Part shown: positions 1 through 64,000 of the stretch, in pieces | How the letters are laid out: each line of letters begins with the position of its first letter | Position numbering within the stretch: the first letter of the stretch is position 1 | DNA from: Candidatus Poribacteria bacterium | Lineage (GTDB): Bacteria; Poribacteria; WGA-4E; WGA-3G | Assembly: GCA_022394755.1 (NCBI GenBank) | Contig: JAGFCA010000036.1 | Location: forward strand, 1-64,000 | Reading direction: 5' to 3' | DNA length: 64,000 nt | Program-made: the position numbers and the translations under genes | The notes under the pieces: generated by a model | What the model was told of the DNA's origin: nothing | The model's database searches: none | What the model saw: only the letters and a program-made list of their open reading frames with translations

Positions 1-14
1 AATAATGTCTGTAG

Positions 15-41
15 GTCGGGTAGAACGAAGTGAAACCCGAC
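15..41. repeat. Palindromic intergenic hairpin element
   Basis: GTCGGGT (15-21) pairs with ACCCGAC (35-41) around a 13-base loop, followed by atcttttgtt. It could act as a terminator for a gene left of the window or be a dispersed palindrome. A degenerate reverse-oriented relative is visible near 59630-59660. The stem is seen directly; the role is inferred. Confidence 0.5.
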
Positions 42-246
42 ATCTTTTGTTCCTGTTGGATTTCGCAAATTCAACCTAATCTACAAGATAAACTCTAAGT
101 AACACACATTAACGAGAGATTCTTAAAGCTAAATAACCGTGGGAGACCAGCAACCTCTACAGAGATTGCATTATAGACTTTTTCCTTCCAAATCTCTGTA
201 GTCTGTCTAAACACTTAATTTGCTTCATTCTTCAAAGGAGCACAGC

Positions 247-582
247 ATGAGACAAGACTACAAAATCCTCTCTATTTCGATAATTATTTTTACCTGCATT
301 TATGTAGGTGGGATATTTTTGTTTGGTGTTCATGCAAATAGCACACAACAGTGTATTCCGAATGTTGAACGATGGATCGGCTGGGTATGTTTACCTCATG
401 AATACTCTCCGAATTTTGAGCGGTGTCCGACCCCACTGACGCTTTTTGGTGGGTGTGAATCGGGAGAGTTTCCTAAAGTTCAACCATTTCCGATTTGTCC
501 AAAACGAAATCCGAAACCATCCTGTTCGCTGGACACTGTAAAACAGAAGGGTGACTCTTTATATAAGGAGCGAAACTTATGA
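247..582 (+). CDS. Small secreted or anchored Cys-rich protein, unknown function
   Basis: A 111-residue protein. ATG 247 is preferred over an in-frame upstream start at 220 because AAAGGAG (235-241) lies five bases before it. After a short polar N-terminus (MRQDYK) comes one hydrophobic segment (about residues 8-28), a signal peptide or membrane anchor. The rest is a short Pro-rich domain with six cysteines (QQC, WVC, ERC, GGC, PIC, PSC), suggesting disulfides outside the cytoplasm. The stop overlaps the start of the next gene by four bases (ATGA), so the two are probably translated together. I do not recognise a family. Confidence 0.65.
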   Translation: MRQDYKILSISIIIFTCIYVGGIFLFGVHANSTQQCIPNVERWIGWVCLPHEYSPNFERCPTPLTLFGGCESGEFPKVQPFPICPKRNPKPSCSLDTVKQKGDSLYKERNL

Positions 583-1226
583 GAAAGAAAATGTATTGGG
601 GGATGACTTCCCTCATTCTTATCATCGGTGTTGTGGGTGTATACTTTATGTTGCAACCCGATACCGATCCGGAACCAGAAAAGAAGTTTATAATGCCATC
701 AGAGACAGACCTTGAAAAGGCAAGAGAAGCAAAGCAACCACCACGAGAGGCAAAAGATGGCTTTACGTGGGAATGGCACGATGACCACTGGCATGAAGTG
801 CCAATCGTGCAAAACGAAACGCCCTCAGGGCATCCTGTCCAAGAAAACCAATCTGAAAAACCAGAGTTTGCCGGTCCGCTTACATTTCACGAAGAACTTC
901 TTGAATCAAACCCTTTGAAAGCACTTCGACTCCAATCTGAAGAACGCGGACACTGGAGTGCCAAGTGGATTGCGGAGTTTGACGCTAACGATGAGGAAGC
1001 GCAAGCCTTTGCGCGAACAGTATATCTTAGAATGTATTATAATACGCTCTATAAAACCACAGGGAAGATACCTATTTCTGAGGAGGAGTATAATCGTTTG
1101 GGGGAAGAATATAGTGCACATTTTAGATCGTTTCGTGAAACAATCCCCAATCCTTATCGGCGATTAGCTTTATTGAGAATAAGTTGGGCATTTCTTCCAC
1201 AAAAATATGAACCCATCATAAATTAG
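579..1226 (+). CDS. Membrane-anchored protein with a WHDDHWHE motif, unknown function
   Basis: A 215-residue protein starting inside the stop of the previous gene (ATGA, 579-582), with AAGGAG at 568-573 as ribosome binding site. One N-terminal transmembrane segment (about residues 6-25) is followed by a charged, probably periplasmic region. The His/Trp-rich stretch WEWHDDHWHEVP near residues 64-75 could bind metal; that is inference only. The C-terminal 100 residues look alpha-helical. The family is not recognised. The four-base overlap with the Cys-rich gene upstream suggests the two work together at the membrane. Confidence 0.65.
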   Translation: MRKKMYWGMTSLILIIGVVGVYFMLQPDTDPEPEKKFIMPSETDLEKAREAKQPPREAKDGFTWEWHDDHWHEVPIVQNETPSGHPVQENQSEKPEFAGPLTFHEELLESNPLKALRLQSEERGHWSAKWIAEFDANDEEAQAFARTVYLRMYYNTLYKTTGKIPISEEEYNRLGEEYSAHFRSFRETIPNPYRRLALLRISWAFLPQKYEPIIN

Positions 1227-1253
1227 TAAGGATAATAAATCGAGGATTTTACA

Positions 1254-2877
1254 ATGGATAGAAAGAAATCATTACTTCAACTCATAGTTTGTTTACTGTT
1301 AGTCTTTTGTGTTTCGAACTTGTCTTATGCCGGCGGTGATCACGGCGATATAGATGATGCAGAAACTATACTTGAGAACGCTATAGGATATATGGGTACC
1401 GCAGTAGGTAGTTACGATTACCTCAGAGGTTCAATGGAAACGTTAATTAGTGAATACAGGTCTAACGAAAACGATATAGAAAGAGGTTATACCGCGGCAT
1501 TCACAAAATTGTGCGTAGCGTTTGTAGCTGCTTCGGTTGCTGTTTCTACGGGCGGCACCCTTGCTCCTGCTGCTTTTGTTGCTTATTTAGCTGTTCATGA
1601 CGCGTTTGTTGGAGGTTCAATTGACGCACAACAGTATGTGGATGCGATGGGCACGGTTCTTTCACTTATGGATGCTGCCCAAACGGATGTAAATACTGCT
1701 TATCGTTCGGGCGAAAACCTTAGGCTGCCAGCGACAGATAGTTCCGGGAATTATACAGGCGGCACCAGGACGGTCGCCGTGTAAGGGTATATCAATGATT
1801 ACAAAGCGTATTTATCTGCTGGTGCAGCACAACTTCTTGGAGAGCCTTATGAGTCATTGTATCATAAAGTTCAACAAAATGCGGGTCGCGTGGATTCACA
1901 TTCTTTCTTAATCGTCAAGACCTATAGACATTTTACTACCAACTCATCAGTTGTTCCGAGCTATACGTGGCATACTTATGGATTGCCAAAGGATTTTACT
2001 TGTAAGGGCCCATGTAGTGATACGTTCCGTTCTCCCCATGAAGCATGGAGTAGTCACCGCCAAAAATGTGGTACTGGCAAGGATGTATATAAGATTTCGT
2101 CTGATTTTTACATAATTAGCATGTGTCTCTCTAACCGCACTGTTTCAGAAGGATGTGGTCGTGGTTATTACAATTGTCCGAGTGAACCTGGTGGAGACGA
2201 ACATAAAGTACGCACTTGCAATAAGTCGATTTGGGAAAAACCTCCGGAACTATTAACGCATATCCATCCTAACCGTGTGATAGGCAGTTTAGAAAGTGTC
2301 TAGGAAAGGTCTTTGATCATAATCCCTATTTATTTGGTAGTACTCCTCATTCTTATACAGCGGACAGCAACGAAGAGACAACATCCACTCCCTCTACCCC
2401 ATCTACACTGACAACACCATCTTACCATGCATGTGGAACACATGAAACGACTGTAGCAGGGAATCATGAGTCAGCGGGTTATGGCACAACTGGACACTAT
2501 GATTGTGATGATGACAATCATTCTATGCAAGCGTCTTGTACTGGGACAGATAGCAACGGTAATGATTGTGATGTGATTGATTTTATATGTGTGATGGTCA
2601 TACGCATCAGGCAGTAGATAACACACCGAATTGTTCTAATTGTACCGATGGGTGTTCGAGTTGCCAAGCGACGTGTGCAAGTGGACTTACTTATAGTCCG
2701 ACCGTTTCTTATGATGTAAATCAGCATAGGAAGCGCACGTGTCGTTATGATACGTGTGGTCAAACGTGGCAGAAGTGTGTATCTTCTGCTCCGATTTGTA
2801 ATGATCCTTGGCGTATAGCCAGAATAAAAACTGTTGGGCAAGAGATAAGTAAAGTTGTCTACTTAACAGAATATTAG
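1254..2877 (+). pseudogene. Decayed secreted Cys/His-rich protein gene
   Basis: ATG 1254 opens a protein with a clear signal peptide (MDRKKSLLQLIVCLLLVFCVSNLSYA is the leader, cleaved near YA-GG) and an alanine-rich helical region. An in-frame TAA at 1782-1784 interrupts it, but the same frame stays open and protein-like to 2303 (GYINDYKAYLSAGAAQLLG onward). Coding sense then continues in another frame (CLGKVFDHNPYLFG, from about 2297) and in a third from about 2587 (MCDGHTHQAVDNTPNCSNC) to 2877. The downstream parts are rich in paired Cys and His (TFRSPHEAWSSHRQKC, CDGHTHQ, CRYDTCGQTWQKC), like zinc-binding or disulfide modules. One nonsense change and two frameshifts are needed to restore it, so it is called a pseudogene. 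Residues to 1784 could still be made as a 176-residue secreted fragment. Confidence 0.65.
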
Positions 2878-3376
2878 TCCTTGTTCTTTTCATTTCCTAC
2901 CTTTTTTATTATCTGCTAAGCATTCCTTCATTTGTTTACGGTCAGATTCTATATGAATGCGATACGGTATGAATGACATTAAGTCATTCCCCACCTACCA
3001 AGGGTGAACAGGATCTTGAAGAATCAGGGATCGGAATTCCCTCCTACAGAAGAGAGTATAAATAAAATGCATTCCATACACACTTAAGTTAAATAAAATA
3101 TAACAAACGTGATTCACGAAGAATTGGCATCTTTAAAATTATAAACCCTTATATAGTAAGGGTTCGTAAAATTGCTTCGTGCAGGTTTGCGTGAAAGTGC
3201 CATCATTTCAAAACATAACAAATTAACAACTTCACTGCTTACGCAGTTTCTGCAAGAAAAGTAAAACCGAATACTGACAACTAACAACTAATGATTATTA
3301 GGATAATTACTGTATTCAAACACAAAGACAAGGGATATTTTTACCAAAAAGTTTACACATACACTACGTAGTTTCT
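2878..3376. other. Intergenic stretch with a small inverted repeat
   Basis: About 500 bases without a convincing gene. AACCCTTA (3144-3151) and TAAGGGTT (3157-3164) form a perfect 8-bp hairpin with a 5-base loop, not followed by a T-run. CCCCACCTACCAA around 2988-3000 resembles part of the dispersed repeat core found at 13.2 and 39.3 kb. Nothing else is recognisable. Confidence 0.4.
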
Positions 3377-3406
3377 TTGACAAACTTCACGAAAAGATAT
3401 TACAAT
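3377..3406 (+). promoter_or_regulatory. Probable sigma70 promoter
   Basis: TTGACA (3377-3382), an 18-base spacer, then TACAAT (3401-3406), about 32 bases before the ATG at 3438. It fits the sigma70 consensus well and lies directly ahead of the FGE-fold gene. Confidence 0.55.
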
Positions 3407-3437
3407 AGAACTGTAAACATTAGAGGTATTGCAGAAT

Positions 3438-4313
3438 ATGGAACGTAATGAAGAACTCGCTTTGGATGGGATGGTACTAATTCCTGCAGGTGAATTCCAA
3501 ATGGGAAGTCCCAATCCAGATCCGGAGTATACCCACCACCCACTACACTCTGTATACACAGATGCGTTTTATATGGATATTTACGAGGTGACAAATGCCG
3601 AATACAAAACCTTTGTAGATGCAAACCCAGAATGGAGAAAAGAAAACGTCAAAGAATTCGCAGAAGGACATTTATTTATTTGGCGTGATAACAATTATCC
3701 AGAGGAACTTGAGAAGCATCCGGTTGTTTTTGTAAGTTGGTATGCAGCGATGGCATACGCAGAATGGATGGGCAAACGTTTACCTACGGAAGCTGAATGG
3801 GAGAAAGCTGCCCGTGGTGGTCTGGAAGGTCATAAGTACTCTTGGGGTGATACTGAACCGAATGGAACACAGTGTAATTTCGCTGATAAAAACACAAACT
3901 TTAAGTATTCAAACATGAATGCAGATGATGGGTATCAAGATACTGCCCCTGTGGGAAGTTACCCTCCTAATGGATACGGCTTATACGATATGACAGGGAA
4001 CGTGTGGGAGTGGTGTCTGGATGCATTTGATTATCAGGTAAATATCAATACCCGGAGGCGTAATCCAATTGGCGGTCATGAAAGTATTACAGAATTGGTA
4101 GAACACCACAGGGATATAGGTATTGAACTCATGATGCGGGATGGACCAGAATATAATGATGATTTAGATGCACGACTTACTGAACGTGTTTTGCGTGGTG
4201 GATCGTGGGAGTGCAATGCAAGTACTTTGAGAATAATATTTCGAAATAACTATCCTGCTGTAAACACAGATTTTTACAGCGGTTTTCGTTGTGTGAAATA
4301 TGTAATTCTTTGA
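3438..4313 (+). CDS. Formylglycine-generating-enzyme (SUMF1/EgtB/PvdO) fold protein
   Basis: A 291-residue protein of the C-type-lectin-like FGE-sulfatase fold. Typical landmarks are MVLIPAGEFQMGS near the N-terminus, EVTNAEYKTFV, HPVVFVSWYAAMAYAEWMGKRLPTEAEWEKAARGG in the middle, GLYDMTGNVWEWC, and the C-terminal RGGSWEC...SGFRC. True sulfatase-activating enzymes use a pair of redox cysteines after RGGSW; here only the first (WEC) is present and the second position reads as Ser/Thr-like (NASTLRII), so sulfatase activation is doubtful. Other family members make ergothioneine-type C-S bonds or act as binding scaffolds. ATG 3438 is preferred to TTG 3429 because of the position of AGAGG at 3422-3426. 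No signal peptide is seen, so it is probably cytoplasmic. Confidence 0.85.
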   Translation: MERNEELALDGMVLIPAGEFQMGSPNPDPEYTHHPLHSVYTDAFYMDIYEVTNAEYKTFVDANPEWRKENVKEFAEGHLFIWRDNNYPEELEKHPVVFVSWYAAMAYAEWMGKRLPTEAEWEKAARGGLEGHKYSWGDTEPNGTQCNFADKNTNFKYSNMNADDGYQDTAPVGSYPPNGYGLYDMTGNVWEWCLDAFDYQVNINTRRRNPIGGHESITELVEHHRDIGIELMMRDGPEYNDDLDARLTERVLRGGSWECNASTLRIIFRNNYPAVNTDFYSGFRCVKYVIL

Positions 4314-4419
4314 ACCACTGCCTTTTATACCTATTTCCTCTTATTTTATGCAATAAATTTCGTTTCATAATATAAAAAATATGATACAATTCACAGCACA
4401 AGTATAAATGGAGGTAATC

Positions 4420-5235
4420 ATGACTCCAAAGCAGCGATACCTATTCGATTTAAATGGGTATCTTCATCTAAAAAATGTGCTTAGTGAAGAAGAACTGCAA
4501 GAAACACAACAGGCTGTTGAACGGTGTGTTCAAACACCTACAGATGAACTTCCACCTGGTATTAGTTATGGGGGTGGCGGTTTTTCCAACGGTTTTTCGT
4601 TTGATAAATCCCTTGAAGCACTTACACTGCATCCAAAAACATGGGGTATCGTCAAAGAACTGACAAGCAACAGACCACGTTTTAATCGAGGTAGTTTAGT
4701 TGCAAAATCACCTGAACACGACCAAGAAATCGGCAAACTACATTGTGCACGCGAAGATTGTGGGTGGCAAACTCGACGTTACACTGTGAAAAATGGACAT
4801 ATACATAACAACGATTTCGCTATCTTTTTCTATTTTACGGATGTTTTTCCCGGAGATGGTGGCTTAGTGGTATTACCCGGTTCACATAAAGCAAACTTTG
4901 ATAGACCTGAGGATATTTTCTTTCCTAATCCAGAAAACCCACCGGAACAACTCCATCCTGCACTTGTTAATGTAACCGCTCGTGCCGGTGATGCTATTGT
5001 TATGTCAGAATTACTCACACATGGTGTGCTTATCTGGCAACCGAAAGAACGGTATAGACGATTTCTTATCCTGCGTTACAAAACCCAGTTTTATCAAGAT
5101 AATAGAGGCAATAGAGATCCGTTTCCTCCTGAAGTGATGGAACGGCTGTCCCCTGAAACAGTTGAACTTGCAAGCCAAGCACATTATACACATACAAAAG
5201 ATATTGTTAAACAGGAACATGTTCAATTAACCTAA
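4420..5235 (+). CDS. Phytanoyl-CoA dioxygenase (PhyH)-like protein, copy 1
   Basis: A 271-residue protein of the Fe(II)/2-oxoglutarate oxygenase PhyH family. Start ATG 4420 is chosen because GGAGGT (4410-4415) precedes it and because the paralogue downstream starts identically (MTP-QRYLFD). The double-stranded beta-helix core is visible: NDFAIFFYFTDVFPGDGGLVVLPGSHK, then a distal-His region SELLTHGVL and a conserved Arg-rich strand (RRFLILRY). The usual first iron motif H-x-D is not apparent; HCARED stands in that place. Iron ligands therefore cannot be assigned with confidence. The substrate is unknown. It lies 12 bases upstream of its paralogue in what looks like an operon with an oxidoreductase and a methyltransferase. 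Confidence 0.85.
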   Translation: MTPKQRYLFDLNGYLHLKNVLSEEELQETQQAVERCVQTPTDELPPGISYGGGGFSNGFSFDKSLEALTLHPKTWGIVKELTSNRPRFNRGSLVAKSPEHDQEIGKLHCAREDCGWQTRRYTVKNGHIHNNDFAIFFYFTDVFPGDGGLVVLPGSHKANFDRPEDIFFPNPENPPEQLHPALVNVTARAGDAIVMSELLTHGVLIWQPKERYRRFLILRYKTQFYQDNRGNRDPFPPEVMERLSPETVELASQAHYTHTKDIVKQEHVQLT

Positions 5236-5247
5236 AAGGAATGGAGT

Positions 5248-6087
5248 ATGACACCAGAACAACGTTATTTGTTTGATGTGACAGGATACCTACATATTAA
5301 AAACGCAGTTTCAGGAGAGGCGTTGAAAAAAGCACAAGAGGCGGTAGATAACTATATCCACATGCCACTTGATGAACGTCCTGAAGGTTTTACAACCCGT
5401 CCAAAAGACTTAGAACCCGGCAAAGGTGGTAGATATGAACATGGATACGCATTCGACCGTTCTCTTGAAGCTATGACTGTTCATCCTGCCATCTGGTCTC
5501 TTGTCAAAGAATTTACCTTTGATATGCCAAGGTTTGTCTCAGGCACACTTACACTTGAACAACACAACCCAGATAGACAACCTATGGGTACAAATCCAGC
5601 AGGACTACATTGTGCACGTGAGGGAAGACATTGGCTAACCCGATACGAAGTCAAGAATCAACAAATTTACTGTAACGATTTTGTTGCTTTTTTCTATCTA
5701 ACCGATGTTAACCCTGGTGATGGTGGACTCATTGTTATACCCGGTTCACACAAAAGTCAATTTGAACGTCCTGAAGATCTTCTAACACCTGGAGCAGACG
5801 GTATTGATCCTGAACCTGACGATGTTTTCACGAATCTCACGCCAAAAGCGGGGGATTTTCTTGTTATTTCGGAGTTGCTAACACATGGTGTTCTACAGTG
5901 GAAACCTAAGGATAGGGATAGACGTTTTCTTATCCTGCGTTATCGTCCCCAATATGAAGGCAGATCAGGAGTTCCTGAACCAATCTTCGAACGGTTATCC
6001 CCAGAGGTACAAGAATTAACGCAAAGCGCTTCTTATGGACATACTAAGGAAATTATTAAACAGGATGTTGTTCAATTATCTGCTTAG
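5248..6087 (+). CDS. Phytanoyl-CoA dioxygenase (PhyH)-like protein, copy 2
   Basis: A 279-residue tandem paralogue of the preceding gene, with a ribosome binding site (AAAGGAATGGAG) just before ATG 5248. It matches copy 1 throughout: MTPEQRYLFDVTGYLHIKN, LHCAREGRHW, NDFVAFFYLTDVNPGDGGLIVIPGSHK, SELLTHGVL and DRRFLILRYRPQ. It has the same HCARE sequence where HxD is expected, so this is a shared subfamily trait and not a random loss. Likely a non-haem iron oxygenase acting on a small molecule; substrate unknown. Copies 1 and 2 may form a heteromer or act on related substrates. Confidence 0.85.
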   Translation: MTPEQRYLFDVTGYLHIKNAVSGEALKKAQEAVDNYIHMPLDERPEGFTTRPKDLEPGKGGRYEHGYAFDRSLEAMTVHPAIWSLVKEFTFDMPRFVSGTLTLEQHNPDRQPMGTNPAGLHCAREGRHWLTRYEVKNQQIYCNDFVAFFYLTDVNPGDGGLIVIPGSHKSQFERPEDLLTPGADGIDPEPDDVFTNLTPKAGDFLVISELLTHGVLQWKPKDRDRRFLILRYRPQYEGRSGVPEPIFERLSPEVQELTQSASYGHTKEIIKQDVVQLSA

Positions 6088-6129
6088 CAGATAAGATCCT
6101 TCATAGTTAATATCAACGGAGGAAATCCG

Positions 6130-7173
6130 ATGAATCATACAGAATATAGAGCATGTATTGTTGGTTGCGGTCGTATGGGTGGAACAATTGATGAAGAGGT
6201 AAAAAGTTCACCACACGGTGCATTACCTTATTCGCATGCTGCTGGGTATACAGCCTATGAACGTACAACTATAGTCGCTGGTGCGGATGTCGTCGAGGAG
6301 AAAGCAAAGTATGTCTGCGACAAATGGGATATTCCAAAATACTATCTTGACTATCAAGAGATGATAGTTCAAGAAAAGCCTGATATTATCAGTATTGCAA
6401 CACGGCCGGGTAACCATGCAGAGATAACACAATTTGCTGCTGAAAACGGGGTTAAAGGTATTTACTGTGATAAACCTCTCTGTGCTTCTATGGAAGAGGC
6501 GGATGCAATGTTGGAAGTCTGTGAGAAGTATAACATCAAGTTCAACCTTGGCACACAACGAAGATTTACTCCCGGCTATATAAAAATGCGTGAAATCCTT
6601 GAAAGTGGTGAAATCGGTGAACGACGTTCTATCATCTCATATACAGGTGGGGGCGCATTATGGGGTTATACACATGCAGCAGACCTAATTCTCTTCTTGG
6701 CAAGTGATTCTCCAATCGAATATGTCCAAGGGAACGTTGCCATTGATGATGCAGAATTTGAGAATAACCACACAGATTCAGATCCAAATATCGTCATGGG
6801 ATTCATTCGTTTTCAAAACGGTGTCAATGCAATCAGTATACCGGGGACTGCATACGAATTTGAAGTGAATTGTAGTGATGGTACAGTGCGTTCTCTAAAC
6901 AATGGACTCGGTTTTGAACTACGAAAACGACAAGGGCAGTTTAATGAGATATTAGATGCACAATTCCCACAATTTCAACGAAAAAGCGGTACAGTTGGAT
7001 GTATTCAAGACATTGTTGAAGCTATAGATACAGATACTGAAACCCAAGGCAACATACAACTTGCACACCGCAGTACAGAAATGGTCTTTGCAATCGTTGA
7101 CTCGCAACGCCAGAAAGGGAATCGGGTAACAATGCCTATGGAAAATCGAGGACTCTACCTCGGAAGGTGGTAA
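6130..7173 (+). CDS. Gfo/Idh/MocA family NAD(P)-dependent oxidoreductase
   Basis: A 347-residue protein with an N-terminal Rossmann fold (CIVGCGRMGG, residues about 9-18) and the sugar-dehydrogenase signature around KGIYCDKPLCASMEEAD, where the Lys of the [ED]KP motif is present. The second half is the alpha/beta substrate domain (TQRRFTPGYIKMREIL...). The family oxidises or reduces sugars, inositols and related polyols. GGAGG at 6119-6123 sets the ATG. It lies 42 bases after two PhyH genes, suggesting a shared catabolic or modification pathway for a hydroxylated small molecule. Confidence 0.88.
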   Translation: MNHTEYRACIVGCGRMGGTIDEEVKSSPHGALPYSHAAGYTAYERTTIVAGADVVEEKAKYVCDKWDIPKYYLDYQEMIVQEKPDIISIATRPGNHAEITQFAAENGVKGIYCDKPLCASMEEADAMLEVCEKYNIKFNLGTQRRFTPGYIKMREILESGEIGERRSIISYTGGGALWGYTHAADLILFLASDSPIEYVQGNVAIDDAEFENNHTDSDPNIVMGFIRFQNGVNAISIPGTAYEFEVNCSDGTVRSLNNGLGFELRKRQGQFNEILDAQFPQFQRKSGTVGCIQDIVEAIDTDTETQGNIQLAHRSTEMVFAIVDSQRQKGNRVTMPMENRGLYLGRW

Positions 7174-7178
7174 CTTCC

Positions 7179-7985
7179 ATGAAAATAAATAGTCCAAGAT
7201 TTGTAGATAAAACTCCGATGTCAGGTATTATAAAGGTATTTCCTTTCGTTGTAGGTATACTGTTTCTACTAAACTACACAGCAACCACTCCACATGGGGA
7301 TTCACATACTGAAACCGATCCTACACGACCCGCAAGTACACTGTACACAAAACAACCTCGAAGTCGTGATGGAATCGGTAAAATATATATGGGACGTGAG
7401 ATTTCCCAAGTGATGGGTCATCTCGGTGCTGACTGGTTAGAACGTCCTCAACGAGAAAGAGAAGAGATGCCGACTCATCTCATTGAACTAATCAATTTCA
7501 AAGAAGGCGATGTCGTAGCTGATATCGGTATTGGAACAGGTTATATCGCCAGACGGATCTCACCCAAAATAGGGGACACAGGACTCATATACGGTGTAGA
7601 AATACAACAGGAGATGCTTGATATCCTTGATGTAAAGATGAAAGAAGTTGGCATCAAAAATATAAAAGGGATATTGGGGACTATCGAAGATCCGAAACTA
7701 CCACCTAATTCTGTTGATGTAGCTATCATGGTGGATGTTTATCATGAGTTTTCACATCCGTATGAAATGATGCAAAACATCTGTCGTGGAATGAAACCCG
7801 GTGGAAGAGTTGTGTTCGTTGAATACCGTGCAGAAGATCCAAGTGTACTGATTAAACCATTACATAAGATGAGTGAATTGCAGGTAATAAAGGAAGCAAC
7901 CCCACATCCACTTGCCTGGGTAGAAACATTTGATGAATTACCCCAGCAGCATGTTATCATTTTTGAGAAAATTGCAGGAGATTAG
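7179..7985 (+). CDS. Exported or anchored class I SAM-dependent methyltransferase
   Basis: A 268-residue protein. ATG 7179 is preferred; a GTG at 7167 would overlap the upstream gene. After an N-terminal hydrophobic segment (about residues 18-35, IIKVFPFVVGILFLLN) comes a class I methyltransferase: motif I DVVADIGIGTGYIARR, an acidic post-I strand (YGVEIQQEML), VDVAIMVDVYHEF, and post-motif MKPGGRVVFVEYRAED. A methyltransferase with a signal peptide or membrane anchor is odd, because SAM is cytoplasmic, so it may be anchored facing inward. The stop of the upstream oxidoreductase lies five bases before the start, so the two are very likely co-transcribed. Confidence 0.8.
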   Translation: MKINSPRFVDKTPMSGIIKVFPFVVGILFLLNYTATTPHGDSHTETDPTRPASTLYTKQPRSRDGIGKIYMGREISQVMGHLGADWLERPQREREEMPTHLIELINFKEGDVVADIGIGTGYIARRISPKIGDTGLIYGVEIQQEMLDILDVKMKEVGIKNIKGILGTIEDPKLPPNSVDVAIMVDVYHEFSHPYEMMQNICRGMKPGGRVVFVEYRAEDPSVLIKPLHKMSELQVIKEATPHPLAWVETFDELPQQHVIIFEKIAGD

Positions 7986-8084
7986 ATTGTATAACCTGAG
8001 ATTGATAAATCAGTTTTTGTAATTGGTTCGGTTGAAAAACACACCATTAAGACCAATTTTAGGAACGAGTGAATTTCCCCGCTT

Positions 8085-8110
8085 GGCAGGTTCGGTTTCC
8101 TAACCTAACC
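8085..8110 (-). repeat. Dispersed intergenic repeat core
   Basis: Read on the minus strand it contains GGTTAGGAAACCGAACCTGCC, which matches the core of the repeat at 13233-13256 and 39335-39356. Only the core is alike here; the flanks differ. Confidence 0.45.
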
Positions 8111-8140
8111 GAAGATATAATCTGACTTTTCAAACTCACG

Positions 8141-8497
8141 TTAACTATTGTATTTAAAATCTATGACGGTAGTGATTGCAATAACAATTAGATCCATAAT
8201 TGATTGAGGTGTTTCCCCAATCTTAACAGTTAATCTCTTAGTATCAAGTCCTCGAAGTTGTAATGTGTCGACCGCAGAAGATTTAACTAAGTTATTATTT
8301 GAATCGGGATCTAACTTCACATGCCATACATTATTTGAAAATGAAGGTTTCCATTCAGTGATAGGAGCGACGAGACGTATGGGTCATATGCCTATCTCGT
8401 CAGAGCTTATTACAATTACTGGTCGTGTCTTACGAATTTCAGTGCCAAAGGTTGGATCAAGATTTGCAATCCAAATTTCTCCACGCTTAGGATTCAT
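8141..8497 (-). pseudogene. MazF/PemK-type toxin with an in-frame stop
   Basis: Minus-strand reading from ATG 8497 to TAA 8141 gives a 118-codon MazF/PemK-like endoribonuclease: MNPKRGEIWIANLDPTFG, then TRPVIVISSDEIGI, a TGA at codon 38 (8384-8386), then PIRLVAPITEWKPSF, HVKLDPDSNNN and SSAVDTLQLRGL. These are the expected family strands in order and one frame, so only the single TGA breaks it. The start overlaps the end of the upstream antitoxin gene by 11 bases, the usual arrangement of such pairs. Either the toxin has been inactivated or the base is a sequencing error. TGA is a normal stop elsewhere here (for example at 4311-4313). Confidence 0.8.
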
Positions 8498-8738
8498 CTA
8501 TAAATTCACCAGTTTGCCAATCAGAACGTTCGATTGCGGTATCTTCATAGTGAGTCTTTAATTGTTCTGCTTGTTGGGATAGTTGTTGACGTTCTTTCAC
8601 AGATAGGCTCAGGAATTGTTCTTGAGGTGAATCTCCTCCATCAGTTAATGCAGTCAACATACGGTATGCTAATGGCAACTTGGATTCAGGAAGTTTTGAT
8701 ACTAACTCTTGTATTTTAGAGTAGGTAATTGTAGACAC
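8487..8738 (-). CDS. Antitoxin partner of a MazF-type toxin (probable)
   Basis: An 83-residue acidic, helical protein with a GTG start at 8738 and AGGAG just upstream on the minus strand. The sequence MSTITYSKIQELVSKLPESK followed by a Gln/Glu-rich helix is typical of small antitoxins placed before MazF/PemK-like toxins, and it ends ERSDWQTGEFIDES. No DNA-binding motif can be named with certainty. The call rests mainly on its 11-base overlap with the mazF-like gene downstream. Such antitoxins usually neutralise the toxin directly and repress their own promoter. Confidence 0.65.
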   Translation of the reverse strand: MSTITYSKIQELVSKLPESKLPLAYRMLTALTDGGDSPQEQFLSLSVKERQQLSQQAEQLKTHYEDTAIERSDWQTGEFIDES

Positions 8739-9133
8739 ACAATTCTCCTATATTAGATTCTTAGTTGGACTAATTGTTGTATTGTCAAGAATTTCTATTG
8801 TATTATCAACTATTAGTATACTATATATTCCCTATTTCTTTAATAACATTATAAATGACAATTTCAATCTACTTTTGACATAAGATATCCATATCAGATA
8901 GTTCAAATCCATATAGTCATTATTGAAATTTATTCAGGTCTTCTACATAACAGTGAACGGGTGTAATAGCATAAGTAATCTAACTTATTATTCAAAATGT
9001 ATTTGACAATAAGACGCTCATTATTTAGAATGACACCAATATTTAAACCTTTTGTATACCCTGACGTTATTTAACACAATTCTGTTATACTGTATTCAGT
9101 TTATAAGCCATATTGAAAAGGGAGTGAATTCCA
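8739..9133. other. Divergent intergenic region
   Basis: About 395 AT-rich bases between the leftward toxin-antitoxin pair and the rightward cytochrome gene. It must hold promoters for both. GGGAG at 9119-9123 is the ribosome binding site of the rightward gene. No repeat or RNA gene is seen. Confidence 0.4.
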
Positions 9134-12100
9134 GTGAAAAGTGCTATTAGTTCCATTCCACTAATGCTTGTGATGTTATGTCTATCTCTGACTGTGTTTG
9201 GACTTCATCACGCATCTGCAGATCATCATGAAACCCCATTAAAAACCGTAGATTATAATCAACATATCCGTACAATATTATCGGATAATTGCTACGCCTG
9301 CCACGGACCAGATGAGAAAGCACGGCAAGCAAATCTCAGACTTGACACAAAAGAAGGTGCATTCTCTGAACCCAGCGGATATCCTGTGCTCGTTCCAGAA
9401 AAGCCAGATGAAAGCGAACTCTATCTTCGTATCGTTTCTGATGACGAAAATTATAAAATGCCACCCGCAGGATTCAATAAGACACTAACACCTGAACAGA
9501 TTGATCTAATCAAACAATGGATTAACCAAGGGGCAAAATGGGAGGATCATTGGGCATTTACACCACCTGTACGTCCTGCTCCGCCTACTGTAAATAATTC
9601 TGAATGGATTAATAATCCTATCGATGCATTTGTGCTATCACTACTCGAAAACAAAGGTTTACAACCCGCAAAACAAGCGGATAAACGGACACTCATACGA
9701 CGCATTAGTTTTGATCTCACTGGATTACCACCTACACTTGAAGAGATACATCGTTTTCTTGGAGATGATTCACCTGATGCCTATGAGAAGTTGATTGATT
9801 CCTATATGGCGAAACCTGAATATGGGGAACATATGGCACGGTTCTGGTTGGATGTTGCACGGTATGGAGATACACACGGTTTGCACTTAGACAACTATCG
9901 TGAAATGTGGCCCTATAGGGATTGGGTCATCAATGCATTTAACGATAAAATGCCTTTTGACCAGTTTACGATTGAACAGTTGGCAGGTGATCTTCTTACA
10001 CAACCAACAATAGATCAGAAGATCGCTACAGGTTTTAATCGATGCCATGTCACCACAAGTGAAGGCGGTTCAATAGCTGATGAATACTATGTTCGATATG
10101 CTGTTGACAGAGCTAATACGACTGCTACGGTCTGGATGGGATTAACCGCAGGATGTGCACAATGCCACGACCATAAATACGATCCTATCTCACAAAAAGA
10201 GTATTACCAACTATATGCATATTTCAACAATATTACTGAAAATGCGATGGATGGTAATAGAAAGGATTCTCCACCCGTTGTAAAATTACCTACACCAGAA
10301 CAACAGTCTCAACTTGATAGATATGATAGTCGAATCGCTGAATTAGATGCACAAACTAAAGGGGCACTACCACAAGTTGATGCAGCACAAACCGCTTGGG
10401 AAAACAGAATGCCGCAGTGGACATCTGTTAAACCTAACGTTGTTCGTTCTAAAGGTTTAGCTACATTGACAATAAACGAAGATAATTCCGTTCTGGCAAG
10501 TGGTATAAATCCGGATGATGAGGTATATGAGATAATAGCCGAATTACCTGCTGGTAAATGGAGTGCTATTCGATTAGAAGGTCTCACTGATCAATCGCTA
10601 CCAGGAAGTGGTATTGGTCGTAGTGATAATAGTAATGTTGTCCTAACGGGGTTTACTGTTGATATCGCTTCTCCTGCTCATTCTGAACAATTACTGAATG
10701 AGGCAAAGGAATCTGCCACATTGGATGCTGAAGCTGCTAAAGTTAAAGCAGAACAACTTGCTGAGGAAGCAAGAATTGCTGAAGAGGCGAAAAAAGCTGC
10801 AGAAGCAAAAGCACAAGCAGAAGGGGAAGAAGAGGCTGAAACTACTGATACTGCTCCTGAAGAAGCGGAAACTCCTGCTGAAGAAGCAGAAGAAGAAACA
10901 CCAACGGATGTTGACTCTTCACCTGAGGAAGAAGTTGAAAATGCTGATACTCCTCCTGAGGAAACTCCCACTGAAGAAGTCGCCCCTGAAGAGACACCCA
11001 CAGAAACCGATGGCAAATCCACTGAAGAAGCAGAAGAGCAAGCTGAGGAAAAAGATCCTTGGACTCCTATCAATATTGTCCAATCATGGGCAGATTATGA
11101 ACAAGCCGGTGATAATTTTGCTATTGCTAATGCTATAGACGATAAACCTGAAACAGGATGGGGTTTGGAAAGCAATAAAAATCGTGGAAACAACAGGCAA
11201 GCAATTTTCTTGGTTGGAAACCATTTCGGTCAGGAAGGTGGATTGTTAAGGATTCGTTTGAAGCATGAATCAGAAAGCAAAAAACACCATTTCGGTCGAT
11301 TCCGAATTGCTATTTCTGACGCACCTACGATCTATCCTATTGGATCAAAAATAGCACTTGCTAACTGGCATTCTGCTGGTCCGTTTACTGCTGAACACGG
11401 AAACATCGCATTCTATAATGTGTATGAACCAGAAACCAAACCTGTTAATACAGGAGATAAATTCACATTTGGAACACAAACAATAGAATGGAAACAGCAA
11501 ACACATTGGAAAGATGAGGAAGTTCATAACGACATCATCGGTGAGAATAGTGCAACCTATCTTACCCGAAACATCAACTCTGAAACGAAGCAGAAAGCGA
11601 CTCTCTACCTGAGTAGCAACGATGCGATTAAAGTTTGGGTTAATCAAACTGAAGTCCTTGCCAGTAATATCCAACGGGATGCTGCACCGGACACAGATAA
11701 AGTACAAATTCAACTTAACTCAGGAAACAATGTTTTACTCCTAAAAGTTGTTAACTATTCCGGTCCATCCGGTTTCTATTTCAGAATGGAATCAGATGCA
11801 CCTATGGTAACAGCTGACATTGTTGACATCGCAGCGATAGAAAAAAGCAAGCAGAACGGCGAACAACAAACCAAAATTCGGGAATACTATCGTCGAAATG
11901 TTTCAAAAGATAAAGAGTTGAAACAACTGTATGCGGATTTAGGGGATACGCAAAACAAGAGAAATTCCTTAAACAACTCACTTACCACCACATTAGTCAT
12001 GCAGGAACGTTCAGAACCACGAGGCGCGTATATACTTGAACGTGGGGCATACCAACACCGGGGAGAACAGGTCTATCCAACAACACCTGCGGTTTTACCA

Positions 12101-13078
12101 CCGATGGTTAAAGGTTCACCTCCGAACCGTCTCTCACTGGCAAAGTGGTTGATTTCTCCAAAACATCCGCTTACATCCCGTGTGACGATTAACCGTTTTT
12201 GGCAGAATATCTTCGGTAATGGCATTGTAAATACCTCTGAAGATTTCGGAACACAAGGCTCACCACCCTCACATCCAAAACTTCTTGATTGGCTTGCTAC
12301 AGAATTTGTTGAATCCGGTTGGGATATTCAAGCAATGCAGAAACTCATGCTCACTTCGTCAACATACAAACAGAGTTCACAAGTTACATCAGAGAAATTG
12401 AGAAGTGATCCTGATAACGTACTCCTCTCCCGATCCCCAAGGTATCGATTCGATGCTGAAATCGTACGAGATAATGCACTTGCTTTGAGTGGATTGATGT
12501 ATACAAAAATTGGTGGTCCAAGTGTCAAACCTCCACAACCCGGAGGACTATGGAAGGCTGTTGGATTCACAGGTTCAAATACTGACACTTTTAGAAAGGA
12601 CTCTGGTGCTGATAAGGTATATCGTAGGAGTCTATATACTTTCTGGAAGCGAACTGCACCACCGCCACAGATGAATATCTTGGATGCACCATCACGTGAG
12701 GCTTGCACAATTCGTAGGGAACGAACAAATACCCCTATGCAGGCATTAATGTTGATGAACGATCCGCAATTCGTTGAAGCAGCACGTGTTTTTGCTGAAC
12801 GGATTATTAAAGAGGGTGGTGAAACTCCTGAAGAGCGGATTGCCTACATATTTGAAGTGGCAACAGCACGCGAACCTAAACCTCAGGAAGCTTCATTAAT
12901 TCTTGAAACGATGCAGGTGCATGAGGAAGAACTGAAAGCGAATCCTGAAGCAGCTAAAGAATTAGTCGCAGTCGGTGAGTCAAAACCTGACGAAAAATTG
13001 GATGCGATTGAAGTTGCTACCTGGACTATGATTGCAAACCTAATCCTAAATCTGGATGAAGTTCTAAACAAAGGTTAA
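9134..13078 (+). CDS. Planctomycete-type cytochrome c protein with DUF1549 and DUF1553
   Basis: A 1314-residue exported protein, GTG start with GGGAG upstream. A signal peptide (to about residue 29) is followed by a PSCyt1-type haem domain with C53-Y-A-C56-H57 and LRLDTKEGAF. Next is DUF1549/PSCyt2 (about 155-370; IDAFVLSLLE, RRISFDLTGLPPT), which contains a second CxxCH (C341-A-Q-C344-H345). An Ala/Glu/Pro/Thr-rich linker (about 517-644), a discoidin-like segment (about 650-730) and a PA14-like segment (about 815-895) are inserted before the C-terminal DUF1553/PSD1 domain (about 995-1260; SLAKWLISPKHPLTSRVTINRFWQ). Such proteins usually sit beside DUF1501 genes, as here. They are thought to act in periplasmic redox or carbohydrate metabolism, but the function is unproven. 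Confidence 0.9.
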   Translation: MKSAISSIPLMLVMLCLSLTVFGLHHASADHHETPLKTVDYNQHIRTILSDNCYACHGPDEKARQANLRLDTKEGAFSEPSGYPVLVPEKPDESELYLRIVSDDENYKMPPAGFNKTLTPEQIDLIKQWINQGAKWEDHWAFTPPVRPAPPTVNNSEWINNPIDAFVLSLLENKGLQPAKQADKRTLIRRISFDLTGLPPTLEEIHRFLGDDSPDAYEKLIDSYMAKPEYGEHMARFWLDVARYGDTHGLHLDNYREMWPYRDWVINAFNDKMPFDQFTIEQLAGDLLTQPTIDQKIATGFNRCHVTTSEGGSIADEYYVRYAVDRANTTATVWMGLTAGCAQCHDHKYDPISQKEYYQLYAYFNNITENAMDGNRKDSPPVVKLPTPEQQSQLDRYDSRIAELDAQTKGALPQVDAAQTAWENRMPQWTSVKPNVVRSKGLATLTINEDNSVLASGINPDDEVYEIIAELPAGKWSAIRLEGLTDQSLPGSGIGRSDNSNVVLTGFTVDIASPAHSEQLLNEAKESATLDAEAAKVKAEQLAEEARIAEEAKKAAEAKAQAEGEEEAETTDTAPEEAETPAEEAEEETPTDVDSSPEEEVENADTPPEETPTEEVAPEETPTETDGKSTEEAEEQAEEKDPWTPINIVQSWADYEQAGDNFAIANAIDDKPETGWGLESNKNRGNNRQAIFLVGNHFGQEGGLLRIRLKHESESKKHHFGRFRIAISDAPTIYPIGSKIALANWHSAGPFTAEHGNIAFYNVYEPETKPVNTGDKFTFGTQTIEWKQQTHWKDEEVHNDIIGENSATYLTRNINSETKQKATLYLSSNDAIKVWVNQTEVLASNIQRDAAPDTDKVQIQLNSGNNVLLLKVVNYSGPSGFYFRMESDAPMVTADIVDIAAIEKSKQNGEQQTKIREYYRRNVSKDKELKQLYADLGDTQNKRNSLNNSLTTTLVMQERSEPRGAYILERGAYQHRGEQVYPTTPAVLPPMVKGSPPNRLSLAKWLISPKHPLTSRVTINRFWQNIFGNGIVNTSEDFGTQGSPPSHPKLLDWLATEFVESGWDIQAMQKLMLTSSTYKQSSQVTSEKLRSDPDNVLLSRSPRYRFDAEIVRDNALALSGLMYTKIGGPSVKPPQPGGLWKAVGFTGSNTDTFRKDSGADKVYRRSLYTFWKRTAPPPQMNILDAPSREACTIRRERTNTPMQALMLMNDPQFVEAARVFAERIIKEGGETPEERIAYIFEVATAREPKPQEASLILETMQVHEEELKANPEAAKELVAVGESKPDEKLDAIEVATWTMIANLILNLDEVLNKG

Positions 13079-13086
13079 TCATTAAT

Positions 13087-13118
13087 ATTTTGGCGCGACA
13101 TATCAGTCGCGCCAAAAT
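13087..13118. terminator. Strong inverted-repeat terminator
   Basis: ATTTTGGCGCGAC (13087-13099) and GTCGCGCCAAAAT (13106-13118) form a perfect 13-bp stem with a 6-base loop, nine bases after the stop of the cytochrome gene. The A/T ends could serve either strand. Confidence 0.8.
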
Positions 13119-13230
13119 TATATAATGACAACCTTAACCTATACTCCCAAAGTCAATTACATTATAATTCATGATTCAAACTGGGTATACCTATTCCACC
13201 TGAGTTTTATAACTCTAATTTTAGTTGTCA

Positions 13231-13335
13231 GTGCGGTTAGGAAACCGCACCTACCGAGACTGTAAAAGTAATATTCTTGCAATTATGAAGTTCATTTCTA
13301 TATCATCAAATCCACGTGAATTAATATTAAACAGT
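13231..13335 (+). repeat. Dispersed intergenic repeat, long copy A
   Basis: The core (13233-13256) starts GCGGTTAGGAAACCGCACC. Similarity to 39332-39432 continues for about 100 bases through attcttg-aa-tatgaagttcatt and tat-atcaaa, judged by eye at roughly 80 percent. It lies between a terminator and the LRR genes. It codes for nothing visible and resembles a miniature or REP-like element. Confidence 0.6.
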
Positions 13336-13402
13336 AATAGCAAAATAACCAAGTTGGTTAAAGTTAATCTAAATCAAAAAAATAAATCATAGGGTTCATA
13401 AA

Positions 13403-14137
13403 ATGAATAATTCGACCATAACAATACCAGACAACAATTTAACTGATGCCATACGAACTACACTCGGTTTAAAACAAGATGAACCAATTTTTGAAAAACA
13501 ACTTGGAGAATTAGACACTCTTATTGCTGAAGAGAAAGGCATAAAGGATTTAACTGGTCTGGACAAGGCTAAGAATCTAAGAATATTAGAACTACAGAAG
13601 AATCAGATTACTGACATAACCCCTATTAGCAGTTTGACAAAGGTGATATACTTAGAATTCTGGGATAATCAGATAGAAGATATCAGACCACTTGCTAACT
13701 TGACGCAAATAACGAAATTAGGTCTTGGAGAAAACCGAATCAGTGATATCAGTCCACTTAGCGGTTTGATAAAACTAACAGAAATGGGACTCTGGGACAA
13801 TCAGATAGAAGACATCAGTCCACTTGCAAACTTAACACAATTGCAGTTGTTAAACGTAAGACGCAACAAACTTCGAGACATTACTCCACTTGCACATTTG
13901 AACCAACTTACACATTTATGGCTTAGTGGAAACGAACTCAACAATATGTCTCACATTGAAGAATTAACAAAGTTAACTCATTTATCATTGGATCAGAACA
14001 AGATTAGCAACTTTAGTTTTGTAGAAAATTTCTCAAATCTACAAGTGTTAAGAATTAAAGACAATCCAATTCAAGACATGACGTCAATCAAAAGGCTTAC
14101 GAAACAACTTCCAGATTTGGAACTTGATGTAGAATAA
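13403..14137 (+). CDS. Leucine-rich repeat protein (internalin-like), no signal peptide
   Basis: A 244-residue protein. The N-terminal cap (TIPDNNLTDAIRTTLGL) is followed by about seven to eight repeats of the 22-residue type L..L.L..N.I.DI.PL..L, for example QLQLLNVRRNKLRDITPLAHL. It ends in a capping segment (LPDLELDVE) that recurs in the larger neighbour. Unlike the next gene it has no signal peptide, so as drawn it would stay in the cytoplasm. The missing leader could mean a truncated 5' end, since no strong ribosome binding site precedes the ATG. LRRs of this type bind proteins. It ends 13 bases before the next start. Confidence 0.85.
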   Translation: MNNSTITIPDNNLTDAIRTTLGLKQDEPIFEKQLGELDTLIAEEKGIKDLTGLDKAKNLRILELQKNQITDITPISSLTKVIYLEFWDNQIEDIRPLANLTQITKLGLGENRISDISPLSGLIKLTEMGLWDNQIEDISPLANLTQLQLLNVRRNKLRDITPLAHLNQLTHLWLSGNELNNMSHIEELTKLTHLSLDQNKISNFSFVENFSNLQVLRIKDNPIQDMTSIKRLTKQLPDLELDVE

Positions 14138-14150
14138 TTTGGGTATCTTT

Positions 14151-17100
14151 ATGAAATGGACTTGCCTAATACTTACAATTCTTTTTAGTTCCTTCGTTCA
14201 TACATCTACTCATGCTGTGGAAATACCAGATGCTAATTTAGCTGCTGCAGTCCGTGATGCCCTCGGCATAAGTCCGACTGATACAATAACACAAAATGCC
14301 TTAGAAGAATTAGAGCATCTGGAGGCAAAAGAAAAAAGCATAACTGATCTTACAGGTTTAGAGAATGCAACAAATTTAAAGACGTTACATTTAGACAATA
14401 ACCAAATTACTGTAATTACACAAATTGCTGCTCTAACACAACTGACAGAACTACACCTCACAAGTAATAAGATTAAAGACATCTCACCACTGGAAGAATT
14501 AACAGATCTTACGCTATTATCAATCTACGACAATCAGGTAACAGATCTCTCACCAATATCAAACCTTACTAAATTAAATGAACTATGGTGTAGTAAAAAT
14601 CAAATCACTGATATTAAACCAATTACAGGATTGAATGCGCTTACGAATTTTGCCATTGGAAATAATCCAATTGTTGACCTAACCCCACTTTCTGAGATGA
14701 CACATTTAAGAAAATTAAATTTAGGTGGAAATCCTATTAACGACTTGACTGTATTCTCAGGATTGACAGAATTAAGAAGGTTATCACTGTGGGAAGGTCA
14801 AATCAGTGACATCACACCTCTTGCTGGATTAAGGGAACTCACCGAATTATACCTTATGAATAACTTAATCAGTGATATAACCCCAATTGCTGGTTTTACG
14901 GAACTTGAGGAATTAATCCTTGTCGAAAATCAGATTAGCGATATTACACCTATTGCTGAACTAACGAAACTTTCAACATTGTGGCTTGATGACAATAAAA
15001 TCAGTGACATTACACCCCTCGCCGGATTGACAGAACTAACAGAGTTAACACTTATGGATAATCAAGTCAGTGATATCACACCGTTGACTGGTTTGACAAA
15101 GCTAACATGGTTAAGACTTTGGGATAATCAAATTAAAGATTTGAAACCCCTTACGAACTTAAAGCAACTAAGTAATCTTAATCTATCTTCGAATCAGATT
15201 ATTGACATAACACCTGTATCGGAATTGAAACAATTAACATCGTTATCCCTTCGAACGAATTCAATTAGTGATTTAAGTCCACTCTCTGATATGAAACAAT
15301 TAGATTCATTATTCCTTAGTTATAATGAGATTAGTGATATTAGTCCACTCTCAGAATTAACACAGTTGACAAGATTATCACTATATTCTAATAATATTAA
15401 TGATCTCACACCGATTGCAAAGATGAATAATTTACGGAATTTATTACTTAATGATAACAACATTAAGTCCATTGAAGTTCTGAATGGGATGACACAACTT
15501 AAGCAGTTGTGGTTAAGACAAAATAAGATACAAGATTTAACTTCACTTGCGGGGATGACTGAACTGACAGAATTGCATATATCTAATAATCAGATCCACA
15601 ACATTACTCCACTTGCTAATTTGTCGAAACTGAAGCAATTATGGATAGGGGATAATAGAATAAATGATATTCAAGCTTTAAGCGGATTAACCGAGTTGAC
15701 AGATTTGTCTATCTCAGGAAATCAGATACAAGATATTAGTCCAGTAGAAAACCTAAACAGGTTAACAAAATTAAATGTTAGTGGAAATCCAATAAAAAAC
15801 CCAGAGATTCTTCATAGACTATTGGAAAAATTTCCAAATTTGGAATTGGACAAGGAATTTCTACCTACTTCATCAAAACCAGATCCAACATTTCCAGATG
15901 TCAATTTAGCCGATGCAATTCGAGATGAAATCGATATTGCGCGTAATGAGCCTATACCGTTAGAAAAATTGGAAAAATTAGAGACTCTATCCGCACAAGA
16001 TAGAAATATAATTGATCTCACAGGAATCGAAAAGGCAATAAGATTAAAGGTATTAAGACTTAGTGGTAATGAAATTAGTGATCTTAAACCGATTTCGAAT
16101 TTGAGACAACTCACTGAACTAGACCTTGGTATCAACCAAATCATAGATCTAACAGGTCTGGAAAAGACAAAAAGATTAAAGGTATTAAGACTCAGTCGTA
16201 ATCAAATTAGTAACCTAAGACCGATTTCAAATTTGACTCAACTCACAGAATTATGGCTGCATTACAACCCAATTAACGATTTAACACCACTTACTAATTT
16301 AACAAAGTTAACAAAATTATACCTTCGAGGAAATCAAGTTAGCAAAATTAATGCTCTTAGTGGATTAACCCAATTACAAGTGCTTTTCCTCATGGAGAAT
16401 CGGATAGAAGACATAACCCCATTGTCAGAGATGACTAAATTAGAATATCTGCAGTTATGGGGGAATCAGGTCACAAATATAACACCTCTTGGTGGATTAA
16501 CATACTTGAAAGAGGTAAACTTATCAAATAACAATATTAGCGATATAAGTTCACTTTCTAAGTTAACAAATTTGACACAATTGCGACTCGATAGAAATCA
16601 GATTTCTGACATAGAATCCCTGAAAGGATTGACAAAATTAGTAGAATTAAACCTTGGTGATAATCAGATTAGTGATATAATTCCACTTTCAGATATGACA
16701 CAGTTGACGCTGCTATGGTTATGGAAAAATCGGATTGAAGACATAACCCTGTTGTCAGAGATGACACACATAGAATCTCTTTCGTTATGGGGGAATCAGA
16801 TCACGGATATAACGCCTCTTGGTGGATTAACATTATTAAAAGAGTTGAACTTATCAAATAACAATATTAGCGATATAAGTCCACTTACCAAGTTAACACA
16901 GTTAACACTCTTACGACTCCATAGAAATCAGATTTCTGATATTGAATCCCTTGTAGGATTGATAAATTTAGTAGAATTAAACCTTGGTGGTAATCAGATT
17001 ACTGATATAACTCCGCTTTCAGGGATGACACAGTTGACGCAGTTATGGCTATGGAGAAACCAACTTAAGGAAATATCACCAATTTCTGGATCAACTCTAT

Positions 17101-17306
17101 TAACTTTATTCCACATTGAACGAAATCAGATACATAACATTGTTGGTATTGAAAACCTTACTAAATTAACAAGCTTACATGTTGAACAAAATCCAATTGA
17201 GGATATGGATCCACTACGTGAACTTCTGAAAGTGAATACAGATGTGGAACTGGATATCCCAGCACCCATAGAATTGAATATTAAACCTCCACCTGCAAAT
17301 AAATAA
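14151..17306 (+). CDS. Large secreted leucine-rich repeat protein, two-cap architecture
   Basis: A 1051-residue protein with a signal peptide (MKWTCLILTILFSSFVHTS then HA). ATG 14151 is preferred to an in-frame TTG at 14139. It contains two complete internalin-like units. The first has cap VEIPDANLAAAVRDALGIS and about twenty 22-residue repeats, ending LLEKFPNLELDKE near residue 570. The second has cap FPDVNLADAIRDEI and about eighteen repeats, ending LKVNTDVELD. Each repeat shows N.I.DI.PL..L.L..L.L. No sorting motif or membrane anchor follows, so it is probably released or periplasmic. The likely role is protein binding at the cell surface, inferred from the family. It lies between the cytochrome gene and the DUF1501 pair. 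Confidence 0.88.
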   Translation: MKWTCLILTILFSSFVHTSTHAVEIPDANLAAAVRDALGISPTDTITQNALEELEHLEAKEKSITDLTGLENATNLKTLHLDNNQITVITQIAALTQLTELHLTSNKIKDISPLEELTDLTLLSIYDNQVTDLSPISNLTKLNELWCSKNQITDIKPITGLNALTNFAIGNNPIVDLTPLSEMTHLRKLNLGGNPINDLTVFSGLTELRRLSLWEGQISDITPLAGLRELTELYLMNNLISDITPIAGFTELEELILVENQISDITPIAELTKLSTLWLDDNKISDITPLAGLTELTELTLMDNQVSDITPLTGLTKLTWLRLWDNQIKDLKPLTNLKQLSNLNLSSNQIIDITPVSELKQLTSLSLRTNSISDLSPLSDMKQLDSLFLSYNEISDISPLSELTQLTRLSLYSNNINDLTPIAKMNNLRNLLLNDNNIKSIEVLNGMTQLKQLWLRQNKIQDLTSLAGMTELTELHISNNQIHNITPLANLSKLKQLWIGDNRINDIQALSGLTELTDLSISGNQIQDISPVENLNRLTKLNVSGNPIKNPEILHRLLEKFPNLELDKEFLPTSSKPDPTFPDVNLADAIRDEIDIARNEPIPLEKLEKLETLSAQDRNIIDLTGIEKAIRLKVLRLSGNEISDLKPISNLRQLTELDLGINQIIDLTGLEKTKRLKVLRLSRNQISNLRPISNLTQLTELWLHYNPINDLTPLTNLTKLTKLYLRGNQVSKINALSGLTQLQVLFLMENRIEDITPLSEMTKLEYLQLWGNQVTNITPLGGLTYLKEVNLSNNNISDISSLSKLTNLTQLRLDRNQISDIESLKGLTKLVELNLGDNQISDIIPLSDMTQLTLLWLWKNRIEDITLLSEMTHIESLSLWGNQITDITPLGGLTLLKELNLSNNNISDISPLTKLTQLTLLRLHRNQISDIESLVGLINLVELNLGGNQITDITPLSGMTQLTQLWLWRNQLKEISPISGSTLLTLFHIERNQIHNIVGIENLTKLTSLHVEQNPIEDMDPLRELLKVNTDVELDIPAPIELNIKPPPANK
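16391..17050 (+). repeat. 330-bp tandem duplication inside the LRR gene
   Basis: The segments 16391-16720 and 16721-17050 are near-identical and exactly 330 bases apart (compare CGGATAGAAGACATAACCCC at 16401 with CGGATTGAAGACATAACCCT at 16731). This adds 110 residues, or five 22-residue repeats, in frame. Confidence 0.8.
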
Positions 17307-17350
17307 CACGGTGAAGCACTCAAATTACAGCAGGTAGGAAAGGAGTTATT

Positions 17351-18829
17351 ATGGACCCGATTCGAGAATATCTGAAACTTGAAACACGAAGACAGTTCTT
17401 TGGCAAATGTGCTACAGGTCTTGGTGGTGCCGCTCTTGCATCATTATTACCTAAGAGTATTGTCAATGCACTTGAACAACAAGCAGGAACACGAGTGGGT
17501 GGTTTACCTGATTTGCCACACTTCGCTCCAAAAGCAAAACGCGCTATCTATCTTTTTATGTCAGGTGCTCCTTCACAAATGGACCTGTTTGACTATAAAC
17601 CTACAATGGGTGAATGGTTCGATAAAGACTTACCAGAAACAGTTCGGATGGGACAACGTCTAACGACAATGACATCCGGTCAATCACGTTTCCCAATTGC
17701 CCCTTCTATTTTCGACTTCAAACAGTACGACAATGGAAACGAAGGTGTCTGGTTAAGTGAATTACTACCTCATACTGCATCCATGGTAAAAGATATTGCC
17801 ATCATTAAATCGGTACACACAGAGGCAATAAATCACGATCCAGCTATTACTTTTGTTTGTACAGGAGACGAGACACCCGGTAAACCGAGTCTCGGTGCCT
17901 GGCTCAGTTATGGACTCGGTACAGAAAATGAAAACCTACCCTCTTTCATTGTAATGAATGCGACTTGGAGTGGTCCAAAAGGAGCACAAGCACTTTATAA
18001 CCGTCTATGGGGATCAGGTTTTCTCCCTTCTGAACACCAAGGTGTCCTCCTTCGTAGTCAAGGAGATCCAGTTCTTTTCCTTTCAAACCCAAACGGGATG
18101 AGTGAAAAGGCACGGAAACGCATGCTTGATTCACTGGTTAAACTCAATCAAGAACTTTATGAGGAAGTCGGTGATCCAGAAACTCATGCACGCATCTCAC
18201 AATATGAGATGGCATTCCGTATGCAGTCCTCCGTTCCAGAACTCACTGATCTAAAGCAAGAGACAGACAAAGTAAAAGAGATGTATGGTCCTGAAGTTGA
18301 TACACCCGGAACATTCGCTAACTGTTGTATCCTTGCTCGTAGAATGATGGAACGAGATGTGAGACTCGTACAGATTTTCCACCGTGGTTGGGATCAACAC
18401 GGAGACCTTCCCAAGAATATTCGCAATCAGGCGCGCGATATAGATCAACCTGCAACTGCCCTTGTCCAAGACTTAAAACAGCGGGGCATGTTGGATGAAA
18501 CTCTCGTTGTCTGGGGTGGTGAATTCGGACGGACTGTATATTGTCAAGGGGCACTCAAAAAGGATAACTACGGACGAGATCATCATCCGAAGTGTTTCAC
18601 TCTTTGGATGGCTGGTGGTGGTATAAAGGGCGGAGTCGTTCACGGTGAAACGGACGATTTCAGTTATAACATCGTCAAAGATCCTGTTTCCGTTCGAGAC
18701 CTAAACGCTACAATTCTAAACCAACTCGGTATTGATCATGAACGATTAACCTTCAAGTTCCAAGGTCTTGACCATCGCTTAACTGGTGTTGAGGAGAAGG
18801 CACGGATAGTAAACGAAATCTTGGCATAG
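17351..18829 (+). CDS. DUF1501 family protein with Tat signal, copy 1
   Basis: A 492-residue protein, AAGGAG before ATG 17351. The twin-arginine leader ([21 protein letters not shown], residues about 11-31) predicts export as a folded protein. The body is DUF1501, a member of the alkaline-phosphatase/sulfatase superfamily fold: [22 protein letters not shown], an early metal-site-like region; [32 protein letters not shown]; and the C-terminal [16 protein letters not shown] with [21 protein letters not shown]. These are probable metal ligands, inferred from the superfamily. It pairs functionally with DUF1549/DUF1553 proteins, one of which is encoded 4 kb upstream. The substrate is unknown. Confidence 0.9.
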
Positions 18830-18917
18830 TTTTATAAATCGTATATAATATCTAAATAGGACTACGATTTAGACTCAACTGCATTCAATCAAAAGCAGAA
18901 ATGAAAGGAGATAAATA

Positions 18918-20396
18918 ATGGATCCACTTAAGGAATATCTCAAACTTGAAACACGCCGACAGTTCTTCGGTAAATGTGCTATGGGACTCGGCGGTGCAGC
19001 CCTCGCCTCAATGCTGCCAAACACGATTGTAAATGCACTTGAGCAGCAAGCCGGAACTTCAACAGGTGGGTTGCCGAATCTACCACACTTTGCTCCAAAA
19101 GCAAAACGTGCAATCTACCTATTCATGTCTGGGGCACCATCACAGATGGATATGTTCGACTACAAACCCGCGATGGGGGAGTGGTTTGACAAAGAACTAC
19201 CCGAGACCGTTAGGATGGGACAACGTTTGACCACTATGACATCCGGACAATCACGATTCCCAATTGCACCCTCTATCTTTGAATTTAAAAAGCATGATAA
19301 CGGTGGTGATGGGGCATGGATAAGTGAATTACTCCCTCATACTGCATCTATGGTAAAGGATATAGCCATCGTCAGGTCAGTCCATACGGAGGCGATTAAC
19401 CACGATCCTGCTATCACATTCGTATGTACAGGAGATGAAACCCCCGGCAAACCGAGTCTCGGTGCATGGCTTAGCTACGGTTTAGGAACTGAAAACCGAA
19501 ACCTACCTTCATTCATCGTTATGAATGCAACCTGGACAGGTAGAAAGTCTGCACAAGCACTCTATAACCGTCTATGGGGTTCCGGATTTCTACCGTCTGA
19601 ACACCAAGGTGTTCTTCTTCGTAGCCAAGGTGATCCGGTATTATTCCTTTCCAATCCAAACGGCATGAGTGATAAGGCACGCAAACGTATGTTGGATTCC
19701 CTTGTTAAACTCAACCAAGAACTCTATGACGAAGTTGGTGATCCAGAAACACATGCACGCATCTCACAATATGAGATGGCCTATCGTATGCAATCCTCTG
19801 TACCTGAACTTGCTGATCTAAATCAAGAACCAGAGAATATTAAAGAGATGTACGGACCGGATGTTAATACACCCGGAACCTTCGCAAACTGTTGCCTCCT
19901 TGCACGACGAATGATGGAACGCGATGTACGACTTGTACAGATATTCCATCGTGGATGGGATCAACACGGAAATCTCCCCAACGACATTCGTAACCAGTGC
20001 CGTGATATAGACCAACCAGCTACAGCACTTGTCCAAGATCTAAAACAACGTGGCATGCTTGACGATACTCTTGTTGTCTGGGGTGGGGAGTTCGGACGAA
20101 CCGTATACTGTCAAGGTGCTCTTAGAAAAGATAATTATGGACGGGATCATCATCCTAAATGCTTTACGATGTGGATGGCAGGTGCTGGGATTAAAGGAGG
20201 TGTCGTGCATGGTGAAACGGATGATTTCAGTTACAACATCGTCAAAGACCCCGTTTCTGTCCGAGACCTAAACGCGACAATTCTAAATCAACTCGGTATT
20301 GATCATGAAAGACTGACATTTAAGTTCCAAGGTCTTGACCATCGCTTAACTGGTGTAGAGGAAAAAGCAAGGATCGTCAACGAGATTTTAGCATAA
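18918..20396 (+). CDS. DUF1501 family protein with Tat signal, copy 2
   Basis: A 492-residue tandem duplicate of the preceding gene, same length and mostly identical at the protein level (for example [34 protein letters not shown], identical last residues). GAAAGGAG precedes ATG 18918. DNA identity is lower than protein identity, with many synonymous changes, so the duplication is not very recent and purifying selection has held both copies. Both would be exported by Tat. Two paralogues could form a heterodimer or serve related substrates. Confidence 0.9.
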
Positions 20397-20518
20397 CCTA
20401 AATATTTCTGATGGACGCGTTCTGGAAATATATATTTTCAATAGAAAACTACTGCATATTCATCTCTGTCTATATACAAAGCTTTGATATTAACAGTTTC
20501 AAGACATAAGGTGCATAA

Positions 20519-21679
20519 ATGCAAGTTTACCATGGTACCGAACAGACACTTAATGCACATACATTCCTCTCAATTTTGCAAGCGGATTATGAAAGCATAT
20601 TCCTGACAAGTTGTATAATTGAAGGTGTATTCATATATTCAGCTCAATTCCCAGAAGAAGTTGATGAACAGCTCATAGTTGACAAGGAAATCGTCTGCAT
20701 CCGTTGTGAGTTTAAAGACACATTCAAATTCGAGAAGACCATTTTTCAAAAAGACGTCTTTTTTGGAAATTCTGTTTTCAATGATGCTGTTCACTTTGGT
20801 GGAACTGTTTTTCAAAATACCTGTGATTTTGGAGAATCAGTATTTGAGGGTCCAGTATTTTTCCGCGGAGCAGTATTTAACGGAATGGCACGCTTTTCCG
20901 ATACCCGTTTTCAGCAGTTGATAGATTTTAATGATGTGTTATTTTCGGAAAATGCAATCTTCAGAAGTGCAATCTTCAAGGAGGCATCACATTTCAACCA
21001 AGGGGTTTTTGGTAAGAAATTAGATTTCGTACAATCACGATTCTCAGATGCTGCTGTCTTCAATGAGGCTGCGTTTCGTGGTGAGACTGATTTCACAGCT
21101 GCACGGTTCGCTGTTGCAGCATCTTATCGAAACGTGATTTTTAATGAAAATACGATATGGCAGTGGTTACGGAACAAGCTTTCTGATAAGCCAGAACAAC
21201 CCACAGAATTCTATTTAGATAGTGAAGACATTAACGGGGTTTTGAACCCTTTTTTCAAACGTTACGTCTCGGATCAACAATTCATACGTGCTTTCAAAGA
21301 AAAGCATCCGTTATGGGCATTAGTTTGGAGATGGAGTTCAGATTATGGTCGTAGTCTCGGTCTTTGGGCACTTTGGTCACTATTAATTGCTCTTTCTTTC
21401 TCTTTTGTATATATGCCTGCACCGACGTGGTTTCCAGCTTGGTTACAGGAAGCTATGCCACAATTCCATCAAGTAACCGTTACCGATGCAAACGGGGACC
21501 TATCATTTTGGAAATCTTTTTACTTTAGTATCGTAACCTTTACGACATTAGGGTTCGGAGACGTAGTCGCAGCAAATACCTCTGCACGTATTCTCGTTAC
21601 CCTGGAAGTAATTTTTGGATATGTTATGTTGGGTGGACTAATCAGTATATTTGCTAATAAACTTGCCAGTAGAAGTTAA
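20519..21679 (+). CDS. Pentapeptide-repeat protein fused to a two-TM potassium channel, copy 1
   Basis: A 386-residue protein. Residues about 60-215 are pentapeptide repeats with Phe at the centre (VFFGNSVFNDAVHFGGTVFQ, then FRGAVFNGMARFSDTRF). A linker (PTEFYLDSEDINGVLNPFFKRYVSDQQFIRAF) leads to a two-transmembrane ion-channel module: TM1 about 283-303 (LGLWALWSLLIALSFSF), a pore helix with the K+ filter TTLGFGDV, and TM2 (VTLEVIFGYVMLGGLISIFA). GFG in place of GYG is common in K+ channels. The repeats probably form a cytoplasmic right-handed beta-helix that senses or docks something. The paralogue lies 1.3 kb downstream. It is likely a non-voltage-gated K+ channel. Confidence 0.88.
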   Translation: MQVYHGTEQTLNAHTFLSILQADYESIFLTSCIIEGVFIYSAQFPEEVDEQLIVDKEIVCIRCEFKDTFKFEKTIFQKDVFFGNSVFNDAVHFGGTVFQNTCDFGESVFEGPVFFRGAVFNGMARFSDTRFQQLIDFNDVLFSENAIFRSAIFKEASHFNQGVFGKKLDFVQSRFSDAAVFNEAAFRGETDFTAARFAVAASYRNVIFNENTIWQWLRNKLSDKPEQPTEFYLDSEDINGVLNPFFKRYVSDQQFIRAFKEKHPLWALVWRWSSDYGRSLGLWALWSLLIALSFSFVYMPAPTWFPAWLQEAMPQFHQVTVTDANGDLSFWKSFYFSIVTFTTLGFGDVVAANTSARILVTLEVIFGYVMLGGLISIFANKLASRS

Positions 21680-21775
21680 TATTGGGGCTGTATTACCTCA
21701 ATAGATAATCAGCAGTATATACAAGATTTTACTTTCATTAATAAAACTATTTCTAAATCCTATTGTTCAAGAATT

Positions 21776-22936
21776 ATGAAAAAACTAAGAGCAGTTGTTG
21801 TTGGTGCAGGGTGGTCAGCTGAAGGACATACAAAAGCGTTTCAACATTATGGGGTTGAAGTACTTGCGGTTTGTGCGCGAAAACCTGAGATTGTTAAGAA
21901 AGTTGCCGATGGTTTAGGAGTTCCTGATGCGTCCGTTGATTGGCGAAAAAGTTTGTTAGAGCATAAGCCTGATATTGTTGCGGTGACAACACCCGCTATT
22001 CTACGGACACAGGTAATAGAATTAGCAGTTGAACTCGGTTGCCACATTATCTGTGAAAAACCGTTAGCACTTGATGCTGAAACCGCTGAACATATTTACA
22101 ATCTCATAAAAGATACCGACCTAAAACATGCATTCGCAGCAACACATCTATACGATCCAAGTGTTGCATTCATTCGCGATCTGATTACTAAGCAGAATGT
22201 AATTGGTGAATTGACTGCCGTTGATATTGGATACACAAGACGTATACCAGGTTCGCCGTCATCATCGGATATGGTAAAACCGTGGAATTGGATGAGTTCA
22301 CTCGCTCACGGTGGTGGTGCATTGAACAACGGATTGACTCATCGACTCGGTATGCTTGAACGCATGACAGGTATGATAGCAACATCTGCTGTTGGTGAAG
22401 CGAAGATATATCCGCATAAGGCACCCGTTGTTCCTGAAATACGAGACTTTCGTGTATGGAGAAGTAAGATGATTACACGAGAAGAAGCACAAAATTATGA
22501 GTGGCAACAGTGTGATGCAGAGTGGGATTATTCTGCTTTTTTTAAGCTCAATAAGCGAGATTCTGAAAATGGTAATTCCATTCTTGCAACAATGCGAACA
22601 CATCCGGGTATCCCATCTCACAAACCAACAGGTGGATGGTTTTTCTACGGAAGAGAAGGGACAATTGTTGGTCGTGGTGGACATATTCTATCACCTATTA
22701 CAAAACATATTGGTGAGGAAACTGAGGTATTATCAGTTCCCCAGAACTTTACAAATGATTTACCGCAAATAGGAGAAGAAATACAGAATAAGTGGACTGC
22801 TCTCGTTCGTGATTTCCTTGCAGATATTAAGGGACAACCCCATGAACCGTACTTGACACTTCATGATGGATATCGTTACCAAATCGCTATTGACGCAATA
22901 CGCGGAAGCAAAGGATGGGCAGAAATGTGTGATTAA
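21776..22936 (+). CDS. Gfo/Idh/MocA family oxidoreductase
   Basis: A 386-residue protein. The Rossmann dinucleotide site VVVGAGWSAEGHTKAF is at the N-terminus and the family motif CEKPLALDAETAEH near residues 97-110 carries the conserved Lys. The C-terminal half (ATHLYDPSVAFIRDLI, GELTAVDIGYTRRI, AHGGGALNNGLTHRLGML) contains the His expected near the sugar site. It is a probable NAD(P)-dependent sugar or polyol dehydrogenase, not closely like the one at 6.1 kb. It sits between two channel paralogues. No strong ribosome binding site precedes ATG 21776. Confidence 0.87.
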   Translation: MKKLRAVVVGAGWSAEGHTKAFQHYGVEVLAVCARKPEIVKKVADGLGVPDASVDWRKSLLEHKPDIVAVTTPAILRTQVIELAVELGCHIICEKPLALDAETAEHIYNLIKDTDLKHAFAATHLYDPSVAFIRDLITKQNVIGELTAVDIGYTRRIPGSPSSSDMVKPWNWMSSLAHGGGALNNGLTHRLGMLERMTGMIATSAVGEAKIYPHKAPVVPEIRDFRVWRSKMITREEAQNYEWQQCDAEWDYSAFFKLNKRDSENGNSILATMRTHPGIPSHKPTGGWFFYGREGTIVGRGGHILSPITKHIGEETEVLSVPQNFTNDLPQIGEEIQNKWTALVRDFLADIKGQPHEPYLTLHDGYRYQIAIDAIRGSKGWAEMCD

Positions 22937-22965
22937 TATAAACGAACGCGTTTCATAGGAGATTG

Positions 22966-24129
22966 ATGTATATGTTTGAAAAATATGATGAGACGATTGA
23001 GGCGCGTGAATTACTTGATGCATTAGAAGGTGATACATCAGAAATTCTATTGAATAATTGTACAATTGAAGGGGTAGTAGACCTTCATTCAACACAACTG
23101 GAACGTGACGAAAATGATATAATCTGTATCAATAAAACACTCACCTTTAATGGATGCATATTCAAAAACGTAGTGAATTTCAGAACAGTAGTTTTTGAAA
23201 AAGAGATCTCCTTCAGACGTTCTATATTTAAATCTGATATAGACTTAGACGAAGCAACAATACATCTTCAATGTGGTTTTCGCGAAGCAACCTTCCATGG
23301 ACGTGCTAATTTTCATAGTGCTATTTTCTACAAAAGTGCCAGTTTTTGGCGTGCACATTTTGGTAATGTTTGCGACTTACATCAAGCGAAATTTCAGGAT
23401 AATGTAGTATTTCACGAAGCGCAATTTCTGAAGGAAGCAAACTTTACCAATGTACTGTTCAAACAGACCCTTGACTGTACAGGAACACAATTTGCTGAAG
23501 GAATCGTTTTCAATCGTGCGGTATTTTATGGGAGAACACTTTTCACAGGGGCAAAATTTGCTGATGTTGCCTCGTTTAGAGATGTTCAATACACCCCAAA
23601 CACAATTCGGCAATCACTCATAAATAGATTCAACAAGAATTCTAATCCACCTACGGAGTTCTACTTAGATAGTCAGCATGTTGACGAAGTTGCAAATCCG
23701 TTCTTTAAGAGGTATGTTGCTGACCAACAGTTTATTCGTGCATTCAATAAAGCGAACCCTTTATTGGCAGGTTTATGGCGTTGGAGTTCAGACTATGGTC
23801 GCAACCTTGGACTTTGGGCATTTTGGTCAATCTTCATAGCGTTGCTATTCGCAATTGCATACCTGCCATATCCATCTTGGATTCCGGAATGGATGCAGGA
23901 ATGGTCACCACAATTCCATCAAGCGACTGGTAAGTATAGTGGAGAACCATTATCATTCTGGAATTCCTTCTATTTTAGCATTGTCACCTTCACCACACTC
24001 GGTTTTGGAGATGTTGTAGCAGATAATGCAACCGCCCGTTTTCTCGTAACCCTGGAAGTGATCTTTGGATATATGATGCTGGGAGGATTAATTAGCATTT
24101 TCGCAAACAAGCTGGCAAGTAGAAGTTAA
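22966..24129 (+). CDS. Pentapeptide-repeat protein fused to a two-TM potassium channel, copy 2
   Basis: About 387 residues. AGGAG (22957-22961) serves ATG 22966 or ATG 22972, which differ by two residues. The architecture is that of copy 1: Phe-centred pentapeptide repeats (residues about 55-215; FKNVVNFRTVVFEKEISFRR), the conserved linker PTEFYLDSQHVDEVANPFFK, TM1 LGLWAFWSIFIALLFAI, filter TTLGFGDV, and TM2 ending LISIFANKLASRS exactly as copy 1 ends. The channel half is much better conserved between the two copies than the repeat half. This suggests a constant pore with a diverged sensor. K+ selectivity is inferred from the filter. Confidence 0.87.
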   Translation: MYMFEKYDETIEARELLDALEGDTSEILLNNCTIEGVVDLHSTQLERDENDIICINKTLTFNGCIFKNVVNFRTVVFEKEISFRRSIFKSDIDLDEATIHLQCGFREATFHGRANFHSAIFYKSASFWRAHFGNVCDLHQAKFQDNVVFHEAQFLKEANFTNVLFKQTLDCTGTQFAEGIVFNRAVFYGRTLFTGAKFADVASFRDVQYTPNTIRQSLINRFNKNSNPPTEFYLDSQHVDEVANPFFKRYVADQQFIRAFNKANPLLAGLWRWSSDYGRNLGLWAFWSIFIALLFAIAYLPYPSWIPEWMQEWSPQFHQATGKYSGEPLSFWNSFYFSIVTFTTLGFGDVVADNATARFLVTLEVIFGYMMLGGLISIFANKLASRS

Positions 24130-24860
24130 TGTGAAAGATATTTAAAAAATCAAAATAACAAACTGTAATATGTAGGATCTTATATATATTTTGAAATATT
24201 TTTACAGTAAGTGGATTACTTTCTTGTAGATTCTAACTCTGATTTTAAGATTAACTGTTTAGTCCATCCTTCAAAACCATCCGTTCCTTCCCAACCAGTT
24301 TACGCTTAATGAAAGTGATAAAGAGACCCTAAGTAAATGAAGACCTATTCAAGGGTATATATCACTTGGAAGATTCCTCCTGCTTAATAAATATAATTGA
24401 CTTGAATTCTCAAATGTAATATACTTTAATAAACAAAATGTTAATTTTTTATATGTGTTTGTATTAAATTTGAATTCTCTTATTATTTCATATACTAGAG
24501 TATTTCATATTTTATTTTTTTTTGGCTGTTAATCAATACACATTCTGTTCTAATTGAATAACCTAAGTTACCACCTATTTACTTGCATTACATTCAGCTG
24601 AAATGCCAGATGTTGATATAGTCTTTTACTAACACATTACCTCTCTGGGATAAGTAAGTGTCTGAAAAACTGTCAGGAAATGATCAGAATCCGTTAGTAG
24701 CAACTTATGTAAAAAAACGAACAGTAAATAATAGTGTATAAATTGTGAGGCACATTCTTAAAATTATGACAGATGGTGATAATACAAAATCATAATAAGT
24801 AAATAACATTAATATACTAATTTGTAGGAAACTGACTTGTGATAATTAAGGCAGGAATAT
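24130..24860. other. Long AT-rich intergenic region
   Basis: About 730 very AT-rich bases (for example a T-run near 24512-24522) without a gene, tRNA or clear repeat. It separates the channel genes from a cassette of noticeably AT-rich genes and may mark the edge of an acquired segment. No att-like direct repeat was recognised. Confidence 0.45.
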
Positions 24861-25787
24861 ATGGGATATGTCTATATTCTAACGAATAAATCATACAAAT
24901 ACGGTTGGTTAAGTCGAAGACTGTTAAAAATTGGAATGACACAAAAATTACCGAGAGAACGAGCAAGAGAATTAAGTGTTACAGGAATACCAACACCTTT
25001 TGAAGTATCATATTATATAGAATCTGAAAGATATCAAGAAATTGAGAAAGAAATACATAGAAGATTAAGTATTTATAGATCAGAAAAGAATAGAGAATTT
25101 TTTAAATACTCTATAAGGAAAGCAAAAAAACTACTTGATAAGCTTAAATATGAATATTTACAACCGAGTATTCCTAAGGCTGATGATAATGGAAGAGCTA
25201 ACATAAGAGATACTAACCTCTCTTTAGAACCACTTAAAGTCATCGGTGTGGAAAATTATACCACCAAATTTGGTATTAATGGAGAACCTTATTATAGTGC
25301 TGAAAACGGTTTTTATGAAGCAGTAAATGCTCGTGGTATGCCTTCAGCGATACGTCCCCATATTTCAATAATCATTGATAATGAAGAGCTTGAACTACGC
25401 TCATCTCAGGAACATCTTGAAAGCGAAATTGATAAAACTAATTCTGAGCTAACTCAATTAGGATTAGACAAAAGTAATGCAGAAGAAATGATTGGAAATA
25501 TAGAAAAAGAAATGTCAGTTACCCAGCAAACACTAGATGAGTTAAAAGCAATAAATGACTTAGAAACAAGAATTAGTGAAAAAATAGAGAATTGTAATAA
25601 TCAAGAAATTGAATTTGCTGAATTAGAATCCGATTTAAAAAAGTATCCTATCGATGATGACACTGTAAAACATCGCCAATTATCACTATATCCTGTATTT
25701 GGGTTTTTCTGTTTAATCTTATCTTTAGCTCTTTATTTTTTTATATTTCTGCTCTTGATAAAGGTTTTTTTAGCAGTATTAATTTAG
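24861..25787 (+). CDS. Membrane-anchored GIY-YIG-type (T5orf172) nuclease with coiled coil
   Basis: A 308-residue protein. Residues 2-70 are a T5orf172/Mug113-type GIY-YIG domain: GYVYIL (2-7), KIGMT (23-27), R-x-R-A-R-E-L (32-38), TGIPTPFEV (41-49) and EIEKEIHRRL (60-69), followed by REFF. These carry the usual Tyr, Gly, Arg and Glu positions of this nuclease family. A middle region of unknown fold (about 110-165) leads to a long coiled coil (about 170-250). A strongly hydrophobic C-terminus (about 272-308) gives one or two membrane spans, so the nuclease domain faces the cytoplasm at the membrane. GGCAGGA lies before the ATG. It is the first gene of a four-gene cassette. A cytoplasmic-membrane nuclease suggests defence against incoming DNA, by inference. 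Confidence 0.8.
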   Translation: MGYVYILTNKSYKYGWLSRRLLKIGMTQKLPRERARELSVTGIPTPFEVSYYIESERYQEIEKEIHRRLSIYRSEKNREFFKYSIRKAKKLLDKLKYEYLQPSIPKADDNGRANIRDTNLSLEPLKVIGVENYTTKFGINGEPYYSAENGFYEAVNARGMPSAIRPHISIIIDNEELELRSSQEHLESEIDKTNSELTQLGLDKSNAEEMIGNIEKEMSVTQQTLDELKAINDLETRISEKIENCNNQEIEFAELESDLKKYPIDDDTVKHRQLSLYPVFGFFCLILSLALYFFIFLLLIKVFLAVLI

Positions 25788-25798
25788 AAAATACAGAC

Positions 25799-26728
25799 AT
25801 GACATCTTATGCTAGTTTAAACGAACTGTTTGATTCAACTGCCTTTATGAGAGCAATTAATAAAGGCAATATATGGCTCCTTCTATTTCCTGTTTTCCCA
25901 CTTGGACTTGCATTGGTAATTCATCCTATTTGGAATTCTGTTGTCAAACATTGGGAAGTAAAAAATAAATTTGCTGCATCTCTTTCTGCGTTTGGTATTG
26001 TAATATTCTTAATTCTTACATTAGTTTTTGATAGTATACTTGCTCTTCAGATTTCTAAAAAAATACATGAGTCTAAGATAATTATGGGACTTGATACTGT
26101 GAAGTGGACAATTAATCCTATTGATCCACTTACTTGGGATTTGAATATTGTTCTTGTTTTATTTTGTGGCTTTTTTGTTTCAGTATTACTCAGTATTCTC
26201 TTTCATTTTACTCTTGAGATGTGGAAAGAGACTAGAACACAGAATGTAGATGATAGAAATACAATTGTCAGAGAACGAGATAGATTAGAAGCAGAAATAA
26301 GAAACGCAAAGGATGATATAGAGAGACTTTCGAATCAACTGAATAAGGCACAAGAGAATATTGTTGATCTACCTGATTTGGTATTAATTACAGCTCAAAT
26401 AGCTAGCTTAAAAAATGAAGCAATAAATTTTGAAAATCAGGTTGAAGTTGAAAAAAAGAAAATTGCAACTATTCAAACAGATATAATTGAAAAAGATCAG
26501 CAAATTAAAGACTTAAAAGAACGTAAAAACAAAAGGCTTATAGATCTAGTGAAATTAAGAGCACAGATTGATGAATTCTTAGTTGGATGGAATAAGTTTC
26601 TCGCAGCAGAGGGGAATTCAACTGAGGGGAACTCAGCTGAGAACTCGATCGATAAAGCACGAGAGAATGCATATGAAATATTCGATAGACATTTTCAACA
26701 AGGGGGACTGAGATGGGAAAACAAATAA
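25799..26728 (+). CDS. Multi-TM protein with long C-terminal coiled coil, unknown function
   Basis: A 309-residue protein beginning 11 bases after the nuclease gene. Three hydrophobic spans are visible (about residues 24-45, 61-85 and 115-140: LLLFPVFPLGLALVI, ASLSAFGIVIFLILTLVF, LNIVLVLFCGFFVSVLLSIL). A coiled coil of about 110 residues follows (RERDRLEAEIRNAKDDIE, then VEVEKKKIATIQTDIIEKD) and a short acidic tail. The organisation mirrors the upstream nuclease, with coil and membrane segments in the opposite order, so the two coils may pair at the membrane (inference). No enzyme motif was found. Codon use is strongly AT-biased like its neighbours. Confidence 0.75.
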   Translation: MTSYASLNELFDSTAFMRAINKGNIWLLLFPVFPLGLALVIHPIWNSVVKHWEVKNKFAASLSAFGIVIFLILTLVFDSILALQISKKIHESKIIMGLDTVKWTINPIDPLTWDLNIVLVLFCGFFVSVLLSILFHFTLEMWKETRTQNVDDRNTIVRERDRLEAEIRNAKDDIERLSNQLNKAQENIVDLPDLVLITAQIASLKNEAINFENQVEVEKKKIATIQTDIIEKDQQIKDLKERKNKRLIDLVKLRAQIDEFLVGWNKFLAAEGNSTEGNSAENSIDKARENAYEIFDRHFQQGGLRWENK

Positions 26729-27641
26729 TTATATTCCTGCTATCTTTTTCTATATTAATTGCCTGCAACTCAGATACAGAGAAAAAAAAGGAAAACCCAC
26801 AACACAACCAGTAAATTTAATTGTTGTCCTTGATGTTTCTGATCGTCTATTGAAAGATAAATTACCTGGGCAAGAAAGACCAATTGAAAAAGACAAGAAA
26901 ATTGTAAAAGGTATCATAGATCATTATGAAGGTTTCGCCCGTAAAACTTTTTATATTGGAAACCTTAATAGATTAACATTTGTTGTTCCTAAACAACCTG
27001 GTATCCAGAAACTCATACCCCAAGAAACAATAGAAGGGTTAAAATTCTGGCCAACAAATGAAGATCGTGCCAAAGGAGCACCAAGATTCAGAGAAATGAA
27101 GGAAAGTTTAAGTAAATCAGTTGAATCATTGTATAAGTTTGTTGATGATCGTCAGGAGTTTACAGGATCTGATATTTGGGGTTGGTTCAAAGTAAGTGCT
27201 GAAGAATATTTACAACCTAATTATACTAACTATATTATCTGTATTTCAGATGGTTACCTCTATTTAAATCGAATGTATATTCCCTCTCTGCCAAGAAAAG
27301 GGAACAAAACTGCAGTGATACTTCATTCAGTTGTAGAAGAATTCAGTAATGATCCTGATTGGAAAACCGAATTTATCAATGGTGAGTACGGTTTACTGTC
27401 AATTGAGAAAGATTTTAGTGATTATGATGTTAAATTTCTAATGGTTGAAGTAGGACTTCCAACATTACGGGTAAAAGACTTACCAATTCTACGAGCCTAT
27501 TGGGAACCGTGGTTAACAGAAATGGGTATTTCAAAAATGGATTTCATTCATACCCAGGATGATCCTCAAATCGTCATTGAGAGTATAAATGAGTTTCTTT
27601 CACCTATCAAACCATTAGAATCAGGAAATAAAGAAAAATGA
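26713..27641 (+). CDS. Lipoprotein with VWA-like start; needs a -1 frameshift
   Basis: ATG 26713 (GGGGG upstream, 16-base overlap with the previous gene) encodes a lipoprotein leader, MGKQIIIFLLSFSILIAC with lipobox LIAC, then NSDTEKKK. That frame stops at TAA 26812-26814. A second frame is protein-like from about 26793 (KPTTQPVNLIVVLDVSDRLL) to 27641, with no good start of its own. The switch falls at an A8G run (26782-26790) and is -1, giving EKKKGKPTTQPVNLIVV. AAAAAAG in this phase is the classic bacterial slippery heptamer. The product is about 309 residues. VVLDVSDR and YIICISDGYLYLN resemble VWA beta-strands, though DxSDR is not a full MIDAS. It is an envelope protein of the cassette. 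The break may be programmed slippage, mutation or a homopolymer error. Confidence 0.7.
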
Positions 27642-27958
27642 AGAGAATATGGATACCTCAAGCCATTATCATTCCTCTACTGTTGTTAGCACTTAATCCC
27701 GATAACCCCTATGGCTATTATGTTTTTTTGAGATGGGTATGTTGTGCTGTTTTCATATTCTTGGCAATTCATGCCCTATCAAATGGGAAAATTGGATGGG
27801 TTTGGATGTTGGGTGTAACAGGATTAATTTACAATCCTATCATTATTGTTCCTGGTACCCGTGAAATGTGGACGATTCTCAACTTGATTACGATTATCTT
27901 AGCTATCATTTCAATCTTCATACTAAAATCAGATGAGAGCAATGATCACAATCCTTGA
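27638..27958 (+). CDS. Small four-helix membrane protein, DUF6804-like
   Basis: A 106-residue protein overlapping the lipoprotein gene by four bases (ATGA), hence translationally coupled. It is almost wholly hydrophobic with about four spans: IIIPLLLLALNP, YYVFLRWVCCAVFIFLAI, IGWVWMLGVTGLIYNPIII and ILNLITIILAIISIFIL. The pattern PYGYYVFLRWVCC followed by a W-W-G-IYNPI loop and REMW resembles DUF6804 small membrane proteins, recalled from memory and unverified. Function unknown; it is the last gene of the cassette. Confidence 0.7.
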   Translation: MKRIWIPQAIIIPLLLLALNPDNPYGYYVFLRWVCCAVFIFLAIHALSNGKIGWVWMLGVTGLIYNPIIIVPGTREMWTILNLITIILAIISIFILKSDESNDHNP

Positions 27959-28061
27959 AAGTATTAAGATGATTATTTAACAACTGAATTAGGACAAACC
28001 TAAACAGTATACTTCATTTCTATCCATGTAGACATATACTACTATAATTTCAAAACATGTG

Positions 28062-30545
28062 ATGAAAAATCAAGAATGTTCCACCATGCATACAAGGTTT
28101 ATCAAGCAATCTATGCTTGATAAACGAATGGCACAAGATTATAATCTTAACAATATCCATCGAAAGTTGTTTATATTTTACAAAAGTATTTTTATAGCTA
28201 TCCTTCTACTGCTTTTATTATTTCCACACGGATATGCGCAGGAGTCCTCTACCACACCCCCTACAGACTACTTCAACCACATAACCCTATTCTCAGATGG
28301 TAGAATCACCCGATTTACGCATACGCCAATCTCAGTATACATCTCACCTGTCATAAAAGAGAGTCCGTATCATCCAAATATTGTGTATGCCATGAAGAAA
28401 TGGGAACAAGTAGCTAAAGGGAAGATCAAATTTCAAATGACTGATACCTCAACAGATGCAGACATCCGTATTTCATGGGGATATGCCAATCTAATGGATA
28501 TTCATGATACCCGATTAGGCAGTGCAGTATTAAGACGACTTACCAACACGACGGTACAAACTACAGATGTTGATTATCGAGATGAAGGAACTACACCAAT
28601 ACACAGAAAAGAAATTAGTGTGGAGGTAATCCTAATTTTAGAGGGCGAAGAAAATAATAAAGAACTATCCCAAGCAGAGATGCGGACAGTTTGTCTACAT
28701 GAAATAGGACACGCACTCGGTTTATGGGGACACAGTCCTCATCCAGGTGACATCTGTTATCCAACTGCATCAGCACAAACGCCTTCTCAACGAGATATAA
28801 ACACCTTGCTTAGACTGTATAATACACCTATTAATACACCACAACACGATATTGCTATAAAGGAATTAAAGACTGAGATATTGGTAGAACCAAGAGAACA
28901 TTACCCACGTTTTCTACTTGCGACTGTTTATTACGATAAGGGTGATATGGAGTCTGCGATTCATCATTTAAAGGAATGTATGAAATTAAATCAATCCTTT
29001 AAACCTGCAATTGAAAAACTCCTTCAAGCATACAAAAATACTGGTCAATTGGATACTGCTATTGACCTTCTTGAGAAAAGGATTAGAGAGAAACCGAACG
29101 CTGCTGACTATAACACACTCGGAATTTATTATTACAAACAAGGACAGTTTAATACAGCTATCAATGCTTTTGAAAACGCTGTGAAACATGATCCGTACCT
29201 AAAAGCAGCAAAACACAACCTTCATCAACTATTTAGAGAGAAAGCATTTACGGCGATGAAGGCGAAAAATTATTCAGAAGCAACACAAGCTCTTGAGAGA
29301 GTAATACAACTAAATCCTCTGGATTCAAAATCGTATACATTGATTGCTGATGGATATGCACAGGTTGATGACTATGTATCGGCTATAAAATATTACGAAA
29401 AAGCATTAGAGTTGAACCGTGTTAGTCAGTTAACCAAAAGAGGACTGGCAAGATGTTATAACAACTATGGTGTGATGTTAAGAAACAGTCAAAAGTGGGA
29501 TGAGGCAATAACTATATATCGAAAAGCGTTGGATTTACATCCCAAACTTCATATCGCACGAGTAAATCTCATAGATGCCTTTTGGCAAAAAGCAAATACG
29601 TTACGAAATGCAGGTAAGGTGGCAAAAGCCATTGATACTTATCTTGAATTACAAAAACTCAGTCCAGAAGATACCCGAATCTCCAGTTTACTTGGTGAAT
29701 TATACTTAAAAAATAGTAATTTTTCCGATGCTGTTTCTGCTTTTCATAAGGTGTATACAGTTGAACCTGATACACCTCAGGCACGGCACAATTTAATTGC
29801 TGCATACCATCAGTCAGCACACAATTTGATGGATCAACGAAATTATAAATCCGCAATTAATCTACTCCAGAAAGCAGTTGTTGTTGCACCAGACGAACCG
29901 AATATACGTGTTAGTTTGGCACATGCCTTTCAAAATATCGGTGACTATGATAGTGCTCAAGCTCAACTGTCTCAGGTCTTAAAAGACAAACCCAACAATA
30001 AACAGGCATCAACTGAACAGATTAATCTTTATATTCGACATGGGAATACCTTAGTCAAGCAGAAAAAATATACTGCCGCACTCGCTCAATTCACCTCTAT
30101 TCCTGAAGAACAAAGGGATACTGTAATTCACAATATTATTGGTTACCTATATCTGGTACAACGGAAATATTCAGAAGCACTTACTGCTTTTGAAAAGGTT
30201 ATTGTCCTTGATCCACACAATTTCTCAACATATCAAAATCTAAAGTCGCTTGAATCACAAATTTCAAGTCGTCTTTTTGAGAAAGAAAAAGCAGAAAAAC
30301 TAATTCGGACACGTTGTGCATTGGCAATTTGTCTGATGAATCAGCAGCAATTCGATTCCGCACTTACAAAATATAAAGAGGCAATGGATAGAAATTCAGA
30401 AATTCACAGACAATTATTGATTAATACGGGAATAAAATTGGCACGTGGTTTTGAGGCACAAAACGATAATGTTCGCAAGGGAGAAATACAGAGTCTGTTG
30501 AATCAATTGAATCCTGAGGTAGATAGAACAATTAATGATCGGTAA
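28062..30545 (+). CDS. Secreted matrixin-like zinc metalloprotease with TPR repeats
   Basis: About 827 residues. The start is uncertain: ATGs at 28062, 28086, 28110 and 28128 are possible and none has a clear ribosome binding site. The hydrophobic stretch IFIAILLLLLLFPHGYAQ is a signal peptide or anchor; the long N-terminal extension before it favours a later start. The protease domain has the zinc motif HEIGHALGLWGH (H213 onward), where three His bind zinc and Glu is catalytic. The Met-turn expected a few residues on reads GDICYPT, with Cys where Met is usual. About twelve TPR units fill residues 270-800 (for example AADYNTLGIYYYKQGQFNTA), which would bind partners. Probably periplasmic. Confidence 0.82.
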   Translation: MKNQECSTMHTRFIKQSMLDKRMAQDYNLNNIHRKLFIFYKSIFIAILLLLLLFPHGYAQESSTTPPTDYFNHITLFSDGRITRFTHTPISVYISPVIKESPYHPNIVYAMKKWEQVAKGKIKFQMTDTSTDADIRISWGYANLMDIHDTRLGSAVLRRLTNTTVQTTDVDYRDEGTTPIHRKEISVEVILILEGEENNKELSQAEMRTVCLHEIGHALGLWGHSPHPGDICYPTASAQTPSQRDINTLLRLYNTPINTPQHDIAIKELKTEILVEPREHYPRFLLATVYYDKGDMESAIHHLKECMKLNQSFKPAIEKLLQAYKNTGQLDTAIDLLEKRIREKPNAADYNTLGIYYYKQGQFNTAINAFENAVKHDPYLKAAKHNLHQLFREKAFTAMKAKNYSEATQALERVIQLNPLDSKSYTLIADGYAQVDDYVSAIKYYEKALELNRVSQLTKRGLARCYNNYGVMLRNSQKWDEAITIYRKALDLHPKLHIARVNLIDAFWQKANTLRNAGKVAKAIDTYLELQKLSPEDTRISSLLGELYLKNSNFSDAVSAFHKVYTVEPDTPQARHNLIAAYHQSAHNLMDQRNYKSAINLLQKAVVVAPDEPNIRVSLAHAFQNIGDYDSAQAQLSQVLKDKPNNKQASTEQINLYIRHGNTLVKQKKYTAALAQFTSIPEEQRDTVIHNIIGYLYLVQRKYSEALTAFEKVIVLDPHNFSTYQNLKSLESQISSRLFEKEKAEKLIRTRCALAICLMNQQQFDSALTKYKEAMDRNSEIHRQLLINTGIKLARGFEAQNDNVRKGEIQSLLNQLNPEVDRTINDR

Positions 30546-30709
30546 ATGACGGGATAGTATGTTGTGTGTTACATATTTTCTAAATGAAACTCAGGTGAAA
30601 GGTGTATCGTTTAAAACTGTCCAAGTTATAGTCTACCAGTGTGTTCATTAGACCATTAAATACTCAATCACCAACACTCCAACATTAGTATACTCCTCAG
30701 ATTATAAAT

Positions 30710-30743
30710 AAAAAAGGTCGGATGGTAACATCCGACCTTTTTT
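30710..30743. terminator. Bidirectional terminator between convergent genes
   Basis: AAAAAAGGTCGGATG (30710-30724) and CATCCGACCTTTTTT (30729-30743) form a perfect 15-bp stem with a 4-base loop. A T-run follows the stem on either strand. It lies between genes that converge. Confidence 0.92.
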
Positions 30744-30758
30744 GATAATGTAGGGGAT

Positions 30759-31325
30759 TTATGGTGTGTCCCGCAATTCCCGTCTACCTTGTCCGCGTTG
30801 ACCATCCTCGCCACCTTGTTGTCTACCACGGAATCTATTTCGTCGTTCTGCAGCATCTTCAGCACGTTTTTTCATAGATTCAGTCAATTGCTTCATCTGA
30901 TCTTCAGACAATACCTCTTTCAAACCTGTTTGTAAGTCTTTGATTGCTGAGGTAGAAATAGTACGCATTTCCTGCATCATCCCTTGGAAATCACCTGCTT
31001 CTCGCATCTTAGCCATGCCTTTCATTTTTTCAGCAATCATATCGCGTGCTTCTTGATGAACTGTGCGTGCCTCAATGAGTGTTTCATCATCGACCTTAAT
31101 TGCAAACGTTAAATCCAACCATGAATTATCAATAAAAGAAGATGGATTAAAATTACCCATCATACTTCCACCACCTCTTTCTCCGCCACCACGATTTCCA
31201 CGTTGTCCACGTTCTGATTGATCATTTCTGTCAGGACGTTGTGCTGAAGTGACATGTTGAAAAACAAAGAGGCAAACTACTGCTAAAAGTGCGATTATCC
31301 CGAGTGTAAAAAATTTCTGTTTCAT
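30759..31325 (-). CDS. Secreted Arg/Gly-rich Spy/CpxP-like protein
   Basis: A 188-residue protein with GAAGGAG upstream on the minus strand. The signal peptide (MKQKFFTLGIIALLAVVCLF, cleaved near TSA) is followed by an RG-rich stretch (GQRGNRGGGERGGG). A helical core has the pattern of periplasmic LTxxQ/Spy-like proteins (WLDLTFAIKVDDETL, TGLKEVLSEDQMKQL), and it ends in a second RG-rich tail. Spy-like proteins act as periplasmic chaperones or metal-stress sensors; that role is inferred from overall shape, not from a diagnostic motif. It is a single gene closed by the shared terminator. Confidence 0.7.
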   Translation of the reverse strand: MKQKFFTLGIIALLAVVCLFVFQHVTSAQRPDRNDQSERGQRGNRGGGERGGGSMMGNFNPSSFIDNSWLDLTFAIKVDDETLIEARTVHQEARDMIAEKMKGMAKMREAGDFQGMMQEMRTISTSAIKDLQTGLKEVLSEDQMKQLTESMKKRAEDAAERRNRFRGRQQGGEDGQRGQGRRELRDTP

Positions 31326-31549
31326 TTCTTTCTCCTTCGTAAAATGTAAAACACTGATTTCAATTTCAAAGTTTGTGATTAATCAAATGTCTTGATGTAT
31401 AAATTGTATTGAACACCATCAAGTCGTTTCTAAATGTATGTTCATCTTATTTCAAATGTTTAGTCAAGTTAAATAAAAAAAGGTTCGATTTCATTCTCAT
31501 TAAACGTTTCTTGTAAATACAATCTAACATCTCTAACTCAATTCGGTTG

Positions 31550-31768
31550 TCAACTCTTCTCAGAATTTCGTTGATCCGTACTTAATAGCGGGTCAGACTT
31601 TGTAAGTTCTCCATTTGGTAACTCATAATAAAGGTGTCCATTGAAATCATAGACATTCGGAATTCCCTTCTTTCGATTTTCTTCTTGAGCCTTTTTTACT
31701 GCACGATTGGCAACCTGTCTTATTTTTTCTGACCATTTTCGAGTTTCAACACTTAGTTTTTCTTTCAT
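31550..31768 (-). CDS. Small partner gene of the zeta-like kinase (putative antitoxin)
   Basis: A 72-residue, lysine-rich helical protein. ATG 31768 is preferred because GGAG lies six bases upstream; a GTG at 31780 would overlap the kinase stop. The N-terminal helix (VETRKWSEKIRQVANRAVKKAQEE) is followed by a short beta segment (VYDFNGHLYYELPNGEL). Small genes of this kind directly follow zeta-like kinase genes in many bacteria and are presumed partners. No experimental function is claimed. Confidence 0.65.
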   Translation of the reverse strand: MKEKLSVETRKWSEKIRQVANRAVKKAQEENRKKGIPNVYDFNGHLYYELPNGELTKSDPLLSTDQRNSEKS

Positions 31769-31779
31769 TGATGACTCCA

Positions 31780-32355
31780 CTATTTAATATCTTGAATGAA
31801 AAGTTCAAAACAGTCTTCATTTGTTATTGTAAAATTACTTCCTTCTCCTAAGGCTACTTCCTTAGATTGTTCACCGGAATTGTAAATCAAATTCCATCTC
31901 TCAACCTGATTCTTATAAATATGCCAGAAGTTATGTTTGCTTCGATAGAAGCGACGAATTATGTCTTCCGTTGGCACATGATGTCCTCCTAACCTTACCC
32001 GGTTTCTTACACGAGCAATACATGTTTCAGGTGTTTTAAGAAATATAAAAACTATAGTAACAATATACCCCGCATTTCTTAATTCAGAAATAATTTTCTG
32101 GAATCCTTTACCTGCGAGAGTCACTTCGACAATAAAATCCTTTTCAGTCTGGATAAGAGTATAAATTTCTTTAAAAAAGAGTCTCCCCGCTTCTATTCGT
32201 ACTGTATGAAACATGTCTGAGGAAGTTACAAGTCTTTCTGCTATTGCATCAGCACTAATATACACCAGATCTTCCGAACTCTGGATATATTCATTGGCAA
32301 ATGTAGTTTTACCTGAACCATTCGGTCTAGCGACGATAATAGCATTTTTTGACAA
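31780..32355 (-). CDS. Zeta-toxin-like P-loop kinase
   Basis: A 191-residue protein of the zeta toxin/UDP-GlcNAc kinase-like family. Landmarks are the Walker A region VARPNGSGKTTFANEY near residues 8-23, ISADAIAERL (substrate and aspartate region), VEVTLAGKGF, and the arginine-rich lid CIARVRNRVRLGGHHVPTEDIIRRF. Typical members have GPNGSGKT; here the first Gly is Arg (AGA), a one-base change that may weaken nucleotide binding. It is transcribed with the small gene downstream, a layout like toxin-antitoxin pairs. Whether it is toxic is unknown. Confidence 0.8.
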   Translation of the reverse strand: MSKNAIIVARPNGSGKTTFANEYIQSSEDLVYISADAIAERLVTSSDMFHTVRIEAGRLFFKEIYTLIQTEKDFIVEVTLAGKGFQKIISELRNAGYIVTIVFIFLKTPETCIARVRNRVRLGGHHVPTEDIIRRFYRSKHNFWHIYKNQVERWNLIYNSGEQSKEVALGEGSNFTITNEDCFELFIQDIK

Positions 32356-32534
32356 AGATAATACTCCAGATTAATCTATTATTCTGTTCTTACCATTTGG
32401 ATTGTATCGTTATATGTATAAACTCTTTATCTATTATACCAATAAACCTATTTCTACAGAACTATAAATGTATAATATAGCCTTACTTGATACCAGATAA
32501 CGGATATGTTAGAATTGATACAGAAGGAAAACAA

Positions 32535-33446
32535 ATGGATTGGAAAACTGCCCTACCGGAATTAGTCACACAACCTAAAACAAAACTCAGATTAGGGGAA
32601 TCTCTTGCAAAGCATACTCACTTTGGAATTGGTGGGGAAGCATCTGCATTTCTCGAAATCAGTTCAGTCGATGAATTAATAGAATTGGCAGAATTTCAAC
32701 AGAAATGGAATATCCCTGTTGCTATCATTGGACGAGGGTCAAACCTATTGGTAAGTGATAATGGTTTTGATGGGATTTGTGTTAAGCTTATAAACGATTT
32801 AGCCAAATTGGTCATTCAAGGTAATCAAGTCTTAGTTGGTGCAGGTCTCTCATTACCACATCTCTCTAAGACGATGTCTCGAAATGGATTGAGCGGTCTT
32901 GAATTTGCTTTAGGAATCCCTGGGGCTGTTGGCGGTGCACTTATTATGAATGCAGGTGCATGGGGAAGTAGTTTTGGAGATCTGGTATCTGATGTAACTG
33001 TAATGTATGATACAGGTGAAATCACTAAATTGGCACGCCACGAAGCAGGTTTTGAATATAGACGTAGTGGTTTAGATAAATATTTCTGCATTATTGAAGC
33101 TTCATTAACCCTTGAATCGGGTGATGTTGATACAATTACAGAAAAAATGCAAAAACTCTTCAAACAAAAGACAGATACACAACCATTTGTTGAAGAAAAC
33201 GCAGGCTGTATGTTTAAAAACCCTGCAGGGGATTCAGCAGGACGGTTAATTGATAGTTGTGGATTAAAGGGGCATCGTATTGGTGGTGCAGAGGTTTCTA
33301 CAATACACGGAAATTTTATTCTAAATGTCGACAATTCGACTGCACAAGATGTACTTGACTTAGTAGCATATATTCAGAAAGAGGTGCGTGAAAAAACCGG
33401 GATTTACCTACACACAGAGGTAAAAAAATTAGGATTTGATGAGTGA
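32535..33446 (+). CDS. murB: UDP-N-acetylenolpyruvoylglucosamine reductase
   Basis: A 303-residue FAD enzyme that reduces UDP-GlcNAc-enolpyruvate to UDP-MurNAc in peptidoglycan synthesis, in the cytoplasm. ATG 32535 has GAAGGA upstream and is preferred to TTG 32487. FAD-binding motifs are HTHFGIGGEASAFLE, PVAIIGRGSNLLVSDNGF and GLEFALGIPGAVGGALIMNAGAWG. The substrate and C-terminal domain follows (FEYRRSGLDKY, KTDTQPFVEENAGCMFKNP, AGRLIDSCGLKGHRIGGAEVSTIHGNFI). The proton-donor position, usually Ser in AGSxFKNP, is Cys here. Length and order fit a type II MurB. It starts a rightward run with folB. Confidence 0.95.
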   Translation: MDWKTALPELVTQPKTKLRLGESLAKHTHFGIGGEASAFLEISSVDELIELAEFQQKWNIPVAIIGRGSNLLVSDNGFDGICVKLINDLAKLVIQGNQVLVGAGLSLPHLSKTMSRNGLSGLEFALGIPGAVGGALIMNAGAWGSSFGDLVSDVTVMYDTGEITKLARHEAGFEYRRSGLDKYFCIIEASLTLESGDVDTITEKMQKLFKQKTDTQPFVEENAGCMFKNPAGDSAGRLIDSCGLKGHRIGGAEVSTIHGNFILNVDNSTAQDVLDLVAYIQKEVREKTGIYLHTEVKKLGFDE

Positions 33447-33571
33447 ACGAATTCTATTTTACCTCGTTTAAACACAAGTCTGTCATACGATTAGTTCTAA
33501 CCTATATTTTCGTTTACCTATTAATTAATACGAACTACTTCATTTATTCGAATTTACATATTAGTTAAATC

Positions 33572-33931
33572 ATGGATAATATCATTCTAAAAGACATCCG
33601 ATTTCATGGATTTCACGGTGTTCCCGCTGAAGAACGTCAAGTTGGTGGACATTACGAAGTTGATGCTATTTTGAATTACTCACTTACAGATGCAGGTAAT
33701 ACTGATATAATTGACCATACTATTGACTATGCAAAGGTCGTTGATCTTATTACTGAAATTGGCACACAAAACTCATTCAAATTGATAGAAGCCTTAGCTG
33801 AGAGGATTGCTACTGAAATAATAAAACAATTTCCAGTTGAATCTGTCAAAATAAAAGTAAAAAAACTACATCCACCTATAAAACAACCAATTACCTATTT
33901 TGCAGTTGAAATCTGTCGTATAAGGGAATAA
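33572..33931 (+). CDS. folB: Dihydroneopterin aldolase
   Basis: A 119-residue protein for the tetrahydrofolate pathway; it cleaves 7,8-dihydroneopterin to hydroxymethyl-dihydropterin and glycolaldehyde. Family marks are IILKDIRFHGFHGVPAEER with the active-site Glu, YEVDAILNY, IDHTIDYAKVVDLI, LIEALAERIATEII and the catalytic Lys region VKKLHPPIK. Length is normal. It ends two bases before the next gene, so the two are probably co-transcribed. Confidence 0.93.
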   Translation: MDNIILKDIRFHGFHGVPAEERQVGGHYEVDAILNYSLTDAGNTDIIDHTIDYAKVVDLITEIGTQNSFKLIEALAERIATEIIKQFPVESVKIKVKKLHPPIKQPITYFAVEICRIRE

Positions 33932-33933
33932 GT

Positions 33934-35136
33934 ATGAAATTAGTTATACGCCTATCTGTTACCATACCTTTGTTTTGTTTAATAGCCATCTCTATACAAG
34001 CAGGCGGTAAGAAAACACAACTTTTTCCAGAATTATCTCCTGGACTAAATATCTACAAATATGAATGGGATGTTGAAACATGTGTGATGTATGTCGCAGA
34101 AATGTCAAGAGATGAATCCACCCTACAATTTGAGGTCGCCTTGGGAAATTCGCAAGTCTTGGGTAAAGAGACTGTTCGTTCTATGGCAGCTCGTTGTAAC
34201 CAAGAGGGTGATCGTCGCGTCCTTATAGCAGTTAACGGGGGTTTTGGTGTTTTAGGTGATATGCGTGGATATGGTGGTGTTTTAGAAAATTTGCATATTC
34301 AAGATGGAGAATTAATCACACAACCAACAGATATGGATGCTTGCTTCGGTGTTACCAATGATGGGGAGTTCTTAAGCGACCCAGTGCAAATGAATGCAAC
34401 TATAAAGGTCAATAATCAAGAGCTTAAAATTGGATGTATAAATCAACGTAGGCTTGATGGGTGTAAGGTTACGCTTTTTACACCACGCTTGGGCGAATCA
34501 ACACATACACTGCGTCGCAGAGGTAAAGAAATAGTTCTAAGTGGTCTTCAACTCCCTTTGTCACAATACTATGAGAGTCCTTATCAGATAAATATGGTTA
34601 ATAACAACGGAAATGCAATGATTCCAAGAGATGGTAGTGTTCTTTGGATTAGTTCTCAAATAAAACATGATGCTGTTCAACAGTTCAATCCGGGGGCAAC
34701 CGGTACACTAAAGATTTCTCTTTCACCTACTCAGTGGAACGAAGTGCGTTATGGAATAGGTGGACGACTCCGCCTTCTAAAAAATGGAATTGTTAATCAG
34801 GATCTTGTGGATAGACATGCCAAAGAAAAAAAACACGTTCCAGGTAAACGTGATCAATTCCTAAATTTAAGCCATGAACCCAGAACTGCTCTCGGGTATA
34901 ATGATGAAAAACTATTCTTAATTGTAGCTGATGGTAGGCAACCTAAATATAGTACAGGATTAACTCTTTACGAACTTGCAAATATTCTTATCGAACTCGG
35001 AGCAACAGAAGCAATTAATCTGGATGGCGGCTCTTCCAGCACATTTATCGTGGATGGTAACGTTATCAATAAACCATCAGGAAAAGAAGAACGAGAAGTC
35101 CTTAACGCTGTTTTTATTACAAAAGATATCCAATAG
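33934..35136 (+). CDS. Secreted phosphodiester glycosidase (NAGPA) domain protein
   Basis: A 400-residue protein with a signal peptide (MKLVIRLSVTIPLFCLIAIS, cut near QAG). The C-terminal half shows the phosphodiester glycosidase/NAGPA pattern: RTALGYNDEKLFLIVADGRQ, then TLYELANILIELGATEAINLDGGSSST. The upstream AVNGGFGV-DMRGYGG also fits. Family members uncover N-acetylglucosamine-1-phosphodiesters or act on exopolysaccharide; the substrate here is unknown. It would work in the envelope. Its start is two bases after folB, but no pathway link is evident. Confidence 0.85.
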   Translation: MKLVIRLSVTIPLFCLIAISIQAGGKKTQLFPELSPGLNIYKYEWDVETCVMYVAEMSRDESTLQFEVALGNSQVLGKETVRSMAARCNQEGDRRVLIAVNGGFGVLGDMRGYGGVLENLHIQDGELITQPTDMDACFGVTNDGEFLSDPVQMNATIKVNNQELKIGCINQRRLDGCKVTLFTPRLGESTHTLRRRGKEIVLSGLQLPLSQYYESPYQINMVNNNGNAMIPRDGSVLWISSQIKHDAVQQFNPGATGTLKISLSPTQWNEVRYGIGGRLRLLKNGIVNQDLVDRHAKEKKHVPGKRDQFLNLSHEPRTALGYNDEKLFLIVADGRQPKYSTGLTLYELANILIELGATEAINLDGGSSSTFIVDGNVINKPSGKEEREVLNAVFITKDIQ

Positions 35137-35157
35137 AAAGAACCATGGAGTTATAAC

Positions 35158-36201
35158 TTGAAAGATTACATTACAATTATTGGCATATTATGTCTTATTT
35201 TTTCTATAACAGAGAATCTTCCCGCAGAAGATAAACCTACGTTATTAAAAGTAATTCCACTATCACAAACTGCTATTCAATTACAATTTGATTCTGAGTT
35301 GAATGCTGAAGAAGCAGAAAACCATTTACATTACCAAATCACACCTGATATTACTGTTGAAATGGCATTATTAAGTAATAAACCGAATCGAGTATTATTA
35401 TTTACTTCTCCAATGGAAATCCAGAAATCATACAGTCTCAAATTAAAAATTACAGACTCTGAGACCGACATTCAACTACCTGCAGAAAACGAAATTACAT
35501 TCGGGACAGGTGATAATGTTACATTCTCTGGGAAGGTACAAGATACTACACTAATAGTAAATAAGAATCGTAAGATAAGAAATAATAACGTTGGGGCAGT
35601 TCCAACACTCGTATGTGAACCAACAGGAAGTATCTTCTTCATCGCTTTTGACCTATATGATGCTTTTGAAGATATGGGAATTAGAGATCCAAAACAAGTA
35701 TTAGATGTATCAATGAGTTTACATTCAAATAAGAATGAAATTGGTCCAGACCATACTGTTATCTTACGAAGGGTATTACTACCATGGCGTGAAGGAAGAG
35801 GAACAGGAGAAAGAGCAAAAGATAACGAACTTACTTTCAATAGTCCTTTGCATCGAAACTTACCGTGGAATAAAGCTCCCGCACAAGCCATGTTAGCGGG
35901 AATTGATGGCGACAACGAAAGCGATTACAACGGGTCAGAGGATGTTGCACATCGGATTGATGGTGAATTTAAAATACAAGAAACAGGTAAAAAACATACA
36001 TTCAAGAGTGAATTAATGACCGATGCAGTCCGTTTTTGGGTTGCAAATCCCGATTACAATTACGGATATCTCTTTGCATTACGGGAAGGAAACAAACCAA
36101 TTATGTTTTCTTCAAAAGAAGCACCAGATGAAAACCGTCGTCCTATTCTAACCATTCGCTATCAAACGAAATCGGATGTTGAAAATGTAGAAACAGAGTG
36201 A
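35158..36201 (+). CDS. Secreted protein with DNRLRE-type domain
   Basis: A 347-residue protein starting at TTG 35158, supported by TGGAG ten bases upstream. A signal peptide (YITIIGILCLIFSITENLPA) is followed by an Ig-like segment (LLKVIPLSQTAIQLQFDSEL, to about residue 115). A DNRLRE-like C-terminal domain (about 120-340) follows: TLIVNKNRKIRNNNVGAVPTL, FIAFDLYDAFED, VSMSLHSNK, TVILRRVL, and RPILTIRYQ at the end. Such domains are structural parts of secreted bacterial proteins. Function is not known. It lies 21 bases after the glycosidase-like gene. Confidence 0.72.
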   Translation: MKDYITIIGILCLIFSITENLPAEDKPTLLKVIPLSQTAIQLQFDSELNAEEAENHLHYQITPDITVEMALLSNKPNRVLLFTSPMEIQKSYSLKLKITDSETDIQLPAENEITFGTGDNVTFSGKVQDTTLIVNKNRKIRNNNVGAVPTLVCEPTGSIFFIAFDLYDAFEDMGIRDPKQVLDVSMSLHSNKNEIGPDHTVILRRVLLPWREGRGTGERAKDNELTFNSPLHRNLPWNKAPAQAMLAGIDGDNESDYNGSEDVAHRIDGEFKIQETGKKHTFKSELMTDAVRFWVANPDYNYGYLFALREGNKPIMFSSKEAPDENRRPILTIRYQTKSDVENVETE

Positions 36202-36230
36202 GTATGACCTGATGTACCATACGAATACCA

Positions 36231-36260
36231 TTGTTTCAATTCACAAGGATGTGATATAAT
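36231..36260 (+). promoter_or_regulatory. Probable sigma70 promoter
   Basis: TTGTTT (36231-36236), an 18-base spacer and a perfect TATAAT (36255-36260), about 21 bases before ATG 36282, leaving a short leader with AAAGGGT. Confidence 0.5.
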
Positions 36261-36281
36261 TAGTATTAAATAAAGGGTAGA

Positions 36282-37187
36282 ATGGCAATATTTGATACAG
36301 TTACGAAATCACAGGTACAAGCACATCCAATGGATTTCGTAAATTATTGTTTGGGTCTTCAACAGCATGATGTTACTTTTGTTGAACTGATTACACCAGA
36401 GCAGCCAACTATTGAAATGCATCAAGCAGATATTCTCATTAAGGTTAAACTTAATGGGCAGGATACCTTGGTACATTTAGAGTTTCAAACCACCGACAGT
36501 TACAACCCTGATATGTCGTTACGGATGGCAGGCTATGTCATCCGAATTCTTGAAACTTACCAAATGCCAGTGTCTTCCAATGTCATATACCTTCGTCCGG
36601 ATGCTGGTAAAAAAGATACCGGATACTATCAACAAGACATTACTGGAAACCGTGTTTTTGTTGAATATCAAGTAATTCGTCTAACTGAGATGGATGGACA
36701 ACAAGTCCTTGAGACCAATCCTGTAGGTTTACTTCCCTTCACACCGCTAATGAAACGTCCTGATAATCTGGATGCAGAACAGTGGTTACGACGATGTATC
36801 CAAGTGGCTGATAATATTGAGATAGAAGATAAACCAGCATATCTCGTGAGTATGGCAGTTTTAGGTATCTTGGTTTATGACCATCTAACAATCTTAGATA
36901 TTATTATGGGGGAAACCATGCACGAATCCACTCTCGTTGAATACTTAACAGAAAAAGCGACTGCAGAAGCACATCAACAAGGTATACAACATGGTGAAAA
37001 AAAACAAGCAATTAAAAACATTTTCACGGTGTTAGAGCTAAGATTTAAACCTGATACAATTGAAATCTTCATACCTGTGTTGCTAGTATATGATGATTTA
37101 CAGAGACTCAATCAATTATTGGAAGCAGCAATCCTTGCCGAGAGTCCAGATTATTTCAGAAATGCCTTAGAATTAAATAAAAATTAA
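36282..37187 (+). CDS. Rpn/PD-(D/E)XK family nuclease (transposase-like)
   Basis: A 301-residue protein of the Rpn (recombination-promoting nuclease)/YhgA-like group. The core is visible at ADILIKVKLNGQDTLVHLEFQTTDS: Asp in the first strand and Glu-x-Gln in the second, the PD-(D/E)xK variant of this group. Further marks are SLRMAGYVIRILETY, VFVEYQVIRL and GLLPFTPLMKRP. The C-terminal half is helical (EKATAEAHQQGIQHGEKK). Members promote RecA-independent recombination or act in defence-like roles. Many copies are common in this kind of genome. It is a single gene with its own promoter. Confidence 0.85.
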   Translation: MAIFDTVTKSQVQAHPMDFVNYCLGLQQHDVTFVELITPEQPTIEMHQADILIKVKLNGQDTLVHLEFQTTDSYNPDMSLRMAGYVIRILETYQMPVSSNVIYLRPDAGKKDTGYYQQDITGNRVFVEYQVIRLTEMDGQQVLETNPVGLLPFTPLMKRPDNLDAEQWLRRCIQVADNIEIEDKPAYLVSMAVLGILVYDHLTILDIIMGETMHESTLVEYLTEKATAEAHQQGIQHGEKKQAIKNIFTVLELRFKPDTIEIFIPVLLVYDDLQRLNQLLEAAILAESPDYFRNALELNKN

Positions 37188-37201
37188 GAAACTTATTACA
37201 T

Positions 37202-38488
37202 TTATACATAGTCCTGCAAGTACGCAAGAGTACGTTCCACTGCACCAATATTCTCTTCAATAACCTGTTTTCCAATAATTCCCGCAGAGAATCTTTTCAC
37301 ATCAGAATTAATCCACTCGGTAATTACCTCCGCCATCTGTTCCGGTGTCTCCACACGCTTTGCTGCCTCTCTATCTACTAAAAGAGATGCTTCATACGCA
37401 TTCTGTATCGTAGGTCCAAAAATTACAGGTTTTGCCATCGCAGCCGGTTCCATAACATTGTGTACCTTACCATGAAAACTCCCTCCAACGAACACAATGG
37501 ATGCTAATTGGTACAATTTCGCCAAAATACCTACTGTATCTATGATCAATACATCAAAACCATTTAAATCAACATCTTCACTGAGTTTGGTATAACAGGT
37601 GTATGATAATTCTCTACGATCCAAATCGTTTGTAATCTCAGCAATCCTCTCTGGTGTAGGTTCATGCGGTACTACGATTAAATGTGGTATTAGTTCATGA
37701 TCTTCTTTTCTTAGAATTTGGTACGTATCTAATATTACCTTTTCATCATCTCTATATGTACTACCGGCAATAAAGACAGGTCGGATTAGAGTAGATTGTC
37801 CAGGAAAGAAGTTCGTATCTGGTTCAACGGAATTTGCACGTTTATAAACCTGATCAAACCGAGTATCACCAGAAACAACTATCTCTTGGTTTGATGTACA
37901 GAGACGTTGAAACCTATCCGCATCTGATTCAGAAATGGCACAATATAAAGTCATATACTTGTGTATGCTCTTAAAGAATGATCTACAGTACCAAGATAAA
38001 CTTTTTGAACCGGGATGGAGTGTACCAGCAATCAGGATTAGAGGGATTTCGTTCTTAGCTGATTGCCATACAAGGTTAGGCCATATATCAGATTTCGAAA
38101 ATATTAAACAGATCGGATTTATCATATCAATCAGACGTTTAGCATTTCGAACTGAATCAAAAGGGAGATAAACAGCAGCATCAAGAAATGTATATTTCTC
38201 TACATTAGCTGCTACTGAAGGTGAGAAAAATGTTGAAACTATTCGTACATTCGTATATATCGCTTCAATTAGAGGTTTTGCCTGTTCGAACTCTCCGACA
38301 GAGGTAAAGTGAAACCAAGCTGTTTTCTCAATCTTTCTGGATAGTTTGAGTTGCCTTTCTAATTCCTGAAAAACCCGTTGGCGACCTATAATACCTTCTC
38401 GAATTTTCTTATTAAAAATCCCTGCCACCTTAAAACATATCAACATAGAAGGAAGCGCGAAGATGTTATAAATAAATCGCCAGAACAT
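37202..38488 (-). CDS. waaA: 3-deoxy-D-manno-octulosonic acid (Kdo) transferase
   Basis: A 428-residue GT30 glycosyltransferase that adds Kdo to lipid A precursors at the inner face of the cytoplasmic membrane. An N-terminal membrane-associated segment is followed by WFHFTSVGEFEQAKPLIEA, where the Glu in the SxGE motif is the expected base. Then come SPSVAANVEKY, LIFSKSDIWPNLVW, VSGDTRFDQVYKRA, FIAGSTYRDDE, PHLIVVPHEPTPER and the C-terminal FVGGSFHGKVHNVMEPAAMAKPVIFGP. Its presence implies a lipopolysaccharide-bearing outer membrane. It follows trxA on the same strand. Confidence 0.92.
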   Translation of the reverse strand: MFWRFIYNIFALPSMLICFKVAGIFNKKIREGIIGRQRVFQELERQLKLSRKIEKTAWFHFTSVGEFEQAKPLIEAIYTNVRIVSTFFSPSVAANVEKYTFLDAAVYLPFDSVRNAKRLIDMINPICLIFSKSDIWPNLVWQSAKNEIPLILIAGTLHPGSKSLSWYCRSFFKSIHKYMTLYCAISESDADRFQRLCTSNQEIVVSGDTRFDQVYKRANSVEPDTNFFPGQSTLIRPVFIAGSTYRDDEKVILDTYQILRKEDHELIPHLIVVPHEPTPERIAEITNDLDRRELSYTCYTKLSEDVDLNGFDVLIIDTVGILAKLYQLASIVFVGGSFHGKVHNVMEPAAMAKPVIFGPTIQNAYEASLLVDREAAKRVETPEQMAEVITEWINSDVKRFSAGIIGKQVIEENIGAVERTLAYLQDYV

Positions 38489-38534
38489 AGTAATAATTTT
38501 TTACTCAGGAACAGAGAACAGATAGAGAATTGTT

Positions 38535-38578
38535 TAGAAGCATACCGGAGTTGTGGCACCCCGGCTGTTCTGCTTCTA
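38535..38578. repeat. Imperfect hairpin between trxA and waaA
   Basis: TAGAAGCA (38535-38542) pairs with TGCTTCTA (38571-38578), with an inner CCGG/CCGG pairing. On the minus strand it follows the trxA stop, so it may attenuate or end that transcript, but there is no T-run. Confidence 0.45.
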
Positions 38579-38595
38579 CATTAATTAAGGGTAGG

Positions 38596-38922
38596 TTATA
38601 TTGCGTCTAAGATCTTCTTTTTTAGGGCATCTTTAGCCATTGCCCCAACAATCTGTTCAGCAACTTCACCATCTTTAAAAACAAGCAACGTAGGAATACT
38701 TCTTACGTTATATTTCATTGCTGTTCCTCGATTATCGTCTACATTGACTTTACCAACTTTGAATTTATCTGAATTTTCAGCGGCAAGTTCATCTAAAATT
38801 GGTGCAATCATTTTGCACGGACCACACCATTCTGCCCAAAAGTCAACAACGACAGGTGTATCTGAGGTTAACACCATCCCTTCAAACGTGTCGTCTGTTA
38901 TTTCGAATGTATTTTCAGCCAT
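38596..38922 (-). CDS. trxA: Thioredoxin
   Basis: A 108-residue cytoplasmic thioredoxin with the active site WAEWCGPCKMIAPIL, the conserved cis-Pro (RSIPTLLVF) and the terminal KDGEVAEQIVGA strand. It reduces protein disulfides with electrons from thioredoxin reductase. The second of two adjacent ATGs (38922) is chosen because AGGAG is better spaced from it. Length is typical. Confidence 0.95.
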   Translation of the reverse strand: MAENTFEITDDTFEGMVLTSDTPVVVDFWAEWCGPCKMIAPILDELAAENSDKFKVGKVNVDDNRGTAMKYNVRSIPTLLVFKDGEVAEQIVGAMAKDALKKKILDAI

Positions 38923-38925
38923 CAT

Positions 38926-39716
38926 AACTCCTTATTACACTGATATTGCAAAGATGTTTACTTTATATTTCTACTAAACTGTCAATGGATTTTACAATTT
39001 CGCAACCAAAATTAAGATATTTATATCGACTATTGATGATCTTGTAAGATGCTGCTTATTGACGATTTTGTATGCCAATATTTTACATTATTATCCTATA
39101 AAATTCCAATGAATTATTGCTATAGGGAATGTCGTTAAAAAAGAATTGAGAAAAACAGAACATCATACATCATACCTTAAAATTAGCCAATCAATTATAG
39201 TTAGTAAAAAGTTATGACTTATGTTCTATTAATAATTTCAATAAATCAATTATGGAGATAAGCCAATAAGAGAATTACATACACTATTTACAAAATTAAC
39301 AGGAGATTGAAAAGTCATAAATTCTTATCAAGTATGGTTAGAAACCACACCTACCGTTTCTGTAGGAGCAATATTCTTGGAAATATGAAGTTCATTTTCA
39401 TATTATCAAACTTACGTAAAATTAAGAATGTATCTATGAATTCACCAAAAAGATAGGACAACTATTTTGGATCAAATACTATCAATAATATTTGAATATT
39501 TCAAACAATATCATAACCAAAGAAAACCAACAAGAAAAATGTTAAATTACTTTTTTCACGGAAATATATCATATTACAAATTTGTCCGAGAATACAGTAT
39601 ATGAGAAGGGTTACCGCCAATTTACATGAAGATAAAAAACCACAAAAAGTTGCGATTTCGTAACTTTTAGCAAATAAGGTGTCAGATAGTTTGCACACCA
39701 TATTCTGACAATTCAC
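38926..39716. other. Long intergenic region
   Basis: About 790 AT-rich bases. It holds the second long copy of the dispersed repeat (39332-39432) but no supported gene. An open frame on the minus strand at 39501-39797 has no family resemblance or ribosome binding site. Confidence 0.45.
39332..39432 (+). repeat. Dispersed intergenic repeat, long copy B
   Basis: The core is TGGTTAGAAACCACACC then TACCG (39335-39356), followed by attcttggaaatatgaag and a further 40 bases matching copy A at 13231-13335 by eye. Same orientation as copy A and also intergenic. Confidence 0.6.
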
Positions 39717-39745
39717 TTGAAGAAAAACGTGAAAACTGCTATATT
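39717..39745 (+). promoter_or_regulatory. Possible sigma70 promoter of the molybdenum hydroxylase operon
   Basis: TTGAAG (39717-39722), a 17-base spacer, then TATATT (39740-39745), about 137 bases before ATG 39882. The leader is long enough for regulation, but no riboswitch was recognised. Confidence 0.4.
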
Positions 39746-39881
39746 CTCCATAGATTATACGTCTCGAATGTCCTTGGTTAGATTCATACAAAAACATCCT
39801 TTGTAAAGGTATTCATAATAATCATGACAGCAATTATTGACCATAAAACTCATAGGAATTCAGAAGAAAAGGAGAAAATGT

Positions 39882-40517
39882 ATGTCTGATAAAGAGAAGA
39901 AACAAGGTACAGAAATTTCACGACGAAGTTTTATTAAAGGTGTGGGTACCGGTACCGTTGCAGCAACAGTTGTACCTACTATTTTAGTCGGTGATCAGAA
40001 TACCGCCGAAGCACAAACAGATGAAGCAACATCTACTGCTGTAATACAGTTGAATATCAATGGAAAGGTACATGAGATTGAAGTTGAATCACGAACAACG
40101 TTATTGACAGTCCTTCGCGATGGAATTGACACAAATGGCAACAATGTTGATCTAACTGGAGCAAAACTCATTTGTGATAAAGGTGAATGTGGCGGATGTA
40201 CCATCCTTGCAGATGATAAACCTGTATATGCATGTATGATGCTTGCAATGGATGCACAAGGCAAACAAATTACTACTGTTGAAGGTATTGCCGATGGAGA
40301 TGATTTACATCCCGTACAAGAAGCTTTTATCAAACATGATGCAATGATGTGTGGATTCTGTACGCCTGGGTTCGTTGTTTCATCGGTGGCACTCTTGAAT
40401 GAAAACAAAAAGCCGACACTTGAAGAAATTAAGGATGGCTTATCGGGCAACACTTGTCGTTGCGGTACATATCCGTTCATTTTTGACGCAGTCGAAACTG
40501 CTTCTGAGAAAATGTAG
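39882..40517 (+). CDS. Tat-exported [2Fe-2S] subunit of a xanthine dehydrogenase-type enzyme
   Basis: A 211-residue protein, AAAGGAG before ATG 39882. The twin-arginine leader SRRSFIKGVGTGTVAATVVP (residues 13-32) means the assembled enzyme is probably exported folded. A plant-type ferredoxin domain follows, with C98-DKGE-C103-GG-C106 and a fourth Cys near residue 118 (YACMM). The second cluster has CGFC and CRC (about residues 157-193). It is the electron-transfer subunit of a CoxS/XdhC-like trimer, with the Mo and FAD subunits encoded next. The oxidised substrate is unknown. Confidence 0.92.
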   Translation: MSDKEKKQGTEISRRSFIKGVGTGTVAATVVPTILVGDQNTAEAQTDEATSTAVIQLNINGKVHEIEVESRTTLLTVLRDGIDTNGNNVDLTGAKLICDKGECGGCTILADDKPVYACMMLAMDAQGKQITTVEGIADGDDLHPVQEAFIKHDAMMCGFCTPGFVVSSVALLNENKKPTLEEIKDGLSGNTCRCGTYPFIFDAVETASEKM

Positions 40518-40580
40518 ACAGACTGAATGTCTTATATCGGGTCGTTATGAACAAGGAACATATACTGAAGGAGAAAACAA

Positions 40581-42698
40581 ATGGCATCATGGGGAGAAGC
40601 AAGCCAGTCTCGGCTAATTGGCAAGCGGATTACCCGTTTGTCCGGTAAAGATAAAGTTACAGGAAAAGCAAAATATACTTATGATATTAATCGTCCAGGA
40701 ATGTTATATGCACGCATTCTAAGGTCTGAAGTAGCACGCGCTGAAGTTATTGCCTTAGATTTAACTCCCGCGGAGGAATTACCTGGTGTCAAAGCAGTTA
40801 TTGAATTAACTCAAGTAGGTAATCAACTTCGATACCAAGGTCAAGAAATTGCAGCGGTTGCAGCGGAAACCGATGATATAGCGAAAGATGCTCTTCGATT
40901 GATTCATGTTGAATTGGAAGAATTACCTTTTGTTGTCACCGAAGACGATGCATTGGCTGAAGGCGCACCAGAGATTCGGGATTGGACAGGAAATAAGAGT
41001 GATCCGAATGTAGATGAAAGAGGTGATCTTGAAGCTGGATTTGAAGAAGCTGCTGTTATCGTTGAAGCTAAATATCATACTCCTGTTCAAACACATGTAT
41101 GTTTGGAAACACACGGAAATGTAGCTGAATGGAGAGGAGAAGAATATCTTACTTTTTGGGCATCTACACAAGCAGTTTTTGGTGTACGGAACGATCTGGC
41201 ACGGACTTTTGATCTACCCGCCAACCAAGTCAGAGTTATTACTGAACACATGGGTGGTGGTTTCGGAAGCAAATTCGGTCCTGGAGTTGAAGGACACACC
41301 GCTGCTCGATTGTCTAAAATGACTGGTAAACCTGTAAAACTAATGTTGACACGGAGAGCAGAGCATCTTGTTGCTGGAAATAGACCTTCTATGACCCAAC
41401 ATGTAAAGGCAGGGGCAACAAGTGATGGACGTCTAATTGCTTACGATATGCAAGGGTACGGTACAGGTGGAATAGGCAGCGGTGCAGGATTTACCGGTCC
41501 TTATGTATATAGTGTGGAAAATTCACGTACAGAAAGATTCAACGTGGCAACCAATGCCGGTAACCAGCGTGCAATGCGGGCTCCTGGGCATCCCCAAGGC
41601 GCATTCGCTATGGATTCATTAATGGATGAACTCGCCGAAAAACTTGGAATGAATCCTCTCGAATTTCGACGTCTCAATGATTCCAGTGAAGTTCGACAAG
41701 CACAATACACACTTGGCGCACAAGAAATTGGATGGCACAAACGGAACACTGTTCCGGGTTCTGGTACAGGAATTAAAAAACGTGGCCTGGGGGTTGGTAG
41801 CGGGCAATGGGGCGGTGGCGGTGGTAGAGGAACGCAAGCGCGTGTTACTATCAATGCTGATGGAACTGTTGAAGCTGTCACAGGTACACAAGATATCGGT
41901 ACTGGCGTTCGAACGGCAATAGCAATAATCGTTGCTGAAGAATTAGGACTCCAACCTACAGATATATCCGTAACAGTCGGGGATAGTGAACCAGGATTAC
42001 CTTCTGGTGGTAGCGGTGGAAGCCAAACAACTCCATCTGTTGCACCTGTCATCAAGACAGCAGCAGAAGCAGCAAAACAGAAACTGTTTGAACACGTTGC
42101 TCCTTTACTACAAGCTCCTGTAGATGACCTTCGTGTCGGTATAGGGACGATCTATGTTGCATCTGATAGAACGAAGACTGTTACTTGGAAGCAGGCAACA
42201 GGACAACTTGGTATGGAGAGTATAAGTGAAGGTGGTAATTGGGATGAGGATCTCAGACAAGGCGGTGTCGCTGGTACACAGTTTGCTGAAGTGGAAGTTG
42301 ACACACAGACTGGTCATGTAGGAGTCATAAAGATCGTCGCTGTTCAAGATTGTGGATTAGCAATTAATAGATTAGCTACTGAAAGTCAAATTAATGGTGG
42401 TGTCATCATGGGATTAGGACAAACTCTCCTTGAAGAACGGATCATGGATCCGCAAACCGGACGAATGCTCAATGCCAACCTTGAGGACTACAAAGTTCCC
42501 GGTACTTATGAGATTCCTGAAATAAAAGCAATCGTTTTTGACACTCATAGAAAAGTTTCAGGTGTAGGTGAACCTCCATGTATACCAACACTCGGTGCTA
42601 TTGCAAACGCAGTTTATAATGCCATCGGTGTTCGTATTCGCGAGTTACCAATTACACCCGATAAAGTTCTCACCGCACTTGCTGAGAAGAAGGCATAA
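40581..42698 (+). CDS. Molybdopterin-binding (large) subunit of a xanthine dehydrogenase-type enzyme
   Basis: A 705-residue protein, GAAGGAG before ATG 40581. N-terminal a/b hammerhead domain (DKVTGKAKYTYDINRPGMLYARILRS) and Mo-cofactor regions THVCLETHGNVAEW, ITEHMGGGFGSKFG, QRAMRAPGHPQGAFAMDSL, GTQDIGTGVRTAIAIIVAEEL and GSGGSQTTPSV. The catalytic Glu is expected in VSGVGEPPCIPT near the C-terminus. It lacks its own leader and would be carried out by the Tat signal of the small subunit. It is the substrate-hydroxylating subunit. Sequence motifs do not let me choose between xanthine, aldehyde and aromatic substrates. Confidence 0.93.
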   Translation: MASWGEASQSRLIGKRITRLSGKDKVTGKAKYTYDINRPGMLYARILRSEVARAEVIALDLTPAEELPGVKAVIELTQVGNQLRYQGQEIAAVAAETDDIAKDALRLIHVELEELPFVVTEDDALAEGAPEIRDWTGNKSDPNVDERGDLEAGFEEAAVIVEAKYHTPVQTHVCLETHGNVAEWRGEEYLTFWASTQAVFGVRNDLARTFDLPANQVRVITEHMGGGFGSKFGPGVEGHTAARLSKMTGKPVKLMLTRRAEHLVAGNRPSMTQHVKAGATSDGRLIAYDMQGYGTGGIGSGAGFTGPYVYSVENSRTERFNVATNAGNQRAMRAPGHPQGAFAMDSLMDELAEKLGMNPLEFRRLNDSSEVRQAQYTLGAQEIGWHKRNTVPGSGTGIKKRGLGVGSGQWGGGGGRGTQARVTINADGTVEAVTGTQDIGTGVRTAIAIIVAEELGLQPTDISVTVGDSEPGLPSGGSGGSQTTPSVAPVIKTAAEAAKQKLFEHVAPLLQAPVDDLRVGIGTIYVASDRTKTVTWKQATGQLGMESISEGGNWDEDLRQGGVAGTQFAEVEVDTQTGHVGVIKIVAVQDCGLAINRLATESQINGGVIMGLGQTLLEERIMDPQTGRMLNANLEDYKVPGTYEIPEIKAIVFDTHRKVSGVGEPPCIPTLGAIANAVYNAIGVRIRELPITPDKVLTALAEKKA

Positions 42699-42709
42699 GG
42701 AGGTAAAAA

Positions 42710-43690
42710 ATGGATAATTTTAGTTACGTCAACGCAACTGATTTGGAACAGGTTACCTCTCTCCTGAGTGATAGTGGGTGGGGAGAAGTCATGGTTGTAG
42801 CAGGAGGTACTGATCTCCTCGGTGAACTTAAAGAGTATATAGAAACCCCGAAAACTCTGATTAATCTCAAATCATTACCCGGTATGGACAGTATTTCAAT
42901 GAATACCACCGGGATTACTATAGGTGCATTGACAACAGTCGCAGACATTGCCAATCATCCTACGATACAGCAACGGTACACCGTATTGGCACAAGCAGCC
43001 AGTTCTGTTGCTACACCCCAGATACGGAATGTTGGTACACTTGGTGGGAATCTATGCCAAAGACCTCGTTGTTGGTATTACAGAGATGAGACTGTTAACT
43101 GTCTTAAGAAAGGTGGAGATACATGCTATGCCGTTGATGGTCTTAGTAAATACCATGCTATTCTTGGCGGTGATCCTGTGTTCATTGTTCATCCATCGGA
43201 CATCGCTCCAGCATTGATTGCACTTGGAGCATCACTCAAAATTGTTGGTCCAGAGGGTGAAAAGACAATGAAAGTCGAAGAGTTTTTCACTTTGCCAGCA
43301 GCAAACCCATTTCGTGAGAATGTTCTACAACCCAATGAGATTGTTGTTGAAGTACATGTGCCACAACCCAAACAAGGTACAAAGAGTTTTTATTTGAAAG
43401 CACGCGAAAAAGGAGCTCCCGATTTTGCATTGGCAAGTGTCGCAGGTGTTTTCGAAATGATGGGACAGACATGTCAAAATGCTAATATAGTTCTTGGGGG
43501 TGTTGCTCCCGCGCCATGGCGTTCTACCGAAGCTGAAAACATTCTCTCAGGAAAAGTTATTAACGAGTCGGTTAGCAACAACGCTGGCGCAGCAGCTGTC
43601 AAAGATGCACAGCCTTTGAACGATAATGCTTACAAAGTAACCTTAACACAGAACCTCATCAGTCGTACCGCAATGATGGCTGTAAGTTAA
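42710..43690 (+). CDS. FAD-binding subunit of the molybdenum hydroxylase, with Cys-rich insert
   Basis: A 326-residue protein with AAGGAGG before ATG 42710. FAD motifs are VVAGGTDLLGEL (residues about 27-38) and VATPQIRNVGTLGGNLCQ. An insert CQRPRCWYYRDETVNCLKK-GGDTCYA resembles the segment holding an extra [4Fe-4S] cluster in 4-hydroxybenzoyl-CoA reductase, but only three obvious cysteines are in place beyond NLC and the fourth ligand is unclear. The C-terminal CO-dehydrogenase flavoprotein domain is normal (KAREKGAPDFALASVAGVF, ANIVLGGVAPAPWRS). It passes electrons from the iron-sulfur subunit to an acceptor. Confidence 0.92.
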   Translation: MDNFSYVNATDLEQVTSLLSDSGWGEVMVVAGGTDLLGELKEYIETPKTLINLKSLPGMDSISMNTTGITIGALTTVADIANHPTIQQRYTVLAQAASSVATPQIRNVGTLGGNLCQRPRCWYYRDETVNCLKKGGDTCYAVDGLSKYHAILGGDPVFIVHPSDIAPALIALGASLKIVGPEGEKTMKVEEFFTLPAANPFRENVLQPNEIVVEVHVPQPKQGTKSFYLKAREKGAPDFALASVAGVFEMMGQTCQNANIVLGGVAPAPWRSTEAENILSGKVINESVSNNAGAAAVKDAQPLNDNAYKVTLTQNLISRTAMMAVS

Positions 43691-43702
43691 AGGAGAATGA
43701 AT

Positions 43703-43942
43703 ATGTTAGAAGGAAAAACACTCCCGATCTTTAGCAAACCGATATGTGAAAACCTTCGCACCAAAGCAATTTACATACCTGGTGGTAACCTCCAGAACCT
43801 CGTTAAGTATAATCCTGCCACACACTATTGGTGCAATTGTACTGCACAGGTTGTTGGACCTGATGATGATTTCGTTTCCCCTGAGTCCTGTGAACGTTCC
43901 CGTTCCTGCTTCAAACCAATAGGTGGAAAACCGATTACATAA
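43703..43942 (+). CDS. Small Cys-rich protein of the molybdenum hydroxylase operon
   Basis: A 79-residue protein. ATG 43703 is preferred to 43697 because AGGAG (43691-43695) is correctly spaced. Five cysteines are arranged as ICEN, then W-C-N-C-T, then ESCERSRSC, with a short Pro/Gly-rich fold and no leader. It starts 12 bases after the FAD subunit and the operon terminator follows, so it belongs to the operon. It could be a metal- or cluster-binding accessory factor. The family is not recognised. Confidence 0.75.
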   Translation: MLEGKTLPIFSKPICENLRTKAIYIPGGNLQNLVKYNPATHYWCNCTAQVVGPDDDFVSPESCERSRSCFKPIGGKPIT

Positions 43943-43969
43943 AATCGTCCCGAGGAAATACTATAATTC

Positions 43970-44012
43970 AATAGTGGAGAGTTAAAGAATCATCTTATAA
44001 CTCTCCACTATT
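43970..44012 (+). terminator. Intrinsic terminator of the molybdenum hydroxylase operon
   Basis: AATAGTGGAGAGTTA (43970-43984) and TAACTCTCCACTATT (43998-44012) form a perfect 15-bp stem with a 13-base loop, followed by CTTTTTGG. Confidence 0.88.
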
Positions 44013-44030
44013 CTTTTTGGTAAATTCACC

Positions 44031-44489
44031 ATGTTACTAATACCATTAATACAATGGGTGCATGTTGGTTCCGTTGTGCTAATGATAGGCGGTTTTTTCT
44101 TTCTACGAATTGTCGTTATTCCAATTGCAAACCGTCAATCCGATCCAACCACACTTATTTCCGTATCCCTTAAGCGGTTCAGCGGAGTTGTCTGGTGTAC
44201 GCTACTCACAGTCCTCTTCTCTGGTGTATACAATGTAATTTCATTTTTCCGAACTGCCCGCGCAACTGCGTCGGATTCTATTGCTTCAGACTATTCACTC
44301 TACATACTCATCTTAGCTATCAAATTCTTTATCGTATTCCTTATATATACACTTGCAATTATCTTAACTTTTCCGTATCCTGTATTTGAAGTATTTCAAA
44401 AGAAACCTTCACCTTGGTTGAACCTGATTATTGTATTAGGGCTAATAATCATTTTTCTATCTGCTTATTTACGTCGAATGGTATATTAG
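44031..44489 (+). CDS. Four-TM membrane protein, DUF4149/CopD-like
   Basis: A 152-residue protein with four spans: LIQWVHVGSVVLMIGGFFFL, FSGVVWCTLLTVLFSGVYN, LYILILAIKFFIVFLIYTLA and LNLIIVLGLIIIFLSAYL. An early His in the first helix (WVHVG) followed by G-GxFF, and a Lys in the third helix, recall CopD-like and DUF4149 membrane proteins, whose His may bind haem or copper. Function unknown. No strong ribosome binding site; it starts 18 bases after the operon terminator. Confidence 0.68.
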   Translation: MLLIPLIQWVHVGSVVLMIGGFFFLRIVVIPIANRQSDPTTLISVSLKRFSGVVWCTLLTVLFSGVYNVISFFRTARATASDSIASDYSLYILILAIKFFIVFLIYTLAIILTFPYPVFEVFQKKPSPWLNLIIVLGLIIIFLSAYLRRMVY

Positions 44490-44530
44490 AACAGACATAT
44501 TTTACAACAATGTATAAAGGAGAAAGGTAG

Positions 44531-45346
44531 ATGCCAGTATTAAGTAAAGAGGATAGAGCATTTTGGGAAGAAAATGGGTATGTTGTTATATCAAATGCAG
44601 CACCACCAGAATTGATAGAAAATGCAGCAATGGCTGTCTGGGATTTTCTTGAAATGGATGCACACAACAAAGACACTTGGTATACAGACCCACCTCGCGG
44701 TATTATGGTTGAAATATATCAACATCCCGCTTTGTGGGCAACACGTCAATATCCACGAATACATCAAGCCTTTTCAGAAATATGGGATAACGAGAAATTG
44801 TGGGTCAGTTTTGACCGTGCCAGCATGAGTCCACCTAATGTGCCGGGAAAATATGAACGATCCAGTGTCGGTCTTCACTGGGACATGTCTATTGATCTTC
44901 CTGTCCGATTTCACGTTCAAGGTGTCCTTTATTTAACAGATACCGCTGCCGATCAGGGAGCATTTGTTTGTGTTCCGGGTTTTCACAATAAAATTGAAGA
45001 TTGGATTAAAAGCCTTCCAGAGGGTGCCGATCCCCGCCAACAAAATTTAGAAGCATTAGGGATGATTCCTGTTCCAGGAAAGGCAGGAGACCTTGTTATA
45101 TGGCACGCAGCACTACCACATAGTGCCGGGATTAACACTGCAAATGCTCCAAGGGTGGCACAATACATCACTATGACACCAACAGGTGAAACAAATCAAG
45201 AGGCGAGGGAACGACGAATCAATGCATGGAAAAATCGAATGGCGGGTTTTGGTGGTGAACGTCCAGAAAAAGAACACGAATCTGGTGAAACTGCAGTGTT
45301 AACGGAACTCGGAAAGAAATTGTTGGGGCTTGAGACATGGGGATAA
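44531..45346 (+). CDS. Phytanoyl-CoA dioxygenase (PhyH) family protein
   Basis: A 271-residue protein, AAAGGAGAAAGG before ATG 44531. The iron site is clear: GLHWDMSIDLPVRF gives H-x-D, followed by the beta-helix strand VQGVLYLTDTAADQGAFVCVPGFHN and the distal His in DLVIWHAALPHSAGIN, with Arg in RVAQYITM for 2-oxoglutarate. It is therefore a likely active Fe(II)/2-oxoglutarate oxygenase. The substrate is unknown. It is not closely related to the 4.4-6.1 kb pair. Confidence 0.9.
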   Translation: MPVLSKEDRAFWEENGYVVISNAAPPELIENAAMAVWDFLEMDAHNKDTWYTDPPRGIMVEIYQHPALWATRQYPRIHQAFSEIWDNEKLWVSFDRASMSPPNVPGKYERSSVGLHWDMSIDLPVRFHVQGVLYLTDTAADQGAFVCVPGFHNKIEDWIKSLPEGADPRQQNLEALGMIPVPGKAGDLVIWHAALPHSAGINTANAPRVAQYITMTPTGETNQEARERRINAWKNRMAGFGGERPEKEHESGETAVLTELGKKLLGLETWG

Positions 45347-45674
45347 TTGGTTTAATAGAACTTTATTATATCGTCTAAATATCAGTTTATAGGTCTATGG
45401 TTGCATCTCCTTTGTGGGAATTTATACAATATTATTAAATTGTATGACTTTTTTTTGCAAAATGTTATATTTCTATAAATTGTAGTAGGTTGTAAGATAT
45501 ATAGGACTCAATCATCCTACAAATCGTATAGTATTACAACCTTCAAAGAAAAACCTACAAATCCTATAAGGAGAAATGAATAACAGTTTTAAACGTTTTA
45601 GAATACCCTCGTCAATTTTTTGCCTATTCAGTTGTGTAATTTTAGTGTAAATCGTCCAGTATATTCAACTATAA
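45347..45674. other. Intergenic region between convergent genes
   Basis: About 330 AT-rich bases. Short self-similar pieces (GTAGTAGGTTGTAAGATATA near 45482, ATTACAACCTTC near 45534, and two TCCTA-CAAATC motifs near 45515 and 45556) suggest an imperfect stem, but no clear terminator or gene is seen. Confidence 0.35.
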
Positions 45675-46670
45675 CTACCTACCAAGAACAGGATATGCCG
45701 GATCATTATAGCCCTTACCAGTATGTTCTCCTGGTGGCACTAATCCGTTAATGAGCTGTTCATCGTCTTCGGTAATCTCGCAATCCAAACAACCTAAGTT
45801 ATCCTCTAACTGTTCCATTGTCCGTGGACCAATTATCACAGAGGTGATTGACTGATTCGCTAATACCCATGCCAGAGCAAATTGGGTCAATGTTTTTCCG
45901 TGTTTCTCGGCTAATGGTATCAACTGTTGTGCGACTTCAAAACTTTCGTCACGTAATTCTGTTTGTAATATCCTTCTATCCTGACGGGCTGCCCTTGACC
46001 CTTCAGGTGGTTTTTCACCCGGTAGGTATTTCCCAGATAAAACCCCTCGTGCCAATGGACTATAAGGCACAACACCAACACCGTATTTCTTACAAAACGG
46101 CAGTAGTTCCACCTCTATATCTCGATTCACGATGTTGTATAACGGTTGAACACAGACAAATTCCTCTAAATTTTGACGTTCACTTGTCCATAATGCTTCA
46201 CCTACACGCCACGCCTCAAAATTAGAACATGCAATGTACCGAACTTTCCCTTGTCTCACACAATCGTCAAGAGCACGTAAAGATTCTTCTATACGTGTGT
46301 TAGCATCCCAACGATGTAAATAGTAAACATCGATATGATCAGTGCCAAGACGTATAAGACTTGCTTCTACAGCAGACATGATATGGAATCGATGCGATCC
46401 ACTTTGGTTCACATCATCACCCATTGTCCCATGAACCTTTGTAGCAATCACCCATTTCTCGCGGTTCTCACTTACTGCCTTACCAATAACCCGTTCAGAT
46501 TCACCACCGTTATACACATTCGCTGTATCAAGAAAGTTAATCCCTGCATCCATAGCACGATGAATTATGCGTATGGAATCTGTCTCAGACGTTGGTCCAC
46601 CAAACATCATTGTTCCCAAACATAGTGAAGATACCTTCACACCTGCCCTACCCAAAGTCTTATAATTCAT
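45675..46670 (-). CDS. Aldo/keto reductase
   Basis: A 331-residue NAD(P)H-dependent oxidoreductase with a TIM barrel. The catalytic tetrad regions are visible: NFLDTANVYNGGESER (Asp and Tyr), VIATKVHG (Lys) and HIDVYYLHRWD (His). The C-terminal cofactor-binding part has SVIIGPRTMEQLEDNL. It resembles the group that includes YhdN/IolS-type reductases. It lies 23 bases after an SDR gene on the same strand, so the two probably act on one sugar or polyol pathway. Confidence 0.92.
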   Translation of the reverse strand: MNYKTLGRAGVKVSSLCLGTMMFGGPTSETDSIRIIHRAMDAGINFLDTANVYNGGESERVIGKAVSENREKWVIATKVHGTMGDDVNQSGSHRFHIMSAVEASLIRLGTDHIDVYYLHRWDANTRIEESLRALDDCVRQGKVRYIACSNFEAWRVGEALWTSERQNLEEFVCVQPLYNIVNRDIEVELLPFCKKYGVGVVPYSPLARGVLSGKYLPGEKPPEGSRAARQDRRILQTELRDESFEVAQQLIPLAEKHGKTLTQFALAWVLANQSITSVIIGPRTMEQLEDNLGCLDCEITEDDEQLINGLVPPGEHTGKGYNDPAYPVLGR

Positions 46671-46693
46671 AGAAGCACTCCTTATGAATAATT

Positions 46694-47425
46694 CTATGCC
46701 ATCCGAATACCACCATTCACATCAAGTGTTGCTCCTGTAATATACTGTCCCTCATCTGATGCCAAGAAAAGAATGACATTAGCAACTTCTGAAGGATCTG
46801 CAACACGTCCTAACGGAATGTCCGCGGTTATGTCTGGATGATTTTTTGCCATCTCAGTTGCTGCAATTCCAGGTGCAATAGAATTCACTGTAATTCCATA
46901 CTCCCCTAAAACACGGGCAAAGGATTTTGTGAGACACATCACACCCGCTTTTGAGGCTGAATAGGGAGCAGAAGCAACTATTCCGCCAACCTGTCCCGCT
47001 AACGAACCAAGATTGATAATACGTCCGAACTGTTGTTCCTTCATTGTCTCCATTACTGCTTGCGAACAGAGAAACGGTCCCTTTAAGTTCACTGCCAGCA
47101 TACGATCCCATTCTTTTTCGGAACATGCATCTATTCTGGTATAGCTAAAAATACCTGCATTATTCACCAAGATATCAATTTTGCCAAATTCTCCCAGTGT
47201 TTTATCTACCATATTCCTTACAGATTCACCATCAGCAACATCAGTTTCAATGACGACACATCGTCTACCAAGAGCAGCAATCTCTTCAGATGCTGACTCT
47301 GCAATTGTAATATTTACCTCTGGAATAACAATATCCGCACCTTCACGAGCAAACGCAAGACAGGTAGCCTTACCTATTCCTCCACCCCCTCCAGTTACTA
47401 TCGCAACACGACCATCCAACCGCAT
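46694..47425 (-). CDS. SDR family oxidoreductase
   Basis: A 243-residue classical short-chain dehydrogenase. Cofactor site TGGGGGIGKATCLAF, DILVNNAGIFSY, catalytic Ser in INLGSLAGQVGG, YSASKAGVMCLTKS for the Tyr/Lys pair, and APGIAATEM. It resembles FabG-like 3-oxoacyl or sugar dehydrogenases; the substrate cannot be told. It is first in a two-gene leftward operon with the aldo/keto reductase. Confidence 0.92.
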   Translation of the reverse strand: MRLDGRVAIVTGGGGGIGKATCLAFAREGADIVIPEVNITIAESASEEIAALGRRCVVIETDVADGESVRNMVDKTLGEFGKIDILVNNAGIFSYTRIDACSEKEWDRMLAVNLKGPFLCSQAVMETMKEQQFGRIINLGSLAGQVGGIVASAPYSASKAGVMCLTKSFARVLGEYGITVNSIAPGIAATEMAKNHPDITADIPLGRVADPSEVANVILFLASDEGQYITGATLDVNGGIRMA

Positions 47426-47740
47426 CTATATTCTCCCTATTGAACAATTCATACAAGATATCTGTATAATTTATTTTAACTGTTTTTATACTTGAAACGT
47501 ACACTTTAATGTATTAATATAATTATCATTATCACAGGATTAATTTAAAAAGTCAATACAGACATTGTACATAATATTATAACATGTACTTGATGAAAGA
47601 AAACAAAATGTTAATGTAATAAATTCTATTTACCTTGTCATGGTAGGCGAAGTTTCTAACCATATACATTGAATAACCTTTTTTCGAGTAAACGTTATTA
47701 TATAATACGAAAAGTATACAGTTACATGGAGTTATAATGC
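47426..47740. other. Divergent intergenic region with repeat core on the minus strand
   Basis: About 315 bases between divergent genes. At 47642-47663 the minus strand reads ATGGTTAGAAACTTCGCC followed by TACC, matching the repeat core of 39335-39356. Promoters for both directions must lie here, but none is clear. Confidence 0.45.
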
Positions 47741-48856
47741 ATGGAAATTTCAACCTCTTTACGATTGTTCATACTAACATTACTATTTTCTCTGCTTTTT
47801 ACATATACATCAACTGCACAAGATTACTACCCGCCGGATATAGGAAACGAATGGGTGATGGAAAGTCCTGATGGGAAAGAAAAACGGACATATACGCTTG
47901 AAACTCCCGAAGACCCAGCTGATCAGGATTATATCTTATTGAAAATTGAGACTGAGGATTTAGAAAAAAATGAGATAGATATTGATAGATATTTTATTAC
48001 TACTGATGAAGAAGGTATCAAACTACACAAAACTGCCTTTACCATTGCTCAATTTGCCGTACTTGGCGATATAATTGCAACCCTTTCTCCTCCTGTAATC
48101 TTCTTTCGAAAAGTATTAAGCGTAGGTGATAAATGGAAAATTGTAGCTGATGCAACAATCTCAACTCTTGAATTAGAGAGCATAACAAATTTAGAAGTTG
48201 TCGGTTATGAGGATGTTGTAACACCTGCTGGAACATTTCATTTTTGCGCGAAAGTAAAGTTAGAAGTTTCAACGACAGGACTAATAGAATTACAACCTAC
48301 TACCTCCTACCAATGGTTAGCACCTGATGTTGGTCCAATTAAGTATGAGAATAGCAATGGTGTGGTATATGAGTTGGTGAGTTACAATTTACACACCCCT
48401 ACACAAGAACCTGATAACACTGAAGAAACTCCGATTGTTGAAGTGGAACCAGATGCAACACAGGAGGAAGAAAACCAAGATACTGAAGCAGTGTTTGACG
48501 ACATGACCTATGAACAAACACCTATGACACCACAAGATCCAGAAGAGGGTGATCCCCAAGAGGAGATGGATCAGACTGACGAGAATACCACGCAGGAAGA
48601 ATCTGAAGTAGGCACACCAGAAGAGGATGATACCCAAGAAGAAATACAGGATGATACGGAATCAACTACGCCTGAAACTGAGGTAGAAGAAACAAAGAAT
48701 CCGTATGATGTTACTGGGGACGGAATAGTCAACATCCTTGACCTCGTTCGCGTTGCTTCCTACTTCGGTGAAGAAAATACTGAGGTTGATGTAACTGGAG
48801 ATGGTATTATTAATATATTAGATTTAGTGGCTATTGCTCAGAACTTCAGTCCTTGA
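47741..48856 (+). CDS. Secreted protein with shared N-domain, acidic linker and dockerin-like pair
   Basis: A 371-residue protein. A signal peptide (to TSTAQ) is followed by a domain of about 200 residues starting DYYPPDIGNEWVMESPDGKE and ending SYQWLAPDVGPIKYENSNG, shared with the two genes downstream. An acidic Glu/Thr/Pro linker (about residues 220-315) comes next. Two dockerin-like calcium repeats end the protein, DVTGDGIVNILDLVRVASYF and DVTGDGIINILDLVAIAQNF. Such repeats bind Ca2+ and may dock to cohesin-like partners. It is envelope or secreted; the N-domain function is unknown. TGGAG precedes ATG 47741. Confidence 0.82.
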   Translation: MEISTSLRLFILTLLFSLLFTYTSTAQDYYPPDIGNEWVMESPDGKEKRTYTLETPEDPADQDYILLKIETEDLEKNEIDIDRYFITTDEEGIKLHKTAFTIAQFAVLGDIIATLSPPVIFFRKVLSVGDKWKIVADATISTLELESITNLEVVGYEDVVTPAGTFHFCAKVKLEVSTTGLIELQPTTSYQWLAPDVGPIKYENSNGVVYELVSYNLHTPTQEPDNTEETPIVEVEPDATQEEENQDTEAVFDDMTYEQTPMTPQDPEEGDPQEEMDQTDENTTQEESEVGTPEEDDTQEEIQDDTESTTPETEVEETKNPYDVTGDGIVNILDLVRVASYFGEENTEVDVTGDGIINILDLVAIAQNFSP

Positions 48857-49021
48857 TGTATCCTAAGAATTGGTTGTAGCTAATGTAGATATTGATTAAC
48901 TCATAGAATAATGCTATATTAAAATGGCAAATTAGATGATATACAGGTATTGGTGAAAAAAGAGTTTATCAAAATTAGTAAATCCTATATGTAAGAAGTG
49001 TCATCATTAGATTGATTCGTT

Positions 49022-49195
49022 ATGAAAACATGGAAAGCAGCGTTAATAATAATAGGGGTAGGCATCTTACTCATGGCATTAGGTTTTTGGTTAGGATATC
49101 GATATATTTCGGAGCAAGATGATATACATCATCAAGCGGAAAATACTCAGTGTAATGGAGTGATTCATAAGGCATTCACATATCGGAGTAGTTAA
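49022..49195 (+). CDS. Possible small single-TM protein
   Basis: A 57-codon frame from ATG 49022: MKTWKAALIIIGVGILLMAL forms a membrane helix, followed by a short polar tail rich in His, Gln and Cys (DDIHHQAENTQC). Its shape is that of a real small membrane protein, but no ribosome binding site is seen. It stands alone between two secreted paralogues. Confidence 0.4.
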   Translation: MKTWKAALIIIGVGILLMALGFWLGYRYISEQDDIHHQAENTQCNGVIHKAFTYRSS

Positions 49196-49279
49196 TTTTT
49201 TCGTTGAGATTTGAACTGATTACTTAGTTTAATTATGGTTATCTGGTTATAAAGTATTATTGAATAAAGGAGATTTAAA

Positions 49280-51673
49280 ATGGGATTTACCCGATTGAAA
49301 TTTGTATTACAGATTATATTTGTTTTATGTTTTGTTGGTACTTTTGCCATAACAGCAACTGCCCAAGACTATTATCCAACAGTGGTCGGCAACACTTGGG
49401 TTTTTCTTGATGCTGATGGTTCTCAAGAACGTACCTATACCATTGAGGAGGCTGAAGGTGAAGCCGATGGTATTATTATTCTAAGAATATATACTGAAAC
49501 TCTTGGTACAGATACTGTTGACGATGATGTCTATTATATTTCTGATGATAATGGCGATCTACTACTGCACAGAACACATTTAGATGAAGGAGCTTTTGGG
49601 ATTGCAGCAGCAATTTTGGATCCACCTTCCTTATTCTTTCCTGCTGATTTACCTATTGGTCGCACTTGGGATGTCAAAACAATAACCGAATTGGATCTGG
49701 TTGGAACTGCAAACACTACCAGTACGATAACTGTGGTTGATATTGAGGATATTGAAACACCAGCAGGTACTTTTGAAAACTGTGTAAAACTTGAGATTTT
49801 TAGAAAAGTTGTCACCGCAGTAACAACTTTACGTCTTACATCTTACCAGTGGTTAGCACCGGATGTAGGTCCTGTCAAGTATGTAGATGATCAAGAAATT
49901 GTCTATGAATTGCAGAGTTATACCTTATTTGGTGAGCAACATGTAGAAGACCCACCAACAGAAACTCCAGAGATTGAAGAACCGCCGGTAGAAATCCCAG
50001 AAATTGAAGAACCACCGGTAGAAACTCCACCGATAGAAACCCCAGAGATTGAAGAACCACCGGTAGAAATTCCTACAGACCAAGAACCTATTGTCGAATT
50101 ACCTCCGGGTATTCCATCTATAACTGAACAAGAGTTTGAAATTACTTTGACGAATCTAACAGTCGGCGAACCCGGTATAGGAGGTCAAATCTTTTCACCA
50201 CCAATATTTGCAACCCACCTTCCTGGTGCCAAACTTGCGCCGCTTGGTGAACCAGCAATTCCTGCACTTGTTGCACTTGCTGAAAATGGTGATGTTTCCG
50301 GAATTTTACAAATCGCAACCGCTATAGCAGCCAATACTGATGTATCTGAAAACTTACTTATACCAGGAAATTCTGTTACTGTTAAGTTAAAGGGAAATCA
50401 AATTAATACTTCACTTACAGTGGCTGCTATGTTAGTATCAACAAATGACGGATTTATTATTGCTGACGGTATTCCACTTTTTGATGAAGATGGAAAGCCT
50501 GTCACTACAACTTTAGAATTGATGACTTATGATGCAGGAAGTGAAGACAATACTGAACTTGCATCCGATATACCCGGTCCAGTCGGATTAGATGCCGATG
50601 CGGACCCAGAAGGAAGCAATGCACGTGTTCCTACAGAAGGTGGTGTAGTTTCAGTCCATCCAGGAATACAAGGTGTCGGTGATGTAGGGGAAGCTTTTGC
50701 TTGGACTGAACCTACAGCAATGATTTCTATCAAACCCGTTTCAGATGAAGTTCCTGTTCCTGAATCCAACTTTGATATCACACTTGCTCAAGGATTAAAT
50801 ATGATATCAATCCCATTAATGCCATCTGAACCTTATTCAGCAAAATCACTTTCTACTAAGTTAGGGGCATCCATTGTCATTAAATTAGATGCAGCAACAC
50901 AAACTTTTGTAGGGTATTCCTATGCAGAAGAAGGTGATGGATTCGAGATTGATGGTAACAGCGGATATATCGTCAACACCCCTGCGGGTGGTAAATTTAC
51001 TTTTTCTGGTACGGCTTGGATGAACGATTCAGAACCTAAGGCTGCTCCACAAATCAGTAACATTGATAATGCTTGGGCATTTATTGTCACAACTGATTTA
51101 CATGGTGTACAAAATAGTCAAGCTTACACTATCACTGCTAAGAATCTACGTACTGGAGTAGTTGCAACTGAGAGAGTAAAAAGTAATAGGTCCAGTGTTT
51201 CCGCTGTTTGGGCAGATATGAATCGTAAAAGTGTTGTTCAAATTGGAGATAAATTGGAAATCGCACTCCTTGATGAACACGGTACTATTGTTTCCGGTCC
51301 GTTCGAGCGCACTGTCCAATCTGCTGATATACACAATGCATTCTTGACTGTACAACTTCAAGTTGGAGATGTCAGACCTAAGAATACAATTCTTGGTCAG
51401 AATTATCCAAATCCCTTTAACCCTGAGACATGGATTCCGTATCAGCTCAGCCATGATAGTGATGTAACTATTAACATTTACGATGTATCTGGTCAGTCTA
51501 TAAGAACCATGAATTTGGGACATCAGTCAATTGGTTCATATATGGCGCCGGCGGCTGCAGCATATTGGGATGGTAAGAACGGCGAAGGAGAATTTGTTTC
51601 AAGTGGAATATATTTCTACACACTTCAAACAAAGAACTTCTCTGCAACCCGCCGTATGGTTATTCTAAAGTAG
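49280..51673 (+). CDS. Secreted multidomain protein: shared N-domain, spondin-like domain, FlgD-like tail
   Basis: A 797-residue protein, AAGGAG before the ATG. Signal peptide (to TATAQ), then the N-domain (DYYPTVVGNTWVFLDADG to SYQWLAPDVGPVKY, about 30-210). A Pro/Glu repeat linker follows (about 227-275). Next is a spondin-N-like domain (about 290-490; FEITLTNLTVGE, IFATHLPGAKLAPLGEPA, VALAENGDVSGIL). A beta-rich region comes after, and the C-terminal FlgD-like tail (about 705-797) has LGQNYPNPFNPETWIPYQL, VTINIYDVSGQ and SGIYFYTLQTKNFSATRRM. Tails like this are found in proteins sorted to the outer surface, such as by type IX secretion in other phyla. Function is otherwise unknown. Confidence 0.85.
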   Translation: MGFTRLKFVLQIIFVLCFVGTFAITATAQDYYPTVVGNTWVFLDADGSQERTYTIEEAEGEADGIIILRIYTETLGTDTVDDDVYYISDDNGDLLLHRTHLDEGAFGIAAAILDPPSLFFPADLPIGRTWDVKTITELDLVGTANTTSTITVVDIEDIETPAGTFENCVKLEIFRKVVTAVTTLRLTSYQWLAPDVGPVKYVDDQEIVYELQSYTLFGEQHVEDPPTETPEIEEPPVEIPEIEEPPVETPPIETPEIEEPPVEIPTDQEPIVELPPGIPSITEQEFEITLTNLTVGEPGIGGQIFSPPIFATHLPGAKLAPLGEPAIPALVALAENGDVSGILQIATAIAANTDVSENLLIPGNSVTVKLKGNQINTSLTVAAMLVSTNDGFIIADGIPLFDEDGKPVTTTLELMTYDAGSEDNTELASDIPGPVGLDADADPEGSNARVPTEGGVVSVHPGIQGVGDVGEAFAWTEPTAMISIKPVSDEVPVPESNFDITLAQGLNMISIPLMPSEPYSAKSLSTKLGASIVIKLDAATQTFVGYSYAEEGDGFEIDGNSGYIVNTPAGGKFTFSGTAWMNDSEPKAAPQISNIDNAWAFIVTTDLHGVQNSQAYTITAKNLRTGVVATERVKSNRSSVSAVWADMNRKSVVQIGDKLEIALLDEHGTIVSGPFERTVQSADIHNAFLTVQLQVGDVRPKNTILGQNYPNPFNPETWIPYQLSHDSDVTINIYDVSGQSIRTMNLGHQSIGSYMAPAAAAYWDGKNGEGEFVSSGIYFYTLQTKNFSATRRMVILK
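49960..50080 (+). repeat. Tandem Pro/Glu coding repeat
   Basis: Units of about 27 bases coding PEIEEPPVE and close variants (ETPEIEEPPVEIPEIEEPPV) repeat some four times. They form an extended linker between the N-domain and the spondin-like domain. Such repeats vary in copy number by slippage. Confidence 0.7.
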
Positions 51674-51696
51674 GATAGATACGATAAAATCTGGTG

Positions 51697-51761
51697 AACG
51701 TCTTGATTAAAAGTAATCTGGTAGGTTAACAATAATGCCATGATTACCTAATCAAGACGTT
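51697..51761 (+). terminator. Long-stem terminator
   Basis: AACGTCTTGATTA (51697-51709) and TAATCAAGACGTT (51749-51761) are perfectly complementary, with an inner GTAATC/GATTAC pairing, and are followed by TTCC. It lies just after the spondin-like gene. Confidence 0.72.
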
Positions 51762-51964
51762 TTCCATTATTAAATGATACAATACTAAAACTTATACCAT
51801 TTCTATTCTGGTATTAATTATACCAAGTTTTATTCCATATCTATTAGAAAATCTCTATTATTCAAGTACAAACTGTTAGTTTATGTTTTAATATATAGAT
51901 TTCCCAGAGCTTGTATTGCAGTGTCTTTTTTGATTTGGTATTAATTGAGGTAGAGAGGAATTAT

Positions 51965-52768
51965 ATGTATAGAATTACGATCCTTAAGATTACGATCACA
52001 ATAATATTTCTCTTGTTTATCCCTATTATAGGGTCAACACAGATCTATTTTCCCTCTAATTACGGTAATACATGGGTATTAGAGAGTGAAGATGGGGCAG
52101 AACGTGTCACGTATGTTATTGATACATCAGAAGAAACCTTTAATGGAAAACAACTTGGACTTCTAACTATAACGTTTGAAACCATAGGTACAGAGACAAT
52201 TATGACGGATAACCTGTATGTTGATTTTGAGGAAGATGGAATCAAACTGTATAGAATCGAAGCAGATCTTGGACCAGTGTTCGGAATTGCACATGCAGTA
52301 TTTTATCCACCTGCTCTCTTTTACCCTTATACCTTACAAATTGGTGACACCTGGGAGGTAACAGCAGAAACAGAGGTGAAACTAACCGGTCCTGTATCTT
52401 TTACTACGGTTAACGAGGTTGTTGCGATTGAAGATGTTGTTACACCAGCAAAGGTATTCAAGAATTGTGCAAAAATCAAAATAAGTAGTAAAAGCACATC
52501 CAAATTAGGTAGTTCACGTTCTACCTCATATCAATGGCTCGCACCCAATACCGGTCCTATTAAATTCAAGAATTCACAAGATATTGTCTATCAATTAATA
52601 CACTCTAATCGACTCTATGATGTAACTCAAGACGGTGTTATTAATATATTAGATTTGGTTTATGTAGCTTCTCGATTCGGTGAGGAGAATACGGAAGGTG
52701 ATTTAAACAAAGATGGGATCGTTGATATTTTGGATTTAGTACTTATCTCTCAGAACTTCGGAAAATAA
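51965..52768 (+). CDS. Secreted protein with shared N-domain and dockerin-like pair
   Basis: A 267-residue protein. ATG 51965, with GAGAGGA upstream, is preferred to an in-frame start at 51911 because a normal signal peptide then begins at once (MYRITILKITITIIFLLFIP). The N-domain runs from QIYFPSNYGNTWVLESEDG to SYQWLAPNTGPIKF. Two dockerin-like repeats end the protein, VTQDGVINILDLVYVASRFG and LNKDGIVDILDLVLISQNFG. It is the shortest of three adjacent paralogues, with N-domain and dockerin joined directly. Confidence 0.82.
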   Translation: MYRITILKITITIIFLLFIPIIGSTQIYFPSNYGNTWVLESEDGAERVTYVIDTSEETFNGKQLGLLTITFETIGTETIMTDNLYVDFEEDGIKLYRIEADLGPVFGIAHAVFYPPALFYPYTLQIGDTWEVTAETEVKLTGPVSFTTVNEVVAIEDVVTPAKVFKNCAKIKISSKSTSKLGSSRSTSYQWLAPNTGPIKFKNSQDIVYQLIHSNRLYDVTQDGVINILDLVYVASRFGEENTEGDLNKDGIVDILDLVLISQNFGK

Positions 52769-52819
52769 TCTGATCAAGATAAACTATCGAAAACAATAAT
52801 CCATTAAAATAATTCTCAA

Positions 52820-54433
52820 TTATAGAATCCGTTTTAGAATACAATTTGTGTCAAGTGTCTCTTCATGCCAAGGATTCACTTCTGATTCTACGATTTTCTT
52901 TATAGTATGGTCTGTCTCATTAATCTGAATAATTTGTGCTTGCCAAGAGAAATTGAGTGGTGATTTTCCATTATTATAGAAGATTACTTCAATGTTGTCT
53001 GAATTAACAATTGGTCGTATTAAAGAAAAGAGTTCTGCTGGATTATGTCTTGTGCCGTTCGATTGCTTGATGACAATTACTGGTTCAACCATTCCAAATA
53101 TCTCACGAGTACCAAGTAGCAATTGTCCATAGCAGGATGTTACAGCACCATGTCCCCAATTTCGACCGTGTCCTGCAGCCACGGAACAAACCGCACCACC
53201 CATATCTGCATGTTCCCTTCCACCTCGTAATACACGTCTTGCTATATTCAAACGTGTCGCAGCATTCTGCAATGCTCGTTGGGCATAAGCTACATCTCCT
53301 GTTAGTTGATAGGCAAGTGTCAATGTAGCTGTCGACGGTTCCTGTATCGGATTAACAGAACCATCTTCTAACCATTCTCCCCAATATGCCATATCTGAAC
53401 GTTTTCCTACACCTAATTCACGTCGTCGGATTTCCTGAGGAAATACAAGCGCAAGTAAGTTTGGTGGCTTTTTGGGTAGGTCTTGTAAACCATTTTCAAG
53501 ATCCGAATCATAACTAGTGTCTTTGAATGTCCACCTATAATAACTAATCGCAGCAGCAGCAGGATCATTAAATGGATCGCATAAGGATGTTATAAGGGGT
53601 TCAATGATACGTCTTGCTGCCGATTTAAAGATCTCTTCTCCAGTCAACAGATGAAGATCACCTAAAGCATAAATGGCACCCGATGCCAGTAGGTTTTCAA
53701 TACCAGCCAAAGGATCACCAGGGACATGATGTCCACTTGCCACAAGTCTATGTAGGTTCTTTTCGTTAACCTCTTCCTCATTAATACCATTTTCATTCAG
53801 ATCCCATAATAACGGCATCGGTTCTGGTGCAGCGACGATCCGTTCTGCACGTTTCAATCCGTATCGGATTGCCCAATCCACATATCGTTTCGTACCTGTA
53901 ATTCTATACGTTGCTAAAGCTATGTGAATATAACGGAAGTGCTCTGCAAGTTCATATCTATCCTTATCTTGGTTATCTACAAATTCAGTACCGATATTAT
54001 ACCCAATAAAAGTATCTCGTGTGTAATCATACCAATCCGGGATTTCAGATATTCAATTCCCTATATGCTCAGCAGCATCAGTCAATAAAGAAATCGTTTC
54101 AGTATCTTCAGGTTTCAGACCGATATATCGTGGGAGGAACAATAGGAAGGGTTCAGGACCGTGATGCGCTTCAGCCTTTTTCTCATAGCCGTGAAAACAG
54201 TCCCGTTTCACCCAACCCGCAAGAGCATCTTTGAGTGTGTCAAAGTGTTCAAGGACGTTTGAATCACCAGTAATAAGATAATGTGGGAACCAGGAAAGCG
54301 CATAGTTTGCTTCATCTTCACCACCGTTATTCGGACCTGGCGGATCAAGCATCATACTTTGTTTTAACCAACGACGCATTTCTGTTCTTAGTGAACTGTA
54401 CGATTCATAACAGTCGATTAGAAGCTGGGTCAT
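52820..54433 (-). pseudogene. Stop-interrupted gene for a large carbohydrate-metabolism-like protein
   Basis: One minus-strand frame from ATG 54433 to 52820 has 538 codons, broken by a single TGA at codon 127 (54053-54055). The sequence reads through sensibly: DAAEHIGN, stop, ISEIPDWYDYTRDTFIGY and GTEFVDNQDKDRYELAEHFR. The two halves could appear as 126- and 353-residue proteins. The helical repeats (YALSWFPHYLITGDSNVLEH, FRYIHIALATYRITGTKRYV, LTLAYQLTGDVAYAQRAL) look like an alpha/alpha toroid, as in polysaccharide lyases and glycosidases, but no catalytic motif was identified. The start overlaps the stop of the isomerase gene by four bases, so it belongs to that operon. A TGG-to-TGA change is plausible. 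Confidence 0.68.
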
Positions 54434-55239
54434 ATTAGAGTTCTTAAGAAGTCAATACTACGTTTAGCGATTGTCTTAGGGTCTGGTTTGAAATCGAATA
54501 CCTCGGTTGAAACATAACCGCTATAATTGATTTCTTTCAAGGCTTCAATAATGGGAGGATAGTCAACATTTCCTGATCCGGGGAGGTATCCGTTATCATC
54601 ATTTGAATGAAAATGTGCGACATGGTCGGCACAGTTCCGAATTTGTGTTGGCATATCTAAACCCTCTTTTGCAGTGCTACACACATCCAAAATCATTTGA
54701 AAGTTTGGGTGGTTGACAGCCTTCACCATCTCAACGGCTGTATCAGGATTTGTTATGAAATCTGTTTGATCGCTGGATAGTGGTTCCATACATAAGATAA
54801 CCCCTTTTTCACCAGCCAGTTCGGCACCAGCAGTAAAGGTGTCTTTGGCATAATCCCATGCCTCATCAAATGTAAGCGGGTCCATCACACTCCGCTGTTT
54901 AGGTGATCCAAATACCAAAATACGACCATCTAAATCCGCACATAATTCGATTAAAGCAAGAAGATAATCACAGGTTTCTTGTCGTATATCTGCATCTGTA
55001 TGGTTTATATAAAGACCTTCTGGTGACACAAGCAACCAGTGTAAACCGGCAATCTCAATTTTGGCATCTTCAGCAGCTTTACGGATATTGTTTCTTTCTG
55101 CTTCGCTAATATCCAATACAGAATCTGCTAATGTAAAGGGGGCAATTTCAACTGCATCATAACCGAGTTCAGATGCATAAGTTATTACATCTTCTATTTT
55201 CCAATCTTCAAACATTTCATTGCATATAGCAAGTTTCAT
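54430..55239 (-). CDS. Sugar phosphate isomerase/epimerase (TIM barrel, AP endonuclease 2 fold)
   Basis: A 269-residue protein with the xylose isomerase-like barrel: LAICNEMFEDWKIEDVI, YDAVEIAPFTL, IAGLHWLLVSPEG, GRILVFGSPKQRS, GVILCMEPLSSDQTDF, FQMILDVCSTAKEG, VAHFHSNDDNGYLPGSGNVDY and GYVSTEVFDFKPDP. The Glu, Asp, His and Glu at the ends of these strands are the expected metal ligands. It likely isomerises or epimerises a keto-sugar or inositol derivative. The downstream gene overlaps by four bases. Confidence 0.88.
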   Translation of the reverse strand: MKLAICNEMFEDWKIEDVITYASELGYDAVEIAPFTLADSVLDISEAERNNIRKAAEDAKIEIAGLHWLLVSPEGLYINHTDADIRQETCDYLLALIELCADLDGRILVFGSPKQRSVMDPLTFDEAWDYAKDTFTAGAELAGEKGVILCMEPLSSDQTDFITNPDTAVEMVKAVNHPNFQMILDVCSTAKEGLDMPTQIRNCADHVAHFHSNDDNGYLPGSGNVDYPPIIEALKEINYSGYVSTEVFDFKPDPKTIAKRSIDFLRTLI

Positions 55240-55406
55240 TTATTTCTCCAATCCCATTTTTAGTCAATTCTAATTTGTTTTTATCTTTCTGTCAAGACAC
55301 TATCGGTTTCTGAGTATGTAAAGATGTTATCACTAATAAAATTATCATAATGTGGATTTAATTAGGTATGATAAATGGAAGGAAGTAGATTAAAATAGAA
55401 TCTATA

Positions 55407-56246
55407 CTAATGCATTACTAATCCGCCAGAAACGGTAATAGATAAGCCAGTCATATAAGATGATTCTTCGGAGGCAAGAAAGGCTGCCATATTCGCAATA
55501 TCCGATCCTTTAGCAAGTCTACCTAATGGTACAATTGACTCAGAACGACGTGCAAATTCTGATCTTTGTTCCTCAGCTGAGAGATCATCGGGCATCATCG
55601 CAGCTGCCAAATGTGCCACACGCTCAGTGTCTACCAAACTTGGACAGATAGCATTAACATTTACATGGTAGGGGGCAAGTTCATGAGCGAGCGATTGAGT
55701 CAAACCGATGACAGCAAATTTCGACGCACAATAAGCTGCATAATTTGCTGAACCTTGTTTACCTGTGATTGAGGAGAGGTTGATTATCTTCCCACCTGTT
55801 CCCTGAGTAATAAAATGTCGTGATACTGCTTGACAACATAGAAAAACACCTTTTACATTGACATTTTGTACTCTATCCCAATCTTCTTCAGTAAGGTCTA
55901 CAACAGGCACACGATCTTTTCCTGCTTTTGTTCCCGCATTGTTAACAAGTATATCAATCTTGCCGAAATTTGAAACAGTTTTGTCAACCATTTCATTTAC
56001 CTGTTTTGCATTGGAAACATCTGCAATTATACTAAAGACATTCCTACCCATTGCTTGAATTTCACTAACAACATCGGGCAAACCTTTCCATTCTGTATCA
56101 TCTGCAGCATAGGGATGTTCGGTAAGGTCATTAACAGCAATATCTGCTCCTTCTTTTGCTAAACGAACAGCAATTGCACGACCAATTCCATTTTTCCCAC
56201 CTGCGCCTGTGACTAAGGCAACTTTACCGTTTAGTTTATACATCAT
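55407..56246 (-). CDS. SDR family oxidoreductase
   Basis: A 279-residue classical SDR. The cofactor loop is TGAGGKNGIGRAIAV, longer by a few residues than the TGxxxGxG of the paralogue at 46.7 kb. Also visible are DILVNNAGTKAGKDR, the catalytic Ser in INLSSITGKQGS, YAAYCASKFAVIGL for Tyr/Lys, and a C-terminal SYMTGLSITVSGG. Substrate unknown. ATGs at 56246 and 56243 are adjacent; neither has a strong ribosome binding site. Confidence 0.9.
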   Translation of the reverse strand: MMYKLNGKVALVTGAGGKNGIGRAIAVRLAKEGADIAVNDLTEHPYAADDTEWKGLPDVVSEIQAMGRNVFSIIADVSNAKQVNEMVDKTVSNFGKIDILVNNAGTKAGKDRVPVVDLTEEDWDRVQNVNVKGVFLCCQAVSRHFITQGTGGKIINLSSITGKQGSANYAAYCASKFAVIGLTQSLAHELAPYHVNVNAICPSLVDTERVAHLAAAMMPDDLSAEEQRSEFARRSESIVPLGRLAKGSDIANMAAFLASEESSYMTGLSITVSGGLVMH

Positions 56247-56413
56247 CTGTGCTCTATTTAGTGATCTAATAGAAACGATTTCTGATTATCCACTCTATAT
56301 AGGAAATCGTGAACTTGAAAAATCAGAATTGATATACGTATGAAGGAATTAGATTTGTGAGTAACTGTAGAGATTGTCCACAATATATAGTTATTGATAG
56401 GTTAGGATTGAAC

Positions 56414-57199
56414 TTATCTTTTAATTTTACTCCATGTCAATGCAAGTTTACCTGTAGGATTTACATCTAAAGACTCTTTATCGAAAGTTAAGTCTCCAAA
56501 AGCAATTGGATCCCAGGCTTGTCCAGCAATCCAACCAATCTGATGCTGCCGTTGTCCATTCTCACAGTCATTATAATGGAAACTCAATCCAATCGTTAAA
56601 CCATCTTTAGCTTTGAAGTCTTTTCCCGCATTTGCATTACCAGGATTTGGTCCGCGTGGTCCCGCTGCATCAATAGCAACTTCGTAAGTATATTTTGTCC
56701 CTTCCTTAATCAGAACCCATTCTGTATTGTCGGGGGAAGCTGCAGCAGAATGATCCTTGCCATTTGCCCCAAGCGTCCACTGTACTAACTCATCTCTATT
56801 GATCTCATTATCAAAATCAAACATAAACTCCACACTATCATCTTCCCACCACTTAGCATTTTCAGGATTATCGTCTTGGAGTTTATCGTCGGTAATTTCT
56901 ACGGCAAAGTAAATACGTGAGGGGTCATTAACACTCCAAGCTACTCGTCCTTTGCCCGAAAAATCACTTGCTTTTGGTAATGCTGCCCCAGCATCCTTCA
57001 ATTGATCGAATAGTACTACTTCAGCACGATCCCATTCTTGAAGTTTTCCGTCAATTTTAATATTATCAATCTGTTTGGCAATATACACTTCATCACGTTT
57101 CGCATTAGAATCAATTGTTATACAAAAAGTTAAAACAAAAGTGAATAAAATTGATATTGCACCCTTAATGAAATCTATAGGTTGAATCTCTTTTTTCAT
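56414..57199 (-). CDS. Secreted CBM9-like carbohydrate-binding protein
   Basis: A 261-residue protein. A signal peptide (about residues 12-32, GAISILFTFVLTFCITIDSNA) is followed by a family 9 carbohydrate-binding-like domain: IKIDGKLQEWDRAEVV, GRVAWSVNDPSRIYFAVEITDD, WWEDDSVEFMFDFDNE and KYTYEVAIDAAGP. Such domains bind sugars at the surface. The last residues, PTGKLALTWSKIKR, resemble the end of the LamG protein upstream. AGGAG precedes the start on the minus strand. Confidence 0.82.
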   Translation of the reverse strand: MKKEIQPIDFIKGAISILFTFVLTFCITIDSNAKRDEVYIAKQIDNIKIDGKLQEWDRAEVVLFDQLKDAGAALPKASDFSGKGRVAWSVNDPSRIYFAVEITDDKLQDDNPENAKWWEDDSVEFMFDFDNEINRDELVQWTLGANGKDHSAAASPDNTEWVLIKEGTKYTYEVAIDAAGPRGPNPGNANAGKDFKAKDGLTIGLSFHYNDCENGQRQHQIGWIAGQAWDPIAFGDLTFDKESLDVNPTGKLALTWSKIKR

Positions 57200-57234
57200 T
57201 TAATTACTCCTTTATAGAATGGTTTTATCGTACG

Positions 57235-57423
57235 TTATCCTTGAGCGATCTTCCGAAGGATTAAATAAGCACCTCCAACTGTAATTATCAAAAGCGATAT
57301 TAGAATAACAGCTCCCATTATGAAAGTTAATATACCAAACACCATTTTGATAATCTCAAATAAGATTGCCACACAGAGTAGTACTATTACTATTCCCACA
57401 ATGATCAGTAGTATTTTATTCAT
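57235..57423 (-). CDS. Small two-TM membrane protein
   Basis: A 62-residue protein from ATG 57423: MNKILLIIVGIVIVLLCVAI and FGILTFIMGAVILISLLIIT are two membrane spans, ending LILRKIAQG. A TTG at 57477 would add 18 residues, but neither start has a clear ribosome binding site. It lies between the CBM9-like and LamG genes. Function unknown. Confidence 0.55.
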   Translation of the reverse strand: MNKILLIIVGIVIVLLCVAILFEIIKMVFGILTFIMGAVILISLLIITVGGAYLILRKIAQG

Positions 57424-57477
57424 AACTATGTATTCAGATAAATTGATGTTGAGTTTTGATATATTATTTTTGCTCAA

Positions 57478-57512
57478 TAGTTAGGTGTGGAACTTAACAC
57501 CACACCTAACTA
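57478..57512. terminator. Hairpin terminator
   Basis: TAGTTAGGTGTGG (57478-57490) and CCACACCTAACTA (57500-57512) form a perfect 13-bp stem with a 9-base loop. It lies downstream of the LamG gene on the minus strand. There is no strong T-run. Confidence 0.65.
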
Positions 57513-57577
57513 TGTAATTGCTTATTCTGAGGTAGAAGCTACCACTCCTTAAGTTATTCTGAAACTTGTGCTTCAAT

Positions 57578-58330
57578 CTACTGTTTTAGACTTCCCCATG
57601 TAACTGCTATTTTCTCTTTTGCATCGACAGCAAGTCCGCTTTCAAGACCATCATTCATAAGCGCATTAACATCATCTATACTTAGCACTGTATTGAATAC
57701 GATAAATTCGTCAAACATACCTTGCCAATGACGCTGATTATCCCAGGAACCAATTTTACCAGGGTCAAGAACTCCAGGGTTACCACCCCAATCACGTTCA
57801 GCATTCAGTTCTCCGTTAATATAAAAACGGATCTTTTTTTCTATTGCACTATATGCGGTTGCTATGTGAATCCATTTATTTAATTCGTCACCTGATACTG
57901 CAAAATCTGCGAAGGTATCGTTTCCACCAGCATTACCATTGATAGAAAATTCGACTTTATTGTTAGGATGTAACTGGTAGTGGATATCTCCACCTTTCCA
58001 ACCAACATTGTTAAAGAATGTACGCCAATCGTTTTCTCTTCCTGTACATTTTACCCAATGTGCAATTGTTACCTCTTCAAATGACCCTAATCTCTTATCA
58101 ACAACAATCCATTCACTTGAACCGTTCAGTTCGATTGCTTTTCCAATCATACCGTCAACGAATTTTCCACCTTTAAGTTCACCATCAAAACCATTGCCAG
58201 AAACATCTTTGGCATCACCATCAAATAACCAACCAGCAACAACCATATCACTGGTAATTTCCGCTGATAATTGTATATTGATAGCCAAGATGAGAGTTAA
58301 AGTTAAAATATAAGTGATAAATCTGAACAA
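57578..58330 (-). CDS. Secreted LamG-domain protein
   Basis: A 250-residue protein. The start is TTG 58330, because AGGAGG lies six bases upstream and a signal peptide begins there (FRFITYILTLTLILAINIQLSA). Longer readings would run into the neighbouring PhyH gene. The LamG/concanavalin-like fold follows: VVAGWLFDGDAKDVSGNGFD, KAIELNGSSEWIVV, VTIAHWVKCTG, KWIHIATAYSAIEKKIRFYI, and HWQGMFDEFIVFNTVLSIDD. It ends VDAKEKIAVTWGSLKQ, similar to the end of the CBM9-like protein. Probably a surface carbohydrate-binding protein. Confidence 0.84.
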   Translation of the reverse strand: MFRFITYILTLTLILAINIQLSAEITSDMVVAGWLFDGDAKDVSGNGFDGELKGGKFVDGMIGKAIELNGSSEWIVVDKRLGSFEEVTIAHWVKCTGRENDWRTFFNNVGWKGGDIHYQLHPNNKVEFSINGNAGGNDTFADFAVSGDELNKWIHIATAYSAIEKKIRFYINGELNAERDWGGNPGVLDPGKIGSWDNQRHWQGMFDEFIVFNTVLSIDDVNALMNDGLESGLAVDAKEKIAVTWGSLKQ

Positions 58331-58451
58331 AATACACCTCCTGTGTGTATGTATCAGAGAAATGTTAGTTTCTTCATTATAGAATATAGACACTTTCTTT
58401 TTACGACTTATACCGAAAGGACAATTATTATGTAGAACCTTTTTCTTATTT

Positions 58452-59333
58452 CTATATAGATCTATGTTTTGCAACACCGCGCGGGTTTTCAAATGCATCC
58501 GTCCAAAGATCGCACCATTGTTGATGATCTGTTAATACAGTATCAGGATTTTTCTTACTACGTACAATAAAATCTGGATGGGCAGTTCTACCTGTATGAT
58601 GACCAGTTGTTTGAAAACGGAGATCTAACGACCAACGACATCGCTCAGACTTATTCGGTTTTGACCGGTGTGGGGTAAACCGGCTTAACAATATAATGTC
58701 TCCTCGATGACATTCGAGCATAATCGGTTCTGTATTAGGCATCAGATCAGGAACAATCATAGTGCCCCCTTCTTTCTGGTGTGTTAGATATCCAATATCT
58801 TCCGTTACACCAGGTAATGCTTCAAGACACCCCATTTCAATTGTGCTATCCCCTAACGGTAACCAACAGGTAACAATATTTGAACCTTCTGCTTCCTCCA
58901 TCATAACTCCTGCATCTTGATGCCACGGAACACCACCTGCCCAACTTGCATTTCCATCAATTACTGGGGGTTTGGCACGGACATGTTGAATGGGGTTACA
59001 GGTAATTTCCGGTCCGACAATACCTTCTATGACATCCAGCAGATTCTCGTTTCTCATGAAATCAAAGATTGCTTTTCCGCGATAATGCATTATATCCATA
59101 CCATTGGTAATCTCACCAGATTGTGCAAGGAGTTTAGCAAATCGTCTGTCAAACGGTTCATCAGCACATAGGTTTTCTATCTTTCCATCCTGTAGCAATG
59201 CGTCAGCACGTTCTGAAATCCAGTCCTCAATTTCGGTTATAACAGGTTGAACATCTTCATCAGTCAAGGCGTCATTGACAACCAGAACACCTCGTTCACG
59301 ATAGGTATCTTTCTGTTCTTGTGTTAATCTCAT
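58452..59333 (-). CDS. Phytanoyl-CoA dioxygenase (PhyH) family protein
   Basis: A 293-residue protein. The iron site is canonical: VPWHQDAGVMMEEAE gives H-x-D, SNIVTCWLPLGDSTIEMGCLEALPG is the core strand, and DIILLSRFTPHRSKPNKSERCRWSLDLRF gives the distal His and the 2-oxoglutarate Arg. The C-terminal region has FIVRSKKNPDTVLTDHQQW. It is a likely active Fe(II)/2-oxoglutarate oxygenase on an unknown small molecule. It is a single gene at the end of the leftward cluster. Confidence 0.92.
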   Translation of the reverse strand: MRLTQEQKDTYRERGVLVVNDALTDEDVQPVITEIEDWISERADALLQDGKIENLCADEPFDRRFAKLLAQSGEITNGMDIMHYRGKAIFDFMRNENLLDVIEGIVGPEITCNPIQHVRAKPPVIDGNASWAGGVPWHQDAGVMMEEAEGSNIVTCWLPLGDSTIEMGCLEALPGVTEDIGYLTHQKEGGTMIVPDLMPNTEPIMLECHRGDIILLSRFTPHRSKPNKSERCRWSLDLRFQTTGHHTGRTAHPDFIVRSKKNPDTVLTDHQQWCDLWTDAFENPRGVAKHRSI

Positions 59334-59977
59334 TTATAAACCTTCAATCACTTAGGAAAATTAGGTAGAAATGTTGTCTAATCAACAATTCTACCATGTA
59401 TAATTTATCGGATATAATATCATAAAAATATACTGTAAACAAGCAGAATTAGAATTCTGGCAGGGTTATTCAGTTTTAAGAATTACCTGTACATGTGTGT
59501 TACTCAGAGTTCATCTTGTAGGTTGTATTGGTGAGTGATGGGGTTTCTACACACCTTTCGCCCCTCCGGGGCTTGTGTATTGGTGAGTGATTTGGATTGA
59601 GTTAGATTAACCAATATGAACAATACATATCGGGTTTGGCTACGTTCCACTCCGTCCTATAAAATAATTCACGAATGTGAACATTATAGAAGAAAATACC
59701 GAAAACTAAATAACCCTGAGCATTTGAGTGTGTAAAGATTTTATTACTAAACCTTATGCTGCTTGGTAGGTAAAGATATAGGTATAATAAGTATACTGTC
59801 TATGTGTATGGCTATCAAAGAAAATAATTCCTCTTGGAAAGATCGGAAAACCTAGATAATCTTATTTTTCTATTTTTAGATTATATCTTCAGAAAAAATA
59901 GAAACTAACAGTTTGTACTACAAAATTGTAAAAGATAGTCACGAATTATTTACATACACGTGTATTTTTAGTAATGC
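59334..59977. other. Divergent intergenic region with repeats
   Basis: About 640 bases with no gene. It holds a 16-bp direct repeat around a GC hairpin (59524-59591), and CGGGTTTGGCTACGTTCCAC near 59634-59653, which looks like a degenerate reverse copy of the hairpin at 15-41. The promoter for the RNA repair genes follows. Confidence 0.5.
59524..59591. repeat. Direct repeat flanking a GC-rich hairpin
   Basis: TGTATTGGTGAGTGAT occurs exactly at 59524-59539 and 59576-59591, 52 bases apart. Between them GCCCC-TCC-GGGGC (59560-59572) forms a hairpin. It could be a small mobile-type repeat or a duplication. Confidence 0.6.
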
Positions 59978-60005
59978 TTGACACTGTCACTGTATCTGAT
60001 ATAAT
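59978..60005 (+). promoter_or_regulatory. Near-consensus sigma70 promoter of the RNA repair operon
   Basis: TTGACA (59978-59983), a 16-base spacer and TATAAT (60000-60005). Both boxes are perfect; only the spacer is one base short. It lies 50 bases before the hen1 ATG. Confidence 0.8.
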
Positions 60006-60055
60006 TAATTTCCTTCAACATACCAATCAACTATATCCTATTATTAGTAAACAGA

Positions 60056-61450
60056 ATGTTATTAACTATCACAACTACACATCAACCTGCAACAGATCTT
60101 GGCTACCTATTACATAAACATCCTGATAGATTTCAGTCATTTAAATTAAATTTTGGAAATGCTTATGTTTATTATCCTGAAGCAAATCTGGATAGGTGTA
60201 CCGTAGCCTTATTGCTGGATATAGACTCGGTCGGACTTGTAAGAAGGAATCCTGGATATAGTGGTGACAATTTCTCATTAGCTGAATATGTGAATGACCG
60301 ACCTTATGTTGCTTCATCATTTATGAGTGTAGCAATTGCTAAGGTTTTTAGCTCCGCACTTTCTGGTAAATGTAAAGACCGACCGGAACTTATTGACACT
60401 CCCCTGCCAATATCAGCAAGAATCTCAATCCTACCTTGTAGAGGCGGAAAAAAGCTTCTTCATAGACTATTTGATCCATTGGGTTATAACGTAATCTCAC
60501 AACGACACCACCTTGATGCTAAATATCCACAATGGGGTGATAGTCGTTATTATAGTATAATCCTTGAGAATAATTGCCAACTAAGTACTTTCCTCTCACA
60601 TCTATATGTATTGATACCTGTACTTGACGACGAAAAACATTATTGGGTAGACGAAGCGGAAATTGAAAAACTCATCAGATATGGTGAAAATTGGTTAAGT
60701 AAACATCCTGACAATGAGATTATTGTGAATCGCTATTTAAAACATCAAAACAGACTCACCAAGCAAGCTCTTTTAGAATTGGGTGATTTCTCAGATGATG
60801 ATTTAGATTCAATTATTTCAGGGGAAGAACAGGTTGAACAGAAGTTAGGATTAAATGAACAACGGTTAACTAAAGTAATTGAAGTATTGAAAGAATCAGG
60901 TGCGCAACGGGTAATTGATATAGGTTGTGGTGAAGGAAAACTTCTAAGAAAACTATTAGCAGAAAAACAGTTTACAGAAATAATTGGAATGGATGTGGCA
61001 CATCAGACATTAAAAATAGCACATGACCGTCTACATATTGATAGAATGACAGATAAACAGAAAGAACGAATTAATTTGATTCAAGGTTCACTGAATTATA
61101 GAGATTCCAGATTAGAAGGTTTTGATGCTGCAGCAATTGTTGAGGTAATTGAACACTTAGATACATCCCGTCTTAGAACGTTTGAAAGAAATATTTTTGA
61201 GTTTTCATCACCAAATACCATAGTCTTAACTACACCAAATTTTGAATTTAATCAAAAATTTGAAAATCTCACTGATGGTAAGTTCCGTCATAGAGATCAC
61301 CGATTCGAATGGACACGTGAGGAATTCAAAACATGGTCATTAAGAATATGTAATGAATTCCAGTATTGTGTTGAATATCATGATATTGGTGAGACTGATA
61401 TAACCCTTGGTTCACCTACACAGATGGCTGTATTTACAAAGACTAATTAA
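60056..61450 (+). CDS. hen1: 3'-terminal RNA ribose 2'-O-methyltransferase Hen1
   Basis: A 464-residue protein of the bacterial Hen1-Pnkp RNA repair pair. It methylates the 2'-OH at the 3' end of a broken RNA before ligation, so the repaired RNA resists cutting again. The N-terminal half (MLLTITTTHQPATDLGYLLH to about residue 240) is the part that activates the Pnkp ligase. The C-terminal methyltransferase has the SAM site VIDIGCGEGKLLRKL and the metal-site residues EVIEHLD and RHRDHRFEW, typical of Hen1. The pnkp gene follows after 69 bases. The target is probably toxin-cut tRNA, by family knowledge. Confidence 0.93.
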   Translation: MLLTITTTHQPATDLGYLLHKHPDRFQSFKLNFGNAYVYYPEANLDRCTVALLLDIDSVGLVRRNPGYSGDNFSLAEYVNDRPYVASSFMSVAIAKVFSSALSGKCKDRPELIDTPLPISARISILPCRGGKKLLHRLFDPLGYNVISQRHHLDAKYPQWGDSRYYSIILENNCQLSTFLSHLYVLIPVLDDEKHYWVDEAEIEKLIRYGENWLSKHPDNEIIVNRYLKHQNRLTKQALLELGDFSDDDLDSIISGEEQVEQKLGLNEQRLTKVIEVLKESGAQRVIDIGCGEGKLLRKLLAEKQFTEIIGMDVAHQTLKIAHDRLHIDRMTDKQKERINLIQGSLNYRDSRLEGFDAAAIVEVIEHLDTSRLRTFERNIFEFSSPNTIVLTTPNFEFNQKFENLTDGKFRHRDHRFEWTREEFKTWSLRICNEFQYCVEYHDIGETDITLGSPTQMAVFTKTN

Positions 61451-61519
61451 TGAGAATTTAAACTTCTAAGAATTTTCTGCTAAATTATTAACCATTTCTT
61501 ATTTTCCAACAATTAAAAT

Positions 61520-64000
61520 ATGCAGATTAGAATACCAAACCCATCTCTTGTAATCCTTATTGGTCCATCAGGTTCAGGTAAAACTACATTTGCCAAACAA
61601 CATTTTAAAGCAACTGAGATACTATCCTCAGATTTCTGTAGAGGTATTGTCTCTGATGATGAAAATGACCAATCTGCTACTGAAGATGCTTTTGATGTAT
61701 TACATTATATCGCATCTAAGAGACTTGCTGCTGGTAAGTTAACCGTAATTGATGCTACAAATGTACAAGCAGAAGCGAGAAAGAAATTACATGATTTGGC
61801 ACGGAAATATCATTATCTATCTGTTGGTATCGTAATGAATCTATCGGCGAGGGTATGCCAGCAGAGAAATGATGATCGTGATGATAGAAACTTTCAACCG
61901 TATGTCATCCGGAAACAAATTAGTCAACTACGGCGATCTATCCGATCTTTAAGACGTGAAGGTTTTCGGAATTTTGTTCATATATTATCATCGCCTGAAG
62001 AAGTTGAAAGTGTTGAGATTGAAAGGCAACCGTTATGGACAAATCTCAAAAACGAGCATGGTCCTTTTGATATTATTGGTGATGTTCATGGGTGTTTTGA
62101 TGAACTCACAACACTACTTAGAAAATTAGGTTATGAAATTTCTTTAGAACAAGGGATACCTATTACTCATCAACAAGGTAGAAAAGTAGTTTTTCTTGGT
62201 GATTATGTTGACAGAGGACCAGATGTTGTCAATGTAATGAAATTAGTCATGAAGATGCATTCTGATGGTATTGCTTTATGTGTGCCAGGAAATCATGATG
62301 TTAGACTTGTACGGGCATTAAGAGGGAAAAATGTTAATCCCACATACGGATTAGCAGAATCATTATCACAGTTAGAAAATGAGACTGAAGAATTCAAAAC
62401 AGAAATTGCTGAATTCATTGAAGGATTAATTAGTCACTATGAACTTGATGATGGGAAATTAGTTGTCGCACATGCCGGCATGAAGGAAGAATTCCAAGGA
62501 AGAGCTTCTGGTCGTGTAAGAGAATTTGCCCTTTATGGTGAATCTACAGGAGAGGTAGATGAATTTGGTTTACCTATTCGACTGGACTGGGCAGAAGAAT
62601 ATCGTGGCAGTGCAAATGTTGTATACGGACATACCACAGTTTATGAACCACAATGGATCAACAGAACAATTAATATTGATACTGGTTGTGTGTTTGGTGG
62701 AAAACTAACAGCATTACAATATCCTGAAAAAGAGCTTGTTTCTGTTCCTGCATTACAGACATATTCGGAACCACCAAAACCATTAATTCCAGATGAATCT
62801 TCCACAAATTTGGATGGTCAATATCTTGATGAAGGTGTTTTAGATATCAAGGATGTAATAGGAAAACGTATCATCAGTACAAAATTAAATCGTAATATTA
62901 CAATCAGAGAAGAAAATACTATTCCTGCCTTGGAATCAATGAGTCGATTTGCCGTTGATCCAAAATGGCTTATATACCTACCTCCGACTATGTCCCCATC
63001 AGAAACAAGTTCAAAACCAGAATTCCTTGAACATCCAACGGAAGCATTCAATTATTATAGAAGACAAGATGTTTCTACAGTCATCTGGCAAGAAAAGCAT
63101 ATGGGGTCACGGGCAATCGTAATTGTGTGTAAGAATCAAACCGTAGTACAAAAACGTTTCGGCATTACTTCAGAGTCTATAGGTATATGTTATACACGTA
63201 ATGGTAGACACTTCTTTGATGAAAATAATTTGGAAACACAACTTCTAAACCAACTAAAACAAGCAATAGATGATCTTGACTATTGGGAAAAATTCGATAC
63301 AGACTGGTTCTGTCTTGATTGCGAATTAATGCCATGGTCAGTAAAAGCACAGGAACTGATACATCAACAATATGCTCCTGTTGGAATTGCTGGTAATATT
63401 TCGATTTCAGATACATTGGCTTCCATAAAAATGGCAAATGAACGTGGTGTTGATACAAATGGTAGGTTAGATGATTATATTATTCGAAAAAATGCAGTAA
63501 GTGGATATATAAAATCATATCAACAGTATTGTTGGGATGTTGATTCAATTTCTGATTTGAAGCTTGCCCCATTTCACTTGTTAGCGACTGAGGGAAATGT
63601 TTATTTTTCCAAAGATCACTTATGGCACATGGACGTTCTACAAAAAATATGTCAGAAATCTAATGGAGATATCCTGTTTTCAACTACATTCGATACGGTT
63701 TCACTGTCTGATGAACTTAGTGAAAAAGCAGCAATTCAAATTTGGGAAGAAATTACATCAGAAGGAGGAGAAGGGTTTGTTGTAAAACCTTTGGATTTCA
63801 TTACACATGGTAAGAAAGGTATCGTCCAACCAGCAGTAAAATGTCGTGGTAGAGAATATCTAAGAATTATATATGGACCAGAGTATACCATGCCAAGATA
63901 TATTGAAAGACTTCGAAGTAGAGGTTTATCTAAGAAACGTTCTCTGGCAATTCGGGAATTCACTTTAGGGGTTGAGGCATTGGAGCGGTTTGTGAATAAT
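61520..64000 (+). CDS. pnkp: Polynucleotide kinase-phosphatase-ligase Pnkp (3' end cut by window)
   Basis: The frame runs from ATG 61520 through the window end without a stop: 827 codons, near the full length of the family (about 850-870). Three domains are visible. The 5' kinase has P-loop G15-PSGS-G20-K21-T22 and the arginine-rich segment RNDDRDDRNFQPYV. The metallophosphatase has IIGDVHGCFDEL (D188, H190), LGDYVDRGPD, PGNHDVRL and VAHAG, for 3' end healing. The C-terminal nucleotidyltransferase/ligase has K526 in EKHMGSRA and SEGGEGFVVKP. It heals both ends of broken RNA and seals with Hen1. Only the last residues are missing from view. Confidence 0.94.
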   Translation, partial: MQIRIPNPSLVILIGPSGSGKTTFAKQHFKATEILSSDFCRGIVSDDENDQSATEDAFDVLHYIASKRLAAGKLTVIDATNVQAEARKKLHDLARKYHYLSVGIVMNLSARVCQQRNDDRDDRNFQPYVIRKQISQLRRSIRSLRREGFRNFVHILSSPEEVESVEIERQPLWTNLKNEHGPFDIIGDVHGCFDELTTLLRKLGYEISLEQGIPITHQQGRKVVFLGDYVDRGPDVVNVMKLVMKMHSDGIALCVPGNHDVRLVRALRGKNVNPTYGLAESLSQLENETEEFKTEIAEFIEGLISHYELDDGKLVVAHAGMKEEFQGRASGRVREFALYGESTGEVDEFGLPIRLDWAEEYRGSANVVYGHTTVYEPQWINRTINIDTGCVFGGKLTALQYPEKELVSVPALQTYSEPPKPLIPDESSTNLDGQYLDEGVLDIKDVIGKRIISTKLNRNITIREENTIPALESMSRFAVDPKWLIYLPPTMSPSETSSKPEFLEHPTEAFNYYRRQDVSTVIWQEKHMGSRAIVIVCKNQTVVQKRFGITSESIGICYTRNGRHFFDENNLETQLLNQLKQAIDDLDYWEKFDTDWFCLDCELMPWSVKAQELIHQQYAPVGIAGNISISDTLASIKMANERGVDTNGRLDDYIIRKNAVSGYIKSYQQYCWDVDSISDLKLAPFHLLATEGNVYFSKDHLWHMDVLQKICQKSNGDILFSTTFDTVSLSDELSEKAAIQIWEEITSEGGEGFVVKPLDFITHGKKGIVQPAVKCRGREYLRIIYGPEYTMPRYIERLRSRGLSKKRSLAIREFTLGVEALERFVNN

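Follow-up and report, generated by a model that had tools for sequence, protein, structure and literature searches.

In Zorya, a membrane protein with long cytoplasmic coils is coupled to DNA cutting. A membrane nuclease, SNIPE (PD-lambda-1), was published in 2026 and is reported to cleave the DNA of phages as it is injected (PMC13190303). Here, we analyzed a locus in a 64,000-nucleotide stretch from a Candidatus Poribacteria bacterium (contig JAGFCA010000036.1, positions 1 to 64,000; referred to as the window), for which a preliminary description had proposed a candidate defence cassette of four genes. Comparison with homologues indicates that the module is made up of three parts, i.e., a nuclease, a membrane chassis and a secreted protein with a VWA fold. 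This conserved module may well defend Poribacteria, with a membrane-held nuclease cutting foreign DNA, and the window would hold a damaged copy of it.

Gene structure of the window locus

The layout initially reported for the locus was reproduced. The ORF list contained the open reading frames given for genes 1, 2 and 4 (Table 1), and the genes are tightly packed, with an 11-base gap, a 16-base overlap between the ATG at 26713 and gene 2, and a 4-base overlap (27638/27641). The region between 24 and 28 kb has a GC content of 30 to 35%, compared to 37 to 41% in the flanking 2 kb on each side. The 731 bases directly upstream of gene 1 are poor in ORFs; Rfam gave no match reaching the gathering score in 24000-28200, and no tRNAs were found in the window.

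Table 1. Coordinates of the module copy and of its surroundings in the window
Feature	Position	Strand	Basis or content
Left flank of the variable site: pentapeptide-repeat protein with ion-channel domain	22963..24129	+	Pfam Pentapeptide_3, Ion_trans_2; conserved in 17/18 genomes of the genus
AT-rich stretch without credible gene, upstream of the module	24130..24860	.	
Membrane nuclease gene, first piece	24861..25787	+	ORF; GIY-YIG/T5orf172 head (residues 2-95), linker, coiled coil, first TM segment
T-run at which the membrane nuclease gene changes frame	25736..25742	+	Sequence; one chain in homologues
Membrane nuclease gene, second piece	25799..26728	+	ORF; the other TM segments and the coiled coil at the C-terminus; continuous with the first piece in homologues
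VWA gene, first piece	26713..26814	+	Translation; signal peptide with lipobox-like Cys, stop after 33 aa
A-run at which the VWA gene changes frame	26782..26789	+	Sequence; one frame in relatives of 304-307 aa
VWA gene, second piece (predicted VWA-fold body)	26796..27641	+	
DUF6804 membrane protein, neighbour judged to lie outside the module	27638..27958	+	PF20619, 2e-19
Right flank of the variable site: matrixin-like and TPR protein	28059..30545	+	Pfam; conserved in 16/18 genomes of the genus

The T5orf172/GIY-YIG domain noted in gene 1 was recovered by Pfam (E = 4.4e-15), scoring 56.5 bits against a curated cut-off of 20, and the domain was also above this cut-off in four other copies (L057, L069, L077 and L078). 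Genes 1 and 2 had been counted as two genes. Five homologues (P0002, P0003, P0209, P0211 and P0212), however, span both window pieces as a single chain, and the two are pieces of one gene that changes frame at the T-run; separate genes for the two membrane pieces were rejected, since homologues hold both in one chain. Intact relatives of 622-628 aa carry the GIY-YIG domain, a coiled coil, the TM region and a second coiled coil in a single chain. The nuclease is N-terminal and is followed by four predicted TM helices, and in the predicted topology the nuclease and the two coiled coils are cytoplasmic, with two short loops in the periplasm. The matches listed in a fold search with a model of the full membrane protein were long helices and coiled coils. 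We took coil matches to LmuB, JetC and PbeC, as well as weak matches to DUF4407, as coil likeness, and searches against NCBIfam and PHROGs gave matches to the coil or to the head only.

The third gene had been described as a lipoprotein with VWA-like strands. The predicted fold agreed with a VWA domain, but the gene is not a single open frame, as the signal peptide with its Cys lies in one frame and the VWA body in another, with the change at the A-run. By comparison, the nine closest homologues besides the window copy (P0011-P0019) have 304-307 aa in one frame. According to the model, the secreted partner has a VWA (Rossmann-like) fold; searching the family profile against solved structures gave one match, with an E-value of 0.12. 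The residues D39, S41, T149 and D178 of the MIDAS pattern (DxSxS, T, D) were invariant in 32 rows of the VWA alignment. The full metal site was not found in this family, the last Ser of DxSxS being Arg43. The protein is predicted to be either lipid-anchored or free, on the side of the membrane opposite to the nuclease.

Since each of the two genes is interrupted by a frame shift, the window copy is probably non-working, unless sequencing errors or slippage account for the splits; it is probably dead or mis-sequenced, and intact copies exist elsewhere. We considered whether the T and A runs could be sites of slippage or programmed frameshifting, but intact relatives read in one frame, which makes this less likely. 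An assembly error was considered as well; the flank genes compared have similar lengths in congeners, although errors in the homopolymer runs may still account for the shifts. Among the 25 chassis genes seen with a head, four were split or disrupted (those of the window, L060, L064 and L066), and the module therefore appears to be often lost.

Linkage and chromosomal sites

The VWA family was present in 23 of the 84 genomes of the phylum, with 25 copies in total. Strong chassis matches were found in 22 of these 23 genomes and in none of the 61 others, and for 23 of the 25 VWA copies a chassis gene or its remnant lay directly upstream in the same orientation; the remaining two VWA copies were at contig ends. 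Within the genus of the window, 5 of 18 genomes contained the module. An alignment scan of genome contigs gave 22 loci, all of them in Poribacteria, and a single-sequence scan of such contigs found none in 62 candidate stretches. Neither VWA nor chassis relatives were found on viral contigs, and VWA relatives were found neither in plasmid nor in phage records.

It had been proposed that the genes should travel together in other genomes. This was the case for the nuclease, the membrane protein and the VWA protein but not for gene 4 (26 stretches, 84 genomes). In blastp searches, DUF6804 (PF20619) was beside none of the 26 module stretches fetched outside the window. A search for the DUF6804 family found it in 8 of the 84 genomes, and in three of these, read with DUF6804 labelled (L161-L163), its neighbours were other genes. 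The four-gene cassette was rejected on these counts.

The flanks of the window's site enclose different genes in different genomes. In one relative (G042), ThsB (6e-84) and PDC-M50A (6e-38) are found instead of the module, while some relatives have genes without a defence match, or housekeeping genes, at this position. At a second site, a pooled PADLOC scan identified eight ZorA/ZorB-type pairs in relatives, their assignment to eight genomes being derived from member counts and a reading of ORF starts, with Pfam on one. The nearest neighbours at other module sites were, judged by eye, mostly housekeeping-looking, and when 95 of them were pooled and scanned with PADLOC, only scattered matches were seen among the families listed. 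In the two pooled scans, the listed families were the first 25 out of 74 and out of 38, matches were given for the pool rather than for individual members, and the scans were uncontrolled. These observations point to two chromosomal sites of Poribacteria that are occupied in some genomes by such systems and in others by genes of the ThsB or ZorA/ZorB type.

Nuclease heads on the chassis

From candidate lists of the 7994 entries with most shared words, we obtained 122 chassis homologues, including the window's own piece. A PD-(D/E)XK head (HSDR_N_2) was carried by 86 of these and a GIY-YIG head by 17, while 19 had neither; the latter comprise fragments and chains in which no head could be seen, and a separate head gene would have escaped notice in their case. 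The GIY-YIG head was either fused to the chassis or encoded by a small gene directly upstream. HSDR_N_2 (PF13588) was detected in L058, L059, L063 and L067 at 6e-10 to 6e-9, with 36-40 bits against a curated cut-off of 25, and the match in L064 (24.2 bits) was just under this cut-off. The active-site letters of the GIY-YIG head were invariant in all 32 rows (the window and 31 relatives). For the PD head, E-x-K was found in 79 of 79 rows, along with a conserved Q and YL; these rows were chosen by the letters ADV, so that the D of the active site is fixed by the choice of rows.

On a chassis tree of 100 rows, the head type changed at least seven times, and six of these changes were forced by starred branches. 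The tree was built with a quick method and leaves out the 19 headless homologues, chains without a motif-located chassis start and cores of <380 aa; the window copy is absent from it because it is split. A comparison of two loci, L057 with a GIY-YIG head and L059 with a PD head, pointed in the same direction. The two loci share their flanks, with 76-83% DNA identity, and the chassis and VWA genes, with 73% DNA identity (62% and 72%, respectively, at the protein level), but not the head. The nuclease head is interchangeable on one chassis and has been exchanged repeatedly.

Proposed function and comparison with known systems

The proposal of a tethered nuclease with envelope partners as a candidate defence system, undescribed in the open-access literature listings searched, is supported by the co-occurrence of the parts, the head exchange and the defence-type genes at the sites, although not for four genes. 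We infer a role in defence, with the nuclease acting at DNA entry. The chassis would anchor the nuclease at the cytoplasmic side of the cell membrane, next to the predicted secreted VWA protein, and the tether and coiled coils would keep the nuclease idle or off the chromosome. The VWA protein may bind an envelope event of infection (an adsorbed virion, the injection machinery or a disturbed wall) and signal via the periplasmic loops of the chassis, after which the nuclease would cut the DNA arriving at that membrane patch. Recognition is proposed to reside in the chassis and the VWA protein, and the head could be exchangeable because cutting would be its sole task. Tentatively, this would represent a new kind of immunity, in which a chassis and a secreted VWA sensor detect phages at the envelope, unrelated heads are swapped in place, and recognition and cutting evolve independently. 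The natural head swaps would provide ready-made tests of which part decides recognition.

Abortive infection is a fairly unlikely alternative, in which the VWA protein would sense damage to the envelope and the nuclease, once released or activated, would destroy all DNA, including the cell's own, killing the infected cell. Two unrelated heads with conserved active sites would suit a toxin-like effector. Copies are also frequently split or disrupted, as for costly genes, and SNIPE without its TM segment is reported to be toxic (PMC13190303). However, a suicide enzyme needs no permanent tether, and SNIPE, the nearest studied design, is reported to cut incoming phage DNA. It also seems unlikely that the module is directed at something other than phage, be it DNA that enters by another route or is delivered by contact (plasmids, conjugation, transformation) or the envelope attack of a rival bacterium; while the patchy distribution within the genus and the variable sites would fit a general accessory conflict function, nothing points specifically to plasmids or contact, and the ThsB-type and ZorA/ZorB-type fillers at the same sites belong to families known for phage defence. 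A housekeeping function in the envelope of some lineages, e.g., DNA trimming at natural uptake or clearing of division-trapped DNA, appears quite improbable given that the module is absent from 61 of 84 genomes, among them most of the 18 genomes of the window's genus, that its sites alternate with defence-type genes, and that repeated exchange of nuclease heads would be unusual for such an enzyme, even though its restriction to a single phylum and the housekeeping-looking neighbours at several sites would be in line with it. Finally, a four-gene complex, in which two distinct membrane proteins would act jointly with a lipoprotein and DUF6804, is highly improbable: the ORF spacing in the window and the occurrence of GIY-YIG as a separate gene in other genomes would suit it, but the window copy is split at the first TM segment and true split forms break between head and chassis, the VWA body is out of frame with its signal peptide, and no other module copy has an adjoining DUF6804.

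With regard to known families, the best PADLOC match of the GIY-YIG head was to PDC-S57, among the PADLOC candidate single-gene families (1.2e-24 for the window and 7.5e-30 for L057). These models, of 212-245 positions, cover the head and little beyond, leaving the chassis and the VWA gene uncovered, and we found no paper naming PDC-S57 in the open-access literature. In four of the five copies tested, the alternative head resembles HSDR_N_2 (PF13588), a domain of type I restriction R subunits. It is, however, fused to a membrane chassis, and the chain with this head showed neither a helicase nor a methylase domain. The likeness to Zorya lies in the general plan only, and ZorA/ZorB-type pairs also occupy the same site in other genomes. 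In contrast to Zorya, the partner in the module has a predicted VWA fold, and no MotA- or MotB-type domain (ZorA/ZorB) was among the families listed for the module proteins.

Like the module, SNIPE is membrane-anchored with a GIY-YIG nuclease on the cytoplasmic side (PMC13190303; the side is predicted for the module), and the PADLOC PD-Lambda-1 models matched the window head (8.7e-13). For the window, this match was limited to the nuclease end (positions 356-449 of 496 of the profile), and the C-terminal coil of L067 gave a weak match to the coil of the PD-Lambda-1 model (3.9e-5). DUF4041 was detected neither in the window pieces up to an E-value of 1 nor in the proteins of ten relatives up to 0.1. 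SNIPE is described as one protein with a single N-terminal TM segment, DUF4041 and a C-terminal nuclease (PMC13190303). In the module, by contrast, the nuclease is N-terminal (fused or encoded separately) and is combined with four predicted TM helices, two coiled coils and a VWA partner gene, and most chassis homologues carry a PD-(D/E)XK head. The best reading, by analogy, is that the module would work like SNIPE, yet is not SNIPE. Two unrelated architectures, one of them with a secreted VWA partner and exchangeable heads, would suggest a general strategy of guarding the membrane against DNA entry.

The window's copy and its frame breaks

The four open reading frames, their tight spacing, the low GC content and the empty stretch upstream were all confirmed in the window sequence as given in the preliminary description, while the division into genes had to be revised at two points. 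The first two genes had been taken as separate; however, homologues join both parts in one chain, and in the window the frame of this membrane nuclease gene changes at a T-run. Seven of the nine matches to the second piece were longer (363-539 aa), with sequence resembling the end of the first piece preceding the shared part, and the intact window-type proteins (P0209, P0211 and P0212) were single chains of 622-628 aa in which a GIY-YIG domain is followed by a coiled coil, the TM region and a further coiled coil. The lipoprotein had been described as a single gene, but translation placed its signal peptide with Cys and its VWA body in different frames, with the change at an A-run. The longest contig was 329,173 bases for both P0212 and the VWA homologue P0024, and an intact pair is therefore probably on one contig. 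Given the two breaks and the intact relatives, the window's copy is probably decaying or has homopolymer errors. The flank genes were similar in length to those of the congeners compared. The pentapeptide/ion-channel proteins to the left of the module were conserved across the genus.

Features of the window and of fetched DNA stretches (L-numbers)
Stretch	Position	Feature	Profile match
Window	20519-21679	Pentapeptide repeats fused to ion-channel domain	Pfam Pentapeptide_3 + Ion_trans_2
Window	22963-24129	Paralogue of the above; left flank	Pfam Pentapeptide_3 + Ion_trans_2
Window	24861-25787	Membrane nuclease gene, first piece	
Window	25736-25742	T-run, frame change	
Window	25799-26728	Membrane nuclease gene, second piece	
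Window	26713-26814	Signal peptide with Cys	
Window	26782-26789	A-run, frame change	
Window	26796-27641	VWA body	
Window	27638-27958	DUF6804 gene	
Window	28059-30545	Matrixin-like/TPR gene; right flank	
Window	31550-32355 (-)	P-loop protein, zeta-type toxin-like by eye, 4 kb from module; small gene adjoining	
L060	9369-10717	Insertion element-like ORFs (transposase by eye) within module	
L161	5018-5807	DUF6804 after 157-161 aa gene, 1-base gap	
L162	5395-6172	As L161, second genome	
L153	6466-7778	ThsB-type TIR gene, then PDC-M50A candidate gene	PADLOC 6e-84, Pfam ThsB_TIR 2e-6; 6e-38
L152	8385-9818	FRG-TPR protein	FRG 8e-14
L155; L156	11635-14001; 7657-10797	PLD-SNF2 helicase-nuclease; type ISP restriction enzyme (near window's site, congeners)	PADLOC C3a139 3.6e-74; Type_ISP_C 1.9e-91
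L073	4778-7324	Hsp70-like and companion genes adjoining module	
L165	1288-13092	Membrane operon of about nine genes	Tubulin_2 3.9e-9 (tubulin-like protein)

Linkage and distribution of the chassis and VWA genes

The module consists of a nuclease head, a membrane chassis and a VWA protein; its topology, and the secretion and fold of the VWA protein, are predicted. Profile searches found 25 copies of the VWA family in 23 of 84 Poribacteria genomes, with strong chassis matches (E of 3e-21 or better) in 22 of the 23. In the other, a contig-end fragment (G050), and in six further genomes, chassis matches were weak and limited to the coil region (E from 1e-6 to 8e-4). A chassis gene was next upstream on the same strand in 23 VWA copies, counting the remnant in L060, which a transposase parts from the VWA gene; the remaining two VWA genes sit at contig ends. 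The proposal that the genes travel together thus stood for the nuclease/chassis and VWA part. An independent link between the GIY-YIG head gene and the VWA gene is provided by P0123 (198 aa, on a short contig), in which the head runs straight into the final quarter of the VWA protein, as if part of the module had been deleted. As for DUF6804, the 157-161 aa gene preceding it in two genomes may be its true partner.

A scan in which each GTDB species was represented by one genome yielded 22 loci, all of them in Poribacteria, as were the named relatives. Viral contigs searched with VWA and with chassis, and plasmid and phage records searched with VWA, held no relatives. The distribution was patchy, with the module family (VWA profile) in 5 of 18 genomes of the window's genus; the genome containing the window is 5.19 Mb in 228 contigs.

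Two interchangeable nuclease heads

Among 26 fetched stretches and the window, 25 heads were visible. Twelve were separate small GIY-YIG genes (125-186 aa) just upstream of a 498-539 aa chassis, and eight were GIY-YIG domains in one chain with the chassis, of which three (window, L066 and L060) were split or disrupted. In the other five (L058, L059, L063, L067 and the split L064), the head's place was taken by Pfam HSDR_N_2, the PD-(D/E)XK domain with which the R subunits of type I restriction enzymes begin. Matches were 6e-10 to 6e-9 in four, whereas L064 scored 24.2 bits, just below the cut-off of 25. The 122 chassis homologues in the protein collection comprised 86 with a PD head, 17 with GIY-YIG and 19 with neither. 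GIY-YIG residues G2, Y5, K23-I-G25, R34, H66, R78 and E79 were invariant in 32/32 rows, and E-x-K, Q and YL of the PD head in 79/79.

On a tree of 100 chassis, head type changed at least seven times (starred branches force six), compared to a mean of 24 when labels were shuffled. Changes fewer than with shuffled labels, yet at least seven, indicate that heads are passed down for a time and later swapped. One such difference was visible in place, between L057 (GIY-YIG) and L059 (PD): the flanks that they share were 76-83% identical in DNA, and chassis plus VWA 73% (62% and 72% in protein). No alignment was obtained across the head, nor across the gene before it in L057, which L059 does not have there. 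That one chassis carries exchanged, unrelated nucleases is strong evidence that the module's function is cutting nucleic acid, and the nuclease families, GIY-YIG and PD-(D/E)XK, point to DNA as the target.

Chromosomal sites and comparison with known systems

A defence role had been proposed, and some relatives had defence-type genes at the window's site and at a second site. At the other sites, the nearest neighbours of the module were mostly housekeeping-like, which counts against a defence setting. At the window's site, the flanks in G036 and G045 were about 350 bases apart, with no credible gene between them; G042 had the ThsB-type and PDC-M50A genes (no ThsA was noted in this stretch, L153), G043 small ORFs and the FRG-TPR protein, and G040 two very large genes, one of which was scanned and gave no PADLOC match. 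In four congeners with the left flank on a separate contig, genes beside the right flank were type III R-M genes (G038; MTase_III 4e-48, ResIII 5e-8), two large genes (G039), or mostly housekeeping-like by eye (G035 and G044).

The second site is bounded by a 268-aa gene and a cysK-like gene, and 20 of 57 family genomes searched had both on one contig, at most 25 kb apart. Four carried the module, one of them (G047) together with an Hsp70-type gene; in genomes other than these four, Hsp70-type genes were present in two, a lone PD head in G082, other genes in G052 and G063, and three sites were empty (186-190 bases). Eight had a ZorA/ZorB-type pair in a longer operon (best PADLOC matches ZorB3 4e-25 and ZorA3 3e-17), although these matches may represent MotA/MotB-type pairs of another kind. 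The Hsp70-like genes at this site, accompanied by companion genes, were seen in L166, L171 (HSP70 1e-46 for the L171 protein) and L073. The membrane operon of L165, which occupies this site too, was likewise seen in L169, L170, L174, L175 and L178, with variants in L167/L168 and L173. It encodes a tubulin-like protein, an OmpA/MotB-type protein and a MotA/ExbB-type protein whose coil is long, and it may be a Zorya-like system that includes a tubulin-like gene, a candidate for its own study. Scanning 95 module neighbours with PADLOC (threshold 1e-10) gave, among the best 25 of 74 families, a PbeA-type helicase in four neighbours, TmtA in two, and single RtcR-type, type I specificity and Cas12f matches.

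In Pfam, NCBIfam, PHROGs and PADLOC, no family covered the window's VWA body and its chassis piece had only coil-type matches; relatives scanned with Pfam and PADLOC gave the same outcome, and searches of one open-access paper library listed no description of the module. We rate the module as a candidate new form of membrane-bound nuclease defence, its established points being gene linkage, conserved active sites and head exchange. The VWA protein would sense an envelope event, upon which the nuclease would cut incoming DNA locally; should it prove a sensor, the case for a new kind of defence would be bolder. On this reading, the module would work in a way similar to SNIPE (PD-lambda-1), a membrane-bound GIY-YIG nuclease that is reported to cleave phage DNA as it is injected, to require both nuclease and DUF4041, and to be toxic without its TM segment (PMC13190303). 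Unlike SNIPE, the module has no DUF4041 match, a reversed order, four predicted TM helices and a second gene, and PADLOC PDC-S57 covers its GIY-YIG head alone.
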